Shown in pieces: positions 1 to 64,000 of a stretch of DNA of 64,000 bases. The notes under the pieces were generated by a model, which worked only from the letters and a program-made list of their open reading frames with translations, was not told where the DNA came from and did no database searches. Numbering within the stretch: the first letter of the stretch is position 1; each line of letters opens with the position of its first letter. The position numbers and the translations under genes are program-made. The stretch comes from Caldicellulosiruptor changbaiensis (GTDB lineage: Bacteria > Bacillota > Thermoanaerobacteria > Caldicellulosiruptorales > Caldicellulosiruptoraceae), in contig NZ_CP034791.1 in NCBI RefSeq assembly GCF_003999255.1, positions 2,210,501-2,274,500 of the forward strand, written 5' to 3'.

Positions 1-932
1 TCATAAGCGAAAGAAAACTTCTTACCTTCTAACTTTCTAAGAAGTTGCTCAAATAGAAAAGTAATTAGTATCCAATCAATATACCTTTTATAATTTCTAA
101 ATCCCTTGAGCCTCACATTCTCAAGATTATATTCACCTTTTAATTTGCTAAATAGTCTTTCAATCTTTGTTCTCTGCTTGTATAGCTTTTTACCCTCTTC
201 AGTTTCTAAAAATCTTATGTTCTTGCTTCTAAAACTATTGCTAACATTGTTTTTATTTTTCATGTTTCTTTTGTTTATCCCAGCAACAAATTTAACTTTA
301 AGCTCATTTGCTATATTAAACCATCTGCTACAATCGTATCCCGCATCTGCTAATACAATCTCACAGCCAAAGCCCCATGCCCTATACAAAAGCTCTTCTT
401 GTCTTGAGTCATGTTCATTTGCCCCTGTTAAAATCCAGAAAAGTGGTATTACTTCTTCTTTACCTGTACACAAAAGATGTAATTTGTATCCCCTGAAAAA
501 TCCTATTGTAATATGTATACCTATTTTTGCTTCTGAATCATTTTTGGCACTTCTCAGCGGCGTAGAGTCTACTATCGCTATACTCATATCAGGTTCTATC
601 TTAGCTATTAATATGTCTTTTATATCTTGCATGTATTCTTTTTCTATTTTTCTTGACAACTTTGCAAAATATGAATAGTCCGGACTTTCTTCTATACCTA
701 CTACTTGCTTAAACTCTGTGTCTTGATTTATTCGATATTCTAATTCTCTGAAACTCTTTATCCCCTTTTTAACTTTATAAACCAAACAAGCTATTATCTG
801 AAACAGATTAAATTTCCTCGGTCGTCCCCTTCTATTTTGCTTTATCTTCCTCGATAAAACTTCAGTAACCTTTTTTATTACAAAAAGCAGCTTTAAAAAT
901 TTCTTATTTTGTGCTTTAATATTCTTAGTCAT
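1..932 (-). CDS. IS4/IS5-type DDE transposase, 3' end beyond window
   Basis: Transposase of an insertion sequence. About 310 codons are open from an ATG at 932 to the window edge, so the C-terminus is missing. The DDE residues are visible: first Asp in VDSTPLRSA (minus strand near 570), second in LADAGYD (near 345), and a Y-x2-R-x3-E-x6-K signature in YKQRTKIERLFSKLK (near 160), which is the mark of the IS4/IS5 transposase class. A basic, Lys/Arg-rich N-terminus precedes a RGRPRKF segment that resembles a DNA-binding tail. No frameshift or stop is seen, so the element may be active or recent. The exact IS family needs a database match. The gene has its own upstream hairpin at 939-993. Confidence 0.85.
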   Translation of the reverse strand, partial: MTKNIKAQNKKFLKLLFVIKKVTEVLSRKIKQNRRGRPRKFNLFQIIACLVYKVKKGIKSFRELEYRINQDTEFKQVVGIEESPDYSYFAKLSRKIEKEYMQDIKDILIAKIEPDMSIAIVDSTPLRSAKNDSEAKIGIHITIGFFRGYKLHLLCTGKEEVIPLFWILTGANEHDSRQEELLYRAWGFGCEIVLADAGYDCSRWFNIANELKVKFVAGINKRNMKNKNNVSNSFRSKNIRFLETEEGKKLYKQRTKIERLFSKLKGEYNLENVRLKGFRNYKRYIDWILITFLFEQLLRKLEGKKFSFAY

Positions 933-938
933 CTTTTT

Positions 939-1005
939 CCCCCTTGTGTTTTGTTGTGGTTTTCTCTTAAATTAAAATTATAACACAAGGGGGCTTTTTT
1001 CTTTT
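939..1005 (+). terminator. Inverted repeat with T-run at the IS 5' flank
   Basis: A perfect 12-bp inverted repeat (939-950 and 982-993) is followed on the plus strand by a run of T. It lies just upstream of the transposase start on the opposite strand. It can act as an intrinsic terminator that blocks transcription entering the element, and it may be close to the element's terminal repeat. The other end of the IS is outside the window, so the terminal repeats cannot be confirmed. Confidence 0.55.
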
Positions 1006-1754
1006 GTTACTATGTTTACTCTATATGGTTATTTCTTTTATTCAACAACCTCTTAAAAATTAATTTAAATACTTTTACTAAAAAAATATGCTCCCTTTTA
1101 ATCAAAAGTTTTGTCTCTTTATTGCTTACTAAAAGTAGAGCATATCAAACTTATCGTTTGTGGAAGTCCCTTTATTAATATTCAATATCTGAAACAACTA
1201 CATCAAAAGTAGCCACCGCTTCATCTTCTGTAATGGCTTTCTCAGAAAATACTCAAATAGGTTAAAGATAAGGTTACTTTTTAACTATTCTTGCATCTTT
1301 CCCGTATGTACAGAAAATTTTATTAATAGTTGCAAATTTAACTTTTAATTTTGTATTATTAGTTTTTTCTTGTTTTAATTTTTTCTGAAAAAACTAATTT
1401 AATATTTTTTGTTTCTTAAAATCTTTACATTAAATACCATTCTACTACTTTGTCGTTTGCTATTAACACTCATTTCTATTGTTGAAACATAATAAATTAG
1501 CTTTCTCCTAACTGAAAGATAAAAATAATTATTTTTTATAGAGCAATCTATAATTATTTGTTAGTTTATCACATTTGAAATTTTGAAAATTCAATTGTAA
1601 ATGGTTTATCATTAAAACTGTATTTTATTTCCAAATTCCTGTTATAACCTAACAGAATAATATTTTTTACACAATGTATTGATTTAGTTTAATATACTTA
1701 GATAGATATTTATACATTCTTACAGCATTGTTGTTAAATTACTGGTATATATTG
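1006..1754. other. Gene-poor AT-rich stretch
   Basis: About 750 bp between the IS and the next promoter. I see no convincing gene. One short minus-strand stub (about 1178-1240) reads EKAITEDEAVATFDVVVSDIEY then stop, which looks like the C-terminal end of a decayed gene. Its frame is closed by a stop just upstream. I cannot name a family for it. Confidence 0.4.
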
Positions 1755-1783
1755 TTGACTTCATCAATATTAGAGTATATAAT
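1755..1783 (+). promoter_or_regulatory. Sigma-A promoter for the secreted-protein/VanZ pair
   Basis: TTGACT at 1755-1760 and TATAAT at 1778-1783 with a 17-bp spacer. This is one of the best promoter matches in the window. It lies about 55 bp upstream of the next plus-strand gene. Confidence 0.7.
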
Positions 1784-1838
1784 AATAGCAACAAAAATTT
1801 TTTATAATAACTAAAAATAGAAAGGTGTGTGATTGCCA

Positions 1839-2279
1839 ATGTATAACAAGAAACAAGTATATCTTATTATTCTTACTTTAACTGCAATATTTTGCTTACC
1901 ATTAATGACCAACATTGTCTTTGCACTATCAAATAAATTAGACACTTATCAAGGAACAGGATTTACTGATGTCGGCAAAGAATCTGTTGACAGTTTTACA
2001 ATTACAAAAGGTGATTTTTATTGTTATCACAGAATAACTAAATCAACTCGATGGAATACTGGGACATATGCTGAAATGAAATTAACTCCTCTTAAAAAAG
2101 AATGGTTGGGATACAAGGCTGTAAGTAATAAAGCTCAAACAATTCAAGTTAGTCCAAATGATACATCATATTATACACTTCCATTTACTGAGCTTTCTGA
2201 CGGAACTTATAAAATATACTTCCAGTCCACTTATAAAGATAATGTAGATTTTGATGGTATTGTATATGACGATAAGTAA
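1839..2279 (+). CDS. Small secreted protein, unknown function
   Basis: About 146 residues. The N-terminus has a basic stretch (YNKK) followed by a hydrophobic core and a small-residue end (VFALS), which is a typical Sec signal peptide of about 28 residues. The mature part is polar and rich in Tyr, Thr and Lys, with no motif I recognise. It looks like a small beta-rich extracellular domain. ATG at 1839 is preferred (AAAGGTG 11 bp upstream). A TTG at 1833 in the same frame is possible but closer to the ribosome binding site. It is followed within 30 bp by a VanZ-like gene and is probably co-transcribed from the promoter at 1755. Confidence 0.7.
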   Translation: MYNKKQVYLIILTLTAIFCLPLMTNIVFALSNKLDTYQGTGFTDVGKESVDSFTITKGDFYCYHRITKSTRWNTGTYAEMKLTPLKKEWLGYKAVSNKAQTIQVSPNDTSYYTLPFTELSDGTYKIYFQSTYKDNVDFDGIVYDDK

Positions 2280-2307
2280 TATTAGAAATTTTAGCAGGGG
2301 GACCATT

Positions 2308-2895
2308 ATGAAACTTAAAGAAATCTTAAAAAATGCATTTATAGTTATATGTTCTCTTGTTTTGTCAATGTTTTTATGTTATTATGTTTTAGATGATATC
2401 TGGTTACATTTTTCAATTGAAGCATTTAGCTTTATATTTTTGAGAGTTTTTGTAGCTATTTTATTGTTTTCTCTCTTGCATCTTATATTTAACGGAAAAT
2501 TATATTATTTCATGTTAGATATTTTATTTACCAGTTATATTGTTTTAGTTATTTCGCTTAGCTTTTTCCGGATAAGCAGATCAGAACATTACATCAACTT
2601 TAATTTAAATGAAATAATTAATTATAGTTTATCTCAAATAATTGAAAACTTCATTTTGTATTTGCCAGCTGGTTTTTACCTTTCTTTTAGAATAAAAAAT
2701 AAACCAAAAATCACAATTTTTATTTTTTTAGTATGTATTATAGTAGTTGAATTGTTACAGTTTTTAACAAAAAGGGGTGTATTTGATATTTTAGACATTA
2801 TAATTAATTTACTTGGTTATCTTACAGGAATCTTGATATTCAACATACCCCAAATAAAAAACTTTTTTAATAACAAAAAAAGACCAGCTAATTAA
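2308..2895 (+). CDS. VanZ-like family membrane protein
   Basis: 195 residues with about five membrane segments. The C-terminal half carries the VanZ-like pattern: a membrane segment with LPAGFYLSF, then VVELLQFLTKRGVFDILDII and a final hydrophobic LLGYLTGILIF. VanZ relatives are membrane proteins. The founder gives low-level teicoplanin resistance, but most members have no known role. The frame is open further upstream, but ATG 2308 is chosen because AGCAGGGGGA lies directly before it, and an earlier start would overlap the previous gene. Probably cotranscribed with the secreted protein. Confidence 0.75.
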   Translation: MKLKEILKNAFIVICSLVLSMFLCYYVLDDIWLHFSIEAFSFIFLRVFVAILLFSLLHLIFNGKLYYFMLDILFTSYIVLVISLSFFRISRSEHYINFNLNEIINYSLSQIIENFILYLPAGFYLSFRIKNKPKITIFIFLVCIIVVELLQFLTKRGVFDILDIIINLLGYLTGILIFNIPQIKNFFNNKKRPAN

Positions 2896-2901
2896 AAGCA
2901 A

Positions 2902-3066
2902 GAGGTTTTTAAAAAATTTTGAATATATTTTTTACCGCAGAACAATACTCTTCGCAATATTTCTGAACCTCTTTTTGATATTTTGTTCTTCGTGCCAACA
3001 AATTGCCATGATTGAACTACCGAGAGGGTTAAACCAAAATATGCAACTAATTTGTTTTGTAAGCAA
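2902..3066 (-). pseudogene. IS110-family transposase relic
   Basis: On the minus strand a frame reads KLVAYFGLTLSVVQSWQFVG, then TKNKISKRGSEILRRVLF. This matches the well-conserved C-terminal IS116/IS110/IS902 domain (usual form: AYaGLdPsv.qSG.f.GtknkISKRGs..LRraL). Only about 50 residues survive, stop codons lie just upstream, and no start exists. It marks an old insertion between the VanZ-like gene and the ilv operon. Confidence 0.75.
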
Positions 3067-3125
3067 TCAATTCATCGTTAAAATGATAATATTGACAACA
3101 ATCTTTTTGGATATTTAATAGTTAA

Positions 3126-3175
3126 AAGAGGGGCTTTTCAAATTTTTTGTGAAAAGCCCCTCTTATCTTTATTTT
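3126..3175 (+). terminator. Strong hairpin terminator
   Basis: A perfect 15-bp stem (3126-3140 with 3150-3164) encloses a short T-rich loop, followed by a T-rich tract. It lies between the plus-strand VanZ region and the minus-strand ilv operon. The other strand also ends in a short T-run, so it could serve both. Confidence 0.7.
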
Positions 3176-3476
3176 TATTTTGAACTTGATTTTCTAACTT
3201 TACATTTTAATGTATTTATTCTTTTTTGTATTTGTATGTTATTATTGTGTTTAAATATAATAAATATAAAACAAATAAGAATACTGCTATCTCATTAAAA
3301 GTACTTTTTTCAAGTCAAATTAATCTATAATTCCCAAAACCAAAAAGATAAAAAATACCGGTAATATAATATTCTACCATTCTTCTCCTACCTTATTATT
3401 TTTTGATATATTTCCGCGCTATAATAATTAATACAAAAAACGCTGTAAAAAATCATACTCCATTTATTGGTCTTTT
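3165..3476. other. Intergenic, no gene seen
   Basis: About 310 bp of AT-rich sequence downstream of ilvB. I see no coding frame and no clear terminator directly after ilvB, other than the hairpin at 3126-3164. Confidence 0.5.
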
Positions 3477-5135
3477 CTAATCAATAATCTCATCAATTGG
3501 CGCACCGGGTGGGACAATTGGCAGCGCTTTTTCGTCCTTGTCAATTACAAAGTCAATTACAGTTGGTCTTCCTGCCTCTAACGCTTTTAAAATAGCCCCG
3601 TCAACCTCATCTGGTGATGTAACTCTTATGCCAAGTGCACCGTATGCATCTGCAAGCTTTACAAAATCTGGTGGCCTGTCAAGGGTTGTTTGAGAAAATC
3701 TTTTTCCATAGAAAAGGTCCTGCCACTGGCGAACCATGCCCAACACACCATTGTTAAGCAGTGCAACTATCACAGGAATGTTGTAGTGAACAGCTGTTGC
3801 AAGCTCGCCACAGTTCATTCTAAAACTTCCATCTCCTGCAATATCAATTACTACTTTGTCTGGTCTTGCTATCTTTGCTCCAATTGCTGCACCAAAACCA
3901 TAACCCATTGTACCAAGACCACCTGAAGAAATAAACTGTCTTGGCCTTTGGTATTTGTAAAACTGTGCTGCCCAAATCTGGTTTTGTCCAACCTCTGTTG
4001 TGATTATTGCATCGTTGTTGGTAAGAGCAGAAATTCTCTCAACAACATACTGTGGATGAAGCTTGCCATCTTGAGGATAGCTCAAAGGATAGTTTTTCTT
4101 CCATTCATAAATCATCTCTATCCAGTCTGTGTTAGTCTTCTTCTGTACATTTTCAACCAAGATTTTCAATATCTGCTTTACATCACCAATCAAGGCAATA
4201 TCTGTGCTCACATTCTTGTCTATTTCAGCAGGGTCAATGTCTATGTGAATAATCTTGGCATTTGGCGCAAACCTGTCTACCTTGCTTATTACTCTGTCTG
4301 AAAACCTCGCACCAATAGCAATCAAAAGGTCACAGTGTGAAACTGCATAGTTAGAAGCACGACTTCCATGCATTCCAACAAGCCCTGTATAGTTTGGATG
4401 AGTTGATGGGAATCCACCAACACCCATCAAAGTTGTTGCAACTGGCGCATTTATCTTTTCTGCAAATTGAATGAGCTCTTCTGATGCCTCTGACGAAATA
4501 ACCCCTCCGCCTGAGCAGATAAAAGGTCTTTGACTTGAATTTATAAGCTCAATCGCTTTTTCTATCTCTTCTTGTGTTGCAAAAACCTTTTTCCTAATTT
4601 TCTTTGGCTCCTTTCTCTCATATTCAGCATACTGCGCAGTAACATCCTTGCATACGTCAACCAAAACAGGTCCCGGTCTTCCACTTTGCGCAATTTCAAA
4701 TGCACGTCGAATGGTATCGGCTAAAACATTTACATCTTTTACAATAAAATTGTGCTTTGTAATTGGCATAGTAATACCTGTTATATCAACCTCTTGGAAC
4801 GAGTCTTTGCCAAGCAAGTTTGTTGGCACCTGACCTGTTATTGCAACAACTGGTACTGAGTCCATGTAGGCTGTTGCAATACCTGTAACAATATTTGTAG
4901 CACCGGGGCCTGAGGTTGTAAACACAACCCCAACCTTGCCAGATGCTCTTGCATACCCGTCTGCAGCATGGGAGGCGTGCTGTTCGTGCGATGTCAAATA
5001 GTGTTTTATCTCATTTTGATGTTTATAAAGCGCATCGTAGATATTCAGGGCAGCACCACCAGGATATCCAAATACCTCTTTTACCCCTTGTTCTTTTAAA
5101 CACTCAATAATAATCTCTGCACCTGTCAGCTTCAA
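3477..5135 (-). CDS. ilvB: Acetolactate synthase, large (catalytic) subunit
   Basis: Thiamine-diphosphate enzyme that condenses two pyruvates (or pyruvate and 2-oxobutyrate) in valine, leucine and isoleucine synthesis. 552 residues, normal for the family. The N-terminal domain has EVFGYPGGA and the catalytic-Glu segment HEQHASHAADGYARASG. The C-terminal ThDP-binding motif GDGSFRMNCGEL runs to LLNN near residue 435-460. The start is TTG, with GGGGGTTGTGG upstream. It is the last gene of an ilvE-ilvD-ilvB operon, 27 bp after ilvD. No ilvN regulatory subunit or ilvC follows, which is unusual for a biosynthetic AHAS. They may lie elsewhere. Confidence 0.93.
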   Translation of the reverse strand: MKLTGAEIIIECLKEQGVKEVFGYPGGAALNIYDALYKHQNEIKHYLTSHEQHASHAADGYARASGKVGVVFTTSGPGATNIVTGIATAYMDSVPVVAITGQVPTNLLGKDSFQEVDITGITMPITKHNFIVKDVNVLADTIRRAFEIAQSGRPGPVLVDVCKDVTAQYAEYERKEPKKIRKKVFATQEEIEKAIELINSSQRPFICSGGGVISSEASEELIQFAEKINAPVATTLMGVGGFPSTHPNYTGLVGMHGSRASNYAVSHCDLLIAIGARFSDRVISKVDRFAPNAKIIHIDIDPAEIDKNVSTDIALIGDVKQILKILVENVQKKTNTDWIEMIYEWKKNYPLSYPQDGKLHPQYVVERISALTNNDAIITTEVGQNQIWAAQFYKYQRPRQFISSGGLGTMGYGFGAAIGAKIARPDKVVIDIAGDGSFRMNCGELATAVHYNIPVIVALLNNGVLGMVRQWQDLFYGKRFSQTTLDRPPDFVKLADAYGALGIRVTSPDEVDGAILKALEAGRPTVIDFVIDKDEKALPIVPPGAPIDEIID

Positions 5136-5162
5136 AATACCACAACCCCCAAACCAAGATTT

Positions 5163-6821
5163 TTATTCAAGTATAGCACCAGTTGACGCTGACCTTACAA
5201 GTTTTGAGTATCTGTAAAGATACCCCTTTTTCACTTTTGGCTCAAATGGCCCAAGACTTTCAAGTCTTCTTTTTATTTCTTCTTCAGGCACCTCTAAGGT
5301 AAGAGTTTTATTTTCTATGTCAATCGAGATGATATCTCCATCTTGCACAGCTGCAATCGGACCTCTCTCTGCTGCCTCTGGTGATACATGGCCAAAACAA
5401 GCGCCTCGTGTTGCACCAGAAAACCTTCCATCGGTGATGAGTGCAACATCTTCAATTAGTCCAACACCTGCCAAAGCTGATGTCGGTGAGAGCATCTCTC
5501 TCATCCCCGGTCCGCCTTTGGGACCTTCGTATCTTATAACAATCACATCGCCCTTTTGAATTTTCCCTTTCAAGATTGCTTCAAACACCTCTTCACCGCT
5601 TTCAAACACGCGCGCAGGTCCTCTGTGCTTCATTAGCTTTGGCGGCACAGCACTTTTCTTGACAACAGCACCATCTGGTGCAAGGTTGCCTCTTACAATC
5701 ACAAGCCCGCCTGTTTCAGAATATGGATTGCCGATTGGCCTGATTACATTGTAATCTTTAACTTTTGCATCTTTGATATTCTCTCCCACAGTTTTCCCTG
5801 TAACTGTCAAAAGATTCAAATGAATCAAACCTTTTTTAGAAAGCTCATTCATAACAGCTTGAACGCCGCCCGCAAAGTAAAGGTCTTCGATGTGGTAATG
5901 CCCTGCTGGTGAAAGTTTGCAAAGGTTTGGTGTTCTGTCACTGATGTCATTTATAATATCAAGGTTTAGCTTAATACCAACCTCATTTGCTATTGCAGGA
6001 AGGTGCAAAATGGTGTTTGTTGACCCACCAAGCGCCATATCAACTGTCAAGGCATTTTCAAATGCCTCAATTGTTAAAATATCAGATGGTTTTATGTCTC
6101 TTTCTACAAGCTCAACTATCTTCATCCCGGCTATTTTAGCAAGGCGGATTCGTGCTGCCATCACAGCCGGAATTGTGCCATTCCCAGGAAGAGCCATTCC
6201 AAGTACTTCGCTCAAACAGTTCATTGTGTTTGCTGTGAACATGCCAGAACAAGAACCACAACCAGGGCATGCATTCTCTTCCAGAGCAAAAAGCTCCTCA
6301 TCGGTAATCTTGCCAGCAGAGTACGCACCTACTGCTTCAAACACAGAATTCAAATCACATACCTTATTATCTACCTTGCCAGCAAGCATTGGACCGCCGC
6401 TTATAAGTATGCTTGGGATATTCACTCTTGCTGCAGCCATCAGCATTCCTGGTACAATCTTGTCGCAGTTTGGAATCAAGACCATGCCATCAAACTGATG
6501 TGCCATTACCATTGCTTCAATTGAGTCTGCAATCAGTTCTCTTGTGATGAGAGAATACTTCATTCCAATATGACCCATTGCAATTCCATCACACACACCA
6601 ATTACGTTAAACTCTATAGGTGTTGCACCTGCAAGTCTGATACCTGCTTTTACTGCCTCTGCAATCTTGTCAAGGTGAATATGCCCAGGAACCACTTCGT
6701 TCCATGAATTTACAACAGCAATCAAAGGCCTTTTGAGTTCTTCATCTGTATATCCCATTGCCTTGAAAAGCGAGCGCTGAGGCGCTTTTTCAAAACCTTT
6801 TTTTACAATGTCACTCCTCAT
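5163..6821 (-). CDS. ilvD: Dihydroxy-acid dehydratase
   Basis: Dehydrates 2,3-dihydroxy-isovalerate and 2,3-dihydroxy-3-methylvalerate to the 2-keto acids. 552 residues, full length. Iron-sulfur ligand cysteines sit in [10 protein letters not shown] (near residue 120) and in [20 protein letters not shown] (near residue 190). The C-terminal [20 protein letters not shown] motif is intact. AAGGAGCTG lies before the ATG. It is 30 bp downstream of ilvE in the same operon. Confidence 0.95.
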
Positions 6822-6851
6822 TATTTTTCACAGCTCCTTTAAAAGAATACT

Positions 6852-7733
6852 TTAGTCATATATATCAACACCATCAACAAGTGTAAGTTTTTTGAATTCT
6901 TCCATTAGTTTTTTTGTAATCGGTCCGACCTCACCATTGCCTATTTTTCTTCCATCAACCTCTGTGACTGCTATAACCTCTGCTGCCGTGCCCGTAAAGA
7001 AACACTCATCTGCATTGTAAAGGTTAAATAGTGTGAACACTTTTTCATACACAGGAATACCAAGATCTTTTGCAAGTTTCATCACAGTTCTTCTTGTAAT
7101 ACCATCCAAAGCTCCAAGGTAAACAGGTGGTGTGATAAGCTCGCCATCCTTTACAATGAAGATATTATCACCCGTGCACTCTGTAACATAACCATCTTGT
7201 GTGAGCATTATAGCCTCTGGTACACCTGCCATGTTTGCCTCAATCTTTGCTAAGATGTTATTTAGATAGTTCAATGACTTTATCTGAGGGTCTAAACACT
7301 GAGGACTATTCCTTCTTGTTGAAGCAGTAATAACCTTCATTCCCTTTTCATACATTTCCTGTGGATATAAAACAATTGAGTCAGCAATGATGACAATTGT
7401 CGGTTTTGGACATTTAGTGGGTGAGAGGCCTAAATCACCAACACCGCGTGACACAACAAGCCTTATATACCCATCTTTTATGTTATTAACTCTGCATGTC
7501 TTCTTTAAAGCCTCAATTATCTCTTCCTTTGATATTGGAATTTCCATGTAAATAGCCTTTGCTGCTTGATACAGCCTGTCCACATGTTCTTTACATTTAA
7601 AAATCTTTCCGTTGTAAACTCTTATTCCTTCAAACACCCCATCGCCATACAAAAACCCATGGTCAAACACTGATACTTTTGCCTCTGATTTTTTATAAAA
7701 CTCCCCATCGATGTATATTAGTTTTTCTTCCAT
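6852..7733 (-). CDS. ilvE: Branched-chain amino acid aminotransferase
   Basis: Class IV PLP aminotransferase that makes valine, leucine and isoleucine from their keto acids. 293 residues. Features include YGDGVFEGIRVYNGKIFK near the N-terminus, the PLP-Lys region SLNYLNNILAK (around residue 155), the EATECTGD-like element YVTECTGDNIF, and the C-terminal FFTGTAAEVIAVTEVDGRKIG. The start at 7733 is chosen because AGGGGGA lies 9 bp upstream. An in-frame ATG 24 bp earlier would place this ribosome binding site inside the gene. First gene of the ilvE-ilvD-ilvB operon. I see no T-box leader upstream. Confidence 0.93.
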   Translation of the reverse strand: MEEKLIYIDGEFYKKSEAKVSVFDHGFLYGDGVFEGIRVYNGKIFKCKEHVDRLYQAAKAIYMEIPISKEEIIEALKKTCRVNNIKDGYIRLVVSRGVGDLGLSPTKCPKPTIVIIADSIVLYPQEMYEKGMKVITASTRRNSPQCLDPQIKSLNYLNNILAKIEANMAGVPEAIMLTQDGYVTECTGDNIFIVKDGELITPPVYLGALDGITRRTVMKLAKDLGIPVYEKVFTLFNLYNADECFFTGTAAEVIAVTEVDGRKIGNGEVGPITKKLMEEFKKLTLVDGVDIYD

Positions 7734-7948
7734 CGGAACATTTCCCCCTATGTGCATTATTAATTTTTTCAGGAAAAACTAAAAGATGATTAATTATTTA
7801 TTGTATAACACTTAAAAACTTATGTCGACATGTTTTTTTGTACCACTTTGCATTTTTTTAATGATTTTTTCTTCTGAGAAGAGACTACATAAAAAGTTGA
7901 AGTTATTTTTATACATTATACCTAAGAGAAATTAGAAAGACAATAACA

Positions 7949-7977
7949 AAAAAGAAAAAGACCTCAAAACTGAGGTC
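7949..7977 (-). terminator. Terminator of the peptidase gene
   Basis: GACCTCA-loop-TGAGGTC hairpin at 7960-7977, followed on the minus strand by a T-rich run. It lies 11 bp after the peptidase stop. Confidence 0.75.
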
Positions 7978-7987
7978 CTAAAAAGCT

Positions 7988-8710
7988 TTACTGCACACAT
8001 TCTAAAATTCTGCACATCCACTTGTACGTCTCGACAACCTCATCCAACACTGCATATTCAGATGGGGTGTGAGGATTGTAATAACCAACAGAAAGACAAA
8101 AGCTGCTTATTCCAAACCTGTCAGCGATGTATCTTATATCGGCAATGTGAGGACTTTTTTCTTTCTTTGCTGGAATTCCTAAACTTTTGCCTATTTCAAT
8201 TACCTTGTCAATGCATTCTTTCTTAAAACATACATCTTTGCCACCATAGCTGCAGACAACATCGCCAAAACCCCGTCTGTCAAGGCCAATCACAAGATTT
8301 ACACCTTTGAAAAACTCTGGATGGTTTTCAATGAAAAATATTACTCCTCTATGTTCGTCTTCGCAGGAAGTTGTGAGGAGAAATTTGAACTGGTAGTGGG
8401 TAAATCTCAAAAGAGCCAAAATGATTGCAATTCCGCATCTGTCATCAGCGCCTATTGGTCTTGTACCGTTTCCTTCAATTCTATCCGTTTTTTCATCGTA
8501 AACTACTTCCATCATCCAGTTTTTGCCCATCTCTTCACTTCCTACAGAGTCAAGATGGGCATTTAAAAGTACTTTTGGATTTTTTCCTCTTTCACCAAAT
8601 AGATTGTTTTGCTTGTCATCATCATAGAAAACCAGCATCTCACTCAGTTCATTTTCTACAAACTCTTTCAGCTCTTCCTCTTTGCCAGGGTAGGACTCTA
8701 TCGCGCACAT
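7988..8710 (-). CDS. Single-domain zinc metallopeptidase (M20/M28/M42-like)
   Basis: 240 residues from the first usable ATG. The co-catalytic zinc ligands and catalytic acids are recognisable: HLDS (about residue 52), GADDRCG (bridging Asp), SCEDEHRG (Glu pair), GLDRRGFGD, and a late His in NPHTPSEYAV. The lid/dimerisation domain of typical M20 enzymes is absent. Substrate unknown; an aminopeptidase or carboxypeptidase role is likely. The frame stays open for about 30 codons above the ATG and reads like a family N-terminus (RDYIRSLLLKMCAIESYPGKE) but contains no ATG, GTG or TTG, so the true start is unclear. Monocistronic, with its own terminator. Confidence 0.75.
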   Translation of the reverse strand: MCAIESYPGKEEELKEFVENELSEMLVFYDDDKQNNLFGERGKNPKVLLNAHLDSVGSEEMGKNWMMEVVYDEKTDRIEGNGTRPIGADDRCGIAIILALLRFTHYQFKFLLTTSCEDEHRGVIFFIENHPEFFKGVNLVIGLDRRGFGDVVCSYGGKDVCFKKECIDKVIEIGKSLGIPAKKEKSPHIADIRYIADRFGISSFCLSVGYYNPHTPSEYAVLDEVVETYKWMCRILECVQ

Positions 8711-8832
8711 CTTTAAAAGAAGTGACCTTATATAATCTCTTACCCCTCGGACATGGCATGGTACCTTCTTAAATGTTTCTTTATTTTTATTATATCACTT
8801 TTTTGGTGAGAATATATAAAAATTTTTCATGG

Positions 8833-8864
8833 AAAACTAAAAAAACCATGGGATTCGCCCATGG
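8833..8864 (-). terminator. Terminator of the dehydratase-activase operon
   Basis: CCATGGG-CGAAT-CCCATGG hairpin (8846-8864) with a T-run on the minus strand, about 30 bp after the activase stop. Confidence 0.75.
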
Positions 8865-8893
8865 CTGGGAAAATATTTTATTGAGAAAATATT

Positions 8894-9853
8894 TTATAAA
8901 GAATTTGTCCACTTGCCGCACCTGTCTCCCCACATTGCAATAACTTTTCCTTCCATTGAGACTTTTACAACCTCACACCTGTTAGAACATCCTTTGCACT
9001 CAAAAGATGAGGTTGTAAATTCAATATCTGCTGCATCAAAGCCTCTAAAATTTGTCTTTACCTTGTTTTTCTCAACATAATCCTTTGCCAATATTGCGCT
9101 ACCTATTGCCCCCATAACGTTAAAGTGTTCGGGGACAATAATTTCGCTTTTTAGCTCTCTTTCAAACGCAGCTTTTATGCCCTTGTTTGCTGCAACTCCG
9201 CCCTGGAAAACAAACGGTGGTTCTAAGTTTTTGCCCCTTCCAACATTGTTCAAGTAATTTCTCACAAGCGCATCGCAAAGCCCTCTTATAATCTCAGCCT
9301 TTGAAAATCCAAACTGCTGCTTTGCAATCATATCTGACTCTGCAAACACAGTACACCTTCCTGCAATCCTGACAGAATTTTTTGCTGACAGTGCCAAGTC
9401 ACCAAACTGCTCAATTGGAATTTTGAGTCTTTCTGCCTGATGGTCCAAAAAAGAACCCGTACCAGCTGCACATACAGTGTTCATTGCAAAGTCCACAACC
9501 ATCTGGTCTTTGATAATTATTATTTTTGAGTCCTGTCCTCCTATCTCAAAGATTGTCCTAACATTTGGAACAAAATGGATTGTGGCTGTCGCATGTGCTG
9601 TTATTTCGTTTTTTATAACATCCGCACCCAAGATTGCTCCTGCAAGCTGTCTGCCTGAACCAGTTGTGCCAACCCCTAAGACCTCAACATCTCCAAGACT
9701 CTCTTTTAGTTGCCGTATTCCCTCTTTAACAGAGTCAATTGGTTGCCCATTTGTCCTGATATATGTCTTAAAAAGGACATTTACATCTTTGTCAATCGCA
9801 ACAACATTTGTAGACACAGAACCAACATCAACGCCTATGTAAATACTCTTCAT
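8894..9853 (-). CDS. 2-hydroxyacyl-CoA dehydratase activase-like ATPase (BadF/HgdC family)
   Basis: 319 residues of the ASKHA (actin/Hsp70) fold. Phosphate-1 motif GVDVGSVSTN is at the N-terminus. The adenosine and cluster-ligand region includes TVCAAGTGSFLDHQA (about residue 130) and RCTVFAESDMI, then FQGGVAANKG. HgdC-type proteins hold one 4Fe-4S cluster between two subunits and drive ATP-dependent electron transfer to a dehydratase or double-cubane partner. A C-terminal extension carries additional cysteines (CKGCSNRC, then DRCGKW) that could bind another metal site. It overlaps the upstream gene by 4 bp (ATGA), so it is translationally coupled. Confidence 0.85.
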   Translation of the reverse strand: MKSIYIGVDVGSVSTNVVAIDKDVNVLFKTYIRTNGQPIDSVKEGIRQLKESLGDVEVLGVGTTGSGRQLAGAILGADVIKNEITAHATATIHFVPNVRTIFEIGGQDSKIIIIKDQMVVDFAMNTVCAAGTGSFLDHQAERLKIPIEQFGDLALSAKNSVRIAGRCTVFAESDMIAKQQFGFSKAEIIRGLCDALVRNYLNNVGRGKNLEPPFVFQGGVAANKGIKAAFERELKSEIIVPEHFNVMGAIGSAILAKDYVEKNKVKTNFRGFDAADIEFTTSSFECKGCSNRCEVVKVSMEGKVIAMWGDRCGKWTNSL

Positions 9854-11001
9854 ACCATGACAACCCTTTCTTCATCAGCATGTTGTTGGAGATTATTTAT
9901 AAGGACCTCATTTGTCTTTCCTTTCTTTCTATTTCTCAAAAGGTCAACAAAGGCTTCTATTCTTGTTAGCATATTTGCCTTTCCTGTTTGCTCATCAATT
10001 GGCAAAGATAGGATTGGAATATCAACCTCTTTTGAAATCTTTGGAATCAAGCTTTGTGTCACAAGCTCAGGCAAGCATGCAAACGGCATTAGGTGTACAA
10101 TTCCATCAAACCCTCTTTCTTTAAAGTCTATAATATGTCCAACTGTTTCAACTGCATGCCCACCTATCAGAATCTTTATATATCTTTGTCCTTTTTTAAT
10201 TATCTCTTTAAACCTCTTCGGTCGAAGTGCCCATGGGACTAAATTGTCGTTTATCCACTCAAAAAGATATAAGCTTCTTTCAACCTCAACACCAAGATTG
10301 CCTAAAATCTCTTCTATGCCAAAATTAATTGAACTTTCCATAACAACGTAAATCTCACCAACAATACCAACCTTAATTTTATCTCTTTCATCAACTTCCT
10401 TTGTGGGAATGCTAAGGAGCATATTCTTGCACTCTTCATATACTTTATAAAGCTCTTTTCGTGTCTTTATCTTGTCAAACTTTTCTTGGATCTCATTCCA
10501 CACTTGAGTTGTCTGACCTTTATTGATTTCATAAGGTCTTATCTTTTGAACCATCTTTTCAAGCTCATCTAACTTCTGGACAAACCTGTATAATGTATAC
10601 ATTCTGTTTATTACTTTAGGCCATGGAACACCATTTCGGATTTTTTGGACATTTCTCCAAAATGCCTTCCAGTTATCCTGTGGTGCGTCGAATATTATAA
10701 GTTCAACATCGTCATAACCAAGCGACTTTAAAATGTTCCTGTGAGTGTCACCATAAAAACCTGCTCTGCAAGGCCCGTGCCCGCCAGAGGTCACAAGCAC
10801 CTTTGCACCCTTTTCAATAGCCTCTAAGTATGTGCCCATGACCATCTTTAAAGGAATACAAGCAAACTCGGGTGAGTACTTCACACCAAGGTCCATTGTC
10901 CTCTGCGTTGGTTTTGGGGGCATTATAACTTCATGTTCTAAAAACTCAAAAAGCTTCTTGTACACAATTGCTGAGCCCATATATGGAAACGAAACCTTCA
11001 T
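9850..11001 (-). CDS. HgdB-like 2-hydroxyacyl-CoA dehydratase-type protein
   Basis: About 383 residues, related to the HgdB/DUF2229-type proteins that accompany BadF/HgdC activases (the COG3580/COG3581 group, from memory). Possible cluster ligands are the cysteines in YSPEFACIPLK, SGGHGPCRAGFYG and LMPFACLPE. The C-terminus shares TRIEAFVDLL with the next protein upstream, showing that the two are paralogues. ATG at 11001 has GGAGG 9 bp upstream. It is 17 bp after its partner gene and overlaps the activase by 4 bp. It may form a low-potential reductase, but the substrate is unknown. Confidence 0.75.
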   Translation of the reverse strand: MKVSFPYMGSAIVYKKLFEFLEHEVIMPPKPTQRTMDLGVKYSPEFACIPLKMVMGTYLEAIEKGAKVLVTSGGHGPCRAGFYGDTHRNILKSLGYDDVELIIFDAPQDNWKAFWRNVQKIRNGVPWPKVINRMYTLYRFVQKLDELEKMVQKIRPYEINKGQTTQVWNEIQEKFDKIKTRKELYKVYEECKNMLLSIPTKEVDERDKIKVGIVGEIYVVMESSINFGIEEILGNLGVEVERSLYLFEWINDNLVPWALRPKRFKEIIKKGQRYIKILIGGHAVETVGHIIDFKERGFDGIVHLMPFACLPELVTQSLIPKISKEVDIPILSLPIDEQTGKANMLTRIEAFVDLLRNRKKGKTNEVLINNLQQHADEERVVMV

Positions 11002-11018
11002 TTTCAATTACCTCCGCA

Positions 11019-12020
11019 CTAAACTCCACGCGAAACACTTGCCCATTTCTTTCTCTTTAACATATCCACAAACGCTTCTATTCTTGTAAGCATGTGCCCT
11101 TCACCTGTGTGCTCATCCACCCTCAAGGTCGTAAAAGGCTTCCCTGCAACATCGCTTTCATACTGCAAAAACCTTCCAACAATGGCATCAGGGCCACATC
11201 CGAACGCCGTTACATGAATTAGTCCATCAACTTCTGGGTCTTTGAGATAGAAAAGACCTGCGCCAAGTACCCTGTTTGAAAACGTCCAGAATAGCCTTTT
11301 TCTGTAGTGTCTGAGGTTTTCATATGCAATATCTATTGGTACCATTTCAAAGGTTTTTATATTCACATTCATTGCTTCCAGTTTTTTTATTACATCCATG
11401 CTGATAAATGAGTCATAAACATCATAGACATATCCTAAAACAGCAATTGTTACTTCTCCATCTTTTTTGACCTTTCCCAAATCCTTCTCCCATCGCTGTA
11501 GCTTGTAGCTCTCAAGTGCCTTGTCACAGGTAAGTCCACTGTGAAGCAAATTTTTAAACCTCAAAAATACCTCCTCAGCCTTTTTTAAGGCAAGCCTTAT
11601 CTCTCTGTGTGAAAATCCAAATATATCTGTCAATATATCATATGTTTTTGGTGAACTAATATCTTCATTGTTTTTTTCATTTATTATTGGCGAAATAACT
11701 CTTCCATGACTTCCTTCAACAGTTCCTTCAATTATATCAGGAAGTCCCATAAACTTAGGACAAAAATATTCCGGTTTTCTTATTCGTGCAAATCTTGGTA
11801 CAAATACATAATCTGCCTTTTCAAGACCCTCTATTACATGTCCGGTAAAAATCTTAATTGGCGCACAAATATCAGACACAGCAGCTTTAGAGCCTTTGTC
11901 AAGAATGTCTTTATTTGTTATTCCAGTGTCAACTACTTCAAAGCCAAGCTCTTTAAACAAGGTATCCCACAGCGGAAAATAATAGTAATATAAAAGTGCA
12001 TGGGGAATCGCTATCTTCAT
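11019..12020 (-). CDS. Second HgdB/DUF2229-like protein
   Basis: 333 residues, first gene of the three-gene operon. Cysteines likely to bind an Fe-S cluster sit in AVSDICAPIKIFTGHV (about residue 52), PEYFCPKF and AFGCGPDAIVGRF. The last stretch, EHTGEGHMLTRIEAFVDML, parallels EQTGKANMLTRIEAFVDLL in the neighbour. In many Clostridia these modules are fused with two activase domains in one very large protein; here they are split. AAAGGAGAT precedes the ATG. Function is inferred only from family membership. Confidence 0.75.
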   Translation of the reverse strand: MKIAIPHALLYYYYFPLWDTLFKELGFEVVDTGITNKDILDKGSKAAVSDICAPIKIFTGHVIEGLEKADYVFVPRFARIRKPEYFCPKFMGLPDIIEGTVEGSHGRVISPIINEKNNEDISSPKTYDILTDIFGFSHREIRLALKKAEEVFLRFKNLLHSGLTCDKALESYKLQRWEKDLGKVKKDGEVTIAVLGYVYDVYDSFISMDVIKKLEAMNVNIKTFEMVPIDIAYENLRHYRKRLFWTFSNRVLGAGLFYLKDPEVDGLIHVTAFGCGPDAIVGRFLQYESDVAGKPFTTLRVDEHTGEGHMLTRIEAFVDMLKRKKWASVSRGV

Positions 12021-12085
12021 AAAGATTTATCTCCTTTAACCTCTATTGTATCCTTTACTATTATAACACAATCCAAAATAGGTGT

Positions 12086-12130
12086 CTAAAAAAAGGGGCA
12101 GCTATCTTTTGAAAAAACAACTGCCCCTTT
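12086..12130 (-). terminator. Terminator of lysS
   Basis: AAAGGGGCAG (12092-12101) pairs with CTGCCCCTTT (12121-12130). The minus strand continues into a T-run just after the lysS stop. Confidence 0.8.
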
Positions 12131-12135
12131 CTTGG

Positions 12136-13629
<1,494 letters not shown>

Positions 13630-13646
13630 TCACCAACTCCGTCTTT

Positions 13647-14135
13647 TTATTTTGATATCTCAAGTATCTTATATCTGAACTTTCCTGCAGGAACAGTAAC
13701 CTCCACAACATCTCCAACTTTTTTGCCAATTAGTGCTTTGCCAACAGGTGACTCATCAGAAATCTTAAACTCAAAGGGATTTGCCTCTTTTGAACCAACG
13801 ATGGAATACTCAACAATCTCACCTGTATCTACATTTTGAATCTTGACGTTTGTACCAATCCCCACAAAGTCAGTTGAAACTTCATCTTTGTCAATTATCT
13901 TTGCATTGTTTATAAGCTTTTCTAAGTATGCAATCCTCTCTTCCAAAGCTGCCTGCTCTGCTTTTGCTTCGTCGTACTCAGAGTTTTCGGAAAGGTCACC
14001 AAATGAACGTGCAATCTTTATCTTTTCAGCAACCTCTTTTCTTTTAACAGTCTTTAGATTTTCAAGCTCTTTTAAGTACTTTTCATAAGCCTCACGAGAA
14101 AGTTGAAACTTTGCTGTATCCATTTCTCTTGCCAT
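13647..14135 (-). CDS. greA: Transcription elongation factor GreA
   Basis: 162 residues. An N-terminal coiled coil (about 10-80) carries the acidic tip region [14 protein letters not shown], followed by the FKBP-like C-terminal domain ([18 protein letters not shown]). It rescues backtracked RNA polymerase by stimulating transcript cleavage. GGGAGG lies 6 bp before the ATG. It heads the greA-lysS operon. Confidence 0.96.
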
Positions 14136-14287
14136 TTTTTCCTCCCCTTTTTCTATGAAGAAAATTGAAATCTCGTTTTTAAGATTAATTTTAGTTTATT
14201 GATATATAATTTATGCTTGAACATTTTAACTTTTGTCAATTATAAACCAAAGGACTTTTTATGTCAAGAAAGAAAAGTTGAGATTCA

Positions 14288-14319
14288 TTGCAGAAATTCC
14301 TTATCAAGTATGGTATAAT
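14288..14319 (+). promoter_or_regulatory. Extended -10 promoter of the toxin-antitoxin pair
   Basis: TGGTATAAT gives a perfect -10 (14314-14319) with an upstream TG. A weak TTGCAG at 14288 may act as the -35 at a wide spacing. It sits 40 bp before the antitoxin start. Confidence 0.5.
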
Positions 14320-14358
14320 ATAAAGAAAACTCTTGTATAAAAAGAAGGTGTATAAACG

Positions 14359-14616
14359 ATGCAAAAAAATATCAATATAGAATTTCCTCTAGAAATATTC
14401 TTGGCTTTACGGGAAGACGAAAACAAATTATCTGCTGAAATAAAAAAGTTAATTGCCGCAAAGTATTATAAAGAAAAAAAATTATCAATTGGTCAAGCGG
14501 CTGAACTTGCAAACCTCAGTGAGGAAGAATTTATTAAATACTTGGCTGAACAAGGAATTTCAATATTTAATTTTGACCACCCAAATGAAATAATAGAGGA
14601 TGTTCAAAATGCGTAA
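14359..14616 (+). CDS. UPF0175-family antitoxin
   Basis: 85 residues. The N-terminus (NINIEFPLEIFLALR) and the helix-turn-helix-like centre (KLSIGQAAELANLSEEEFIKYLAEQGI) match UPF0175, small DNA-binding proteins that are usually the antitoxin of a DUF3368 PIN-type toxin. Its end overlaps the next gene by 8 bp. It probably represses its own promoter. Confidence 0.8.
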   Translation: MQKNINIEFPLEIFLALREDENKLSAEIKKLIAAKYYKEKKLSIGQAAELANLSEEEFIKYLAEQGISIFNFDHPNEIIEDVQNA

Positions 14617-15094
14617 AGTAATAGATAATTCCACTCCTATAATTGCTCTTAACTCTATTAATAAACTATATTTGTTAAAGTCCCTTTATGAAAAAGTTTA
14701 TATTCCATATGCTGTGTACGAAGAAGTTGCGTTAAGTGGCCCTGAAGACAAAAGAATAAATGTTAAAAAGCATGAATTTATTGTCATAGAAAAAATTAAA
14801 AATGAAGAAGCTAAAAAATTTTTTTCGACTTCATTGCATAAGGGCGAAGTAGAAGTAATAATCTTAGCAAAAGAAATAAATGCCGAACTTTGCGTTATTG
14901 ATGATTACCTTGCAAGAAAATATGCAAACTTATTTGGCTTGAAAGTAACAGGTACTATTGGTATTCTAATTAAAGCTAAAGAAAAAGGGTTAATTCAACA
15001 CGTTAAACCGTTTCTTGATGAATTAATAAAAAACAAAATTTATATTGGCAAAGATTTGTATAACCAAATTTTGGAAATTGCCAAAGAAAAATAA
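14609..15094 (+). CDS. DUF3368 PIN-domain toxin (probable RNase)
   Basis: 161 residues. PIN-like acidic residues: VIDNSTPIIAL at the N-terminus, EVEVIILAKE (about residue 88), and CVIDDYLARKYA (about residue 105), then GTIGILIKAKEKGLI, the typical DUF3368 pattern. PIN proteins are Mg-dependent ribonucleases. ATG 14609 is preferred, with AGAGG 9 bp upstream; an ATG at 14600 lies on the ribosome binding site. The toxin follows its antitoxin, the usual order for this pair. It ends 1 bp from the convergent CDF gene. Confidence 0.8.
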   Translation: MRKVIDNSTPIIALNSINKLYLLKSLYEKVYIPYAVYEEVALSGPEDKRINVKKHEFIVIEKIKNEEAKKFFSTSLHKGEVEVIILAKEINAELCVIDDYLARKYANLFGLKVTGTIGILIKAKEKGLIQHVKPFLDELIKNKIYIGKDLYNQILEIAKEK

Positions 15095-15095
15095 A

Positions 15096-15953
15096 TCATT
15101 CTTCATCCTCTGGCTCTATATGAATTGTTATATAAGAGTTTGGCAGGGCATTTTTAATCTCATCCTCAATCATATTACAAAGATTGTGTGCATCAATCAA
15201 AGTTGTTGAGTTTTCCATTCGTATATGAACATCAATCTCCCTTCTGTCGCCACTCTTTCTTGTTCTAAGCTTGTGATAACTTGTCACCTGTGAATACTTT
15301 TTTATGATATCCTCTATCAGTTTTATCTCTTCTTGAGGAAGGCTTTTGTCAACAAGATCACACAAAGCTTTTTTTGTAAGATCTATAGAAGCCTTTATTA
15401 TCATTAAAGCGACAATTATAGCTATTATTGGGTCTAAGATGTATATATGTGTAAATTTGATTACAAGAAGCCCTAAGAATACGCCAAATGAAGTAAATAC
15501 ATCAGTAAAAAGATGCATTGCGTCAGCTTCTAAAGCGACCGAGTCGGTTTTTTGGGCAATCTTAAAGAGTTTTGAAGATATAAAAAGATTGACAATGGCT
15601 GAAATTAGCATAACCCCAATACCTGCATTTATACTCTCAATCTCCCCCTTGTGTATTATTTTCTTTATGGCCTCATAAATTATCAGAGTAGCTGCCAAGA
15701 ATATCAAAATGGCCTCAAAGGCACCCGAGACGTTTTCAAATTTGCCGTGCCCAAAAGGATGGTCGCTATCTGCAGGTTTTCTTGCCTGTCTTATAGAAAA
15801 ATATGCAACAATACTTGCCAAAAGGTCAATCCCTGAGTGAATAGCCTCTGAAATAACAGAGACCGACCCCATTACTACTCCTGCAATCAGTTTAAATAAA
15901 ATCAATGTGGTGTTTGAAAAAACTGACAAAAGTGCAGCTCCCTGCTTATCCAT
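15096..15953 (-). CDS. Cation diffusion facilitator (CDF) family metal exporter
   Basis: 285 residues with about six membrane segments. Metal-site patterns are present: SEAIHSGIDLLAS in TM2 and DAMHLFTDVFTSFG in TM5, each with the His/Asp set of CDF proteins. The PFGHGKFENVS loop is conserved. A soluble C-terminal domain (REIDVHIRMENSTTLIDAHNL) follows. CDF proteins export Zn, Co, Ni, Mn or Fe using the proton gradient. The leader at 16008-16137 looks like a NiCo riboswitch, which suggests cobalt and nickel export. AAAGGAG lies about 15 bp before the ATG, and an in-frame stop blocks a longer start. Confidence 0.88.
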   Translation of the reverse strand: MDKQGAALLSVFSNTTLILFKLIAGVVMGSVSVISEAIHSGIDLLASIVAYFSIRQARKPADSDHPFGHGKFENVSGAFEAILIFLAATLIIYEAIKKIIHKGEIESINAGIGVMLISAIVNLFISSKLFKIAQKTDSVALEADAMHLFTDVFTSFGVFLGLLVIKFTHIYILDPIIAIIVALMIIKASIDLTKKALCDLVDKSLPQEEIKLIEDIIKKYSQVTSYHKLRTRKSGDRREIDVHIRMENSTTLIDAHNLCNMIEDEIKNALPNSYITIHIEPEDEE

Positions 15954-16007
15954 AAACTATTCTTCAAACTCCTTTCTAAAATTAGCTTTTTTATAAATGG
16001 AGGCTTT

Positions 16008-16063
16008 AGAATAAAAAAATCCTGCGAAGACTCATGTTTTAATAAAAACATGGGTCCCGCAGG
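16008..16063 (-). terminator. Attenuator terminator in the CDF leader
   Basis: On the minus strand CCTGCG... pairs with ...CGCAGG (16063-16058 with 16026-16021). The inner GACCCATGTTTT/AAAACATGAGTC stem extends it, and ATTTTTTTATT follows. The 5' arm reuses bases of the last aptamer helix and closing helix, so the two folds are mutually exclusive. Confidence 0.75.
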
Positions 16064-16137
16064 CTTTTCTCTCCTGCTGCCTGATTTTGCTCAGGCCCGA
16101 AAAGAGCAAACTTTTTGCTCTTTTCTGACCACTTTTT
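16048..16137 (-). ncRNA. Putative NiCo (czcD) riboswitch aptamer
   Basis: The minus strand folds as a four-way junction. P1 is approximate (GTGG near 16132 with CCAT near 16051), followed by junction TCAG. P2 is a long AAAAGAGCAAA/TTTGCTCTTTT helix. A junction CGGG leads to P3, GCCTGA/TCAGGC. P4 is GCAGG/CCTGC and is followed by the junction GCGGGAC. The two GGG triplets (16098-16096 and 16058-16056) are the metal-binding hallmark of NiCo aptamers as I remember them. The spacing CGGGC-hairpin-GGCAnCAG-hairpin-GGGAC also agrees with that consensus. Ligand-stabilised P4 would block the terminator, so metal should turn on the CDF exporter. A covariance search would settle it. Confidence 0.7.
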
Positions 16138-16150
16138 ACTTTATTTACTT

Positions 16151-17017
16151 TCACTTGAATTCTATTTTAACATCAAAAAAGCTTTTTGTAAATACACTCT
16201 TAGCTTCTGAAAAGCTGGTAATATAAGTAAAAAGAAGTTTCTCACTCAAAACTCCTATCATAGCCGGTGAAAGACTGCAAAAAGGCGTTTTATCATACAC
16301 AACAATCTCTTTTAAAGGCAGAAAATCAACCTTGACATTATCTAATGAGATAAACCTTTTTGTAAATATCCCATCTTCAATAATTCCTTGTTCAGGATAA
16401 CATACTATAATCCTTTCTTGATGAGGCTGACATTCTATATTCTCAAACACAAAAACAATATCCATTTTATTCAGAATCTCTTCATAATCATAAGCCCTCA
16501 CTAACACAGTCCCAAACTCGCCCAAAAGCTCATCGGCTATCCTTTCAAATCGCTGAGTAGTACTCAAGACATATAAAACTTCAACCTGCTCAGCAATCTC
16601 ATAGAGAAAACCTGTTTTTCTTGCCTTTTCAATCCCTATTACACCTATTTTCTTATTTTTTAAAGTTGTTCCATATTTTCTCATAATACTCCTTAGTACA
16701 TAATATGTGAGATAACAGTTTATGTAGATATTTGTATGATAATACTTGTCAAGAAATACTATGCTATTTGACCTCTGACGATGAATATAGTTGTATATCC
16801 TCGAAGATTTTTTTGCCATTTTCTCTATTCTCGGAAAAATAAAAAACTCAAGTTTTGTCTCCATGCCATTTATATATCTTATATACTCTTCATATTTTGG
16901 TGTAGACCATCTGAGAAGAATTTTTTTTAAAATCCTGGGAAAGTATTTAGGATATCTTTTTAAAAATATTTCTTCATCGCCATGTAGCAAAAATGTTACT
17001 GTAAAAATCTTAATCAA
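16151..17017 (-). CDS. Unknown protein with a Rossmann-like segment
   Basis: 288 residues, not recognised. The N-terminal half is basic and helical. The middle segment KKIGVIGIEKARKTGFLYEI, followed by VEVLYVLST, looks like the first beta-alpha-beta of a nucleotide-binding (Rossmann-like) fold, though the glycine pattern is not classical. It ends with a segment (PFCSLSPAMIGVLSE) that may be conserved. The start is TTG at 17017, 24 bp after the previous stop, with only a weak ribosome binding site, so coupling to the upstream gene is likely. Third gene of an operon with an HTH regulator and a quinate-dehydrogenase-like protein. Confidence 0.6.
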   Translation of the reverse strand: MIKIFTVTFLLHGDEEIFLKRYPKYFPRILKKILLRWSTPKYEEYIRYINGMETKLEFFIFPRIEKMAKKSSRIYNYIHRQRSNSIVFLDKYYHTNIYINCYLTYYVLRSIMRKYGTTLKNKKIGVIGIEKARKTGFLYEIAEQVEVLYVLSTTQRFERIADELLGEFGTVLVRAYDYEEILNKMDIVFVFENIECQPHQERIIVCYPEQGIIEDGIFTKRFISLDNVKVDFLPLKEIVVYDKTPFCSLSPAMIGVLSEKLLFTYITSFSEAKSVFTKSFFDVKIEFK

Positions 17018-17041
17018 CCCAAACCATAAATTTTTTATCTA

Positions 17042-17953
17042 TTAATAGAATATTTCTACTCTCGGTTTAAAATCAATTTCTTTTATAAGTTTTTCGAGCT
17101 CTTGTTGACTCATTTCTTCTAACCGCTTTCCAGTTAAGGCAACAAGTATTGCCTCAACAACATTCGTACCAAATGACCTGCCATCAAACTCTGGTGTTGT
17201 TGTGACAAGCATTTTTAATTTCCTTGCTTTTAGATCTTCAACATCCTCTTTTGTAATAGTATTAGTGATTATTATCTTGTTTTCCAAACTATCTGGCATA
17301 TACTTTTGAATATATTTATAATCACCTGCTATGATATCTGCAATCTTATAGTATTTCCAATACTTTTGTAGCTTTTTAGGATCTTGTTCTTTTTTATCGT
17401 CATTAGGATATAGCATACTGAACGGAAGTTTAATAATAAACGGAACAAGCAAGGCAGCCAGATAGTAAAAGGTCTTTAAGCTTTTTATCATAAAAGGAAT
17501 TCCAAGCGCAAACAGTGCATCACCAAGCAAGAGCCTGCAACCTGCCTCATAAAGCCCTTCTGCAAGTTTGTACCTGTCAAGCGCACATACAACAAGAGCA
17601 GTTTTCCCTTTGAAATCTATGATATTGTTTTCTTGAAGGTATTTTATTACCCATTTTTCAAATGTATTTTTAACACCTGTACCATCGACAAGTGGTGTCT
17701 TTTTTGCAGCATCTTTAATAGGAATAGCCTCTCTGATTACGTAGTTTTTCCCCCCACCATAAAGTACAATGTCAATTCCGCCCATGCCAAATGCGTCTAC
17801 TTTTCCATCAAGACTTTTTATAATCTCAATTGCTTTTTTTATATCTCCATCTGTCCCAATTCTCTCTATTTCAAATTCCACCCCTTTGATATTTGCAAAA
17901 ACTTTGTGGTTCCTCTTACTTGAACCAATGCTAACACTTACTACCCTTTTCAT
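17042..17953 (-). CDS. Protein commonly annotated quinate 5-dehydrogenase
   Basis: 303 residues. I recall this Firmicutes family being named quinate 5-dehydrogenase in databases, but the sequence shows none of the usual shikimate/quinate dehydrogenase landmarks, so the activity is doubtful. Visible features: N-terminal VVSVSIGSSKRNHKV, FGMGGIDIVLYGGGKNY (about residue 57), TPLVDGTGVKNTFEKW, ALVVCALDRYKLAEGLYEAG, GDALFALGIPF, and a C-terminal TTTPEFDGRSFGTNVVEA. A hydrophobic stretch at about 160-185 could touch the membrane. It lies 22 bp after the HTH regulator. Confidence 0.65.
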   Translation of the reverse strand: MKRVVSVSIGSSKRNHKVFANIKGVEFEIERIGTDGDIKKAIEIIKSLDGKVDAFGMGGIDIVLYGGGKNYVIREAIPIKDAAKKTPLVDGTGVKNTFEKWVIKYLQENNIIDFKGKTALVVCALDRYKLAEGLYEAGCRLLLGDALFALGIPFMIKSLKTFYYLAALLVPFIIKLPFSMLYPNDDKKEQDPKKLQKYWKYYKIADIIAGDYKYIQKYMPDSLENKIIITNTITKEDVEDLKARKLKMLVTTTPEFDGRSFGTNVVEAILVALTGKRLEEMSQQELEKLIKEIDFKPRVEIFY

Positions 17954-17975
17954 AAAAAATCATCGCCTCTTTTCT

Positions 17976-18500
17976 TTATTCAGTAATTGTATCCAAAATC
18001 TTTTTAAGAACCTCTATATCCACCTCAACATCATACTTTAGAGGAGATTTCCCAAGTGGAATTGTTATGACCTCACAATCCAAAAATGCTTTAAACCAAT
18101 TGAGCCTGAAATCTGAACCCATTGCAATCACAATATCAAAACTTCTGAAGTTGTTTATATACTCTCCCATAATATTTAGAAGCTGTGCTGCAGAAAGCGA
18201 ATTTATGAAATTATTTCTCTCTTCTTCTGTCATCAATAGATAGTAGTTTATTCCGTAACTTCGCAAAACCTCTTCAACCTCTTGCTTGTTCTTTATAGGA
18301 AAGCCTATTGCTGCTATATTTTTGCCTTTTCTAACCTCACCCAGACCCTCAAGCTTTGAAATAAATGACCTGTCAACTTTCAGCTTTTCAGCAACCTCTA
18401 TTTGTGAAAGCCCCTTTTGACGCAAATCAAGAATTCTTTTCACCTCATCGATTATCTTCTGAAGGCTTATGACTTTATCACCTATCCTGTAAAAATCCAT
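17976..18500 (-). CDS. HTH (XRE-like) transcriptional regulator with C-terminal sensor-like domain
   Basis: 174 residues from ATG 18500 (GGGATG ribosome binding site just upstream; an in-frame ATG lies further up without one). Helix-turn-helix is at about residues 25-55: DLRQKGLSQIEVAEKLKVDR then SFISKLEGLG. The C-terminal two thirds (AAIGFPIKNKQEVEEV, FDIVIAMGSDFRLNWFKA) looks like an alpha/beta ligand-binding domain. First gene of the operon with 17042 and 16151, so it probably controls them. A perfect palindrome ATGTTAACAT (18563-18572) overlaps the -35 region of a plausible promoter (TTAACA, 18 bp, TATTAT). Confidence 0.75.
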   Translation of the reverse strand: MDFYRIGDKVISLQKIIDEVKRILDLRQKGLSQIEVAEKLKVDRSFISKLEGLGEVRKGKNIAAIGFPIKNKQEVEEVLRSYGINYYLLMTEEERNNFINSLSAAQLLNIMGEYINNFRSFDIVIAMGSDFRLNWFKAFLDCEVITIPLGKSPLKYDVEVDIEVLKKILDTITE

Positions 18501-18600
18501 CTTTTCATCCCACTTTACCAACATGGTCTTGTTGATTTTATAATACCACAAAAACCCTCTTTATGTTAACATTTTTGTGCACACGGAATTTAAAAAATTT

Positions 18601-19227
18601 TTAGCTCAAAAGCTTTTTAATATCATCTTCTGAAACCTCAGAAAAGTCCATATAAAACTGTCCAACCGCCCAGAAAGGCTCGCTACTGATAAGATAAAAA
18701 ATGCCATCACACTCTTTTTCAAGTTCTTTTAGGGTTGACGGAGCAATCACTGGAGTTGCAATATAAATCTGTTTAGGATTTAGTTTTGAAAGAAATCTTA
18801 TGCACGCCTTTGTGGTTGCACCTGTTGCTATCCCATCATCAACTATTATTGCTATTTTATTTTCCAAACTCTCATACTCCAGCTTTCCTCTGTACTTGAT
18901 AAGCTGTTGTTTGAGGCTGTTCAAAACCCTTTTCTTTTGGTGTTCTATATATTCCTCTTTCATTGAAAAATATTCTACGTACTCAGTATTTAAAACTATA
19001 TCTCCGTTTATATCAACCGCTGCAATAGCAAACTCAGCATTAAAAGGCGCTCCAATCTTCTTTGCCAAGACAATATCTAAAGGTAGTTTAAGGTCATCTG
19101 CAATCGCTTTTGCAACAACTATTCCACCTCTTGGAACTGCAAAAAGAGTTACATCTTGTCTTTCCTTGAATGATTTTAATTTTTCTGCCAATTTCCTTCC
19201 TGCGTCAACTCTATCTTTAAAGTACAT
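18601..19227 (-). CDS. Phosphoribosyltransferase family protein
   Basis: 208 residues. The PRPP-binding signature is IIVDDGIATGATTKACI (about residue 120). The N-terminal AVPRGGIVVAKAIADDL and DIVLAKKIGAPFNAEFAIAAV segments are typical of the stand-alone type I PRT proteins of unknown substrate found in many bacteria. A nucleobase salvage or regulatory role is possible. ATG 19227 has AAAGGAG 10 bp upstream. It is a single gene between the regulator operon and the cyclase gene. Confidence 0.85.
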   Translation of the reverse strand: MYFKDRVDAGRKLAEKLKSFKERQDVTLFAVPRGGIVVAKAIADDLKLPLDIVLAKKIGAPFNAEFAIAAVDINGDIVLNTEYVEYFSMKEEYIEHQKKRVLNSLKQQLIKYRGKLEYESLENKIAIIVDDGIATGATTKACIRFLSKLNPKQIYIATPVIAPSTLKELEKECDGIFYLISSEPFWAVGQFYMDFSEVSEDDIKKLLS

Positions 19228-19339
19228 TTTTAAATTCACTCCTTTTCCTCGACAAACCATTTACAGTAATAAAAAAGATACCTTAATATTTATTTAACCA
19301 AACTGGTGCCTTTTTAAATGGTATAATATGGTACAATAT

Positions 19340-19966
19340 CTATCTTTCTATTAAAACTACCCTTGCAGGGGCACCATCACAACCTTTTACTCTCAAGGGC
19401 AAAGCTATAAACTCATATTCACCTTCTGAAACATTAAGCAAACTTAAGCCTTCAATGATTATTATTCCACTTGAAAGAAGGCTTTTGTGAACAGAATAAT
19501 CTTCCGAACCAAACTCTTCTATTGAGAGGTAATCAATGCCTACAACTTTTACTCCCTTTTCTATGAGATACTCTGCTGCATCAAGCGAAAGGCTCGTATA
19601 TTTTTCGTAAAATTTGCTTGAATTTAAATACTGTGAGTTTTTTGTCTTGAAAAATATAGCTTTTTCTCTTTCTATATGCTTTTTCTCAAGAAAGCTCCTT
19701 GTTATTTTATCCTCTTCTGGCACCTCGAAAATCTTTACCTTGCCCATTAGGTGTTCAAGAGGAATTTTGTCAACTGTCAGCCCACCTTTTATAAAATGTG
19801 CAGGTGCGTCTATATGTGTTGCTGTATGTGAAGACAAAGAGAGTTTGCTCACTGTTGCAATATCACCTTTTGTGATGTCAAAAACTCTTTTTACTTCAAC
19901 TTTTGGATCACCTGGAAATGAAATGGTCTCATTGGAGATGTCAAGGCTTACATCGATTATCTTCAT
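19340..19966 (-). CDS. Cyclase-family metal hydrolase (kynurenine formamidase-like)
   Basis: 208 residues. The metal-binding motif HTATHIDAPAHF (about residue 48) and the later GIDYLSIEEFGSEDYSVHKSLLSSGIIIIEGL are those of the cyclase/arylformamidase family (PF04199). Members hydrolyse amides or cyclise polyketides, and the substrate here is unknown. No tryptophan-degradation genes are nearby, so a kynurenine role is not supported. ATG 19966 is placed 11 bp after AAAGGAG; a TTG 9 bp earlier is too close to it. Confidence 0.82.
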   Translation of the reverse strand: MKIIDVSLDISNETISFPGDPKVEVKRVFDITKGDIATVSKLSLSSHTATHIDAPAHFIKGGLTVDKIPLEHLMGKVKIFEVPEEDKITRSFLEKKHIEREKAIFFKTKNSQYLNSSKFYEKYTSLSLDAAEYLIEKGVKVVGIDYLSIEEFGSEDYSVHKSLLSSGIIIIEGLSLLNVSEGEYEFIALPLRVKGCDGAPARVVLIER

Positions 19967-20015
19967 ATTATTCAAATCTCCTTTCTTTTAATTTTTTGTA
20001 AAGTAACGAAAATAG

Positions 20016-20064
20016 CTATAAAAACAAAAGGGAGCACTGAAAAGTGCCAATCAATGCTCCCTTT
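20016..20064 (-). terminator. Terminator of proS
   Basis: AAAGGGAGCA (20027-20036) pairs with TGCTCCCTTT (20055-20064), and a T-rich run follows on the minus strand. Confidence 0.8.
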
Positions 20065-20087
20065 ACTGTCTCAACATTTGTATTCAC

Positions 20088-21806
20088 TTACACCTCGTAT
20101 CTTGCCTTTTCTTCATTTATTAGATTTAAAATAAACTCAACTGCTGATTCTATGTCTACCTCAACCGACTCTTTTGTTCTTCTGTTTCGCACCTCTATCC
20201 TCCCATCTGCTATTTTCCTTCCAATTGTTACTCTAAACGGAATTCCTATCAAATCTGCATCCTTGAACTTAACACCAGCCCTTTCATCTCTGTCGTCAAT
20301 TAAAACCTCAACGCCTTTTTTCTGCAAATCTTCATAAATCTCAAACGCTATCTTACTCTGCTGTTCATCCTTTATGTTTACAGGCACCACAATTACCTCA
20401 TATGGTGAAACAGTAATTGGCCAAATTATTCCGTCCTCATCGTGCATCTGCTCAATTATAGCAGCGGCAGTCCTGTTGATGCCAATCCCATAGCAGCCCA
20501 TAATCATAAGTTTCTTTTCGCCTTTTTCGTCTGTGTACACACAATTAAAAGCTTCTGTGTACTTTGTGCCAAGCTTGAATATATGACCAACCTCAATTCC
20601 TCTTTCAATTGTCACTTTTTGAGAACGGCACTTTGGACAAAGATCGTCTTGTGTTATATTCCTGAGGTCTGCAAACTTTGTTACTTTAAAATCCGAAAGA
20701 TTTACATTCTTTATATGATAATCTGTCTTGTTAGCACCTACTACAAAGTTTTTGAGATATTTTACCTCATTGTCAGCATAGATTTCTATTGAAAGTCCAA
20801 CAGGACCTGCAAACCCGACCTTTGCACCAGTTATCCTCTCGACATCTTCAGCACTCGCCAGCTCAATCTCATTTGCCTTTAAAAGGTTTTTGAGCTTTGT
20901 TTCATTGACCTCCCTGTCGCCTCGAACTAAAACTGCAACAAACTTGTCATCTGCCCTGTATATCATTGTCTTTACAAATCTTTTTGCATCTATATTAAGA
21001 AAGTTCACAAGCTCTTCAATTGTCCTTACATTTGGAGTATAGACCTCTTGCATTTGCTTTATCTCTTCGGTATTTTCAACAGGTTCATCTAAACACTCTG
21101 CCTTTTCCAAGTTTGCAGCATACCCACACGCCTTGCAGTATGCAATCTCTGCCTCACCAACAGATGATGGTACCATAAACTCATGTGAGTTTGATCCACC
21201 CATTGCACCTGTATCAGCTTCAACAATCTTTACATCAAGTCCGCATCTTTTAAATATTCGTACATATGCATCATACATCTTCTTGTAAGATATATCCAAG
21301 CCTTTTTCATCAATGTCAAAAGAGTATGCATCTTTCATTGTAAACTCTCTGCAGCGCATAACACCAAACCTTGGCCTTCTCTCATCCCTGAACTTTGTTT
21401 GAATCTGATACAGAATCTTTGGAAGGTCTCTGTAAGATGTAATCTCATTTCTGACAATGTAAGTAAAAGCCTCTTCGTGAGTCGGTCCAAGGCAGTACTC
21501 TCTTTCATTTCTGTCCTTTACCCTGAACATCTCAGGGCCAAAAACTGCCCACCTGCCAGACTCTTCCCACAGCTCCTTTGGCATCAAAGCTGACATGTGC
21601 ACTTCCTGTGCACCTGCTCTGTCCATCTCTTCTCTCACAATATTTTCAATCTTTCTCAAAACCCTGTATCCAAGTGGTAGATAAACGTAAATACCTGATG
21701 AAAGCTGTCTCATAAAACCTGAGCGAAGCATAAGTTTGTGTGATTCTATCTCGGCATCAGAAGGTGTCTCTTTCATTGTTGGCATGAAAAGCTCAGATAC
21801 TTTCAT
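20088..21806 (-). CDS. proS: Prolyl-tRNA synthetase (bacterial type)
   Basis: 572 residues. Class II core with motif 1 near [20 protein letters not shown] and motif 2 [26 protein letters not shown]. The editing (INS) domain lies between motifs 2 and 3 (about 230-400). Motif 3 is [17 protein letters not shown], followed by the anticodon-binding domain ([13 protein letters not shown]). The insertion domain marks the bacterial form. It charges tRNA-Pro. Confidence 0.96.
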
Positions 21807-21853
21807 GTCTCCTATTTTTCCCCTTTCTGAAAGTTTGTTTTATAGTATAAAAC

Positions 21854-22636
21854 TTAGTTTAAAAACAGTTTTTCTATAATCTTCTTTCTCATCTCTCTTT
21901 CAACATCCCAGTGTTTTAGCGGTTTGGTTTCAGTCACAATCCTTAAAGTGTATTCTATCCAGTTAGTATCAACAATACCTAAAATCTGTGGCGGTGTTAC
22001 AATGTCATCTTCAAACTCCTTTTCAATCTCCTCAAACACCTCTTTTAGTTTTTGAGAAACCTCGTCATAACTCATCTTTGTATTTAACTTCACATCAACA
22101 ATTGCTTTAGAGTTGTGCCTTGACCAGTTCGTAATAGCACCTATTGAACCATTTGGTATAATATGGACTGAGCCGTTATAATCCTGAATCTTGATGGTTT
22201 TAATACCCATCTCTTTTACAATTCCACTTCGCCCGTCAATTGTCACATAGTCACCAACAGATAGCTGGTCTTCGATTATCAAAAACAGCCCTGCTATGAC
22301 ATCTCGAATAAGGCTCTGCGCACCAAAACCTATTGCCAAACCTCCAATTCCAGCTACTGCTAATATTGTTTTGATTGAGACATTAAAATTTTCAAGTATA
22401 AGCACAATCATAATAAAGTATATAGAGTATTTTACAATACTCTTAAAAAGTGCCGCAAGAGTATCTATCCGTTTTTGGTTAAATGGAATTACACTGCTTT
22501 TTTCTCTATTTTTCCATTTCTCAAGCATTTTATTTGAAAATTTTAAAAGTACAAAGCCAACCGCCAGGATAATTATAGAGTATATTATCTTACCACTGTA
22601 CTTTAAAAGCATTTCCCCAATCTTTTGATATGTCAT
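21854..22636 (-). CDS. Small-conductance mechanosensitive channel (MscS family)
   Basis: 260 residues with three N-terminal membrane segments. The pore-lining TM3 is AVAGIGGLAIGFGAQSLIRDVIAGLF, and the beta domain begins QLSVGDYVTIDGRSGIVKEMGIKTIKIQDYNG. MscS channels release solutes on hypo-osmotic shock. It starts 4 bp after the C26 amidotransferase gene stops, suggesting one transcript. Confidence 0.92.
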   Translation of the reverse strand: MTYQKIGEMLLKYSGKIIYSIIILAVGFVLLKFSNKMLEKWKNREKSSVIPFNQKRIDTLAALFKSIVKYSIYFIMIVLILENFNVSIKTILAVAGIGGLAIGFGAQSLIRDVIAGLFLIIEDQLSVGDYVTIDGRSGIVKEMGIKTIKIQDYNGSVHIIPNGSIGAITNWSRHNSKAIVDVKLNTKMSYDEVSQKLKEVFEEIEKEFEDDIVTPPQILGIVDTNWIEYTLRIVTETKPLKHWDVEREMRKKIIEKLFLN

Positions 22637-22640
22637 TTAC

Positions 22641-23324
22641 TCACCCCTTGACAAACTCTTTGAAAAGCTCAAATTGCAAAGCATCTTGCTTCCACATTAG
22701 CTCAGGATGCCACTGCACACCCACAAAAAAGTCCCTATCATGTCTCGAGATAGCCTCTATCACACCGTCTTTTGATGTTGCCTCCACTAAAAAGCCTTGA
22801 GCTACAGTTTCAATTGCCTGATGATGAAATGAATTGATTAAAATCTCTTCACGTTTAAAAATCTCCTTTAAAATCCTTCCCTTAATTTCTACTGTGTGAT
22901 AGCCATACTTTCCGTCCATATCTTGAAAGTGGCTTATATAGCCTTCTTTGTCTATGTCTTGCTTTAATGTACCACTAAAAGCAACATTCATTACCTGAAT
23001 ACCTCTGCATATAGCTAAAACTCTTTTGTTTTGCTCATATGAAAGCTTCATTGCTTCAATCTCAATCTCATCTCGAAGAAGATTTATCTTTCTTATTCCT
23101 CTTTCTGGCTCTTTTTTATAAAACCTCGGATGTAAATCCTCACCTCCACAAAAAAGTACACACTCACATTCATTTATGTACTCCTCTATCATTCCCTTTG
23201 CAAGCTCGCTGAGTGGAAAGATAATAACCTTAGCATTTAAGCTCAGCAGGACCTCTAAATAGTTGCTTACTACGTAAAGGCGTGACTTTTCAAGGTCAAA
23301 ACCGCCAAAAACTAATACCCTCAT
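22641..23324 (-). CDS. Class I glutamine amidotransferase-like protein (peptidase C26)
   Basis: About 227 residues. Nucleophile elbow LAICRGIQVMN (Cys near residue 103), catalytic His-Glu in VGVQWHPELM, and HHQAIETVA are those of gamma-glutamyl-GABA hydrolase (PuuD-type) proteins. It probably cleaves gamma-glutamyl bonds. No putrescine catabolic genes are adjacent. ATG 23324 is preferred over an in-frame TTG two codons earlier; the ribosome binding site is weak. It lies 12 bp after the ANTAR gene. Confidence 0.83.
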   Translation of the reverse strand: MRVLVFGGFDLEKSRLYVVSNYLEVLLSLNAKVIIFPLSELAKGMIEEYINECECVLFCGGEDLHPRFYKKEPERGIRKINLLRDEIEIEAMKLSYEQNKRVLAICRGIQVMNVAFSGTLKQDIDKEGYISHFQDMDGKYGYHTVEIKGRILKEIFKREEILINSFHHQAIETVAQGFLVEATSKDGVIEAISRHDRDFFVGVQWHPELMWKQDALQFELFKEFVKG

Positions 23325-23336
23325 TTTCAAAAACTT

Positions 23337-23921
23337 CTACTGTTTATTGTTCATCTTCCATTCTATGATTCTTCTTGCAACTTCTTTAATAGGCATTTGG
23401 TGGTCCATGCTGAGTTTTTGAAGTTTTCTCATTGCAAGCTCCTCATCAAGCTTTAGCTCTTTCATCAAGATTCCTTTTGCTCTTTCAACAAGTTTTCTTG
23501 TCTCTAAATCATCCTGCAGTTTTTTTATGTGTTCTTCCAATTTTCTTAATCTTGACCAATTTCTAACCACCATCTCAACAAAAGAAATAAAAGCCCATTT
23601 GTTAAATGGACTGTATAAAAATACATTAAATTCATCATCCTCTAAAATAACACTCTCTATGTTAGACTTTTGTGCCTGGTTTGCAAGAATTACAACAGGG
23701 CATATTTTGTCATTTTTAAGAATATCTATTATCTCAACCATACTTCCTATACTAAATCCATATTCCATAATTACTACATCAGGTTTTAACACCCTTATCT
23801 TTCTGAGACAGTCAGAAAAATCAGAAGCTGTATCTGCGATAGAGTATCCATTTTCTATTAAAGAACTTTTAACAGTGGCAAATAGCTTTTTATTTCTTAT
23901 GGCCAAGATTACTTTATACAT
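23337..23921 (-). CDS. ANTAR-domain protein with a degenerate receiver
   Basis: 194 residues. The C-terminal ANTAR RNA-binding domain is clear (LETRKLVERAKGILMKELKL, then the AMRKLQKLSMDHQMPIKEVA helix). The N-terminal 120 residues resemble a CheY receiver, but the phospho-acceptor Asp is Glu53 (VIMEYG) and the N-terminal acidic pair is missing, so normal phosphorylation is unlikely. A coiled coil at about 125-145 joins the two domains. ANTAR proteins act as antiterminators on paired hairpins. The targets may be the downstream amidotransferase and channel genes. Confidence 0.85.
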   Translation of the reverse strand: MYKVILAIRNKKLFATVKSSLIENGYSIADTASDFSDCLRKIRVLKPDVVIMEYGFSIGSMVEIIDILKNDKICPVVILANQAQKSNIESVILEDDEFNVFLYSPFNKWAFISFVEMVVRNWSRLRKLEEHIKKLQDDLETRKLVERAKGILMKELKLDEELAMRKLQKLSMDHQMPIKEVARRIIEWKMNNKQ

Positions 23922-23982
23922 TTTTTGTCATACCCCATCGAATATTATATTAAATAATTTTAACACACCTTATATCTTTTTT

Positions 23983-25473
23983 CTATAAAAACATCACCAT
24001 TCCTTTTTGTGCCAAACTAAGAAGTTTTTCTACAATATTTTTATCAAACTGGCTTCCTGCACATCTTCGAAGTTCCTTCAAAGCCTCATCCTTAGCAAAA
24101 GCTCTGCGATAAGGCCTGTCTGATGTCATAGCATCATATGCGTCTGCAACAGAAATTATTCTTGCCAACAAATCAATCTCATCGTCTTTCAAGCCATACG
24201 GATAACCTTTGCCATCCACCCTTTCATGATGCTGCAAGATAACTTTTTGTATTCTCTCCATAAAGTCTAAATCCTTTAGAATGTTGTATCCGATTAACGG
24301 ATGTTTTTTTATTTCCTCATACTCTTGAGGTAATAAAGGCTCTTTTTTATTTAATATCTCCTCCTTGATACCAATCTTACCGATATCATGAAGAAGACAG
24401 GCAACCTTTAAAACATCTTTCTCATCCTCAGAAAGTCCAAGCTCATCTGCAATCTTTAAAGCAATAGATTGTACCCGTTCACAATGTCCTTTTGTATACA
24501 AATCCTTGTACTCAATTGCCTTTGACAGACAAAGGATTATTTCATAAAAAAATCTCTCTATCTCAGCATTTTTCTTTTCCAGCTCAACCTTTGACTTATT
24601 TAGCTCCTCGATAGTCTCTTTTAATTTTTCGTTAACATATGTACTTTTCTCATACAAATCCTCAATCTCTAATTTCTGCTTCTTTAGATTTGAATAGTAA
24701 ATTGAATTTTTGATTGCTATTGTTATGAAATTGCATATACTTATGTAATAACTTATATCTTCCTTTTCTAAAAAGTCACATCTAATGGTAAAAAAGCAAA
24801 CACCTTCACACTTGTCTTCTGATATCATTGGAACAGCTATTTTAAGAAGATTATCCTTTTGCTCCATTTTGTAAGCAATATTGACATCTTCCCTTGCCTT
24901 TTTTAGCAGCAACTCTTCATCAGGGTCTTTTTTCCCGAAATAACACAAATGTTTAAATACATTGTCTTGATTATTGAAATATACACTAATTCTCAAAAAT
25001 CCTAAGCTCTTACTTTCAAAACTACCCAGTAGTTTGATTACTTCATAGGCATCTGAAAGGCTCAAAATCTCTGTTGTAAGCTCAAAAAAGCTTCTTAGCC
25101 ACTCATTTTTTTGTTTGAGTACTCTCTGTGTATCAATTAGTCTTTTTACAATACTTGTCATTTCCTTGTTCATCTGAATACTGTTAATATACCCTTTTTC
25201 AATAGTTTCTTTTTCTTCCTTTAATTTGTTAATAATGAGTTTTTGCTTTTTCTCAGAGAGTCGATATTGTTTTAAAACAGTACTGTATCTGAGTACATAG
25301 AAAATAGAAAAGAAAATCATGGCAGAAGAAAGACTTGCAAGTTGAAGATATTCAAACATCGGACTTTCAAGTTTCCAAAAGACCTTAGCAATTTGAATAC
25401 CCAAAGGAAAACAGATGAGAAGAATTACCAAAAATTCAAGAATATGTTTTAATAGTTTCTTTTGTGTCTTCAA
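23983..25473 (-). CDS. Membrane GAF/HD-GYP cyclic-di-GMP phosphodiesterase
   Basis: 496 residues. Two N-terminal membrane helices (about 10-55) and a coiled coil are followed by a GAF-like sensor (about 125-260), a second coiled coil, and an HD-GYP domain (about 310-490). The catalytic metal residues are intact: HDIGKIGI, HPLIGYNIL, and LQHHERVDGKGYPYGL. It degrades c-di-GMP at the membrane in response to an unknown signal. The start TTG at 25473 lies 7 bp after AGGAGG; a GTG at 25500 would put that site inside the gene. Confidence 0.88.
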   Translation of the reverse strand: MKTQKKLLKHILEFLVILLICFPLGIQIAKVFWKLESPMFEYLQLASLSSAMIFFSIFYVLRYSTVLKQYRLSEKKQKLIINKLKEEKETIEKGYINSIQMNKEMTSIVKRLIDTQRVLKQKNEWLRSFFELTTEILSLSDAYEVIKLLGSFESKSLGFLRISVYFNNQDNVFKHLCYFGKKDPDEELLLKKAREDVNIAYKMEQKDNLLKIAVPMISEDKCEGVCFFTIRCDFLEKEDISYYISICNFITIAIKNSIYYSNLKKQKLEIEDLYEKSTYVNEKLKETIEELNKSKVELEKKNAEIERFFYEIILCLSKAIEYKDLYTKGHCERVQSIALKIADELGLSEDEKDVLKVACLLHDIGKIGIKEEILNKKEPLLPQEYEEIKKHPLIGYNILKDLDFMERIQKVILQHHERVDGKGYPYGLKDDEIDLLARIISVADAYDAMTSDRPYRRAFAKDEALKELRRCAGSQFDKNIVEKLLSLAQKGMVMFL

Positions 25474-25550
25474 TTTCAAACCTCCTGTCAAAAAACTCAC
25501 ACAACTATTTATTTCGACAAATCTCGTAAAATTCCTTTAAGAAAAATAGC

Positions 25551-25570
25551 AAAAAAAGGGCTTATAGCCC
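25551..25570 (-). terminator. Terminator of xylB
   Basis: GGGCTATAAGCCC hairpin with a seven-T run on the minus strand, about 50 bp after the xylB stop. Confidence 0.7.
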
Positions 25571-25617
25571 CCTTCTTTTTTTGAATTCTCCATCAAGTTC
25601 AGTTGCTTTTAGTGAAT

Positions 25618-27126
25618 TTATTGCCTAAACAAATCCTTTACTCGCGGATATATACTATTGTATAGCTTATAAGTCTTTCTGTAAACATCAAACAATTCCT
25701 GATTAGGCCTGCAAACATCTACTTTTTGAATCATTGCATCACACGCTTCTTCAACTGAAGTATACTCTCCTGCTCCAACAGCCGCCAAGATAGCTGCACC
25801 AAATGCAGGACCTTCTTTGGAATTTAACGTCCACACATCCATTTCAAATATGTCTGCCTGCATCTGTCTCCAGAGCTTGCTCTTTGCACCACCGCCAGAG
25901 ACTCTCACCTCTTTTACATCGATGCCCATCTCAAACAAAATATCAAGACAGTTTTTAAGTGAAAATACAACACCTTCCATGACAGCTCTAATGAACTCTC
26001 TTCGTGTATGTTTCGCCGTTATCCCAAAGAATACTCCCTTTGCGTACGGGTCCAAAATGGGCGTTCTTTCCCCCATCAAATATGGCAGGAAAACAAGTCC
26101 GTCTGCGCCTGGATTTGCAAGTTCTGCCTCTTGGTCCATCAAAATGTAAGGATCTTTGTCAATAAACTCAAACGCAGCCTTTTCGATGTGTGCAAAGTTG
26201 TCTCTAAACCACTTCAGAGAAAGCCCTGCACCCTGCGTCACGCCCATAACATGCCACTTGCCGGGCACAGCATGACAAAACGTATGAACTCTGCCCTCAG
26301 GGTCAATTCTAAAGTCATCTAAGTGTGCGAAAACAACACCGGATGAGCCAATTGTTGACGACACAACACCTGTTCTTACAATTCCATTTCCAACAGCACC
26401 TGCTGCCTGGTCTCCTCCACCTGCAACAACAAGTGTTCCTTTCGCAAGACCTGTTATTTTGCTTGCTTCTTCTGATATTGTGCCTGTCACTTCTGGTGAT
26501 TCATACACTCTACCTAAGAGTTCTTTGTCTATTTCAAGTTTTTGCAACACCTCATCAGACCAGCACCTATTTTTAATATCCAAAAGCTGCATACCAGAAG
26601 CATCAGATACATCTGTTGCAAACTCGCCTGTGAGTTTAAATCTTATATAGTCCTTTGGAAGTAATATCTTATAAACCCTCTCATAATTTTGCGGTTCATT
26701 ATTTCTAACCCATAATATCTTAGAAGCAGTAAAACCTGTTAAAGCAGGGTTTGCTGTTATCTCTATAAGTCTTTCCTTTCCCACTCTTTCGGTTATCTCA
26801 TCACATTCTTTTGCTGTCCTCTGGTCACACCAGATGATTGACGGTCTTATAACGTTGTAGTTCTTGTCAAGCATCACAAGCCCGTGCATCTGCCCAGTAA
26901 GTCCCACAGCTTTGACTTCCTCGGGGTTTACCTTTGACTTTTCAAGCACAGCTTTAATTCCTTTTACGCTTGCCTCCCACCAGTCTTCAGGGTTTTGCTC
27001 TGCCCAGCCTATCTGTGGCTGGTAAAGAGGATACTCAAAAGTAGCTGAGGCTAAAATATTTCCTTTTGAGTCTGTCAATATGGTCTTTGTACCAGATGTT
27101 CCAACATCAATACCAATAAAATACAT
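25618..27126 (-). CDS. xylB: Xylulokinase
   Basis: 502 residues, FGGY family. N-terminal IGIDVGTSGTKTIL is the phosphate-binding element. LTGQMHGLVMLD (about residue 77) is typical of xylulokinase. The C-terminal FGGY-type motif is VRVSGGGAKSKLWRQMQADIF. It phosphorylates D-xylulose for the pentose phosphate pathway, expected in a plant-biomass user. It lies 44 bp downstream of the LacI regulator in the same direction. No xylose isomerase is adjacent. Confidence 0.93.
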   Translation of the reverse strand: MYFIGIDVGTSGTKTILTDSKGNILASATFEYPLYQPQIGWAEQNPEDWWEASVKGIKAVLEKSKVNPEEVKAVGLTGQMHGLVMLDKNYNVIRPSIIWCDQRTAKECDEITERVGKERLIEITANPALTGFTASKILWVRNNEPQNYERVYKILLPKDYIRFKLTGEFATDVSDASGMQLLDIKNRCWSDEVLQKLEIDKELLGRVYESPEVTGTISEEASKITGLAKGTLVVAGGGDQAAGAVGNGIVRTGVVSSTIGSSGVVFAHLDDFRIDPEGRVHTFCHAVPGKWHVMGVTQGAGLSLKWFRDNFAHIEKAAFEFIDKDPYILMDQEAELANPGADGLVFLPYLMGERTPILDPYAKGVFFGITAKHTRREFIRAVMEGVVFSLKNCLDILFEMGIDVKEVRVSGGGAKSKLWRQMQADIFEMDVWTLNSKEGPAFGAAILAAVGAGEYTSVEEACDAMIQKVDVCRPNQELFDVYRKTYKLYNSIYPRVKDLFRQ

Positions 27127-27170
27127 TCAGATGCACCTTCCTCTCTTGATTTTTTATATTAAAAATCTAT

Positions 27171-28157
27171 TTATGCAGACTGTCTTATTATAAGCTGAGT
27201 GTCAAGAATATATTCACTTTCGAATTTTTTGGTCGGGTCATCTATTTTTTCAAAAAGAATATCACAAGCTGTCTTTGCCATAAGGTCAATTGGCTGGCGA
27301 ACTGTTGTAAGTTTGGGCATTTTGCTGAGCTGAAGCCCTACCAAATCCACATCGTCAAATCCGACTACCTTTACATCATTTGGAACAGAAATCCCCATCT
27401 CATCCAATGCATACATACTTGCATATGCCATAAGGTCATTCGCTGCAAATATACCATCTATTTTTTTATTCTTTAAAAGCTTTTTTGTATTTTCATATGC
27501 TTTTTGAAACATGAAATCTCCCTCGATGACAAGTCTCTGATCAAATTCTACTCCAAAGTTTCTTAAAGCTGCTTTGTATCCTTCATACCTTGCAATACTT
27601 TCAAAAGACTCAAGCGGACCTGATATATGTACGATTTTCCTGCAACCTTTCTCGATAAGATATTTTGTTGCAATGTAGCCACCTTGCAGGTTGTTTACAT
27701 TTATCCTCGGAACATTTGTAAATTTAGTGTTGTTCTCAGCAAGAACAACTGGAACATTGTTAGCATGCAAAAGCTTTAGTGCTTGCTTATCAATACTTTT
27801 ATATCCAAAAACTATAACTCCATCCACTCTCCCCACCAAGAATTTGAAGTAGTCAATATTGTCTATCAATTGACAAAATATAGCGCCATATCCCCGCTGG
27901 GTTATATATTGGTTGAGTAGACCTACAACCTCACTGTAAAACCAACTGCTGAGTTGTTGGATTATGATTCCTATTGTGTCTGTCTTCCTTCTTGCTAAAT
28001 TTTTGGCTGTTACATTTGGGGTGTAATTTAGATCTTTAATAGCTTCCAAAACAGCCTTTTTCTTTTTCTCAGATACATTCGCTGTTCCATTTATAACTCT
28101 TGACACAGTTGCTTTTGAAACACCAGCTCTTTTTGCAACATCCTCAATTGACGGCAA
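27171..28157 (-). CDS. LacI-family transcriptional regulator, likely of xylose use
   Basis: 328 residues. The N-terminal helix-turn-helix and hinge (SIEDVAKRAGVSKATVSRVI, then NLARRKTDTIGI) precede a periplasmic-binding-type sensor domain (VDGVIVFGYKS, GIFAANDLMAYA, VVGFDDVDLVG). The TTG start has AAAGGAGG 8 bp upstream. It is co-oriented with xylB and a cre-like operator lies in its leader, so it probably represses itself and xylB. The inducer is inferred from position only. Confidence 0.87.
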   Translation of the reverse strand: MPSIEDVAKRAGVSKATVSRVINGTANVSEKKKKAVLEAIKDLNYTPNVTAKNLARRKTDTIGIIIQQLSSWFYSEVVGLLNQYITQRGYGAIFCQLIDNIDYFKFLVGRVDGVIVFGYKSIDKQALKLLHANNVPVVLAENNTKFTNVPRINVNNLQGGYIATKYLIEKGCRKIVHISGPLESFESIARYEGYKAALRNFGVEFDQRLVIEGDFMFQKAYENTKKLLKNKKIDGIFAANDLMAYASMYALDEMGISVPNDVKVVGFDDVDLVGLQLSKMPKLTTVRQPIDLMAKTACDILFEKIDDPTKKFESEYILDTQLIIRQSA

Positions 28158-28209
28158 ATACTCTGCCTCCTTTCATTTTGCTTTTTTTAGTTTTATCAAA
28201 TACATGAGT

Positions 28210-28223
28210 TGTAAGCGATTTCG
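28210..28223. promoter_or_regulatory. cre-like LacI-family operator
   Basis: The minus strand reads CGAAATCGCTTACA, which matches the LacI/CcpA half-palindrome AAANCGNTTNCA. It is about 55 bp upstream of the regulator start, so either autoregulation or CcpA control fits. Confidence 0.6.
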
Positions 28224-28418
28224 ATTATTCTTTGATATATACTTTATCATATTGGTAGTTAGTTTTTCAACAAAAATTAATAAATGATATCTTAGGATAC
28301 TAAAAAATTTGGACAAAAAAGTGATATTGATAATTGCGGAAATTTTTTATTTTAAATAAAATGGAAGCAAACATAATACAGCAGAAGTTTTTTAAACGCT
28401 TCGAAGGAGGATTTTTAA

Positions 28419-28781
28419 ATGAATGAAAAACTAATTAGAATTTATAGAATATTATTCTATTTGCTTGCTATATTATCAACAATTGGCTCAGTAATCAGTT
28501 CAATTCTTGAAAAAAATGCTTTTTACACAGTGGGAACCATTGTTTTAGCTATATTCTTCATTGCAATGATAGAATTTATTCTCTTCCCTCTTTTTATAAA
28601 ATCAGATTCACGAAAGTATTTTAAAAAATTTTTAGGCATATTTTTAGCATTTGGTATAATTTTGAGTATAATTGTGTTTTTGATTGTAGGAATTACAAGC
28701 AAAAAATTCGAACTGATTTATCTTGGCGTTCCATTACTGGCCTTAAGCTTTGCTGTAGTCTACAAAGTTTATATAAGGTAA
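28419..28781 (+). CDS. Small four-helix membrane protein, unknown
   Basis: 120 residues with about four hydrophobic segments (11-31, 37-58, 68-92, 98-118) and little else. No family recognised. GGAGG lies 9 bp before the ATG. It stands alone between the LacI gene and the FMN riboswitch. Its C-terminal segment (SKKFELIYLGVPLLALSF) resembles the end of the membrane protein at 48424 (ETKNFFYLFGIPISGLVF), so the two may be distant paralogues. Confidence 0.6.
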   Translation: MNEKLIRIYRILFYLLAILSTIGSVISSILEKNAFYTVGTIVLAIFFIAMIEFILFPLFIKSDSRKYFKKFLGIFLAFGIILSIIVFLIVGITSKKFELIYLGVPLLALSFAVVYKVYIR

Positions 28782-28790
28782 ATTTTGCTA

Positions 28791-28819
28791 TTGAAATTTT
28801 GAAAACTTATGAATATAAT
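28791..28819 (+). promoter_or_regulatory. Promoter of the riboflavin operon
   Basis: TTGAAA at 28791-28796 and TATAAT at 28814-28819 with a 17-bp spacer, about 38 bp upstream of the FMN aptamer. Confidence 0.7.
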
Positions 28820-28856
28820 GAAGTATAAAATCGAATATAAGCTAATGGTAAAAGTC

Positions 28857-28980
28857 CATCCTTCGGGGCGGGGTGAAATTCCCCACTGGCGGTAATAGCC
28901 CGCGAGCAAAAGCCTTTTTGGCTTTTGCAGAACCGGTGGAATTCCGGTGCCAACGGTTAAAGTCCGGATGGGAGAAGGAG
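28857..28980 (+). ncRNA. FMN riboswitch (RFN element)
   Basis: All RFN blocks are present in order: CATCCTTCGGGGCGGGGTG, AATTCCCCAC, GGCGGTAATAGCCCGCGAGC, a variable hairpin (AAAAGCC/GGCTTTT), then AACCGGTGGAATTCCGGTGC, CAACGGTTAAAGTCCGGATG and GGAGAAGG. The first and last blocks pair as P1. It binds FMN and, with the terminator downstream, should switch off ribDEBAH when flavin is plentiful. Confidence 0.97.
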
Positions 28981-29028
28981 TGGATGTGTAAGGAAGATTT
29001 TCTTATACATCATAAAACACGAGCTTGC

Positions 29029-29073
29029 AAGCCTCGAAGGTGGAAAAACACTTTCGAGGCTTTAATTTTTTTG
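29029..29073 (+). terminator. FMN-controlled attenuator terminator
   Basis: AAGCCTCGAA (29029-29038) pairs with TTCGAGGCTT (29053-29062), and TAATTTTTTTG follows. It lies between the aptamer and the ribD ribosome binding site, as expected of a transcriptional OFF switch. Confidence 0.85.
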
Positions 29074-29105
29074 TGTATAAATTTCTGTCAGAGGGGAGGA
29101 TACTT

Positions 29106-30221
29106 TTGAGGTCTCTTTCGCACAGCTATTACATGAATATGGCACTTGAGCTTGCAAAGAAAGCTTCTCCTTTGGTGCTGCCAAACCCAAGAGTTGGATG
29201 CGTGATTGTAAAAAACGGAATAATAATCGGAAAGGGATATCACCAAAAGTACGGTGAAAAACATGCTGAAGTTTTAGCAATCGAGGATGCAATAAAAAAT
29301 GGCTATAGTCTCAAAAATGCAACAATGTATGTCTCTTTAGAGCCCTGCTGTCATTTTGGCAAACAGCCACCTTGTACAGACGCAATCATAAAAAGTGGCA
29401 TTAAAAAAGTTGTGGTTGCCACCAAAGACCCAAATCCCCTTGTCAATGGCAAGGGCATACAAATTTTAAAACAGCACGGAGTTGATGTTGTTGAAGGCAT
29501 TTTAGAAAAAGAAGCAGAAAGTGTGAACAAAGAATTTTTTAAATACATGAAAAATGGTATTCCCTACATTGCCATAAAAGTTGCCCAGAGTATTGACGGC
29601 AAAATTGCAACACCTTCAAATAAGCGATTTTTGTTTAACACAGATGACGAAAACATCTTTGTGCACAGTCTTCGGCAAAAATATATGGCCACGTTAGTCT
29701 CTGTAAATACTGTAATTTCAGATAACCCAATTTTAAATGCAAGGTATGGCCAGATTGTAAGGCAGCCCATAAGAGTTGTGCTTGATTCAAACCTTCGAAT
29801 TCCTTTAGAGTGCAATATTGTAAAAACCTCTGACAAGTATTCTACCTACATTGTGTGCAGTGAAAATGTTAATGATGCCCGAAAAATAGAACTTCTTTCT
29901 CAAAAAGGAATAGAAATAATCTTTGCAAAGTCATCAGAAGATGGTCATCTTGACTTTTTTGATGCATTTTCAAAACTTGCACAGCAAAAGATAGTATCAG
30001 TCCTTGTTGAGGGAGGAAGCTTTCTTAACTTTTCTCTTTTGAAGCAAAGAATTGCGGATTACTGGTATTCATTGATATTCAATGTTTTCATAGGTGGACA
30101 GAACACAAAAGGTGTAGTTGGTGCAGAAGGCTTTGAACAGTTTTTCCCAAAGCTTGCAAATACAAAAGTTACAACATTTAAAAACTCTACTATTATTGAA
30201 GGAGATATAAGTTATGTTTAG
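29106..30221 (+). CDS. ribD: Bifunctional riboflavin deaminase/reductase RibD
   Basis: 371 residues. The N-terminal zinc deaminase domain has HAEVLAI and LEPCCHFGKQPPCTDAI. The C-terminal reductase domain starts near residue 150 (PYIAIKVAQSIDGKIAT) and includes LVEGGSFLNF. It carries out the second and third steps from GTP to the ribityl-pyrimidine. The start is TTG 29106, 5 bp after GAGGGGAGGA; upstream frames run into the terminator. First gene of the operon. Confidence 0.95.
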   Translation: MRSLSHSYYMNMALELAKKASPLVLPNPRVGCVIVKNGIIIGKGYHQKYGEKHAEVLAIEDAIKNGYSLKNATMYVSLEPCCHFGKQPPCTDAIIKSGIKKVVVATKDPNPLVNGKGIQILKQHGVDVVEGILEKEAESVNKEFFKYMKNGIPYIAIKVAQSIDGKIATPSNKRFLFNTDDENIFVHSLRQKYMATLVSVNTVISDNPILNARYGQIVRQPIRVVLDSNLRIPLECNIVKTSDKYSTYIVCSENVNDARKIELLSQKGIEIIFAKSSEDGHLDFFDAFSKLAQQKIVSVLVEGGSFLNFSLLKQRIADYWYSLIFNVFIGGQNTKGVVGAEGFEQFFPKLANTKVTTFKNSTIIEGDISYV

Positions 30222-30792
30222 CGGCATTGTTGAAGAGGTTGGCAGGGTTGTTCTAATGAGAAAAATTGAAGATATTGTAAAGCTGAATATAGAAGTGAAA
30301 AAGATAGATGCAAAAATTGGTGACAGCATAGCAGTTGATGGTGTGTGCCTGACAGTTACAAATATTTCAAATGGAATTTTTGACTTTGACCTGTCACCTG
30401 AGACAATTGAAAGGACCACACTTAAATTTTTAAAAGAGGGGATGCCTGTTAATCTGCAGCCTGCTTTGAAGATGGGAGACAGAATTGGCGGTCACATTGT
30501 GCTTGGTCATGTTGACTGTATTGGCACAATCTGCATGCAAAAAATTCAGGGAAAAAGTAGAATAATTGGAATAAAACCATCTGAAGATTTTAAAGGGCTT
30601 GTTATCAGAAAAGGTTCTGTTGCAATTGATGGTATTTCTCTTACAGTTGTAGATGTCTTTGACACATACTTTACAATATCTTTGATTCCACACACTATTG
30701 AAAACACTACCTTGAAGTACAAAAAAGTAGGTAGCTGGGTAAACATTGAATTTGACTACATTGCAAAGATTGTGAAAGAAAATTTGAGGTGA
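30214..30792 (+). CDS. ribE: Riboflavin synthase, alpha chain
   Basis: 192 residues with two tandem lumazine-binding barrels. The first begins MFSGIVEEVGRV and contains IAVDGVCLTV; the second contains GSVAIDGISLTVVDV. It dismutates two lumazines to riboflavin. It overlaps ribD by 8 bp. The conserved N-terminal FSGIVEE motif fixes the start. Confidence 0.96.
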   Translation: MFSGIVEEVGRVVLMRKIEDIVKLNIEVKKIDAKIGDSIAVDGVCLTVTNISNGIFDFDLSPETIERTTLKFLKEGMPVNLQPALKMGDRIGGHIVLGHVDCIGTICMQKIQGKSRIIGIKPSEDFKGLVIRKGSVAIDGISLTVVDVFDTYFTISLIPHTIENTTLKYKKVGSWVNIEFDYIAKIVKENLR

Positions 30793-30797
30793 TATAA

Positions 30798-32006
30798 ATG
30801 TACGGCTTGAAAAATGTAATAGAAAGTTTTAAAAATGGAGAATTTGTTATAGTATTTGACAGCCAAAACCGTGAAGATGAAGCAGATTTAATTTTGCCTG
30901 CTCAGTTTTCAACACCAGATAAAATAAGCTTTGTTTTGAATCACGCTAAGGGAATGTTCTGTGTTGCCATAGACAAAGAAATTCAAAGGCGCTTGAATTT
31001 ATACGTTCCTTATAACACTAAAAACAGCTGCACTTTTACAGTTACGGTCGACCACAAAGACACAAAAACAGGTATAACTGCTAAAGAGAGAAGCAAAACA
31101 AGCAAAGAGCTTGCAAATCCAAACGCAACGGCTTCTGACTTTAAAATTCCTGGGCATGTAAATCCTGTTGTTGCTCATGAAGGAGGTGTTCTTGCAAGAA
31201 AAGGTCATACAGAAGCTGCTGTTGAACTTTGCAGAATCTCAGAGCTTTTTCCTGCTGCAGTGATGATTGAAATCTTAGACGAAAAAGGAGATAGTCATAA
31301 CAAAGAGTATGTAAAAAATTTAGCAAAGAGATTTTCAATACCTATTACCACAATTGATGAGATTGAAAAATATATTTTATTAAACCGGCCCACAGTCCAA
31401 AAAGAAGCTGAAGCAGAGTTTCCCACACAGTATGGAAAGTTTAAGATTTTTGCTTTCAAAAACTATTTTTCGCAAAAAGAACATGCTGTGCTGATAAACC
31501 AGACTTTTAACCCAAGCCAGCCTGTAAATGTCCGAATACACTCTTCGTGCAAAACAGGAGATGTCTTTCATAGCCTGAGGTGCGACTGTCATCAGCAGCT
31601 TGAATTTTTCTTGCAGTTTATGGCAGAGAATAAAAACTGCATGCTCATTTACCTTGACCAGGAAGGAAGAGGAATTGGATTTGCTAATAAAATTAAAGCT
31701 TATGCACTTCAAGAGCAAGGTTTTGATACCTATGAGGCAAACAATCTACTTGGCTTTGACGACGATTTGAGAGATTATTTTGATGCTTTGCATATTTTAA
31801 GGTTCTTTGGAGTAAAAAGAATAAATCTTGCAACATCTAATCCTGAAAAAGTTTCTTTTTTGCAAGACTTAGGAATTGAGATTTTAAAGAGAATATCTAT
31901 TCCAATCGTGATAAATCCATATAACAGGAAATATATACATTCGAAAATATTAAAGAAAAAGCATGAAATCTTAATAAAAGGAGAGGATGGCTTTGAGAAC
32001 TTTTGA
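30798..32006 (+). CDS. ribBA: DHBP synthase / GTP cyclohydrolase II fusion RibBA
   Basis: 402 residues. The N-terminal RibB domain (about 1-200; [39 protein letters not shown]) makes dihydroxybutanone phosphate. The C-terminal RibA domain (about 205-400) holds the zinc site [19 protein letters not shown] and [13 protein letters not shown] and opens the GTP ring. It lies 5 bp after ribE and overlaps the ribH start. Confidence 0.96.
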
Positions 32007-32463
32007 AGGAAGCTTTTGTGGAAAAGATTTGAAATTTGCAATTGTGGTCTCAAGATTTAACTCATTTATTACAGATGAACTTTTAAAAGGGTGCTTGGAT
32101 GGTCTTTCTCGGCATGATGTTGACAGTGAAAATATTGATGTGTATTATGTACCAGGTGCTTTTGAAATACCACTTGTTGCTAAAAAGCTTGCAAAGTCAA
32201 AAAAATACAATGCAATAATTGCACTTGGTGCAGTAATTCGCGGTAGCACACCACATTTTGAGTATGTAAGCGCAGAAGTATCAAAAGGCATTGCAAACGT
32301 CTCTTTAGAACAAGAGGTTCCAGTTATATTTGGTGTTCTGACATGTGACACAGTCGACCAGGCAATCGAAAGAGCGGGTACAAAAGCAGGAAACAAAGGA
32401 TTTAACGCAGCTCTCTCTGCCCTGGAGATGGCAAATTTGATGAAAAATATTTCTGAATCTTAA
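31987..32463 (+). CDS. ribH: 6,7-dimethyl-8-ribityllumazine synthase
   Basis: 158 residues. Active-site motifs are present: [25 protein letters not shown], and [16 protein letters not shown]. It forms the icosahedral or pentameric lumazine synthase. ATG 31987 overlaps ribBA by 20 bp; an in-frame TTG at 31993 sits at a better distance from AAAGGAG and may be the real start. Last gene of the operon. Its stop overlaps the stop of the convergent HEPN gene by 4 bp. Confidence 0.95.
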
Positions 32464-32864
32464 TTTGGCAATAGATTTTTTACAAATTGACAAATTTTTT
32501 GAGCAATTTCAAATGCTCTTTCTGCATCATCTTTGTTCGGCAAACCATCCGGAAGGCTTCCAAGAGGCGCGTTAGGATACCTTGAGGGAATGTAGAAAAC
32601 ATCTATTATGCGCGCCTCTTCTTTAAATTTTTCAAAATCTTTTTCAATATTTGCACACATCTCTATTAAATTTACTATACTATGTGTTCGGGGTGGATTT
32701 ACACCATTATATACCAAAAACGCTTTCAAATATTTCTCAATTGCCTGCTGAGAATGGAAACATACTATATTATAAAGTTTTGAGTTTAACAGTTCTTGAG
32801 CAGCTTTTAGATCATTTTCTGCATACATTACACATTGTTCAAATTCAGTTTTTCCCTTTTTCAT
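32460..32864 (-). CDS. HEPN-domain protein of a HEPN/MNT pair
   Basis: 134 residues, all-helical. The conserved helix [20 protein letters not shown] then [17 protein letters not shown] is the HEPN signature for pairs with minimal nucleotidyltransferases; a Tyr/Pro loop follows ([17 protein letters not shown]). The ribonuclease motif RxxxxH of toxic HEPN proteins is not obvious, so the protein may act with its partner in another way. It overlaps the MNT gene by 20 bp. Confidence 0.85.
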
Positions 32865-33192
32865 AGAGTATAACTCCTTTTTTTAAAATTTCTTCTGTGT
32901 AAAATAAATGGTTATTTTTTATAAATTCTTCTTCCTCTTCTGGAGTATAGACCAAAAAATCTACAGGTACTTCAGGTTTTACAGTCTGCGCAAGATGTAA
33001 TAATCTCTCTATAAACCTAAGATTAGTAGGCATTATCACCACCAAGTCAATATCGCTTGATTCATTAAAATTTCCATTTGCCATTGACCCAAACAGTATC
33101 ACCTTTTCAGGATTGAAATTTTCAATAATTATGTTCAATATTCTATCCAACTCATTCTTCAAAGAACTATTGAGAACCGAGATTGCCGGCAT
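32845..33192 (-). CDS. Minimal nucleotidyltransferase (MNT) partner
   Basis: 115 residues. The polymerase-beta-type motif is VILFGSMANGNFNESSDIDLVV (GS followed by DxD). Members of this group modify the HEPN partner, in characterised cases by adding AMP to a tyrosine. ATG 33192 lies 8 bp after AGGAG; an earlier in-frame ATG directly abuts that site. First gene of the pair. Confidence 0.85.
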   Translation of the reverse strand: MPAISVLNSSLKNELDRILNIIIENFNPEKVILFGSMANGNFNESSDIDLVVIMPTNLRFIERLLHLAQTVKPEVPVDFLVYTPEEEEEFIKNNHLFYTEEILKKGVILYEKGKN

Positions 33193-33297
33193 TGCAATCA
33201 TCTCCTATTGTTTCTTCAATTATTAGTATACCACAAAACTTATGTAAAAGTTTACAAGTTATCTTTAGCCACTCAGTCACTTTGTAAAGTATTTCAT

Positions 33298-33327
33298 TTG
33301 AGCTGAATAAAAACCTGGCTTTATAAT
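33298..33327 (+). promoter_or_regulatory. Promoter of the LysM gene
   Basis: TTGAGC at 33298-33303 and TATAAT at 33322-33327, 18-bp spacer, about 39 bp before the start codon. Confidence 0.6.
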
Positions 33328-33365
33328 GAAAATATATTAAAACTTTTGAAAGAGGCGGGGTTTTT

Positions 33366-34889
33366 ATGAAAAGGCTATTAAGGTTTTGGTTGGTTGTTGC
33401 TACTGCAACAGTCTTATCCTTAGTCATAGTCTCTCCTTCGCTTGCCTCTGATATTAAAAAAGAAGAGGCCCTGTTTTTTGATTCAAATGGCAAGCTATCT
33501 TACATCACCATTATTAACAAAAGCTCAGTAGAGTACCTATCACCCTATGAACTTTCAAGGATACTTGGTGGAAGTTTTTCTTTTGATCCAAAAGACTATA
33601 ACTTTCTCAAATCAAAGCTTATCGTTGACCAAAATGAACTTATGTTCAAACTGGATAGCAATGTTGTTATGTTCAATGGAAAAAACTTTTATATGGAAGG
33701 ACCGATGCAAATAATACAAAATAGAATCTGTGTTCCTTACTCTACTTTCAAAACTTACTTAAACTTGCTTGAATTTCGTCATTATACATCCGGAAAGCGG
33801 ATGATATTCAAGCCAAACGGAAACTACATAGTCTACAGTGTTCAAAGCGGTGATTCACTCTGGATATTATCACAAACGTTTGGAACATCTGTTGAAGCTA
33901 TAAAGAACTTTAATAATCTTACAAATGATACACTCTATGTGGGACAAAAGCTAATTGTAAAAAAAGTGAACCTCAATTTGGCTCAAATTACTGGAACAAT
34001 AAAGTGGTGGACGTACGTAAAAGCTGCGCCTTCTTCATCTTCGCAAAACCTATTTTATCTTACTCAAGGGCAAACTGTAAATGTTATTGGAAAGCAAGCA
34101 GATTTCTATAAAATTTCCACACAGAAAGGAACTGGCTATGTTTCAATATGGGCAGTAGATATAAAGCAAGACATTGCAGATACCTCAAAACCAAGCAGCT
34201 ACTTTTACTCCTTTCTACCTGTTGATACTTCAGGTGACTATGTAAGCTATACATACTACAAGGTGCAAAGTGGAGATACAATATGGTCGATTGCAGTAAA
34301 ATTTGGAATACCAGACTATGAACTTATGCAGGCAAATAATCTAAACCAAAACTCATATATCTATGCAGGACAAACTTTAAAAGTGCCGGTTCATACAGTT
34401 GCTATGCATTCAAACGAAAATGGCGTCGAAATGCTTGATTGGTTTTCACAAGGCAATTATGTATTCCCTATAGGCAGTGTTGGTAAGTTTATTGACATCC
34501 AGACAGGAAAGTACTTTTTTGCAAAAAGAACAATGGGTGCAAGCCATGCAGATGTTGAAACCTTGAGCTTTAAAGACACTCAAATTATGAAAGAGATATT
34601 TGGTGGCAGCTGGAGTTGGGAAAGACGTCCGTTCATACTCGAAGTAAAAGGAAGAAGAATAGCTGTGTCAGTTTCTGGTATGCCACATGCAGGAGTAGAT
34701 GGTGTGCCTTACAACCAAAATGTAGCAAGCAGAAGCGGTGGATATGGTTATGGCCCAAACCTTGATACAATTGTAAATGGAATGAATGGACACTTTGATG
34801 TGTATACATTCAACGGCCTTCGTCACAAAGATGGTCAAATTGACCCTCAGCATCAACTGACAGTTTCGATTGCTGCAGGGCTTAGGTAA
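33366..34889 (+). CDS. Secreted LysM/SH3 cell-wall protein
   Basis: 507 residues. A signal peptide (about 1-27, ending SPSLAS) is followed by a region like the copper-amine-oxidase-N/stalk domain (about 35-150), LysM 1 (YSVQSGDSLWILSQTFG, about 158-200), an SH3-like domain (about 205-265), and LysM 2 (YKVQSGDTIWSIAVKFG, about 300-345). The C-terminal domain of about 150 residues has GASHADVETLSF and GMPHAGVDGVPYNQN, a domain seen in other LysM proteins of Clostridia. It has conserved His residues that might bind metal. It is expected to bind peptidoglycan outside the cell. Confidence 0.85.
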   Translation: MKRLLRFWLVVATATVLSLVIVSPSLASDIKKEEALFFDSNGKLSYITIINKSSVEYLSPYELSRILGGSFSFDPKDYNFLKSKLIVDQNELMFKLDSNVVMFNGKNFYMEGPMQIIQNRICVPYSTFKTYLNLLEFRHYTSGKRMIFKPNGNYIVYSVQSGDSLWILSQTFGTSVEAIKNFNNLTNDTLYVGQKLIVKKVNLNLAQITGTIKWWTYVKAAPSSSSQNLFYLTQGQTVNVIGKQADFYKISTQKGTGYVSIWAVDIKQDIADTSKPSSYFYSFLPVDTSGDYVSYTYYKVQSGDTIWSIAVKFGIPDYELMQANNLNQNSYIYAGQTLKVPVHTVAMHSNENGVEMLDWFSQGNYVFPIGSVGKFIDIQTGKYFFAKRTMGASHADVETLSFKDTQIMKEIFGGSWSWERRPFILEVKGRRIAVSVSGMPHAGVDGVPYNQNVASRSGGYGYGPNLDTIVNGMNGHFDVYTFNGLRHKDGQIDPQHQLTVSIAAGLR

Positions 34890-34905
34890 AAAAATTACTA
34901 AAAAT

Positions 34906-34952
34906 GGGCTGCATAAAAATGTAAAATCCATATATGCAGCCCTATTTTGTTA
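34906..34952 (+). terminator. Terminator of the LysM gene
   Basis: GGGCTGCATA (34906-34915) pairs with TATGCAGCCC (34933-34942), and TATTTTGTT follows. Confidence 0.75.
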
Positions 34953-34979
34953 AAGCGCTTTATTTTCATCTTAACAAGA

Positions 34980-35672
34980 TTAAATCTGTGGCTCTGGAAG
35001 CATCCCATTTTGCGCAAAGCTGTAGTATTCACCTTTTGCCACTATAAAATGGTCATTGACAGCAACGCCTATTGTCGAAAGAGCATTTACAATCTTTTGA
35101 GTTGTCTTGATATCATCCATGGAAGGCTTTACAGAACCACCTGGATGATTGTGAGCCAAAATCACGCTGCTTGCATTATACCGCAAAACACACTCAACAA
35201 CCTTTCGTGGATAAACAACAGCCTCTTTTACTGTCCCTTCAAAAAGTGGCACAGAACGAATAACGTTTAACTGAGTATCTAAACATATTACATAGAATAC
35301 CTCATTCTTTCTTCCCACAAACAGACTTTTTATGTACTCTGCTGCTACTTCTACATTTTTAAGCTGAAATGTCTTTTTCGTTTTATCAGCAAGATACCTT
35401 CTTGCTATTTGGGATATAAGAGAGATTAAAATAGCAGAGTTTTCACCAACTCCCTCTACTTTTTGAAGCTCCTTTGGATGAGCTTCAAATACATTTGAAA
35501 TACTTCCAAAGGTAGAAATTAACCTGTGTGCTATTTCGTTTGTATCTCTTCTTGGAATGCTGAAAAACAAAAGAAGCTCTAAAACTTGATGGTCTTCAAA
35601 ACTGTCAAGACCTTCTTCAACAAATCTTCTTTTTAATCTTTGCCTGTGCCCCTCGTGAATATTCTTATTCAT
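34980..35672 (-). CDS. radC: RadC/JAB-domain protein
   Basis: 230 residues. An N-terminal helix-hairpin-helix-like region (LELLLFFSIPRRDTNEIAHR, VEGVGENSAILIS) is followed by the JAB/MPN metalloprotease-like domain with AHNHPGG (about residue 170) and the Asp further on (KPSMDD). The name DNA repair protein RadC is historical and the biochemical role is not proven. ATG 35672 has GGAG 9 bp upstream; an in-frame ATG at 35690 lacks one. Confidence 0.9.
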   Translation of the reverse strand: MNKNIHEGHRQRLKRRFVEEGLDSFEDHQVLELLLFFSIPRRDTNEIAHRLISTFGSISNVFEAHPKELQKVEGVGENSAILISLISQIARRYLADKTKKTFQLKNVEVAAEYIKSLFVGRKNEVFYVICLDTQLNVIRSVPLFEGTVKEAVVYPRKVVECVLRYNASSVILAHNHPGGSVKPSMDDIKTTQKIVNALSTIGVAVNDHFIVAKGEYYSFAQNGMLPEPQI

Positions 35673-35747
35673 CCTATCTTTCTCCACCATTAATTTAAAG
35701 AAGTAACCAATTTTTAATTATATTGTACATTTCCTCAATATATCTTT

Positions 35748-36974
35748 TCAAGCTTTAGCAAAAATAATTTCAAAAATCAAGTATTCCAATATAAATAGCA
35801 CAAAACAAAAAATACCACATATCACAAATGCCCCACCAACTTTAAAAATCTGAGCAAATGTCCCTGCAATCAAACTACCAATAGGGGTTGTACCAGCAAA
35901 AACTAAGGTATATAAGCTCATTACCCTTCCTCTGTACTCATCAGCAGAGGATAGTTGTAATGTTGAATTTGCTGTTGTTGTAAACAATATCATGAAAAAA
36001 CCTACCGCCGCAAACAGAAAAGAAGAAAGTTTATAATCTTTATTTATTCCTATAAAAATGAGAATCAAGGAACACATCACTAATGAAAAATACAATCTTT
36101 TCAAATCAAGTTTTCTGCTTGTAGAGGCAACAAAAAGTGCACCTGAAAGAGCACCTATGCCCATCGAAGAAAGCAAAAAACCATAACCTGCTTCATCTTT
36201 ATGTAAGACATATTTTGTATACAATGGTATTAATACATTGAAATTCATAATGAAAACGTTCATTATTAAAATCAATATCATAGTTTGAAGTATAACTCTA
36301 TTATTTTTAGTATATTTTAGACCTTCCAAAATATCTTTTAACATTCCCTTGCTCTTTGTCTCATTCAAAGGTTTTAGACCAACGTCAATCAAAAACAGCC
36401 CTATTAAAACTGCAATGAAACTCAGTCCATTGAGAAAAAAACATACACTCATTCCAACATTTTTGAGAAGTATGCCTGCTATCGCAGGACCTATCACTCT
36501 TGCAAGGTTAAAATTCAGTGAGTTTAAAGCAACAGCATTAATTAGCAATTCTTGACCAGCAAGTTCAATTACAAATGACTGCCGTGCTGGCATATCAAAG
36601 GTGTTTATAATCCCCAAAGCTAAAGCAAATACAAGCAAGATAGGATAATTTATCACCTTTGTCCATATCAAAAATGAAAGTAAAAAAGCTACTATCATAA
36701 GCAAGCTTTGAGTTATAATCAATAACTTCTTCTTTGGAAAATGATCAATAATTGCTCCAGCAAATAAAGACAAAAATAATTGAGGAGTAAATTGCAGTGC
36801 ATTAAAAAGACCGACTAAAAATGCTGACTTTGTCAGAGTAAGCACAAGCCATGAAAGAGCTGTATTTTGAAGCCATGTTCCAATTAATGAAATACATTGA
36901 CCTATCCAAAAATATCTAAAATTTTTAGATTTCAAAGCTGCAAATGGATTATTAACATCAATATATGCTGCCAC
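35748..36974 (-). CDS. MFS transporter (EntS-like / MFS_3 group)
   Basis: 408 residues with about 12 membrane segments. ALKSKNFRYFWIGQCISLIG then TWLQNTALSWLV at the N-terminus and FDMPARQSFVIELAG after TM4 are typical of the EntS-like exporter group. The substrate is unknown; siderophore or drug export is the usual guess. No siderophore genes are nearby. 30 bp downstream of the EamA gene, so probably co-transcribed with it. Confidence 0.85.
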   Translation of the reverse strand: MAAYIDVNNPFAALKSKNFRYFWIGQCISLIGTWLQNTALSWLVLTLTKSAFLVGLFNALQFTPQLFLSLFAGAIIDHFPKKKLLIITQSLLMIVAFLLSFLIWTKVINYPILLVFALALGIINTFDMPARQSFVIELAGQELLINAVALNSLNFNLARVIGPAIAGILLKNVGMSVCFFLNGLSFIAVLIGLFLIDVGLKPLNETKSKGMLKDILEGLKYTKNNRVILQTMILILIMNVFIMNFNVLIPLYTKYVLHKDEAGYGFLLSSMGIGALSGALFVASTSRKLDLKRLYFSLVMCSLILIFIGINKDYKLSSFLFAAVGFFMILFTTTANSTLQLSSADEYRGRVMSLYTLVFAGTTPIGSLIAGTFAQIFKVGGAFVICGIFCFVLFILEYLIFEIIFAKA

Positions 36975-37004
36975 CTTGAGCCTACTCCCTTCGTCAAGAT
37001 TTTG

Positions 37005-37916
37005 TTAAGGTTTAACTGGATGCTCTTTACTCAAGATTTTCAAAGATTTTTTATCTGCAAACTGGACAATTCCAATTCCTAAAAGTATTACCAATGTCCC
37101 TAAAATTAAGTTTATAGAAATCTTTTCAGAAAGAAAAATACTTGCAAATATACTTGCCAAAATAGGTTTTAAGAAGAATATCATAGAACCAGCTCCTGCG
37201 CTTGTATATGTCAGACCTAAAAAGTATGTATAATAAGCTATCCCTGTGACAAAAAAGGTCAAATAAAACATTGGAAATATAGCTTTCAGCGGCATACTAA
37301 ATAGAGAAAAACGTTTAAGCAGAATTATTGGCAATAAAAATATACTTCCAAATAAAAATGAAAACGAATTCATGATTATACTGCTACTTCTCTGTGTAAA
37401 CTTCTTCCCCATAGTTGTGTAAACTCCATATGTTATTGCAGACAAAATCAAAAGAAGAATTCCCTTAATAAAATCTTTGCCAATGATTAAATCCTTATAA
37501 AATACTATTACAATTCCTCCAATACCAATTATCATCCCTATAATCTTTCGTATATTCAATCTTTCGTTCAAAATAAAATGTGCTGACAATGCTACAAATA
37601 ACGGATTTGAACTAAATATGACAGCTGCTAAACTTGCCTTTTTTGTGATATTTATTCCTAATTGTAAACATGACATACTGATTACTACATTAACTATACC
37701 GATTAAAGCAAGAAAAAATATGTCTCTTTTAGAAAGCTTAATTTTTTTGCCCTGTAAATTTTTTATTGCAATTGGCAAAAGAATAAGCCCACCAAAAAAG
37801 AACCTGATAAAGTTCAGCTGATATGGATTCACCATGCCTGCTAAGGTTTTTCCAACAACCTCATAAGAACTGAAAAAGATAAGAGTAATCATCAAATACA
37901 AGATTCCTTTTTCCAT
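37005..37916 (-). CDS. EamA/DMT-family transporter
   Basis: 303 residues, ten membrane segments as two EamA repeats (about 1-140 and 145-290). The first repeat holds NPYQLNFIRFFFGGLILLP and the second SAGAGSMIFFLKPILASIFA, the usual DMT landmarks. Exports or imports an unknown metabolite. First gene of a probable two-gene operon with the MFS transporter. Confidence 0.85.
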   Translation of the reverse strand: MEKGILYLMITLIFFSSYEVVGKTLAGMVNPYQLNFIRFFFGGLILLPIAIKNLQGKKIKLSKRDIFFLALIGIVNVVISMSCLQLGINITKKASLAAVIFSSNPLFVALSAHFILNERLNIRKIIGMIIGIGGIVIVFYKDLIIGKDFIKGILLLILSAITYGVYTTMGKKFTQRSSSIIMNSFSFLFGSIFLLPIILLKRFSLFSMPLKAIFPMFYLTFFVTGIAYYTYFLGLTYTSAGAGSMIFFLKPILASIFASIFLSEKISINLILGTLVILLGIGIVQFADKKSLKILSKEHPVKP

Positions 37917-38126
37917 ATCTCAAACACTCCTTCTTTTTGACAAATTTTTACATTTTATAGTTATCAACTTATAAGTTATTGAAAAAATTGTAACTATCAA
38001 AGCTTGGGTTAAAAAATTAATAGTTACATTTTTATAACTATTATAGCCCTCAACATAAATCAAGTCAAAATCAAATTTAAAGCTCTGTTTTATGGGTATA
38101 AACAAATTAGAGAAAAGATTTTCTTA

Positions 38127-38155
38127 TTGCTTTAATTTTACAGTAATGTTATAAT
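38127..38155 (+). promoter_or_regulatory. Promoter of the glycogen operon
   Basis: TTGCTT at 38127-38132 and TATAAT at 38150-38155 with a 17-bp spacer. It leaves a leader of about 135 bp before glgB in which I see no clear riboswitch. Confidence 0.65.
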
Positions 38156-38296
38156 CAAAGTGTGTTTTGTATGGTTTATATAATTAGGCGTAAAAATTTT
38201 TAGCAACCTTACTATTCTAATTTGTATTTAATTTCTTCTGTGTTTTGTGCAAATTTTATTTTACCCCTCAAATTCCTATCAGTGGAGGTAAAACTG

Positions 38297-40234
38297 ATGA
38301 TAAAAAAAGTAAAATCTACAATATATTTGTCTGATATTAAAAGATTTGAAGCAGGTGAGCATTTTGAAAGCTATAAATTCTTAGGAAGCAGGGTTGTAAA
38401 TTACAGAGGCAAAGTTGGTACTGTCTTTTGTGTTTGGGCACCAAATGCAAAAAGTGTATCTGTTGTAGGTGACTTTAATAATTGGTGTGGCAAAAATCAC
38501 AAGATGATGAGAGTACATGGTAGCGGGTTTTGGTGGCTGTTTGTCGAAGGGCTTCTGGAAGGTGAGCTTTACAAATATGAGATTATTGGTGCTGACGGAA
38601 AAAGAGTTTTAAAAGCAGACCCTTATGCAATCTACTCAGAAGTCAGACCTAACACAGCATCAATTGTCAAAAACATTCCAGACTATGAATGGCATGACCA
38701 TGAGTGGATGGAGAAAAGAAAGGTTACCCCTCCTTATGACAAACCCATCAATATTTACGAGGTTCATCTTGCTTCATGGAAAATGAAAAAGGATGGTACT
38801 GTAGAAAAAGCTGGTGAATTTTATAATTACCGTGAACTTGCTCACATGCTTGTTGATTATCTTAAAGTAATGAACTACACACACATTGAGCTTTTGCCAG
38901 TTTTGGAGCATCCTTTGGACATGTCTTGGGGATACCAGCCAACAGGATACTTTTCTGTAACATCACGTTATGGCTGTCCTGAAGACTTTATGTACTTTGT
39001 CGACATTATGCACCAAAATGGAATTGGGGTTATTGTCGATTGGGTACCTGCTCACTTTTGCAAAGATGAGCATGGGCTTTACAGATTTGACGGGACTTTT
39101 CTTTATGAATATGAAGATGAGCTTTTGAGAGAAAACTACACTTGGGGCACAGCTACATTTGACTTTTCAAAGCCGCAGGTACAAAGCTTTTTAATCTCAA
39201 GTGCAATGTTCTGGTTCGATATTTATCACATTGACGGAATAAGGGTAGATGCTGTTTCTCACATTATCTACATGAACAACAACCAGAAAAATAGATATGG
39301 CGGGCATGAAAACATAGAAGGAATTGAATTTATAAAAAAGCTCAACAAGGCAATATTCTCAAAATATCCAAATATTCTAATGATTGCGGAAGAGTCTACT
39401 GCCTTCCCACTTGTTACATACCCTACTTATGATGGTGGCTTGGGATTTAACTATAAATGGAACATGGGATGGATGAATGATACGCTGAAATACATGCAAT
39501 TTTACCCAGATGAAAGAAAATATCATCACAACCTCTTGACATTTTCCATAATGTATGCTTTTTCAGAAAACTTCATCCTGCCATTTTCGCATGATGAGGT
39601 TGTACATGGGAAAAAATCGTTGCTTGATAAAATGCCAGGAGAATATAACCAAAAGTTTGCAAACTTAAGACTTCTTTATGGTTATATGTACACACATCCG
39701 GGCAAAAAGCTACTTTTTATGGGCAGTGAGTTTGGTCAGTTCATAGAATGGAGATTTTATGCATCATTGGATTGGCTGCTTTTGGACTATCCCATGCATA
39801 GAATGCTTCAGCATTATGTCAAAAGTTTAAATAGATTTTACTTAGAGAATAAAGCTCTATGGGAACTTGACCACAAAATGGATGGTTTTAGATGGATAGA
39901 TGTTCACAACTGGGAGCAAAGTGTCATCTCATACTTGAGATTTTCAAAAGACCCTGATGATTTCCTTGTTGTTATTTGTAACTTTGGTCTTGCTTCATAT
40001 GAAAATTACAAAATAGGTGTGCCAAGAAAGGGTATATATATGGAAGTATTTAACAGTGATAAAGCTGAATTTGGTGGTAATAATATAGTAAACACAGAAA
40101 AATTAAAAACTATTGATGAAGTTTGGCATGGATACCCCCAGTGCATTGAATTTAGATTACCATCTCTATCATGTTTAATCTTCAAACCAGTTGAGCTTTT
40201 TGAAGATACAAAAGAAAAAGCTACAGATGAATAA
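38297..40234 (+). CDS. glgB: 1,4-alpha-glucan branching enzyme
   Basis: 645 residues, GH13. An N-terminal CBM48 (about 40-120; VFCVWAPNAKSVSVVGDFNNW) precedes the catalytic barrel. Catalytic groups visible: VIVDWVPAHF, GIRVDAVSHI (nucleophile Asp), MIAEEST (acid/base Glu) and FSHDEVVHGK. It makes the alpha-1,6 branches of glycogen. ATG 38297 has GGAGG 8 bp upstream; an upstream in-frame extension lacks family similarity. Confidence 0.96.
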   Translation: MIKKVKSTIYLSDIKRFEAGEHFESYKFLGSRVVNYRGKVGTVFCVWAPNAKSVSVVGDFNNWCGKNHKMMRVHGSGFWWLFVEGLLEGELYKYEIIGADGKRVLKADPYAIYSEVRPNTASIVKNIPDYEWHDHEWMEKRKVTPPYDKPINIYEVHLASWKMKKDGTVEKAGEFYNYRELAHMLVDYLKVMNYTHIELLPVLEHPLDMSWGYQPTGYFSVTSRYGCPEDFMYFVDIMHQNGIGVIVDWVPAHFCKDEHGLYRFDGTFLYEYEDELLRENYTWGTATFDFSKPQVQSFLISSAMFWFDIYHIDGIRVDAVSHIIYMNNNQKNRYGGHENIEGIEFIKKLNKAIFSKYPNILMIAEESTAFPLVTYPTYDGGLGFNYKWNMGWMNDTLKYMQFYPDERKYHHNLLTFSIMYAFSENFILPFSHDEVVHGKKSLLDKMPGEYNQKFANLRLLYGYMYTHPGKKLLFMGSEFGQFIEWRFYASLDWLLLDYPMHRMLQHYVKSLNRFYLENKALWELDHKMDGFRWIDVHNWEQSVISYLRFSKDPDDFLVVICNFGLASYENYKIGVPRKGIYMEVFNSDKAEFGGNNIVNTEKLKTIDEVWHGYPQCIEFRLPSLSCLIFKPVELFEDTKEKATDE

Positions 40235-40266
40235 AATTGTTATACAAATAGAGGTGATTGGACAAG

Positions 40267-41442
40267 ATGAACGGCCTTAAACGTGAAATCATAGCAATGA
40301 TTTTGGCAGGTGGTCAAGGAAGCAGGTTAAAAGAACTTACTAAAGCAAATGCCAAGCCAGCGGTAGAGTTCGGAGGAAAGTACAGAATAATAGACTTTAC
40401 TCTCAGCAACTGTACAAACTCATCAATTGACGTTGTCGGTGTTTTGACACAGTATCAGCCATTTACACTGCACTGTCACATCGGAATTGGAACTGCATGG
40501 GATTTGGACCGCACAAAAGGCGGTGTTTACATCCTGCCACCTCACACAAATGACAGTGGTGGAAACTGGTACAAAGGAACTGCAGATGCTATATATCAAA
40601 ATATGAACTTTGTTGAACTCTTCTCACCAGAGTATCTTTTAGTACTGTCAGGCGATCACATCTATACTATGAACTATCAAGAAATGCTCAAATTCCACAA
40701 GGAGAAAAAGGCTGATGTGACAATTGCGTGTATTGAGGTGCCAATACAAGAAGCTTCAAGGTTTGGTATCATGAACACCAAAGAAGATAATAGAATCTAC
40801 GAATTTGAAGAAAAGCCAAAGCATCCGAAGAACAACCTTGCATCTATGGGTATTTATATTTTTAACTGGGAAAAACTCAAAAGATATTTGAAAGAAGATG
40901 CAAAAGATGAAAATTCTGACCATGATTTTGGTAAAAATATTATCCCCAAGATGTTAAAAGGTGGTGAAAAACTATTTGCTTATCCTTTTAGAGGATACTG
41001 GAAAGACGTCGGAACGGTTGAGTCATACTGGGAGGCAAATATGGACCTTTTGAACGAAAGCTGTCCAATAGATGCTCCCAGCTGCAGTTTAGACCTTTAT
41101 AATGATGAGTTTAAGGTATATACTTCATCAATTGCCTATCCTCCTCAGTACATAGCCCCAGGTGCAAATGTGAAAAAGTCCATGATAGTTGAGGGGTGTA
41201 GCATCTGGGGCGAGGTTTACCACTCGGTTCTGTCTTACAATGTCTACGTTGGTAAAAATGCAAAGGTTATAAACTCTGTAATTCTCAGTAACAGCCACAT
41301 TGAAGAGGGTGCGGTTGTTGAAAATGCAATTATATGCTCTGGAGCAAAGGTTTCAAAAGGATGCATTGTGAAAGGAAAGCCCGGTAAAATTGCTGTTGTT
41401 CCTGAGAATAAAAACCAAAGCTCAAATTTAATTTTAGAATAA
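40267..41442 (+). CDS. glgC: Glucose-1-phosphate adenylyltransferase, catalytic subunit
   Basis: 391 residues. N-terminal nucleotidyltransferase motif [21 protein letters not shown] and the G1P region [20 protein letters not shown]. The C-terminal left-handed beta helix (about 290-380) follows. It makes ADP-glucose, the committed step. ATG 40267 is chosen; an in-frame TTG at 40258 falls inside the GAGGTG ribosome binding site region. Confidence 0.95.
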
Positions 41443-41461
41443 AATTTTGGGGGAGATTAAA

Positions 41462-42604
41462 ATGCTTACAAATTACTTGGGCATTGTGAGCCTTACAGAA
41501 AACGATAGTAAATTAAAAAGTTTAACTGCAACAAGGCCTTTAGGTTCAATTCCTATTTTTGGAAGATATAGAGCAATTGATTTTGTCCTCTCAAACCTTG
41601 TCAATGCAGGTGTCACAAATGTTGGAATTTTAGCTCCAACCAAATCAAGGTCACTTATTGATCATGTGGGAACAGGCAAGCCATGGGATTTAAATAGAAA
41701 AGTAGATGGTCTTTACATCTTTAACTATTCTTATGATCCACCTTCAATCAGTGATATAAAGCTTTTGAAAAGCAATATGGAGTTCTTGCTTCGCAGCAAA
41801 AAAGAAATGGTGATATTTACTTCATCGCACATGATTTGTAATATTGACTTTGAAGAAGTTGCAAAATACCATGAAGAGTCAAATGCTGATATTACAGTTG
41901 TTTACAAAAAGGTAACCAATGAAGATGATCTTTTCTTAGACGCACCAACCCTGATTTTAGACCAAGACTCAAAGGTCGTGGGAGTTGGGAAGAACATTGG
42001 GAGGCGCACACTTGTTAATATTTCCTTGGACATGTTTTTGCTTAGCAAAGAATTTTTAATCGAATGTATTTTAGGCTGTTTGGAAAACGGCAATTGTGGT
42101 TCGTTTAGGGATTTTGTGTACAAAAACGTCCAAAATATGAATGTAAATGCTTATGAGTTCAAAGGATACGTTGGATGTATAAATTCAATATCTTCATATT
42201 TCAAGGTGTCTATGGATATGCTAAACGTTGATATTCAATCAGAGCTTTTTTCAAAAGAAAGACCTATTTACACAAAATCCAACGACTCACCACCAACTCG
42301 ATACTTTTCTACATGTGAGGTTGAAAACTCTTTTATTTCAAATGGCTGTTTAATTGAAGGAAAAGTAAAAAACAGCATAATTTCGCGTGGGGTTGTAATT
42401 GAAAAAGATGCAGTGGTAGAAAATAGTATAATATTTCCAAAGTGTATTATCAAAAGCGGAGCAGTTTTAAAAAACGTAATTCTTGACAAAAATGTTGTGA
42501 TTGACTCAAACGCCACGTTGATTGGACATAACAAAAATCCTCTTGTAATGGAAAAACATAGTGAAGTTGATTTAAGTGTTCTAAAAGAGGTGAAAAGAGT
42601 ATGA
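41462..42604 (+). CDS. glgD: GlgD, non-catalytic/regulatory partner of GlgC
   Basis: 380 residues, same fold as GlgC, but the catalytic loop is changed (ATRPLGSIPIFGRYRAIDFVL, with no GGxGxRL motif). In Firmicutes GlgD pairs with GlgC and raises its activity. GGGGGAG precedes the ATG. It overlaps glgA by 4 bp. Confidence 0.93.
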   Translation: MLTNYLGIVSLTENDSKLKSLTATRPLGSIPIFGRYRAIDFVLSNLVNAGVTNVGILAPTKSRSLIDHVGTGKPWDLNRKVDGLYIFNYSYDPPSISDIKLLKSNMEFLLRSKKEMVIFTSSHMICNIDFEEVAKYHEESNADITVVYKKVTNEDDLFLDAPTLILDQDSKVVGVGKNIGRRTLVNISLDMFLLSKEFLIECILGCLENGNCGSFRDFVYKNVQNMNVNAYEFKGYVGCINSISSYFKVSMDMLNVDIQSELFSKERPIYTKSNDSPPTRYFSTCEVENSFISNGCLIEGKVKNSIISRGVVIEKDAVVENSIIFPKCIIKSGAVLKNVILDKNVVIDSNATLIGHNKNPLVMEKHSEVDLSVLKEVKRV

Positions 42605-44034
42605 ATGTACTTTTTGCTGTGGCAGAAGCATTTCCGTTTGCAAAAACAGGAGGTCTTGCAGACGTTGCATACGCTTTGCCAAAAGCCCTCAGAAAGCTCG
42701 GTGTTGATGTAAGAGTAATTATGCCAAAGTATGGTGATATTCCCTCTGATTATACAACAAAAATGAAACACCTTTGCCACTTTACTGTTCCTGTTGGATG
42801 GAGAAATCAATACTGTGGAATTGAATATCTCAATTTTGAGGGAGTACCGTTTTACTTTATTGACAATGAATACTACTTCAAAAGGCCAGGTTATTATGGG
42901 TATTATGATGATGGTGAGAGATTCTCTTACTTTTCAAGAGCAGTTTGTGAAGCTATCTATCATCTTGACTTTGATGTGGATATAATCCATGTAAACGACT
43001 GGCACACAAGTGTAATTCCTGTCTTGCTAAAAGCTCATTACAGTCACTCTCCAAAGCACCAAAAGATAAAAACAGTACTTACAATACACAATCTAAGATA
43101 TCAAGGAGTATTCCCAAAAGAGGTCATGTATGACCTTCTTTCTTTGCCCGATGAATACTTCGACGAAAACAAACTCAAGTTCTATGATGCAATCTCATTT
43201 TTAAAAGGTGGTATTATCTTTGCAGACAAAGTTGTAACAGTTAGTAAAACATATGCCAATGAAATTAGGACACTTTCACACGGCGAAGGACTACATGGAC
43301 TTTTGTCTGGAATTGGAGAAAAATTAGTAGGCATTGTTAACGGAATTGACTATGAAGTTTGCAATCCTGCAACAGACAAATTTATTTTTGTAAATTATGA
43401 TGCAAATACGTTTGAGAGGCGTAAAAAGGAAAACAAGTTTAGACTCCAGCAGATGTTAAACTTGCCCGTTTCAGATGATATTGTACTCATCGGTATGGTC
43501 TCAAGGCTGACAAAGGAAAAGGGAATTGATCTTATTGAGAGAATCTTAAGCAGGCTTTTGACACTGCCTGTTCAGCTTGTTATCTTAGGGGCCGGTGATT
43601 ATCACTATGAGCAGATGTTCAAACACTATGCTGTAGCATACCCATCTAAGGTCTCTGCAAACATATGCTACAGTGAAGAACTTGCACGAAAAATTTATGC
43701 TGGATCTGACATATATTTAATGCCGTCTTTGACAGAGCCTTGTGGAATATCCCAGCTCATTGCTATGAGATATGGAACTGTGCCGATTGTGAGAGAAACT
43801 GGTGGGCTTAAAGATACAGTAAAACCTTATAATCAGTTTACAGGTGAAGGCTGGGGATTTTCATTTGCAAACTATGACCCAGCAGAGCTTTTTGCTATTA
43901 TAAAGTACGCACTGTCTATTTACTCAGATAAACATCAATGGAGGTCTATTGTCTATCAAGCAATGACAAGAGACAATTCGTGGAATGTCTCAGCAATAGA
44001 GTACAATAGAGTTTATGAACAGCTCCTAAAATAA
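42601..44034 (+). CDS. glgA: Glycogen synthase (ADP-glucose), GT5
   Basis: 477 residues. The N-terminal ADP-glucose motif is AKTGGLADVAYALPKALRKLG. HVNDWHTSVIPVLL and the C-terminal MPSLTEPCGISQLIAMRYGTVPIVRETGGLKDTV are the GT5 landmarks. It elongates alpha-1,4-glucan chains. It overlaps glgD (ATGA) and lies 31 bp before glgP. Confidence 0.96.
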   Translation: MNVLFAVAEAFPFAKTGGLADVAYALPKALRKLGVDVRVIMPKYGDIPSDYTTKMKHLCHFTVPVGWRNQYCGIEYLNFEGVPFYFIDNEYYFKRPGYYGYYDDGERFSYFSRAVCEAIYHLDFDVDIIHVNDWHTSVIPVLLKAHYSHSPKHQKIKTVLTIHNLRYQGVFPKEVMYDLLSLPDEYFDENKLKFYDAISFLKGGIIFADKVVTVSKTYANEIRTLSHGEGLHGLLSGIGEKLVGIVNGIDYEVCNPATDKFIFVNYDANTFERRKKENKFRLQQMLNLPVSDDIVLIGMVSRLTKEKGIDLIERILSRLLTLPVQLVILGAGDYHYEQMFKHYAVAYPSKVSANICYSEELARKIYAGSDIYLMPSLTEPCGISQLIAMRYGTVPIVRETGGLKDTVKPYNQFTGEGWGFSFANYDPAELFAIIKYALSIYSDKHQWRSIVYQAMTRDNSWNVSAIEYNRVYEQLLK

Positions 44035-44065
44035 ATCTTAAAAAAAACAGGAGGAAAAGCTTCAA

Positions 44066-46528
44066 ATGATTGGTGGAATTGCAGGACTTAGCAAAGATGA
44101 ACTCAAAGAGAAGATAAAGAATGATTTTCAGCGAAAGATAATTTCACTTTTTGCCATAGACCCAAAAGAAGCAACAACATACCAGCAGTACCTTGCGCTT
44201 GGTGAGGTTATAAAGGAATATTCATTTGAAAGATGGCTAAAAACAAATAAACACTACAAACAAAACGATGTTAAACAAGTTTACTACTTTTCTATTGAGT
44301 TTTTGCTTGGCAAACTTCTTGTTAACAATCTAATCAACTTGGGAATTCGTGATGTGTGCAAAGAAGCACTAAATGAGCTTGGACTTTCACTTGAAGAGAT
44401 TGAAGAGGCAGAAAGAGAGCCGGGCCTTGGAAATGGAGGCTTGGGCAGACTTGCTGCGTGTTTTTTGGACTCAATGGCTTCAATGGGTCTTCCCGGTCAT
44501 GGAAATGGTATTAGATACCGCTATGGTCTTTTTGAGCAGAAGATTCAAAACGGGTATCAGGTGGAAGTACCTGACAACTGGCTTTCAGAAGAGTATGTGT
44601 GGGAGGTAAAAAGAAGCTATAGAGCCTGCGTTGTAAAGTTTGGTGGAACAGTGCGTTTTGACATTGTTGATGGAAAACTGAAAGCCTTCCATGAAAACTA
44701 TGAGCCTGTATGGGCAATCCCTTATGATATCCCTATAATTGGTTATGGTTGTAACACTGTTAATACGTTGAGGTTATGGAGTGCTGAACCTTTTGAAAAT
44801 GTATTTGATTTTGCATCGTTTTCAAGAGGTGATTATATAAAGGCTGTTGAATACAGGTACATGGTACAATCTATAACTCAGGTTTTATACCCTGATGATA
44901 CAAACGAACAAAATAGAATTCTTCGTTTAAAACAGGAATACTTCTTTGTGTCAGCCGGGGTTCAAAGTATTATCAGGACATTCAAAAAAAGAGGAAAGCC
45001 TATATATGAACTTCCAAACTATGTAATGATACAAATCAACGACACACACCCAGCACTTGTCATTCCAGAACTTATGCGAATCTTGATTGATGAAGAGGGT
45101 TTGGGCTGGGAAGAGGCGTGGGAGATTACTACTAACACTGTTGCATATACAAATCATACAATAATGGCTGAAGCTCTGGAAAAGTGGCCAATTGACATGG
45201 TAAGGACCCTTCTTCCAAGAATATATACAATTATTGAGGAAATCAATAGAAGATTCTGCAGTGAAATGCTTGAAAAAACAAATGGCGATTGGCAAAAAGT
45301 TTGTAATGTCGCTATAATCCAAGATGGTCAAATAAACATGGCACACCTGGCTGTTATTGGCAGCAGCTCTGTAAATGGCGTTTCCAAACTTCATACAGAG
45401 ATTTTGAAAAATGAAGTTTTAAAATGTTTTTACACGTTATATCCAGAAAAATTTAATAACAAAACAAATGGTATTACCCACAGAAGATGGCTGGTTGAAG
45501 CAAACCCGGATTTGGCAAGACTCATCTCTGAAACTTTGCAGACAGACAGATGGATAAAAGAGCCCATGCTTATGCTAAAGTTCAAAGACTTTGCAGATGA
45601 CAAACTCACCCAAGAGCTATGTAGCAACATTAAATTCAACAACAAGGTAAAGCTTGCAAAGTATATAAAAGACAAGTACAACATAGTTGTTGACCCACGT
45701 TCAATCTTTGATATTCAGGCAAAGAGGCTTCATGCCTACAAACGCCAGCTTCTAAATGCACTGCACATTTTGCATCTTTATAATATGTTAAAGGAAAATC
45801 CTTCTTTGGATATCTACCCTCGCACATTTATCTTTGCTGCAAAAGCAGCACCTGGTTATATCCTTGCCAAAAAGATTATAAAACTCATAAATTCCATCGC
45901 TGAAAAGGTCAACAAAGACCCAGATGTAAAAGACAAGTTAAAGGTTGTATTTTTAGAAAACTACTGTGTGTCGTTGGCAGAAAAGATTATTCCTGCAGCT
46001 GATGTCTCAGAGCAAATCTCAACAGCTTCAAAAGAAGCATCTGGTACTGGCAATATGAAGTTTATGATGAACGGAGCAATTACCTTAGGAACTTTGGATG
46101 GTGCAAATGTTGAAATAAAAGAAGCTGTGGGTGATGAGAATATCGTGATATTTGGACTTTTGGCAGAAGAGGTTCTGGACTATTACAAAAATGGTGGATA
46201 CAGTAGCTCTCAGCTTTACCAGAAGGATTTGCGAATTAGAAAACTCATTGACCAGCTGATTGGAAACTTCTTTGATGTGCCAAAGGATGAGTTTATGGAC
46301 ATTTACAATCACTTGATAACATACAACGATGAGTACTTTGTACTGAAGGATTTTGACTCTTACCATGAAGCTCAAATGAAGATTGATAAGCTTTATAGAG
46401 ATACAAGGCGCTGGCGAAAAATGATGATAATCAATATAGGTAGCTCTGGAATCTTTTCAAGTGACAATACAATTCAAAAATATGCTGATGAAATTTGGCA
46501 TATAAAAAGAATTGAAATTCCAGACTAA
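44066..46528 (+). CDS. glgP: Glycogen/alpha-glucan phosphorylase
   Basis: 820 residues, GT35. PLP-lysine region EASGTGNMKFMMNGAITLGTLDGANVEI near residue 660. GNGGLGRLAACFLDSMA and RIYAGS-independent core motifs such as IQINDTHPALVIPELMR are present. It releases glucose-1-phosphate from glycogen. Having synthesis and breakdown genes in one operon implies turnover control at the enzyme level. Confidence 0.96.
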   Translation: MIGGIAGLSKDELKEKIKNDFQRKIISLFAIDPKEATTYQQYLALGEVIKEYSFERWLKTNKHYKQNDVKQVYYFSIEFLLGKLLVNNLINLGIRDVCKEALNELGLSLEEIEEAEREPGLGNGGLGRLAACFLDSMASMGLPGHGNGIRYRYGLFEQKIQNGYQVEVPDNWLSEEYVWEVKRSYRACVVKFGGTVRFDIVDGKLKAFHENYEPVWAIPYDIPIIGYGCNTVNTLRLWSAEPFENVFDFASFSRGDYIKAVEYRYMVQSITQVLYPDDTNEQNRILRLKQEYFFVSAGVQSIIRTFKKRGKPIYELPNYVMIQINDTHPALVIPELMRILIDEEGLGWEEAWEITTNTVAYTNHTIMAEALEKWPIDMVRTLLPRIYTIIEEINRRFCSEMLEKTNGDWQKVCNVAIIQDGQINMAHLAVIGSSSVNGVSKLHTEILKNEVLKCFYTLYPEKFNNKTNGITHRRWLVEANPDLARLISETLQTDRWIKEPMLMLKFKDFADDKLTQELCSNIKFNNKVKLAKYIKDKYNIVVDPRSIFDIQAKRLHAYKRQLLNALHILHLYNMLKENPSLDIYPRTFIFAAKAAPGYILAKKIIKLINSIAEKVNKDPDVKDKLKVVFLENYCVSLAEKIIPAADVSEQISTASKEASGTGNMKFMMNGAITLGTLDGANVEIKEAVGDENIVIFGLLAEEVLDYYKNGGYSSSQLYQKDLRIRKLIDQLIGNFFDVPKDEFMDIYNHLITYNDEYFVLKDFDSYHEAQMKIDKLYRDTRRWRKMMIINIGSSGIFSSDNTIQKYADEIWHIKRIEIPD

Positions 46529-46544
46529 ACCTGCATAAAAACTT

Positions 46545-46596
46545 AAAAAAGGCAGGCAAAAAATTTAAAGTTATAACGGGCCTGCCTTTTTTGTTT
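46545..46596 (+). terminator. Bidirectional terminator after glgP
   Basis: AAAGGCAGGC (46548-46557) pairs with GCCTGCCTTT (46580-46589), T-run on both strands. It serves glgP and the convergent SGNH gene. Confidence 0.8.
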
Positions 46597-46598
46597 AT

Positions 46599-47243
46599 TT
46601 AAAACTCTATAGCCTTTAAAAACGCATTGGCAATAATCATATGGCCTGTGAGATTTGGATGGATTCTGTCAAGCGCAAGTGCATATGAATGATAGTATTT
46701 TAAAAATCTATCGAAAGCCTCTTGAACATCCACAAAAATGGCACCATGTTTTTGTGCTATTTCTTTCATTGCAAACCTGTATTCATCCATTTTCTTTCTC
46801 ATTGCATCCTCTTTGTTGTCCTCTATAATAAATGGTGACATCAAAACAAGCCCTTTTAAGTTTGGCTTGGTCAAGTTTATAAGATCATCCAAGGTAGATT
46901 TGTACTCATCTAAATACACATGACACTCTGGAATAAGTGGATTGTCAAACTGTCTCCAAACATCATTTACACCAATCATTATAGAAAGCCAGTCTGGCTT
47001 TAAATCTAAAACATCTGTCTGCCAGCGCGCTTTGAGATGCCTTACTGTATCTCCTCCAACACCCATATTTATAACTCTTATTTTGCTTTCAGGATACTTT
47101 GAAAGAAGCTGAGCTGAAACAAGAGAAACATACCCGCTGCCCAAATTGTTCCAATGCAAGCCTTCGCCAACTGGTCTTGCCCTTCCACAGTCTGTGATAG
47201 AATCACCAATAAAAAGAAGTTTTGAGCCTTTTTCAATTAACAT
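46599..47243 (-). CDS. SGNH/GDSL-family hydrolase
   Basis: 214 residues. Block I LLFIGDSITDCGR (catalytic Ser), block II MGVGGDTVRHL, block III IMIGVNDVWRQ and block V DRIHPNLTGH (Asp, His) are all present. Probable esterase, perhaps a carbohydrate acetyl esterase. There is no signal peptide, so it is intracellular. ATG 47243 has AAGGTGAG upstream; a longer frame would overlap the upstream kinase. Downstream of an ROK kinase, which suggests sugar metabolism. Confidence 0.87.
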   Translation of the reverse strand: MLIEKGSKLLFIGDSITDCGRARPVGEGLHWNNLGSGYVSLVSAQLLSKYPESKIRVINMGVGGDTVRHLKARWQTDVLDLKPDWLSIMIGVNDVWRQFDNPLIPECHVYLDEYKSTLDDLINLTKPNLKGLVLMSPFIIEDNKEDAMRKKMDEYRFAMKEIAQKHGAIFVDVQEAFDRFLKYYHSYALALDRIHPNLTGHMIIANAFLKAIEF

Positions 47244-47271
47244 CAAAAACTCACCTTCTTTTATAAGTTCT

Positions 47272-48222
47272 TTAAATCTGCTTTGCCAAAAACGCAGCAC
47301 CAATTATACCTGCATCATTTCCTAAGACAGCTGGAATTATTTTAGGAGGTGTTATTTGCTTGCAATAGAATTTTTCGTAAACATATTCTCTTACCGGTCC
47401 AAGCAGGTATTCACCTTCTTTGCTAACTCCTCCGCCAATACAAATTACCTCTGGTTCAAATATATTGCAAACATTTACAAGCCCTTCTGCTAAATATTTT
47501 ACATACTTATCAACAATTGCTGCACCAACGCTATCTCCCATTCGCTTTGCATCAAAAGCTGTTTTTGCATCAATCTTAGAAATATCGCCACCTACAAGTT
47601 TCATGATAGTGCCGTTTATATCCCTTGCAGCAGCCTCTCTTGTCATTCGAATAAGAGCTGTTGCAGATGCGTACGCTTCCCAGCACCCTTTCCTACCACA
47701 TGTACACTGTTCACCATCAACACAAATAACCATATGCCCAAGCTCTGCACCTGCATGATGTGCCCCAGTGTATATTTTTCCATCGATTATAACTCCCCCG
47801 CCAATGCCAGTTCCCAATGTGATTGTAACAGAAATCCTTGTGCCTTTTGCACCACCTGCTATATACTCACCATATGCTGCACAGTTTGCATCGTTTTCTA
47901 TGTTAACAGGCTTTGGAATGTATTTTTGAATCTCTTCTCTCATAGGAACATTCAAAAAAGCAATGTTGTTGCTATAGAGAATCATTCCTTTTTCATTGTC
48001 AGGTGTGCCGGGGCTTCCAATACCAACTGAGTGAATGTCATCCAAAGAAAGCCCACACTCTTTTACAAGATTTAAACTCAGATCTGCCATGTCTTTTAAT
48101 ATCTCTGAGTAATGCCTGTGCGCACCTGTCGGAACAGCCCCTTTTTTTATGATTTTCCCTTCTTCATCAACAATTCCTGCTGCAATGTTTGTTCCCCCAA
48201 GGTCAATTCCTATGTAATACAC
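47272..48222 (-). CDS. ROK-family glucokinase
   Basis: 316 residues. ATP motif YYIGIDLGGTNIAAGIVDEEG, catalytic region NDANCAAYGEY, zinc motif CTCGRKGCWEAYAS (the CxCGxxGCxE signature), and VICIGGGVSKEG. It phosphorylates glucose. GTG 48222 is preferred, 7 bp after AAAGGAG; a TTG at 48240 overlaps that site. First gene of a two-gene operon with the SGNH hydrolase. Confidence 0.9.
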   Translation of the reverse strand: MYYIGIDLGGTNIAAGIVDEEGKIIKKGAVPTGAHRHYSEILKDMADLSLNLVKECGLSLDDIHSVGIGSPGTPDNEKGMILYSNNIAFLNVPMREEIQKYIPKPVNIENDANCAAYGEYIAGGAKGTRISVTITLGTGIGGGVIIDGKIYTGAHHAGAELGHMVICVDGEQCTCGRKGCWEAYASATALIRMTREAAARDINGTIMKLVGGDISKIDAKTAFDAKRMGDSVGAAIVDKYVKYLAEGLVNVCNIFEPEVICIGGGVSKEGEYLLGPVREYVYEKFYCKQITPPKIIPAVLGNDAGIIGAAFLAKQI

Positions 48223-48423
48223 CTTCTCTCTCCTTTCCAATTCTTAAGATTTTGATTTTATTATATCAACAAAAAGAGATTAAGTAAAATATACTTTTTA
48301 GTCTTTATTTTTAGATATTTTGCATAATAAGTTTGCATAAAAATTAAATATTTTTTGTTAGCTACAAGAATTGTTTTTTTTGATATTATGAAGAAAAATT
48401 TGCAACATAATAGAGGAGAAGCT

Positions 48424-48855
48424 ATGAAGTTAATAGGTAAAATATTTGAGGTCTTTTTTAAATATTTTGTTTTAGTCCCTGCCTTTATTGGCTTTATTGG
48501 GGGTACTATTCTTTCCATTATTAACAAATCATTTGGCGGTCTGCTATTGATGTTAAGTGTTATAATTGTCTATTTGTTTTTACCCGAATTAGCATTGCTT
48601 ATAGGAAGGTATGGATTTGAAGATATATGGAAACAATTTGGAGTCCAAACAAAACCTGACTTTACAAGACCATGGAACCTAACTAAAATAGCATTATTAA
48701 TATCTTGTTGCACAGCAGTAATTATTTCCATTTTAAAAATAATTGAAACAAAAAATTTCTTCTACCTTTTTGGCATTCCAATCAGTGGTTTGGTGTTTTA
48801 TCTGGTATTAGTAGTAGACAAATTAATCCATAAATCAATATCTAAAACCTTCTAA
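48424..48855 (+). CDS. Membrane protein, unknown
   Basis: 143 residues with four hydrophobic segments (about 8-30, 37-60, 85-105, 113-133). No family recognised. AGAGGAG precedes the ATG; a longer in-frame start lacks a site. Possible distant relative of the protein at 28419. Isolated gene. Confidence 0.6.
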   Translation: MKLIGKIFEVFFKYFVLVPAFIGFIGGTILSIINKSFGGLLLMLSVIIVYLFLPELALLIGRYGFEDIWKQFGVQTKPDFTRPWNLTKIALLISCCTAVIISILKIIETKNFFYLFGIPISGLVFYLVLVVDKLIHKSISKTF

Positions 48856-48898
48856 AATAAACATCTTGTATGGAGTGAGAAACCCTATACACTAATAT

Positions 48899-50128
48899 TT
48901 AATTGTAAAACTTGAGATTTTGATAGTATAACTTTATATTGTTATTATCAATCTTTTTGTTATTTAGCTCTCTAAATATATAAAACCCTTTCAACTTTCT
49001 ATTATTTTCTACAACCGCTATCCCTTCAGAAATATTTAAAAAGAAGTAAGGTTTTTTAACTTCAACTTTTGTATTATTTTTCCTATCAATAACCATTGAA
49101 TAATCTCCTTTTTGAACAATTGCTAAACCATTATTAAAATCAGTCGCATAATCATACTCAAATGGAATTATTTCTTTTCCTTGTGAATCTACATATCCAA
49201 ATTTAGATCCTTTTTGTGCAAGTGCTAAATTATCAAAAAAATATCCTATAGAATCATATTCAAAATCAACTACAGTATTTCCATTCATGTCTAATACTCC
49301 GGATTTATTCCCAACACTTGCCGGAAAAAGTTTGTTTATTGGAAACCCTAACCACGAGTAAATTGGTTTAATAATAATTTTACCGTTTTTGTCAACAACT
49401 CCATATTTACCATCTTTATTAATAATTCCTCTCCCCATATAAAACGAAGATACACCCCTGAAAAACAATTCTCTGTTCACAAGACTTCCTTTTGTGGTAA
49501 TATAAGTCCATTGCCCATTTATTTTGACAGGTGCAATTCCTTCTAAAAAATCTCCTGCATCATCAAACTTTAGAGGAATAACAAGTTCTCCTTTAGAATT
49601 TATATACCCCCATTTTGAGCCTTTCCTAACAGCAGAAAAACCTTCACTCATACCTCTTATGAGATCATAATTAACTTTAAATATACTTACCTTTCTCTCT
49701 TTAGGTTGTGCAAAATACCACTTATTACCTTTCTTTTGAAGAAAACCATCTCCAAACTTGATCCCTAAACTATCAAATCTACAAGAAATCAGCTCATTGC
49801 CTTTTTCATCAACATATCCCCATTTTCCGTTTTTACAAACATTAGCAATTCCGTTAATATAGGGAATAACCTTATCATATACAAAATCTGTAACTTTCTT
49901 TCCATTGGAGTCAATGTAACCGTACTTTCCATTATACTTTGTTATAATCTTTCCTTCAGAAAAATAAGAAAAATCGTCAACAATATATTCTTCTTCTATT
50001 TTTACAAAGCGAATGTTATTTTTTTGACAGTAAGAAACTGTATTAATTGCAAGAAATAAAACTACTATTATCATAAATAAGGAGAAAAAAACTTTTTTCA
50101 GGAATTGAATATTTCTTACATACATCAT
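48899..50128 (-). CDS. Membrane-anchored WG-repeat protein
   Basis: 409 residues. One N-terminal membrane helix (about 12-31) is followed by an array of WG/KWG repeats of about 25-50 residues each, for example NGKYGYIDSNGKKVTDFVYD, NGKWGYVDEKGNELI, GSKWGYINSKGELVIPLKFD and GSKFGYVDSQGKEIIPFEYD. About eight units are visible, covering nearly the whole protein. WG repeats form a beta-propeller-like or solenoid scaffold whose ligand is generally unknown. The protein probably faces the outside. It is downstream of a broken secreted-protein gene on the same strand. Confidence 0.85.
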   Translation of the reverse strand: MMYVRNIQFLKKVFFSLFMIIVVLFLAINTVSYCQKNNIRFVKIEEEYIVDDFSYFSEGKIITKYNGKYGYIDSNGKKVTDFVYDKVIPYINGIANVCKNGKWGYVDEKGNELISCRFDSLGIKFGDGFLQKKGNKWYFAQPKERKVSIFKVNYDLIRGMSEGFSAVRKGSKWGYINSKGELVIPLKFDDAGDFLEGIAPVKINGQWTYITTKGSLVNRELFFRGVSSFYMGRGIINKDGKYGVVDKNGKIIIKPIYSWLGFPINKLFPASVGNKSGVLDMNGNTVVDFEYDSIGYFFDNLALAQKGSKFGYVDSQGKEIIPFEYDYATDFNNGLAIVQKGDYSMVIDRKNNTKVEVKKPYFFLNISEGIAVVENNRKLKGFYIFRELNNKKIDNNNIKLYYQNLKFYN

Positions 50129-50142
50129 TGAAATTCACTCCA

Positions 50143-51026
50143 TTATCTATAAAGCTGAACATGAGTATTAGGTGCTTTTGTTAAATTAGTAGTCGGAGTT
50201 ATATCTATGGAAGCACCATTTATACTAAACGAAATACTTGGTGTTACACTCTTTGTATACTTTGTATAATGTCCATATGCATCGACTACAGTTGTATTTG
50301 ATACATTTGCTTTAATTCCTAAAGCCATAAAAGCTTTATTATTAATTTGAGTTTCGTACGTTTGGATAACAAATGCGTACCCTTGCGCACTTTTCTCATA
50401 AGCCGTCCAGTAATAATCATACTGACCGGGCTCATAGATACCTAAATTAGAAGAGTATAATATGTATATTCGTGTCTTAAATATTCGCTATCTTTAATCA
50501 CAGAATAGTTAGCACCTACTCCTATTCCTATAATATGAGTATTTACTGGTTGTAAAAAACCATTTGATTCAAAATATGATATATCATTTGTCACAACATA
50601 TTCATCACCCTCAAGTAGGGCAATTTTTGTGGTCATCTTAACCCATGATAAAGTAATACTATCAGTGTTACTTGCGTTAATATTAACATTTACTTTTTCA
50701 TTTAATTGAAAAACCTGTCTTTCAAAATCAGATTTTGTAATTTCAATAATTTTTGTTTCATACTCATTATCCTGATTCTCGTTTTTTATCTCTTTACTTT
50801 TAGAGTTACTTTTCTTCACTTCTATTTGATAGTACTTTGTCTCTTCCTTGATATTTAAAATTTTCCGATTGTTATAAAAACTCTTCTTTTCATCACTCAT
50901 ATTTTTTAAATCTCTATCTGTGATACCTAAATCACTTAACGTAAGATTATCGTTCGCAAAAGTGTATGATTGAGACATCATAATTAAAACAATTAAAATT
51001 ACTGAAATTATTATCTTTCTTAAAAT
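50143..51026 (-). pseudogene. Frameshifted secreted-protein gene
   Basis: The first frame (51026 to 50442) begins with a signal-peptide-like LRKIIISVILIVLIMMSQSY then TFAND and ends ..EYTYYTLLI stop. The following sequence stays open in the next frame (LYSSNLGIYEPGQYDYYWTA, then YEKSAQGYAFVIQTYETQ) and continues to a stop at 50143. One base gained or lost near 50450-50465 explains this. The natural start of the signal peptide would be an ATT at 51026 behind a perfect AGGAGGGAG, and no ATG, GTG or TTG is in place; ATG 50981 gives a form lacking the signal. Two defects suggest a decaying gene, but a sequencing error cannot be excluded. No family recognised. Confidence 0.65.
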
Positions 51027-51225
51027 TGTTTTTTCTCCCTCCTGTTTTTTTTGAATATTAATAGTTACTTAACACATGTTAATACTTGACTATTTAGTTT
51101 AAACTATCATAAACTCATTATAAACACCTCTATTTTCCGTATAATCCTTATTTTTATTTTACTCTACAAAAGTAAATATGTCAATATTTTTTAAAATTAC
51201 ATCTACAACTATATTTTGTAATATA

Positions 51226-51269
51226 AACAAAAAGGAACTGCCTTCATTGGTTAAAAAGACAGTTCCTTT
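51226..51269 (-). terminator. Terminator of nrdD
   Basis: AAAGGAACTG (51231-51240) pairs with CAGTTCCTTT (51260-51269). The minus strand continues into TTTTTGTTT. The plus side is T-rich too. Confidence 0.8.
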
Positions 51270-51295
51270 TTTTATTAAACTAATAACAAAAACCA

Positions 51296-53383
51296 TTACC
51301 TTTTCACAGCAATCTTATACTCTTTTCTGAACTTAAATTCCTCTTGCTTACCCTTGTTCCAGCACTGAACAGGTCTGTAGTAACCAACAACTCTTGAATA
51401 AACCTCACACTCCTTGCCACATGTTGGACAGCTAAAGTGCTCACCTGCAACATATCCGTGGTCTGGGCATACAGAGAATGTTGGTGTTATTGTGTAGTAC
51501 GGGATTCTATAGTTGTATGCAATCCTTTTGACTATCTCTTTGCAAACCTCAATATCATCAATCTTTTCACCAACAAACCCGTGCAAAACAGTGCCACCTG
51601 TGTAGCGAATCTGAAGCTCTTCTTGATGATCCAAAGCTGTGAATATATCATCTGTGTAGTCAACAGGAAGCTGGGTTGAGTTTGTGTAAAATGGCTCATC
51701 CTTCCCCGATGTAATTATGTCCGGGAACATCTGCTTGTCTTTTCTTGCAAGCCTGTATGATGTCCCTTCTGCAGGCGTTGCCTCTAAGTTGTAAAGTATT
51801 CCTGTCTCTTCCTGGTACTTTCTAATTCTTTCTCTCATAAAATCAAGTACTTTTATTGCAAACTCTCTTCCCTCTTTTGTGTCAATTCCAACACCCATGA
51901 AGTTGAGCAGGCTTTCATGCATTCCAACAATTCCAATTGTATTGAAGTGATTCTTCCAATACTCACCATAGCGTGCATAGATGTCGCGCAGATAAAATCT
52001 GGAATATGGATACAAACCTTTCTTGGTAAGATCTTCTAATACCTCTCTTTTTATTTCAAGGCTTGTCTTTGCAATGTCCATAAGTCTTGCTAATCTTTCA
52101 AAGTATTCATCTTCGGACTTTGACAGGTATCCTACTCTTGGAAGGTTGATTGTAACAACTCCAATTGAACCTGTCAGCGGATTTGCACCAAAAAGTCCCC
52201 CGCCACGTTTTCTAAGCTCCCGATTGTCAAGTCTAAGTCTGCAGCACATTGACCTTGCATCTTCTGGTTTCATATCAGAGTTTACAAAGTTGCTGAAGTA
52301 AGGAAGACCATACTTTGCTGTCATTTCCATTATCTTGTTTACAACCGGGCTGTCCCAGTCAAAATCCTTTGTTATGTTGTATGTTGGAATCGGAAATGAG
52401 AAAATCCTCCCTTTTGCATCTCCTTCCATCATAACCTCAGCAAATGCCATGTTGAACATATCCATCTCGCGCTGAAATTCTTTATAGGTCCTATCCATAA
52501 TCTGTCCGCCAATGATAACAGGCTCATCTTTCAAAGTGGAAGGTGGCACCAAGTCCAAGGTTATATTTGTAAACGGGCTCTGGAAACCCACCCTTGTTGG
52601 CACATTTGTATTGAATACAAACTCTTGAAGTGCTTGTTTTACATCTGAATATGTGAGCTTGTCGTAGTATATAAACGGTGCAAGGTATGTGTCAAAGTTA
52701 GAAAATGCCTGTGCACCTGCTGCCTCACCCTGTAGAGTATAAAAGAAGTTTACAACCTGACCAAGAGCGCTTCTAAAATGTTTTGCCGGCTTTGATGCAA
52801 CCTTTCCTTCAACTCCTGTAAATCCGTTTAAAAGAAGGTCTCTCAAATCCCAGCCACAGCAGTATACTCCAAGCACTCCTAAATCATGAAGATGAAAATC
52901 GCCATTTATATGCGCCTCTGCAACCTCTTTTGGGTATATCTTGTTTAGCCAGTACTTTGAAATAACCGCTGTTGATATGTGGTTATTGAGCCCCTGGAGA
53001 GAATAGCTCATGTTGCTGTTTTCATTTACTCTCCAGTCTTCTTTCCCAATATATTGGTCAACTGTATTCTCAATGTCCAAAAACAGGTTTTTGAACTCTC
53101 TCATGTCTTGGTGCTGTTTTCTGTAGAGAATGTAAGCCTTTGCTGTCTTTGCATGACCGTTTTCTATCAAAACTTTTTCTACTATGTCCTGAATATCTTC
53201 AACATGAGGGATTGAATAGCCAAACTTCTTTTCCAATAGCTCTATGACCTGGTCAGTAAGCTTTTCAGCAATTGAATAGTCAGAACCACCAACAGCCTTT
53301 GCAGCCTTAAAGATCGCATTTTCTATCTTTTTGCGGTCAAAGTCAACAATCGTCCCATCCCTTTTCATAACCTTTGTTATCAT
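51296..53383 (-). CDS. nrdD: Anaerobic (class III) ribonucleoside-triphosphate reductase
   Basis: 695 residues. An N-terminal ATP-cone (about 1-90; VMKRDGTIVDFDRKKIENAI) regulates activity. The barrel core follows, with GGGLFGANPLTGSIGVVTIN. The C-terminal zinc site has four Cys (SVCPDHGYVAGEHFSCPTCG then KECEV), and the glycyl radical lies in SRVVGYYRPV. It reduces NTPs to dNTPs without oxygen. The activase NrdG is not adjacent, which is unusual; it must be elsewhere. Confidence 0.95.
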   Translation of the reverse strand: MITKVMKRDGTIVDFDRKKIENAIFKAAKAVGGSDYSIAEKLTDQVIELLEKKFGYSIPHVEDIQDIVEKVLIENGHAKTAKAYILYRKQHQDMREFKNLFLDIENTVDQYIGKEDWRVNENSNMSYSLQGLNNHISTAVISKYWLNKIYPKEVAEAHINGDFHLHDLGVLGVYCCGWDLRDLLLNGFTGVEGKVASKPAKHFRSALGQVVNFFYTLQGEAAGAQAFSNFDTYLAPFIYYDKLTYSDVKQALQEFVFNTNVPTRVGFQSPFTNITLDLVPPSTLKDEPVIIGGQIMDRTYKEFQREMDMFNMAFAEVMMEGDAKGRIFSFPIPTYNITKDFDWDSPVVNKIMEMTAKYGLPYFSNFVNSDMKPEDARSMCCRLRLDNRELRKRGGGLFGANPLTGSIGVVTINLPRVGYLSKSEDEYFERLARLMDIAKTSLEIKREVLEDLTKKGLYPYSRFYLRDIYARYGEYWKNHFNTIGIVGMHESLLNFMGVGIDTKEGREFAIKVLDFMRERIRKYQEETGILYNLEATPAEGTSYRLARKDKQMFPDIITSGKDEPFYTNSTQLPVDYTDDIFTALDHQEELQIRYTGGTVLHGFVGEKIDDIEVCKEIVKRIAYNYRIPYYTITPTFSVCPDHGYVAGEHFSCPTCGKECEVYSRVVGYYRPVQCWNKGKQEEFKFRKEYKIAVKR

Positions 53384-53609
53384 TTTTCTTTACCCCTTTC
53401 ACATGCCAATCTTTAAAATACTCATTTTAAACAGCCTTAAAGATTTTATACCACTATATATTGTGTCTAAAACATTTCCTGAACACAATATATTATATTC
53501 CAACACCATTTTCAAGTCAATGCAGAACAAGAAGAATTATAATTGAAATTAAGGAAATATAAGTAATAAAAGAGCAAAAAATAAAAAGCAGCTCTTTAAA
53601 ATGCTGCTT

Positions 53610-54296
53610 TTAATCTAAGCTCACAAGAGCATCCTTAGGACATACCTTAGCACAAGTTTCACATTTTATGCAGTTTATACTTTCTACTATTCCATTTTCT
53701 TTAAAAGAGCAAACCTCTATCTCCATTGGACAGTTTTTATTACAAAGCTTGCACTGAACGCATTTACTTACATCTATTTCAATAGGTCTTTTTCTTTTCC
53801 CTACCAAACCACTTATTGTCCCCATCGGGCAGACAATACACCACGTTCTTGGCTTGAACAAAATTCCACCAATTATTGCCAATAAAGAGGTAAGCCACAA
53901 AAGCAAAACTACTCCCTTGCCAAACCTATATATATCCCCACCACTTCTTATCACATTCAAAGCCATCATAAGCATGAAAAATACAACCCAAAATGCCTTT
54001 GAAAAACCTGACTTCAAAATTTGTGGAACTGACCTTTGAAAGCTGAGTTTAGAGATGAATTCGTCCAAAAAAGCGCCTCTTGGACAGAATCTGTAACACC
54101 AATATCTTCCTTTATAGAAACTCAAAACTACTGCTCCTGCCATACAAACAAATGCGAAAAGTCCCATTAGAGGATAAAACAAACCAGCTATAATAACTGT
54201 CGGCAACAAAAGTGCAACAAACGGCTTGTAGTTGAGTTTTTTCGCTTCTGTTTTCTTTTTATTGCCTTTTTTCAAACCTTTCTCTAAAACCTCCAT
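53610..54296 (-). CDS. NapH-like membrane 4Fe-4S protein
   Basis: 228 residues. Four membrane segments, two CxxxCP loops (YRFCPRGAFLDEF; WCIVCPMGTISG), and two C-terminal 4Fe-4S ferredoxin motifs (CVQCKLCNKNCPMEIEVC; CIKCETCAKVCPKDAL). This resembles NapH/CcoG-type electron-transfer proteins. It could move electrons between the membrane and cytoplasmic iron-sulfur proteins. It lies 226 bp upstream of nrdD on the same strand; a functional link is only a guess. Confidence 0.83.
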   Translation of the reverse strand: MEVLEKGLKKGNKKKTEAKKLNYKPFVALLLPTVIIAGLFYPLMGLFAFVCMAGAVVLSFYKGRYWCYRFCPRGAFLDEFISKLSFQRSVPQILKSGFSKAFWVVFFMLMMALNVIRSGGDIYRFGKGVVLLLWLTSLLAIIGGILFKPRTWCIVCPMGTISGLVGKRKRPIEIDVSKCVQCKLCNKNCPMEIEVCSFKENGIVESINCIKCETCAKVCPKDALVSLD

Positions 54297-54299
54297 TTT

Positions 54300-54736
54300 G
54301 GCTTTACCCCCTTGTCTTTATCTTTTGTAAACTCGTATTTTCAACGATGATATATACCATAGGTAGGTATTGTAGATCAAGTGGAAAAGTTAAATGAAAT
54401 TTTTCATGGTTTGAAAGTTTCATTTTTTAATTGTGCATAAGCTATGGTTTGTAAAAGCTTAGTGTAAAATATTTATTAGGAAAACCTTAAGTAGTTGTGT
54501 TGCTTTCAATTTCTTAAATGTAGGGATATTCTAACAAAAAAATTTTTCGAAAATTCTCCACACTATATAAAAGCATATTGCCCTTTCAAATTTTTATTGA
54601 TTTATGTTAAAATATCACTAACACATTAGTTTTGAATGTTTCTATTTCATTGGAACCAAAATAAATTACCACTAATTTACAAGAAAAATAACACAGAAAA
54701 TATAAATTTGTGATTTTTGAAGGAGGTAGATATTAA
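54300..54736. other. Intergenic region before dapL
   Basis: About 430 bp, AT-rich. I see no coding frame and no known riboswitch. TTAAAAT at about 54607 is a possible -10 element, but its -35 is poor. Confidence 0.4.
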
Positions 54737-55972
54737 ATGGAAAGCTTTATTCAGAACATGTTCGCAGAGCGAATTGGTGGAAGCAACTTTGGAAAAGAGA
54801 CAGTTTTATATAAGTTCGAAAAAATTAAAAGAGCAAAGGCTAAGGCAAAAGAGCTTCACCCTGATATGGAGCTAATTGACATGGGTGTTGGTGAGCCGGA
54901 TGAGAAAGCCGACATGGGTATAATTGGAACTTTGGCCTATGAAGCTGGAAAAGACGAAAACAGAGGATATGCTGATAATGGAATTTATGAATTCAAAGTA
55001 GCAGCTGCAAAGTATTTAGAAAGAGTATATGGTGTTAAGGGAATTAACCCTGACACAGAGGTCAACCATGCAATTGGTTCAAAGTCAGCATTGGCGCTCT
55101 TGCCATATGCATTTATAAACCCTGGTGATGTGACAATCATGACGGTACCGGGCTATCCTGTGCTTGGCACAATCACAAAGTGGCTTGGCGGTGAGGTTTA
55201 CAACGTTCCGCTTTTGAAAGAGAATAATTTCTTGCCGGATTTAAGTTCTATTCCTGCTGATATCAAAAAAAGAGCAAAACTGATGTACTTAAATTATCCA
55301 AACAACCCATGCGGTGCTGTTGCAACAAAGGAATTCTTTGAAGAGGTTGTTGAGTTTGCTGCAAAGAACAACATTATAGTTGTACATGACGCTGCATATG
55401 CTGCTTTGGTGTTTGATGGATACAAACCTCTGTCTTTTTTATCTGTTGATGGTGCAAAAGAAGTTGGAGTTGAAATTCATTCACTTTCAAAAGCATACAA
55501 CATGACAGGTTGGAGACTTGCATTTGTTGCAGGAAATGAGCTTGTTGTAAAGGCATTTGCAGCTGTCAAAGACAATAACGACTCTGGTCAGTTTAAGGCA
55601 ATTCAAAAAGCGGGTATCTATGCTCTTGAACATCCTGAGATTACTGAGAAGATAAATGAAAAATACTCTCGCCGCCATGATCTTCTTGTGAAGACATTGA
55701 GAGAGCTTGGTTTTGATGCACAAAAGCCAAAGGCTTCGTTCTATTTATATGTTGAGATTCCAAAGGGAATCAAAGGTGGTAGAAGGTTTGAGACAGCTGA
55801 AGAGTTTTCGGAGTACCTCATTACAGAAAAGTGTATCTCAACAGTGCCATGGGATGATGCAGGACATTTTGTGAGATTCTCAGTCACATTTGAGGCAAAA
55901 ACACCTGAGGATGAAATAAGAGTTATGGAAGAGCTCAAGAGAAGACTTTCTGATGTGGAATTTGAATTTTAG
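54737..55972 (+). CDS. dapL: LL-diaminopimelate aminotransferase
   Basis: 411 residues, class I PLP aminotransferase. Landmarks: IDMGVGEPDEKAD near the N-terminus, GYADNGIYEFKVAAAKYLERVYG, YPNNPCGAVAT, the PLP-lysine SLSKAYNMTGWRLAFVAGN (about residue 250). It converts tetrahydrodipicolinate directly to LL-DAP, a shortcut to lysine and peptidoglycan. AAGGAGG precedes the ATG. The downstream genes follow within 12 and 23 bp. Confidence 0.94.
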   Translation: MESFIQNMFAERIGGSNFGKETVLYKFEKIKRAKAKAKELHPDMELIDMGVGEPDEKADMGIIGTLAYEAGKDENRGYADNGIYEFKVAAAKYLERVYGVKGINPDTEVNHAIGSKSALALLPYAFINPGDVTIMTVPGYPVLGTITKWLGGEVYNVPLLKENNFLPDLSSIPADIKKRAKLMYLNYPNNPCGAVATKEFFEEVVEFAAKNNIIVVHDAAYAALVFDGYKPLSFLSVDGAKEVGVEIHSLSKAYNMTGWRLAFVAGNELVVKAFAAVKDNNDSGQFKAIQKAGIYALEHPEITEKINEKYSRRHDLLVKTLRELGFDAQKPKASFYLYVEIPKGIKGGRRFETAEEFSEYLITEKCISTVPWDDAGHFVRFSVTFEAKTPEDEIRVMEELKRRLSDVEFEF

Positions 55973-55984
55973 GAGGTTTTTGTG

Positions 55985-56305
55985 ATGATTGTTACAACAA
56001 CTCCCTCTATTGAGGGCAAAAAAATTGTGGAATATAAAGGAATTGTGAGCAGTGAAGTAATTGTTGGTGTCAATCTGGTAAAAGATTTTTTCGCGTCAAT
56101 CACAGACATATTTGGCGGAAGGTCTGGAACATACGAAAATGAACTTATAAGGGCAAGAGAAGAAGCTCTGCAAGAACTTCAAAACAGGGCTGCAATGCTT
56201 GGTGCAAATGCAGTTGTTGGAATTGACATTGATTATGAGGTTTTGGGAGCAAACGGAAGTATGCTAATGGTCTCTGTTACAGGAACTGCTGTTGTAGTTG
56301 AATAA
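55985..56305 (+). CDS. YbjQ/UPF0145-family protein
   Basis: 106 residues. Contains the family signature [27 protein letters not shown] and [29 protein letters not shown]. Family of unknown function; the fold forms pentamers. ATG 55985 (8 bp after AGGAGG) is preferred over a GTG one codon earlier. Part of the dapL-coaX cluster. Confidence 0.88.
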
Positions 56306-56328
56306 ACTTCTTTAAAGGTGAAGATACG

Positions 56329-57117
56329 ATGAAAGACAAACTTTTGGTTGTTGATATTGGAAATACAAACATTGTGTTTGGGGTTTATAAAGGAAAAGAC
56401 CTTCTTGCAAGCTACAGGATGAAGACAGACAAGGAAAAGGCAGCAGATGAGTTCGGAATCTTGATGACTCAAATGCTAAGCTACAGTGGTATATCACCAT
56501 CTGAAATAATGGATGTTATAATATCTTCTGTAGTACCATCTATAATGTACTCATTTGAAAGGGCTATCCAAAAATACTTCAATTGCACACCGATTGTTGT
56601 GGGACCTGGAATTAAGACAGGTTTGAACATCAAAACTGAAAATCCCAAGGAGGTTGGCTCAGACAGGATTGTCAATGCAGTTGCTGTAAATGAGCTGTAC
56701 GGCGGACCTGCCGTGATAATTGACTTTGGTACAGCAACAACATTTTGTGCCCTGAGCTCTAAATCAGAATACCTTGGTGGTGCAATTGCACCTGGAATAA
56801 AAATATCTGCAGAAGCACTTTTTTCCCATGCAAGCAAACTTCACAGAATAGAACTTCAAAAACCTCCAACAGTCATTGGCAAAAATACAGTGCATGCGAT
56901 GCAGTCAGGTATTATCTACGGATATGTTGGTCTTGTTGATTATATGGTAAACAAAATCAAAGAAGAGATGAATGAAAAGGATGCAAAAGTGATTGCAACA
57001 GGTGGGCTTGCAAGATTAATTGCTCAAGAGTCAAAGACTATCCAAATTGTTAATCCTATTTTGACGTTGGAAGGTTTGAGAATTATCTACTATAAGAACA
57101 AGCAGGTGATTCTATAG
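56329..57117 (+). CDS. coaX: Type III pantothenate kinase
   Basis: 262 residues, ASKHA fold. [22 protein letters not shown] (phosphate-1), [42 protein letters not shown] and ATGGLARLI are all present. It makes 4'-phosphopantothenate for CoA. Type III enzymes are not inhibited by CoA. AAAGGTG precedes the ATG. Confidence 0.95.
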
Positions 57118-57126
57118 AAAGTAAAA

Positions 57127-57170
57127 TGGGGGCTACGAACCAAGTCTTCTGGTTTTGTAGCCCTTTTTTC
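57127..57170 (+). terminator. Terminator of the dapL-coaX cluster
   Basis: GGGGCTACGAACCA-loop-TGGTTTTGTAGCCC hairpin with a TTTTTT run. It overlaps the start of the convergent 57170 gene's 3' end. Confidence 0.8.
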
Positions 57171-58162
57171 TATATCTGCTTTTCTAACCATTTTATAAAG
57201 TCATAGTGAAAGTCTCTTTCGCTAATTACCTCGTTTAGCTTTGCAGTAAACACCTTTTCAGACCAGCTTTTTTTACCATTGTAATATCGGTTACACGTTT
57301 TCCAGTATCTATATGGAAAGAGCAGAATGATATATATCAGTTCAAGCTCATCTTTGCTCAAAGGCGAGATGTTGGAGTACCAGTTTAAGATGCTCTCGCC
57401 TGTTTTTATATCCCAATGAATCCTTTTTAGAACCTTTTGCATAAAACTCGCTATATCAACTACTCTCAAATCATACGTAAGATAGTCAAAGTCAATTATA
57501 TACACATCTCCATCTTGGGTATAGAGTATATTATGGTATGAATAGTCGCGGTGGATAAAACCTCTTTTTTGTCTTGCCTCTTCGCAAAGGCTACTATATT
57601 TAGAATTTTTGATCTTTTCAAAAGCTTCTTTAGCAAGCTCATAATAATATGAATATGTAAATAAATACTCATAATCAAACATGCTTTTTCTCTTTTCTGC
57701 CATCTTTCTCATACGCGAAAACTCGTTACACCTTTTTTCAAAGCGTGTCATGAGTTTCCCTAAATCGTCTCGTATTCTCGCACCTTGCGGGACATCTGTA
57801 TAACCATAAGAGGCCTCGTGCATGAGAGCAAGCTTTTCTGCTGCAGCTTTTAGCTCAATTGGATTTTCAAGCTCACACTCTCTTGCATCTATCCAGTCAG
57901 TGAGAACATAAATATCGTCGTTCAAGATAACATATGGCTCACCAGCTTTGCTCAAGTTAAACCTGTCTATATCTAAAAATCCTCTTGAAACAAGGTGTTC
58001 CTTTCCACCGTGGATAAACAAAAGTGTCTCCACTGAATAGTCAACCTTTTTAAAACACTTTAAGCCACTGTCTGTTGAGAGTACAAGAATATCACGAATG
58101 GGCATAAAATAAAAAACCTCTATATCAAAAAACTGAGTTATTTCTTCTCTGAGCAAAATCAT
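57170..58162 (-). CDS. CotS-family protein kinase-like (active-site intact)
   Basis: 330 residues. APH/choline-kinase fold. Catalytic loop GFIHRDYSYHNILYT (HxD...N) and metal motif YIIDFDYLTYDLRVVDI (DFD) near residue 220-245. CotS relatives in spore-formers sit in the spore coat. Here they may phosphorylate a small molecule or polysaccharide. ATG 58162, 8 bp after GGAGG; a GTG three codons earlier overlaps this site. Last of three tandem paralogues. Confidence 0.8.
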   Translation of the reverse strand: MILLREEITQFFDIEVFYFMPIRDILVLSTDSGLKCFKKVDYSVETLLFIHGGKEHLVSRGFLDIDRFNLSKAGEPYVILNDDIYVLTDWIDARECELENPIELKAAAEKLALMHEASYGYTDVPQGARIRDDLGKLMTRFEKRCNEFSRMRKMAEKRKSMFDYEYLFTYSYYYELAKEAFEKIKNSKYSSLCEEARQKRGFIHRDYSYHNILYTQDGDVYIIDFDYLTYDLRVVDIASFMQKVLKRIHWDIKTGESILNWYSNISPLSKDELELIYIILLFPYRYWKTCNRYYNGKKSWSEKVFTAKLNEVISERDFHYDFIKWLEKQI

Positions 58163-58205
58163 AAAAAACACCTCCCACTAAAAACTATATGAAAAATCCT
58201 AATAT

Positions 58206-59174
58206 TTAATGCAGGGAGGTGAGAATTTTATGCTTGTATTCATCTTTTTCACAAATCCTATTTATCTTTTCTTCAAAACCTCTAAATGCCCACTCCAAAT
58301 TTCCAAGCTTTAATAGCTTTTTGATCACGCTAAAATACTCATATGGCAAAAGCAAAAGTGCTAATATTAGTTTCTGCCTGTACTGGTCAAAAGATGTGAT
58401 GTAAAAGCGTCCAATAATCTCGTCAAAGTCCAAGTCCTTATTTCTTTTAAGTAAGCTTTTGACAAAGGTTGCAATGTCTTTTTCGCGAATGTTCAGTTCA
58501 ACATCAAACATATTTATAAGTCTTAATTTATTATAGATCTTTACTATATTTTGAAGAGTGAGTTTCCCATGAATAAACCTATTTTCTTGCATAGATCGTC
58601 CAATGATGTCAATATATCTGTCATCCTCTAATATCTTTGTTGCCTTTTCTACATATTCAATATTTTTATCAATTGTCTTTAAAATAACTTTTTTTAAGCT
58701 CTCATTTTTGATAAGGTTAGGATTTTGTTTTACTTTCGTAAAAACCGAATACATGTTTCTCGCTGCAATCCTGTCCTTGCCGTAAGAAGCTTTATATCTT
58801 GCCCCAATTGTCGAAGTAAGGTTAGTAGAAGCAGCATGAAACATATTTATAAACTCTATACAGCTTGAGATTTCTTTTTCAATAATTTCAATTGGTTCCT
58901 TTTTAAAGTGCTCAATTAGTACATAAAGTGATTTATCAACCCTCAGGTAAGGACAACCATCTTTTGTTGGGACAATCTTCTCAAAGCTTACAAACTTGTT
59001 TTCTTTCAAATGTTCTTGGCAATGATAAATAAAAACAATTTCTGCCGGGGACAACTTTACTTTTTTAACAATGTACTCTGCCTTTGCAGTTTTTATCAAA
59101 AACTCATTTTGCAGTTGTTTCATACTCTTTATATTCATCCCATACTGAAGCGAGATTATATTTTTCAGTGCCAA
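58206..59174 (-). CDS. CotS-family pseudokinase
   Basis: 322 residues, paralogue of both neighbours by length and layout. Where they have HRD/HHD...N and DFD, this protein reads FIHGKLTLQN (catalytic Asp replaced by Lys) and LINMFDVELN (no DFD in the usual position). It is therefore probably catalytically dead, or strongly divergent. The N-terminal lobe still has a VKKVKLSPAE segment. The TTG start has AGGGGGGAA upstream. Overlaps the 59165 gene by 10 bp and lies 44 bp above the next, so all three are likely one operon. Confidence 0.75.
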   Translation of the reverse strand: MALKNIISLQYGMNIKSMKQLQNEFLIKTAKAEYIVKKVKLSPAEIVFIYHCQEHLKENKFVSFEKIVPTKDGCPYLRVDKSLYVLIEHFKKEPIEIIEKEISSCIEFINMFHAASTNLTSTIGARYKASYGKDRIAARNMYSVFTKVKQNPNLIKNESLKKVILKTIDKNIEYVEKATKILEDDRYIDIIGRSMQENRFIHGKLTLQNIVKIYNKLRLINMFDVELNIREKDIATFVKSLLKRNKDLDFDEIIGRFYITSFDQYRQKLILALLLLPYEYFSVIKKLLKLGNLEWAFRGFEEKINRICEKDEYKHKILTSLH

Positions 59175-60166
59175 TTCAACTTCCCCCCTACAACCTTATT
59201 TACTATCATCTCCTTTCTTGTCTGTATTTCAATAGCGCCTTTTAGTCTTTTTAAAAAATACTCTTCAGTCCATGGCTGTTTTTCAAAGTAGTACTGAAGC
59301 CCAACCTGCCAAATCTCCTGGGGAAAAAGCATCAAAATCCAAAACACTTCAAACCAGAACTTTTTGGGAATACCTTTTTCTATTAACAGTTTTAGATAAA
59401 ACTTGAAAATGTCAATATTCCACTCATTTGTTTTTAAAATCCTCACACCTAAGTTGACAAAATCATGCACATCATAATCAAAAACAGCATAGTCAAAGTC
59501 TATGAGATATACATTATCCTCAGTAAAGATAAAGTTGTGATGAGCAGGATCATGGTGGATAAGTACCTTTGGGTTCGATATTCTAAAATAACTACCCATC
59601 TTTTTTATAAAACGTATGCACTCAGCAAACCTATTTTCAAATCGATGAATTGCCTTCAAGAAACAGTTATCAAATGTGCTATATACTTTTTTTTGATGTA
59701 TAATATTCTCCATTGTTTTTATTTGTGAATACTTATTTTGAAAAATCTCTTCATAGCAAGGAAGGTGCATTCTATCTTCCTGTTTTGCAAAACAAACTGT
59801 AGAGGTATGAAGATGGTCTAAAATGCTTACAATGACCTTCAAATCAGAAAATGTTTTGTAATCTGCTCCTCTACCATCAATCCATTTGCATAGAAGGCAA
59901 ACTCTTTTAAAGTTGTCTAAAAAATAAAAGCCACCATCTGTTGTTCTTTCAAAGTCAATCAGGTGGCTTTTGAACGACGTTTTTTTCAGGTGTGAATAGA
60001 CATCCATAATAAAGTCTACGTGAGATTTGTCTACTCTGCTTAGCTTTAAAAAATATTTCTTTTTATCCTTTGTTTTAATGAAATATGCATTTGTTTTAAT
60101 TTGTTTTATTCTTTCAATCTTGATTGAATAATTTTCTTCTACTAATTTGAAATTTATCTTTTCCAC
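59165..60166 (-). CDS. CotS-family protein kinase-like (active-site intact)
   Basis: 333 residues. Catalytic loop VLIHHDPAHHNFIFTEDNVY and metal motif LIDFDYAVFDYDVHDF (around residues 215-240). N-terminal lobe holds the Lys candidate in KKYFLKLSRV. First gene of the triplet, starting with GTG 60166 without a strong ribosome binding site, so the start is less certain. Confidence 0.78.
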   Translation of the reverse strand: MEKINFKLVEENYSIKIERIKQIKTNAYFIKTKDKKKYFLKLSRVDKSHVDFIMDVYSHLKKTSFKSHLIDFERTTDGGFYFLDNFKRVCLLCKWIDGRGADYKTFSDLKVIVSILDHLHTSTVCFAKQEDRMHLPCYEEIFQNKYSQIKTMENIIHQKKVYSTFDNCFLKAIHRFENRFAECIRFIKKMGSYFRISNPKVLIHHDPAHHNFIFTEDNVYLIDFDYAVFDYDVHDFVNLGVRILKTNEWNIDIFKFYLKLLIEKGIPKKFWFEVFWILMLFPQEIWQVGLQYYFEKQPWTEEYFLKRLKGAIEIQTRKEMIVNKVVGGKLNWH

Positions 60167-60223
60167 GAAATTTCAAATTTACAAATGGCTCAATTTCATT
60201 ATATGGCAAGGTTTATTTTTGTG

Positions 60224-61120
60224 TTAATCAAAAAGTACTGTAAACTTTTCGGCAAATTTAAATGGATGATAAGACATCTTTGCCTTTCTTATACCTTCTT
60301 TCCCTAAGTCCTCTTCTCTGTTGACAAATTCAAAGTCCTGCCAAAATTCTATGAGAAATTTGTTATTGATAAAGGTATAGAGCCCTTCAATGTCAGGGTC
60401 AGCTTTTTCAATGTGAATCACAACTGTATTTTTATTTAAAGGCTCACCAAAGGTAAACGCTTTTATCTTACCATCAATAAAAACGACCATCCCCTCATAT
60501 GAGAGTTTATCAAAGTTTTTGATTGCCCTTTCAATTGCCAACTTCTCAAATGTAAGACCAACATCACTTTGTCCGTTTCTCTTTTCATACCATTCACATT
60601 CAAAATCCCAGCAAAGCCTGACAATCTCATCATCAATCTTTTTTACTTTATACCTTTCGCCATAAAGCCGTAAAAATTTATTTATATGATTCTTCTTTGG
60701 ATGATACTTTTTGCCTTTCAACTGAACCAAATCCTGAACCCTATAGACATAGTCTGAAAGGTCTCTTTCAAATATACTCTCAAATTTCATACCACACTGA
60801 GTTAGCATATCTATTGTCTTTTGAGACGCTCTTTTAAGCATGAACTTATAACCTTGAGTTTCAAAATACTTCTTAGCCTTTTCAATTACAATAGGAAGCT
60901 TGTTGGTATCTACCCCTACAGGACCGTGCAAAAATGGTGGCTGGTTATAAGGTTTTGCCATAATTAATAAAAAACCATCTTCTTCTGTAAAGTTAATATC
61001 ATAAAATGGATCCCACATAAAAAGATTTGTAAATGTTAGGTCAGCAATCTCAGGCTGAAAAGCTTTGAAATACTCATCAAATATTCTTTTGTCAGAGATG
61101 TCTATCTTGTAAAACTTCAT
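60224..61120 (-). CDS. DUF2156 (GNAT-fold) protein
   Basis: 298 residues. Two GNAT-like halves; conserved stretch KKNHINKFLRLYGERYKVKK, FECEWYEKRNGQS, and IKAFTFGEPLNKNTVVIHIEKADPDIEG, then IEFWQDFEFVNREEDLG. The DUF2156 domain is related to the acyl-transferase domain of lysyl-phosphatidylglycerol synthetase, but no membrane part is present here. Substrate unknown. It lies 57 bp above the CotS triplet in the same direction, so it may be first gene of one operon. GGGGGTAAAAGT precedes ATG. Confidence 0.8.
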   Translation of the reverse strand: MKFYKIDISDKRIFDEYFKAFQPEIADLTFTNLFMWDPFYDINFTEEDGFLLIMAKPYNQPPFLHGPVGVDTNKLPIVIEKAKKYFETQGYKFMLKRASQKTIDMLTQCGMKFESIFERDLSDYVYRVQDLVQLKGKKYHPKKNHINKFLRLYGERYKVKKIDDEIVRLCWDFECEWYEKRNGQSDVGLTFEKLAIERAIKNFDKLSYEGMVVFIDGKIKAFTFGEPLNKNTVVIHIEKADPDIEGLYTFINNKFLIEFWQDFEFVNREEDLGKEGIRKAKMSYHPFKFAEKFTVLFD

Positions 61121-61220
61121 ACTTTTACCCCCACATTGATATATAAAAATTTTGAATAAACCTAAAAGAAAATATATAATATCATATAGAATACTTTTGT
61201 AAAGTAGAGGAACAGAAAAG

Positions 61221-61727
61221 ATGATTCAATACATAGTTTTGTATCCACTATACTTTCTCAAAGTATTTTTTCTTGTAAGCTTGATACTTAGCCTATTTGG
61301 TATAAGCTATAGCAGCAAGAAAATATTAGTTGTAGGTTTTATCCAAGGTCTGTGGGATACTATTGTATTCAACAATGGAATCAACTTAATGCTTGGTTTG
61401 ATACTTATGACAGTATGCTTAATACTTTTATATATCATATATTTAAGGCTTCTACCCTTATATGGTATCATTTTGGGTCTTATTTCGCAATCCTTATGTC
61501 TTGCACTAAAGTTTGGAGGATATTCAATTATCAGTACAATTGCCTATAATCTTTATTTAACGCCGTCTGTACTTGCTTGTGATATTGCTACATTGGTAAT
61601 AGAAATAACCATTATGAGTATTTTGTTAGCAGTTATTAAAAGCAAGAAATATTTTATTTGTGATATTTGCAAACTATTTCCAATTACATTTGAAAAAGGG
61701 AATGAAGCTGGCTATGAAGAAAAATGA
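61221..61727 (+). CDS. Membrane protein adjoining an orphan kinase
   Basis: 168 residues, about five hydrophobic segments between residues 10 and 140. No family recognised. The C-terminal end overlaps the kinase gene, so they are translationally linked, which suggests it could be a membrane partner or signal-input protein. AGAGGA lies before the ATG. Confidence 0.7.
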   Translation: MIQYIVLYPLYFLKVFFLVSLILSLFGISYSSKKILVVGFIQGLWDTIVFNNGINLMLGLILMTVCLILLYIIYLRLLPLYGIILGLISQSLCLALKFGGYSIISTIAYNLYLTPSVLACDIATLVIEITIMSILLAVIKSKKYFICDICKLFPITFEKGNEAGYEEK

Positions 61728-62589
61728 ACAGACAAAATTCCTACTTGCAATTCTTTTTCTCCTATTTCTCATTATATTTTTGTTGATATACTCAATTTAT
61801 TTTATCAACACAGAACTGATAAAACACTTAAGAATTCCTCAATGGCAAAGAGTACTTATTGTATACTCTTTTACTTTACTTGCTATTTTGAACTTGTACA
61901 CTGTCAAAAACCTTTTTTCTGCACTCAGTACATTAAAAACAACACAGATCTATAAGGATAATATAAAATCATTGGATAATTTTATAAACATCTTAAGAGC
62001 ACAGCGGCATGAGTTTAACAATCATCTTCAGATAATCTGGGGACTCATCTGTGTTGGAAAATATGATGATGCCGTGCGCTACATCGAACAAATTAGTGAA
62101 AATCTTAAATGCACTTCAAAGTTTTATGGGCTTGGCTGTGCTGAGCTATCAGCTTTGATATTTGCAAAAAGCTCCTTAGCTAAAAAGTATGATATTAATT
62201 TTGAATTTCGTTATAATGTAGACTTTAGCAATTTAAAGTTTGATTCGATGGATTTAATAAATATCTGCGGCAATCTAATTGACAATGCATTTTATTATGC
62301 AAAGTGCTCACTTTCTAAATATGTAGTTCTTGAGATTAATGACACAGGCAGTCAGGTTGAAATTTCTATCACAAACTCTGGATCATACATTGATGATTGT
62401 AAAAAAGAAAAAATATTTGAGCTCGGATATTCAACAAAAAACTCAACAGGATTAGGACTTTTTATTGTAAAGTCCACGGTCGAAAAATATGGTGGCCAGA
62501 TTGAGGTCTTCTCTGAGCACAAAAGCCAAGACAAATATGAAAAAGAAGGATATACAACATTTAAAGTAACTTTGCCAAAAAAAATATAA
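61714..62589 (+). CDS. Spo0B/GHKL-type sensor histidine kinase, orphan
   Basis: About 291 residues. Two N-terminal membrane helices (about 10-35 and 45-65), then a Spo0B-like four-helix-bundle phosphotransfer segment (RAQRHEFNNHLQIIWGLI, His near residue 110), then a GHKL ATPase: N box NICGNLIDNAFYYAK, G1 SITNSGSYIDD, G2 STGLGLFIVKSTVEKYGG. Resembles AgrC- and CitA-type kinases. No response regulator is in the window. The start is uncertain (ATGs at 61702 and 61714). Confidence 0.85.
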   Translation: MKKNEQTKFLLAILFLLFLIIFLLIYSIYFINTELIKHLRIPQWQRVLIVYSFTLLAILNLYTVKNLFSALSTLKTTQIYKDNIKSLDNFINILRAQRHEFNNHLQIIWGLICVGKYDDAVRYIEQISENLKCTSKFYGLGCAELSALIFAKSSLAKKYDINFEFRYNVDFSNLKFDSMDLINICGNLIDNAFYYAKCSLSKYVVLEINDTGSQVEISITNSGSYIDDCKKEKIFELGYSTKNSTGLGLFIVKSTVEKYGGQIEVFSEHKSQDKYEKEGYTTFKVTLPKKI

Positions 62590-62628
62590 CCTCTTCTTCC
62601 TTCCATGAAGAGGTTATATTTTTATTTT
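62586..62628 (+). terminator. Terminator after the kinase gene
   Basis: ATAACCTCTTC (62586-62596) pairs with GAAGAGGTTAT (62607-62617), then ATTTTTATTTT. Confidence 0.8.
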
Positions 62629-62649
62629 AAAGTCCTTATTATTCTCTAC

Positions 62650-62741
62650 TGGCGGAGAAGGAGGGACTCGAACCCTCGCGCCGGTTTTACCCGACCTACG
62701 CCCTTAGCAGGGGCGCCTCTTCACCACTTGAGTACTTCTCC
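62650..62741 (-). tRNA. tRNA-Ser (anticodon GCU)
   Basis: Minus-strand cloverleaf: acceptor GGAGAAG/CTTCTCC, D arm with AAGTGGTGAAG, anticodon loop CTGCTAA with GCT, long class II variable arm (GGTCGGGTAAAACCGGC), T arm GAGGGTTCGAGTCCCTC, discriminator G and an encoded CCA (62652-62650). The long variable arm and anticodon fix it as serine (AGC/AGU codons). Confidence 0.97.
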
Positions 62742-62789
62742 GCATGGCTCAATAGACACATTCTATTATAGCTTAAATATTCTATTTCG

Positions 62790-63764
62790 TCAAGGCTGAA
62801 CAATCACTTTAAGTTGCCTTTCATACCTCTTGCTAAGAGCCTGAGAAAGCTCTTCTAATGAAATTTTGTGGGTTATTATATGTTTTAAGCTAATTTTCTT
62901 TGCTCTAAGTAATTCAATTGCCAATTTTTGGGTAAACGGGTTTACAAATGACCAATAAACTCTTGCCTCTTTTTTAAACATCTCAAAGGGATTTATTAAA
63001 ACATTTGTCTTTGGTGAGGGCACAGAAAATACGAGTAGTTGTCCACCTTTTTGAAGCTTTTCAAATGCCATCTCAATACTCTCTTTTGTTCCTGCACACT
63101 CAATTACAATGTCAAACTTTTCATCTGTATCCTCCACAATTATCTCCTTTATACCCTGCCTTTTTGCAATTTCTTTTCTAAAATCATCTATCTCATATCC
63201 ATAGATATTGTAAACCCCATAAAGTTTCAAAATCTCAAGCATAATAAGGCCAATTGGCCCAAGGCCAATTACCAGAACCTTATCTGTCGGGTTTATTTCA
63301 AGCTTTCTAATTCCATGTAGGCAGCAAGCAAGAGGTTCTGCCAATGCTGCTTCCTCAAATTCTATATCTTCAAACAATATTGCTTGTTTTTCAGATACAA
63401 TCGCATACTCTGCAAACCCACCATTTAAGTTTACACCCAAAGCTGTAAGACTTTCACACAATTGTACTTTCCCACTTCTGCAAAATCTACATACCCCACA
63501 ATAAATGTTCGGGTCAATACTTACTTTGTCCCCTACTTTAAAAAGTAAGCTTTTTGTTTCAACTACCTCACCACAAAACTCATGCCCTAAAATAATCGGT
63601 GGTGTGACCTTTGCTGAACCTTCTTCGCCATTAAATATGTGCACATCTGTTCCACATATTCCACACGCCCTGATCTTTACCAAAATTTCGCCTTCTTTTA
63701 ATGGTGGCAAATCAATCTCTTCAACTCTTAAATCTTTTTTGCCATAAAATACCGCCGCTCTCAC
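62790..63764 (-). CDS. Zinc-dependent medium-chain dehydrogenase (sorbitol/threonine DH-like)
   Basis: 324 residues. N-terminal GroES-like domain with GHEFCGEVVE (catalytic zinc) and the structural zinc set CGVCRFCRSGKVQLC (about residues 90-105). Rossmann segment VLVIGLGPIGLIMLEILKLYG. Probable polyol dehydrogenase. Next to a GH130 gene on the same strand, so linked to sugar use. Confidence 0.87.
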   Translation of the reverse strand: MRAAVFYGKKDLRVEEIDLPPLKEGEILVKIRACGICGTDVHIFNGEEGSAKVTPPIILGHEFCGEVVETKSLLFKVGDKVSIDPNIYCGVCRFCRSGKVQLCESLTALGVNLNGGFAEYAIVSEKQAILFEDIEFEEAALAEPLACCLHGIRKLEINPTDKVLVIGLGPIGLIMLEILKLYGVYNIYGYEIDDFRKEIAKRQGIKEIIVEDTDEKFDIVIECAGTKESIEMAFEKLQKGGQLLVFSVPSPKTNVLINPFEMFKKEARVYWSFVNPFTQKLAIELLRAKKISLKHIITHKISLEELSQALSKRYERQLKVIVQP

Positions 63765-63833
63765 TTTTATTCTAATCCTTCTCTAAAGAAAATTTCATCT
63801 AATATTCAGTTTACCACTACCAAGCAAGATTTT

Positions 63834-64000
63834 TCAATCGAATTTTATCTTTTCCTTATTGAACTTTGCAACGCCAATGACAGTATCTGCACCACCATAG
63901 TAAACCCAAACCTCATCGCCAACTTCTGCATGACCACAGCTGAAAACAACGTTTGGTATGTATCCATCAACTTCCCATGAAAGCTCAGGCTCTAATATTG
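63834..64000 (-). CDS. GH130 beta-mannoside phosphorylase-like, 3' end only
   Basis: C-terminal 55 residues in frame to the window edge: SWEVDGYIPNVVFSCGHAEV, then GDEVWVYYGGADTVIGVAKF and KFD stop. This is the conserved end of GH130 (mannosyl-glucose/mannooligosaccharide phosphorylases). Stop at 63834-63836. The 5' part is outside the window. Confidence 0.8.
   Translation of the reverse strand, partial: ILEPELSWEVDGYIPNVVFSCGHAEVGDEVWVYYGGADTVIGVAKFNKEKIKFD

What the first reader, a model, noticed from the sequence alone, without database searches (positions are those of the whole stretch)
57170..60166. CotS kinase triplet with a central pseudokinase
Two paralogues keep HxD...N and DFD motifs, while the middle one has HGK in place of HxD and no DFD. 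Tandem active-inactive-active paralogues suggest the pseudokinase is a scaffold or regulator. If the host is a non-sporulating Caldicellulosiruptor, these spore-coat-type genes have been kept for another purpose.
Basis: partly seen in the sequence, partly recalled or inferred. Interest (0 to 1): 0.5.

Follow-up and report, generated by a model that had tools for sequence, protein, structure and literature searches.

The report
Spore-coat kinase trio with dead middle
Three neighbouring spore-coat-type kinase genes, the middle one apparently catalytically dead, are a known kind of gene set that was lost together with spore-forming genes in two related species, so they most likely belong to a sporulation programme that this supposedly spore-less genus still largely keeps.

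Summary
In detail: three adjacent CotS-type genes; the outer two keep HxD/N/DFD, the middle has HGK and NMF. HGK is invariant in 10 of 10 intact orthologues, so this is not recent decay. It is in print: Scheeff et al. (PMC2860764) describe pseudokinase 'BSKC6L' in C. saccharolyticus and Anaerocellum thermophilum, and a BSKC2-6-1 operon in Clostridium. The window's assembly has the published length of C. changbaiensis. 'Kept for another purpose' is not supported. Of 12 genus genomes, the same 10 keep the trio, spoIVA, spoIIIAE and full-length spoIIE. In C. naganoensis all three kinase genes and 11 of 18 sporulation genes examined are broken; in its sister (probably C. morganii) the trio is excised between intact neighbours and spoIVA, spoIIIAE, sigF and sigG are not found. 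Selection on the trio resembles that on sporulation genes. Best reading: a sporulation-linked kinase/pseudokinase set in a genus called asporogenous whose sporulation genes are largely still under selection. Against it: one or two losses only, and spoIIIAA of this species lacks a standard start codon.

The parts
59165..60166 (-). k3: first gene of the trio, putatively active CotS/BSK-type kinase (HHDPAHHN, DFD); groups in trees with the first BSK gene of the clostridial array
58206..59174 (-). k2: middle gene, pseudokinase of the BSKC6L class
   Evidence: PMC2860764
58563..58571 (-). HGK (k2 residues 202-204) in place of HxD; invariant in 10 of 10 intact genus orthologues
58506..58514 (-). NMF (k2 residues 221-223) aligned to DFD; metal-binding Asp replaced by Asn in this alignment
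57170..58171 (-). k1: last gene of the trio, the most conserved, putatively active CotS kinase (HRDYSYHN, DFD)
60189..60206 (-). CCATATAATGAAATTGAG in the 57-bp gap before k3; its first 17 bases are identical in 11 of 12 genomes and absent from the G007 scar; promoter-like, sigma class undecided
60224..61120 (-). flanking PF09924 gene, upstream and co-directional; kept in all 12 genomes, so not part of the co-lost set
56329..57117 (+). flanking coaX (type III pantothenate kinase), convergent; kept in all 12 genomes

Best explanation
The trio is an operon-like bacterial spore kinase (BSK) set: k3 (looks active), pseudokinase k2, k1 (looks active). Shown here: the sequences, a predicted kinase fold for k2, an old and conserved loss of its catalytic Asp, purifying selection on all three, and loss of the trio together with sporulation genes. 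Inferred: the genes are switched on during sporulation, k1 and k3 phosphorylate unknown coat-layer targets, and k2, unable to transfer phosphate, acts as a folded binding partner (scaffold or allosteric subunit) for an active paralogue or a pseudosubstrate. The set is kept in 10 of 12 species because their sporulation programme is kept, not because it was given a new job.
For: Trio intact in 10 of 12 genus genomes, all three genes broken in G008, none in G007; the same split for spoIVA, spoIIIAE and full-length spoIIE. Excision in G007 between its nearest neighbours (seven flanking genes 83-98% identical to the window's), about 180 bp left. In G008, 11 of 18 sporulation genes examined are broken against 3 of 51 nearby other genes, Fisher p=4e-6. 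Median dN/dS in a clade of 8 species: k1 0.056, k2 0.139, k3 0.161; spoIVA 0.062, spoIIIAE 0.122, spoIIE 0.133. Of 24 class genomes outside the family none has a CotS gene over the cut-off; none of 37 has an intact trio without SpoIVA. A catalytically dead ORF directly follows the k3-group gene in 8 of 9 named clostridial loci. BSKs in print are spore-coat proteins in B. subtilis (PMC2860764).
Against: G007 and G008 are sisters (97.9/95), so the co-loss is one or two events. spo0A, sigF, sigG, spoIIAA/AB, spoIIIAB and spoIIIAD stay open in G008 and spoIID in G007. spoIIIAA of this genome and of G011 has ATT where two relatives have ATG, with an in-frame stop shortly before it; the operon may not be fully working here. 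The literature calls the whole order asporogenous. PMC2860764 found no sigma-E site before the clostridial BSKC1-2-6 operon and suggests non-spore functions in the expanded family. The element before k3 fits a sigma-A box (TATAAT) at least as well as a spore sigma box. No expression, interaction or activity data.
Confidence: 0.65

Rival explanations
1. The trio was kept for a non-spore function (first reader's idea; compare the suggestion in PMC2860764 that the expanded clostridial family split into spore- and non-spore-associated functions).
For: No spores reported in the genus; no sigma-E site reported for the clostridial operon; possible sigma-A-type box before k3.
Against: Trio lost or broken exactly in the two species that lost sporulation genes, although its nearest neighbours and spo0A stay intact.
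Confidence: 0.17
2. The sporulation genes including the trio are relics of a recent genus-wide loss that have not yet decayed in 10 species.
For: Genus called asporogenous; Galperin et al. list missing genes and suggest relatively recent loss. spoIIIAA of this genome and G011 lacks a standard start codon.
Against: Ten genomes, mean pairwise dS of 0.31 to 0.56 within a clade of 8, no break in the trio, spoIVA, spoIIIAE or spoIIE, dN/dS of 0.06 to 0.16; decay is plain where it has begun. spoIIIAF, listed as missing, is present.
Confidence: 0.16
3. k2 is not dead but works by an unusual chemistry (as SelO-type pseudokinases do; recalled, no call).
For: N-lobe Lys and catalytic-loop Asn kept and HGKL invariant in 10 of 10 genus sequences.
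Against: Both the catalytic Asp and the metal-binding Asp are gone; G012 has HGN and Met at the Lys position, and clostridial relatives lost the His too and in part the N-lobe, which fits a role without catalysis.
Confidence: 0.05

Closest known systems
BSKC6L / BSKC6 pseudokinases (Scheeff et al., PMC2860764)
   Same: Loss of the catalytic Asp, N-lobe intact in BSKC6L, named from C. saccharolyticus and A. thermophilum; the clostridial counterpart sits in one operon with BSKC2 and BSKC1
   Different: Nothing essential found. In the passages and section I saw, co-decay with sporulation genes is not treated; the supplement was not available
CotI/YtaA of B. subtilis (PDB 2q83)
   Same: Best fold match to k2 and best sequence match to k1
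   Different: Putatively active; clustered with glycosyltransferase genes (PMC2860764), whereas no such domain was found in the flanking genes scanned here
YutH and YsxE, Bacillus BSKs (YutH called catalytically inactive in PMC2860764)
   Same: Spore-coat BSKs; mutants make spores more sensitive to lysozyme and hypochlorite
   Different: Weak profile matches of k2 only (22-24 bits); losses of activity in Bacillales and Clostridiales judged independent in that paper

Membership tests
TIGR02906 (CotS family spore coat protein, curated model) | score over the curated cut-off 172.7 | tested here: not met
   k1 392.6 met; k3 169.7 narrowly not met (6 of its 9 intact orthologues elsewhere in the genus pass); k2 125.8 not met. 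k2 is therefore filed as a BSK pseudokinase, not as a TIGR02906 member
BSK family (PMC2860764) | CotI/YtaA-like kinase fold | tested here: met
   k2 model vs 2q83: Z 28.1, 3.3 A over 315 residues; k1 vs 2q83 sequence E 1.2e-29
BSKC6L pseudokinase class | catalytic Asp (D239 YtaA) lost, fold residues H148 and D269 kept, N-lobe present | tested here: met
   HGK, NMF, H113 and D233, full length 322 aa
BSKC6L pseudokinase class | is the very gene named in the paper | tested here: inconclusive
   three CotS-type genes per intact genus genome; k1 keeps and k2 lacks HxD in 10 of 10, k3 keeps it in the 5 genomes whose motifs were printed and in G011; so k2 should correspond. The paper's supplementary tables could not be read
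Spore coat proteins | sporulation-specific expression and location in the coat | not testable with these tools
   no expression or proteome data
Pseudokinase | no phosphotransfer activity | not testable with these tools
   inferred from residues only

The most novel reading that the evidence does not exclude
Most Caldicellulosiruptor species, extreme thermophiles described as asporogenous, keep a working but cryptic endospore programme of which this kinase-pseudokinase-kinase set is a part; C. naganoensis and its sister are natural sporulation-null mutants, one caught in decay and one after it.
Probability: 0.32. Interest if true: 0.72.

Novelty: already known. Interest (0 to 1): 0.36.

Why it matters
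The pseudokinase itself is in print. The added value is a natural experiment: two sister species in which trio and sporulation genes went together, against ten in which both are under selection. It questions the statement that the order is asporogenous, gives matched species (sporulation genes mostly intact versus broken) for a spore assay, and ties a clostridial-type BSK set to sporulation.

Tried and rejected
Recent decay of k2: rejected, HGK is invariant in 10 of 10 intact orthologues and the loss of the Asp is shared by the sister genus. Sequencing error as the cause of the G008 breaks: unlikely; PMC10019236 says that assembly is nanopore plus Illumina, but C. acetigenus (G001), made the same way, has no break in the trio, spoIVA, spoIIIAE or spoIIE, sigK of G008 has two in-frame stop codons rather than shifts, and breaks cluster in sporulation genes. 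Promoter class of the element before k3: comparison with spoIVA and spoIIIAA upstream regions decided nothing. The search for related loci with k1 returned no record of the genus, so species names rest on assembly lengths. dN/dS rows for the histidine-kinase and YbjQ genes came out misframed in some pairs and are dropped.

Dropped before the count: G000 ORFs without a hit in G008 (L147 876, 1138, 1835; L128 34; L150 91 and five from 8303 on), ORFs at the edge of a stretch (L128 722, L150 346), and L152 13929 (4 stops in the alignment; counted as a broken other gene it would make 4 of 52). spoIIIAC was not counted. sigF was counted intact although 229 of 239 residues align and marks one stop in its match; other genes with small shortfalls at an end (for example L147 2182, 48-358 of 358) were counted intact.

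Trees: two IQ-TREE runs failed, the third worked. Pseudokinase branches are long, so their grouping could be long-branch attraction; gene order supports it independently. The one-clade test did not run. In 3 of 8 clostridial loci the gene before the dead ORF scores higher with the k1 than the k3 profile; it is called k3-group because of the trees.

Full report
WHAT IS THERE. The window carries three adjacent minus-strand genes, k3 (59165-60166), k2 (58206-59174) and k1 (57170-58171), overlapping by 10 bp and 34 bp apart, read in the order k3-k2-k1. All three match the CotS spore-coat kinase model TIGR02906 over nearly its whole length (k1 392.6, k3 169.7, k2 125.8 bits; cut-off 172.7). k1 and k3 keep HxD, the catalytic-loop Asn and DFD. 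k2 has HGK and NMF while keeping a Lys at the N-lobe position, the Asn and the structural His and Asp. A model of k2 built on 28 aligned sequences has pLDDT 91.5; its best fold match is CotI/YtaA 2q83 (Foldseek E 1.9e-14; VIA-align Z 28.1 over 315 residues).

WHOSE GENOME. The window lies in a single contig of 2,905,633 bases, the exact length published for C. changbaiensis CBS-Z (PMC6395861, passages). G008 (2,494,610) and G001 (2,739,610) have the exact lengths of C. naganoensis DSM 8991 and C. acetigenus DSM 7040; G007 (2,475,467) differs in one digit from the 2,474,467 given for C. morganii DSM 8990 (PMC10019236, first of two parts of the text), so that name is probable.

NOT RECENT DECAY. 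k2 has a relative in 11 of 12 genus genomes, one of them broken. HGK and NMF are invariant in the 10 intact ones. The one other genome of the family that was held, G012, has the same trio in the same order with the same nearest neighbours, and HGN in k2. Of 9 named clostridial loci (Clostridium, Caloramator, Haloimpatiens, one uncultured), 8 have a catalytically dead ORF directly after an active-looking kinase that groups with k3 in the trees: 5 found by the k2 profile (29.7 to 46.3 bits), 3 read by position and motif only (224-249 aa); the ninth contig ends there. In the trees all pseudokinases lie on one side of a 100/99 branch, but their branches are long.

ALREADY IN PRINT. Scheeff et al. 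2009 (PMC2860764; passages and section 13 read) named the BSK family, predicted several pseudokinase classes, and state that C. [quoted passage not shown] By order and tree, k3 should correspond to BSKC2, k2 to BSKC6L and k1 to the nearby fourth gene (BSKC4); that assignment is my inference.

SAME FATE AS SPORULATION. In 12 genus genomes the trio is intact in 10, broken in all three genes in G008 (pieces also) and absent in G007. spoIVA and spoIIIAE show the same: 10 intact, split in G008, no match in G007. spoIIE is full length in the same 10, in pieces in G008, and in G007 reduced to a C-terminal match of about 315 residues plus a short N-terminal piece. spo0A is open in 12 of 12. Sigma factors over the SigBFG cut-off: one in G007, three in each of the other 11. 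In this genome the three are sigF (next to spoIIAB, over its cut-off, and spoIIAA), sigG (over its cut-off in one of two models) and a SigB-like one; G007 seems to keep only the counterpart of the last (by score; identities). The seven genes nearest the trio are present and open in both species, about 180 bp standing in G007 where the trio should be; the next two genes on the coaX side were not found there in G007 or G008. In stretches compared between C. changbaiensis and G008, 11 of 18 sporulation genes are broken (spoIIE, spoIID, spoIIIAA, AE, AF, AG, AH, sigE, spoIIGA, sigK, spoIVA) and 3 of 51 other genes (identities). Against the simplest story: spo0A, spoIIAA/AB/sigF, sigG, spoIIIAB and spoIIIAD remain open in G008, and spoIID in G007. 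G007 and G008 are sisters (support 97.9/95; the two alternative groupings tested had AU p of 0.045 and 0.035), so this is one or two losses; the Fisher p of 0.015 over 12 genomes ignores kinship.

SELECTION. Median dN/dS among a clade of 8 species: k1 0.056, k2 0.139, k3 0.161; spoIVA 0.062, spoIIIAE 0.122, spoIIE 0.133, spo0A 0.051; neighbours: aminotransferase 0.024, coaX 0.054, PF09924 gene 0.080, 168-aa gene 0.087, dehydrogenase 0.125 (the names aminotransferase and dehydrogenase are mine from reading the sequence). The pseudokinase is held about as tightly as k3, which looks active.

IS THE GENUS REALLY WITHOUT SPORULATION? PMC10434631 (passages) calls the order asporogenous; PMC3533761 (passages and section 15) says the genus encodes many sporulation genes but lacks ftsA, spoIIM (some), spoIIIAB (some), spoIIIAF, spoVK, spoVR, yabQ and yyaC. 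In this genome all eight spoIIIA genes are found in open frames, SpoIIIAF included (PF09581, 54.8 bits, cut-off 28.3). But spoIIIAA here and in G011 has ATT where G002 and G009 have ATG, a stop shortly upstream, and its first ATG/GTG/TTG only about 50 residues later; it may use a rare start or be impaired. Of the listed genes only spoIIIAB and spoIIIAF were tested. I saw no report of sporulation-gene decay in C. naganoensis or C. morganii in searches (listings; most subscription papers are not held).

CONTEXT. Among 37 genomes of the class, CotS genes over the cut-off occur in 12, all in this family; SpoIVA matches in 36, including all 24 outside the family. Seven of those 24 have faint TIGR02906 matches (19-23 bits) in an ORF of 533-536 residues. 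So CotS genes go with sporulation within the family, but the 24 class genomes outside it that carry SpoIVA do without them.

PROMOTER LEAD. The 57-bp gap before k3 holds CCATATAATGAAATTGA, identical in 11 of 12 genomes, the exception being the excised G007. It contains a perfect sigma-A -10 (TATAAT) and also resembles a sigma-E -10 (CATATAAT); consensus sequences are recalled. Undecided.

VERDICT. Ordinary as a pseudokinase, already described; the reinterpretation (sporulation-linked, not repurposed) and the decay series are the useful additions.

Noticed in passing
L128:6418-6960 (G000:C1, spoIIIA operon): SpoIIIAF, reported missing from Caldicellulosiruptor in PMC3533761, is present as a divergent open gene between spoIIIAE and spoIIIAG.
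   Followed up: yes
L128, upstream of 3422 (G000) and L130 (G011): spoIIIAA lacks an ATG/GTG/TTG start at the position where G002 and G009 have ATG (ATT instead, in-frame stop shortly before); rare start codon or first sign of decay.
   Followed up: partly
L123:5012-5190 (G007): The scar where the trio was excised carries a 12-bp inverted repeat (GGCTGTCCAAAA / TTTTGGACAGCC, 97 bases from start to start), possibly an insertion-sequence remnant that took part in the deletion.
   Followed up: partly
window 61221-62589: A 168-aa protein without a Pfam match next to a SPOB_a/HATPase_c histidine kinase on the plus strand, possibly a peptide-signalling pair; kept in all 12 genomes.
   Followed up: partly
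G000:C1:494188-494847 (L158): A third SigB/F/G-like sigma factor gene, over the SigBFG cut-off but well under the SigF and SigG cut-offs; its likely counterpart is the only such gene left in G007, so it may serve a non-sporulation response.
   Followed up: partly
L152:12616-13929 against L153 (G008): A murA paralogue in the sigE/spoIIGA stretch is also broken in C. naganoensis; it may have had a sporulation-linked cell-wall role.
   Followed up: no
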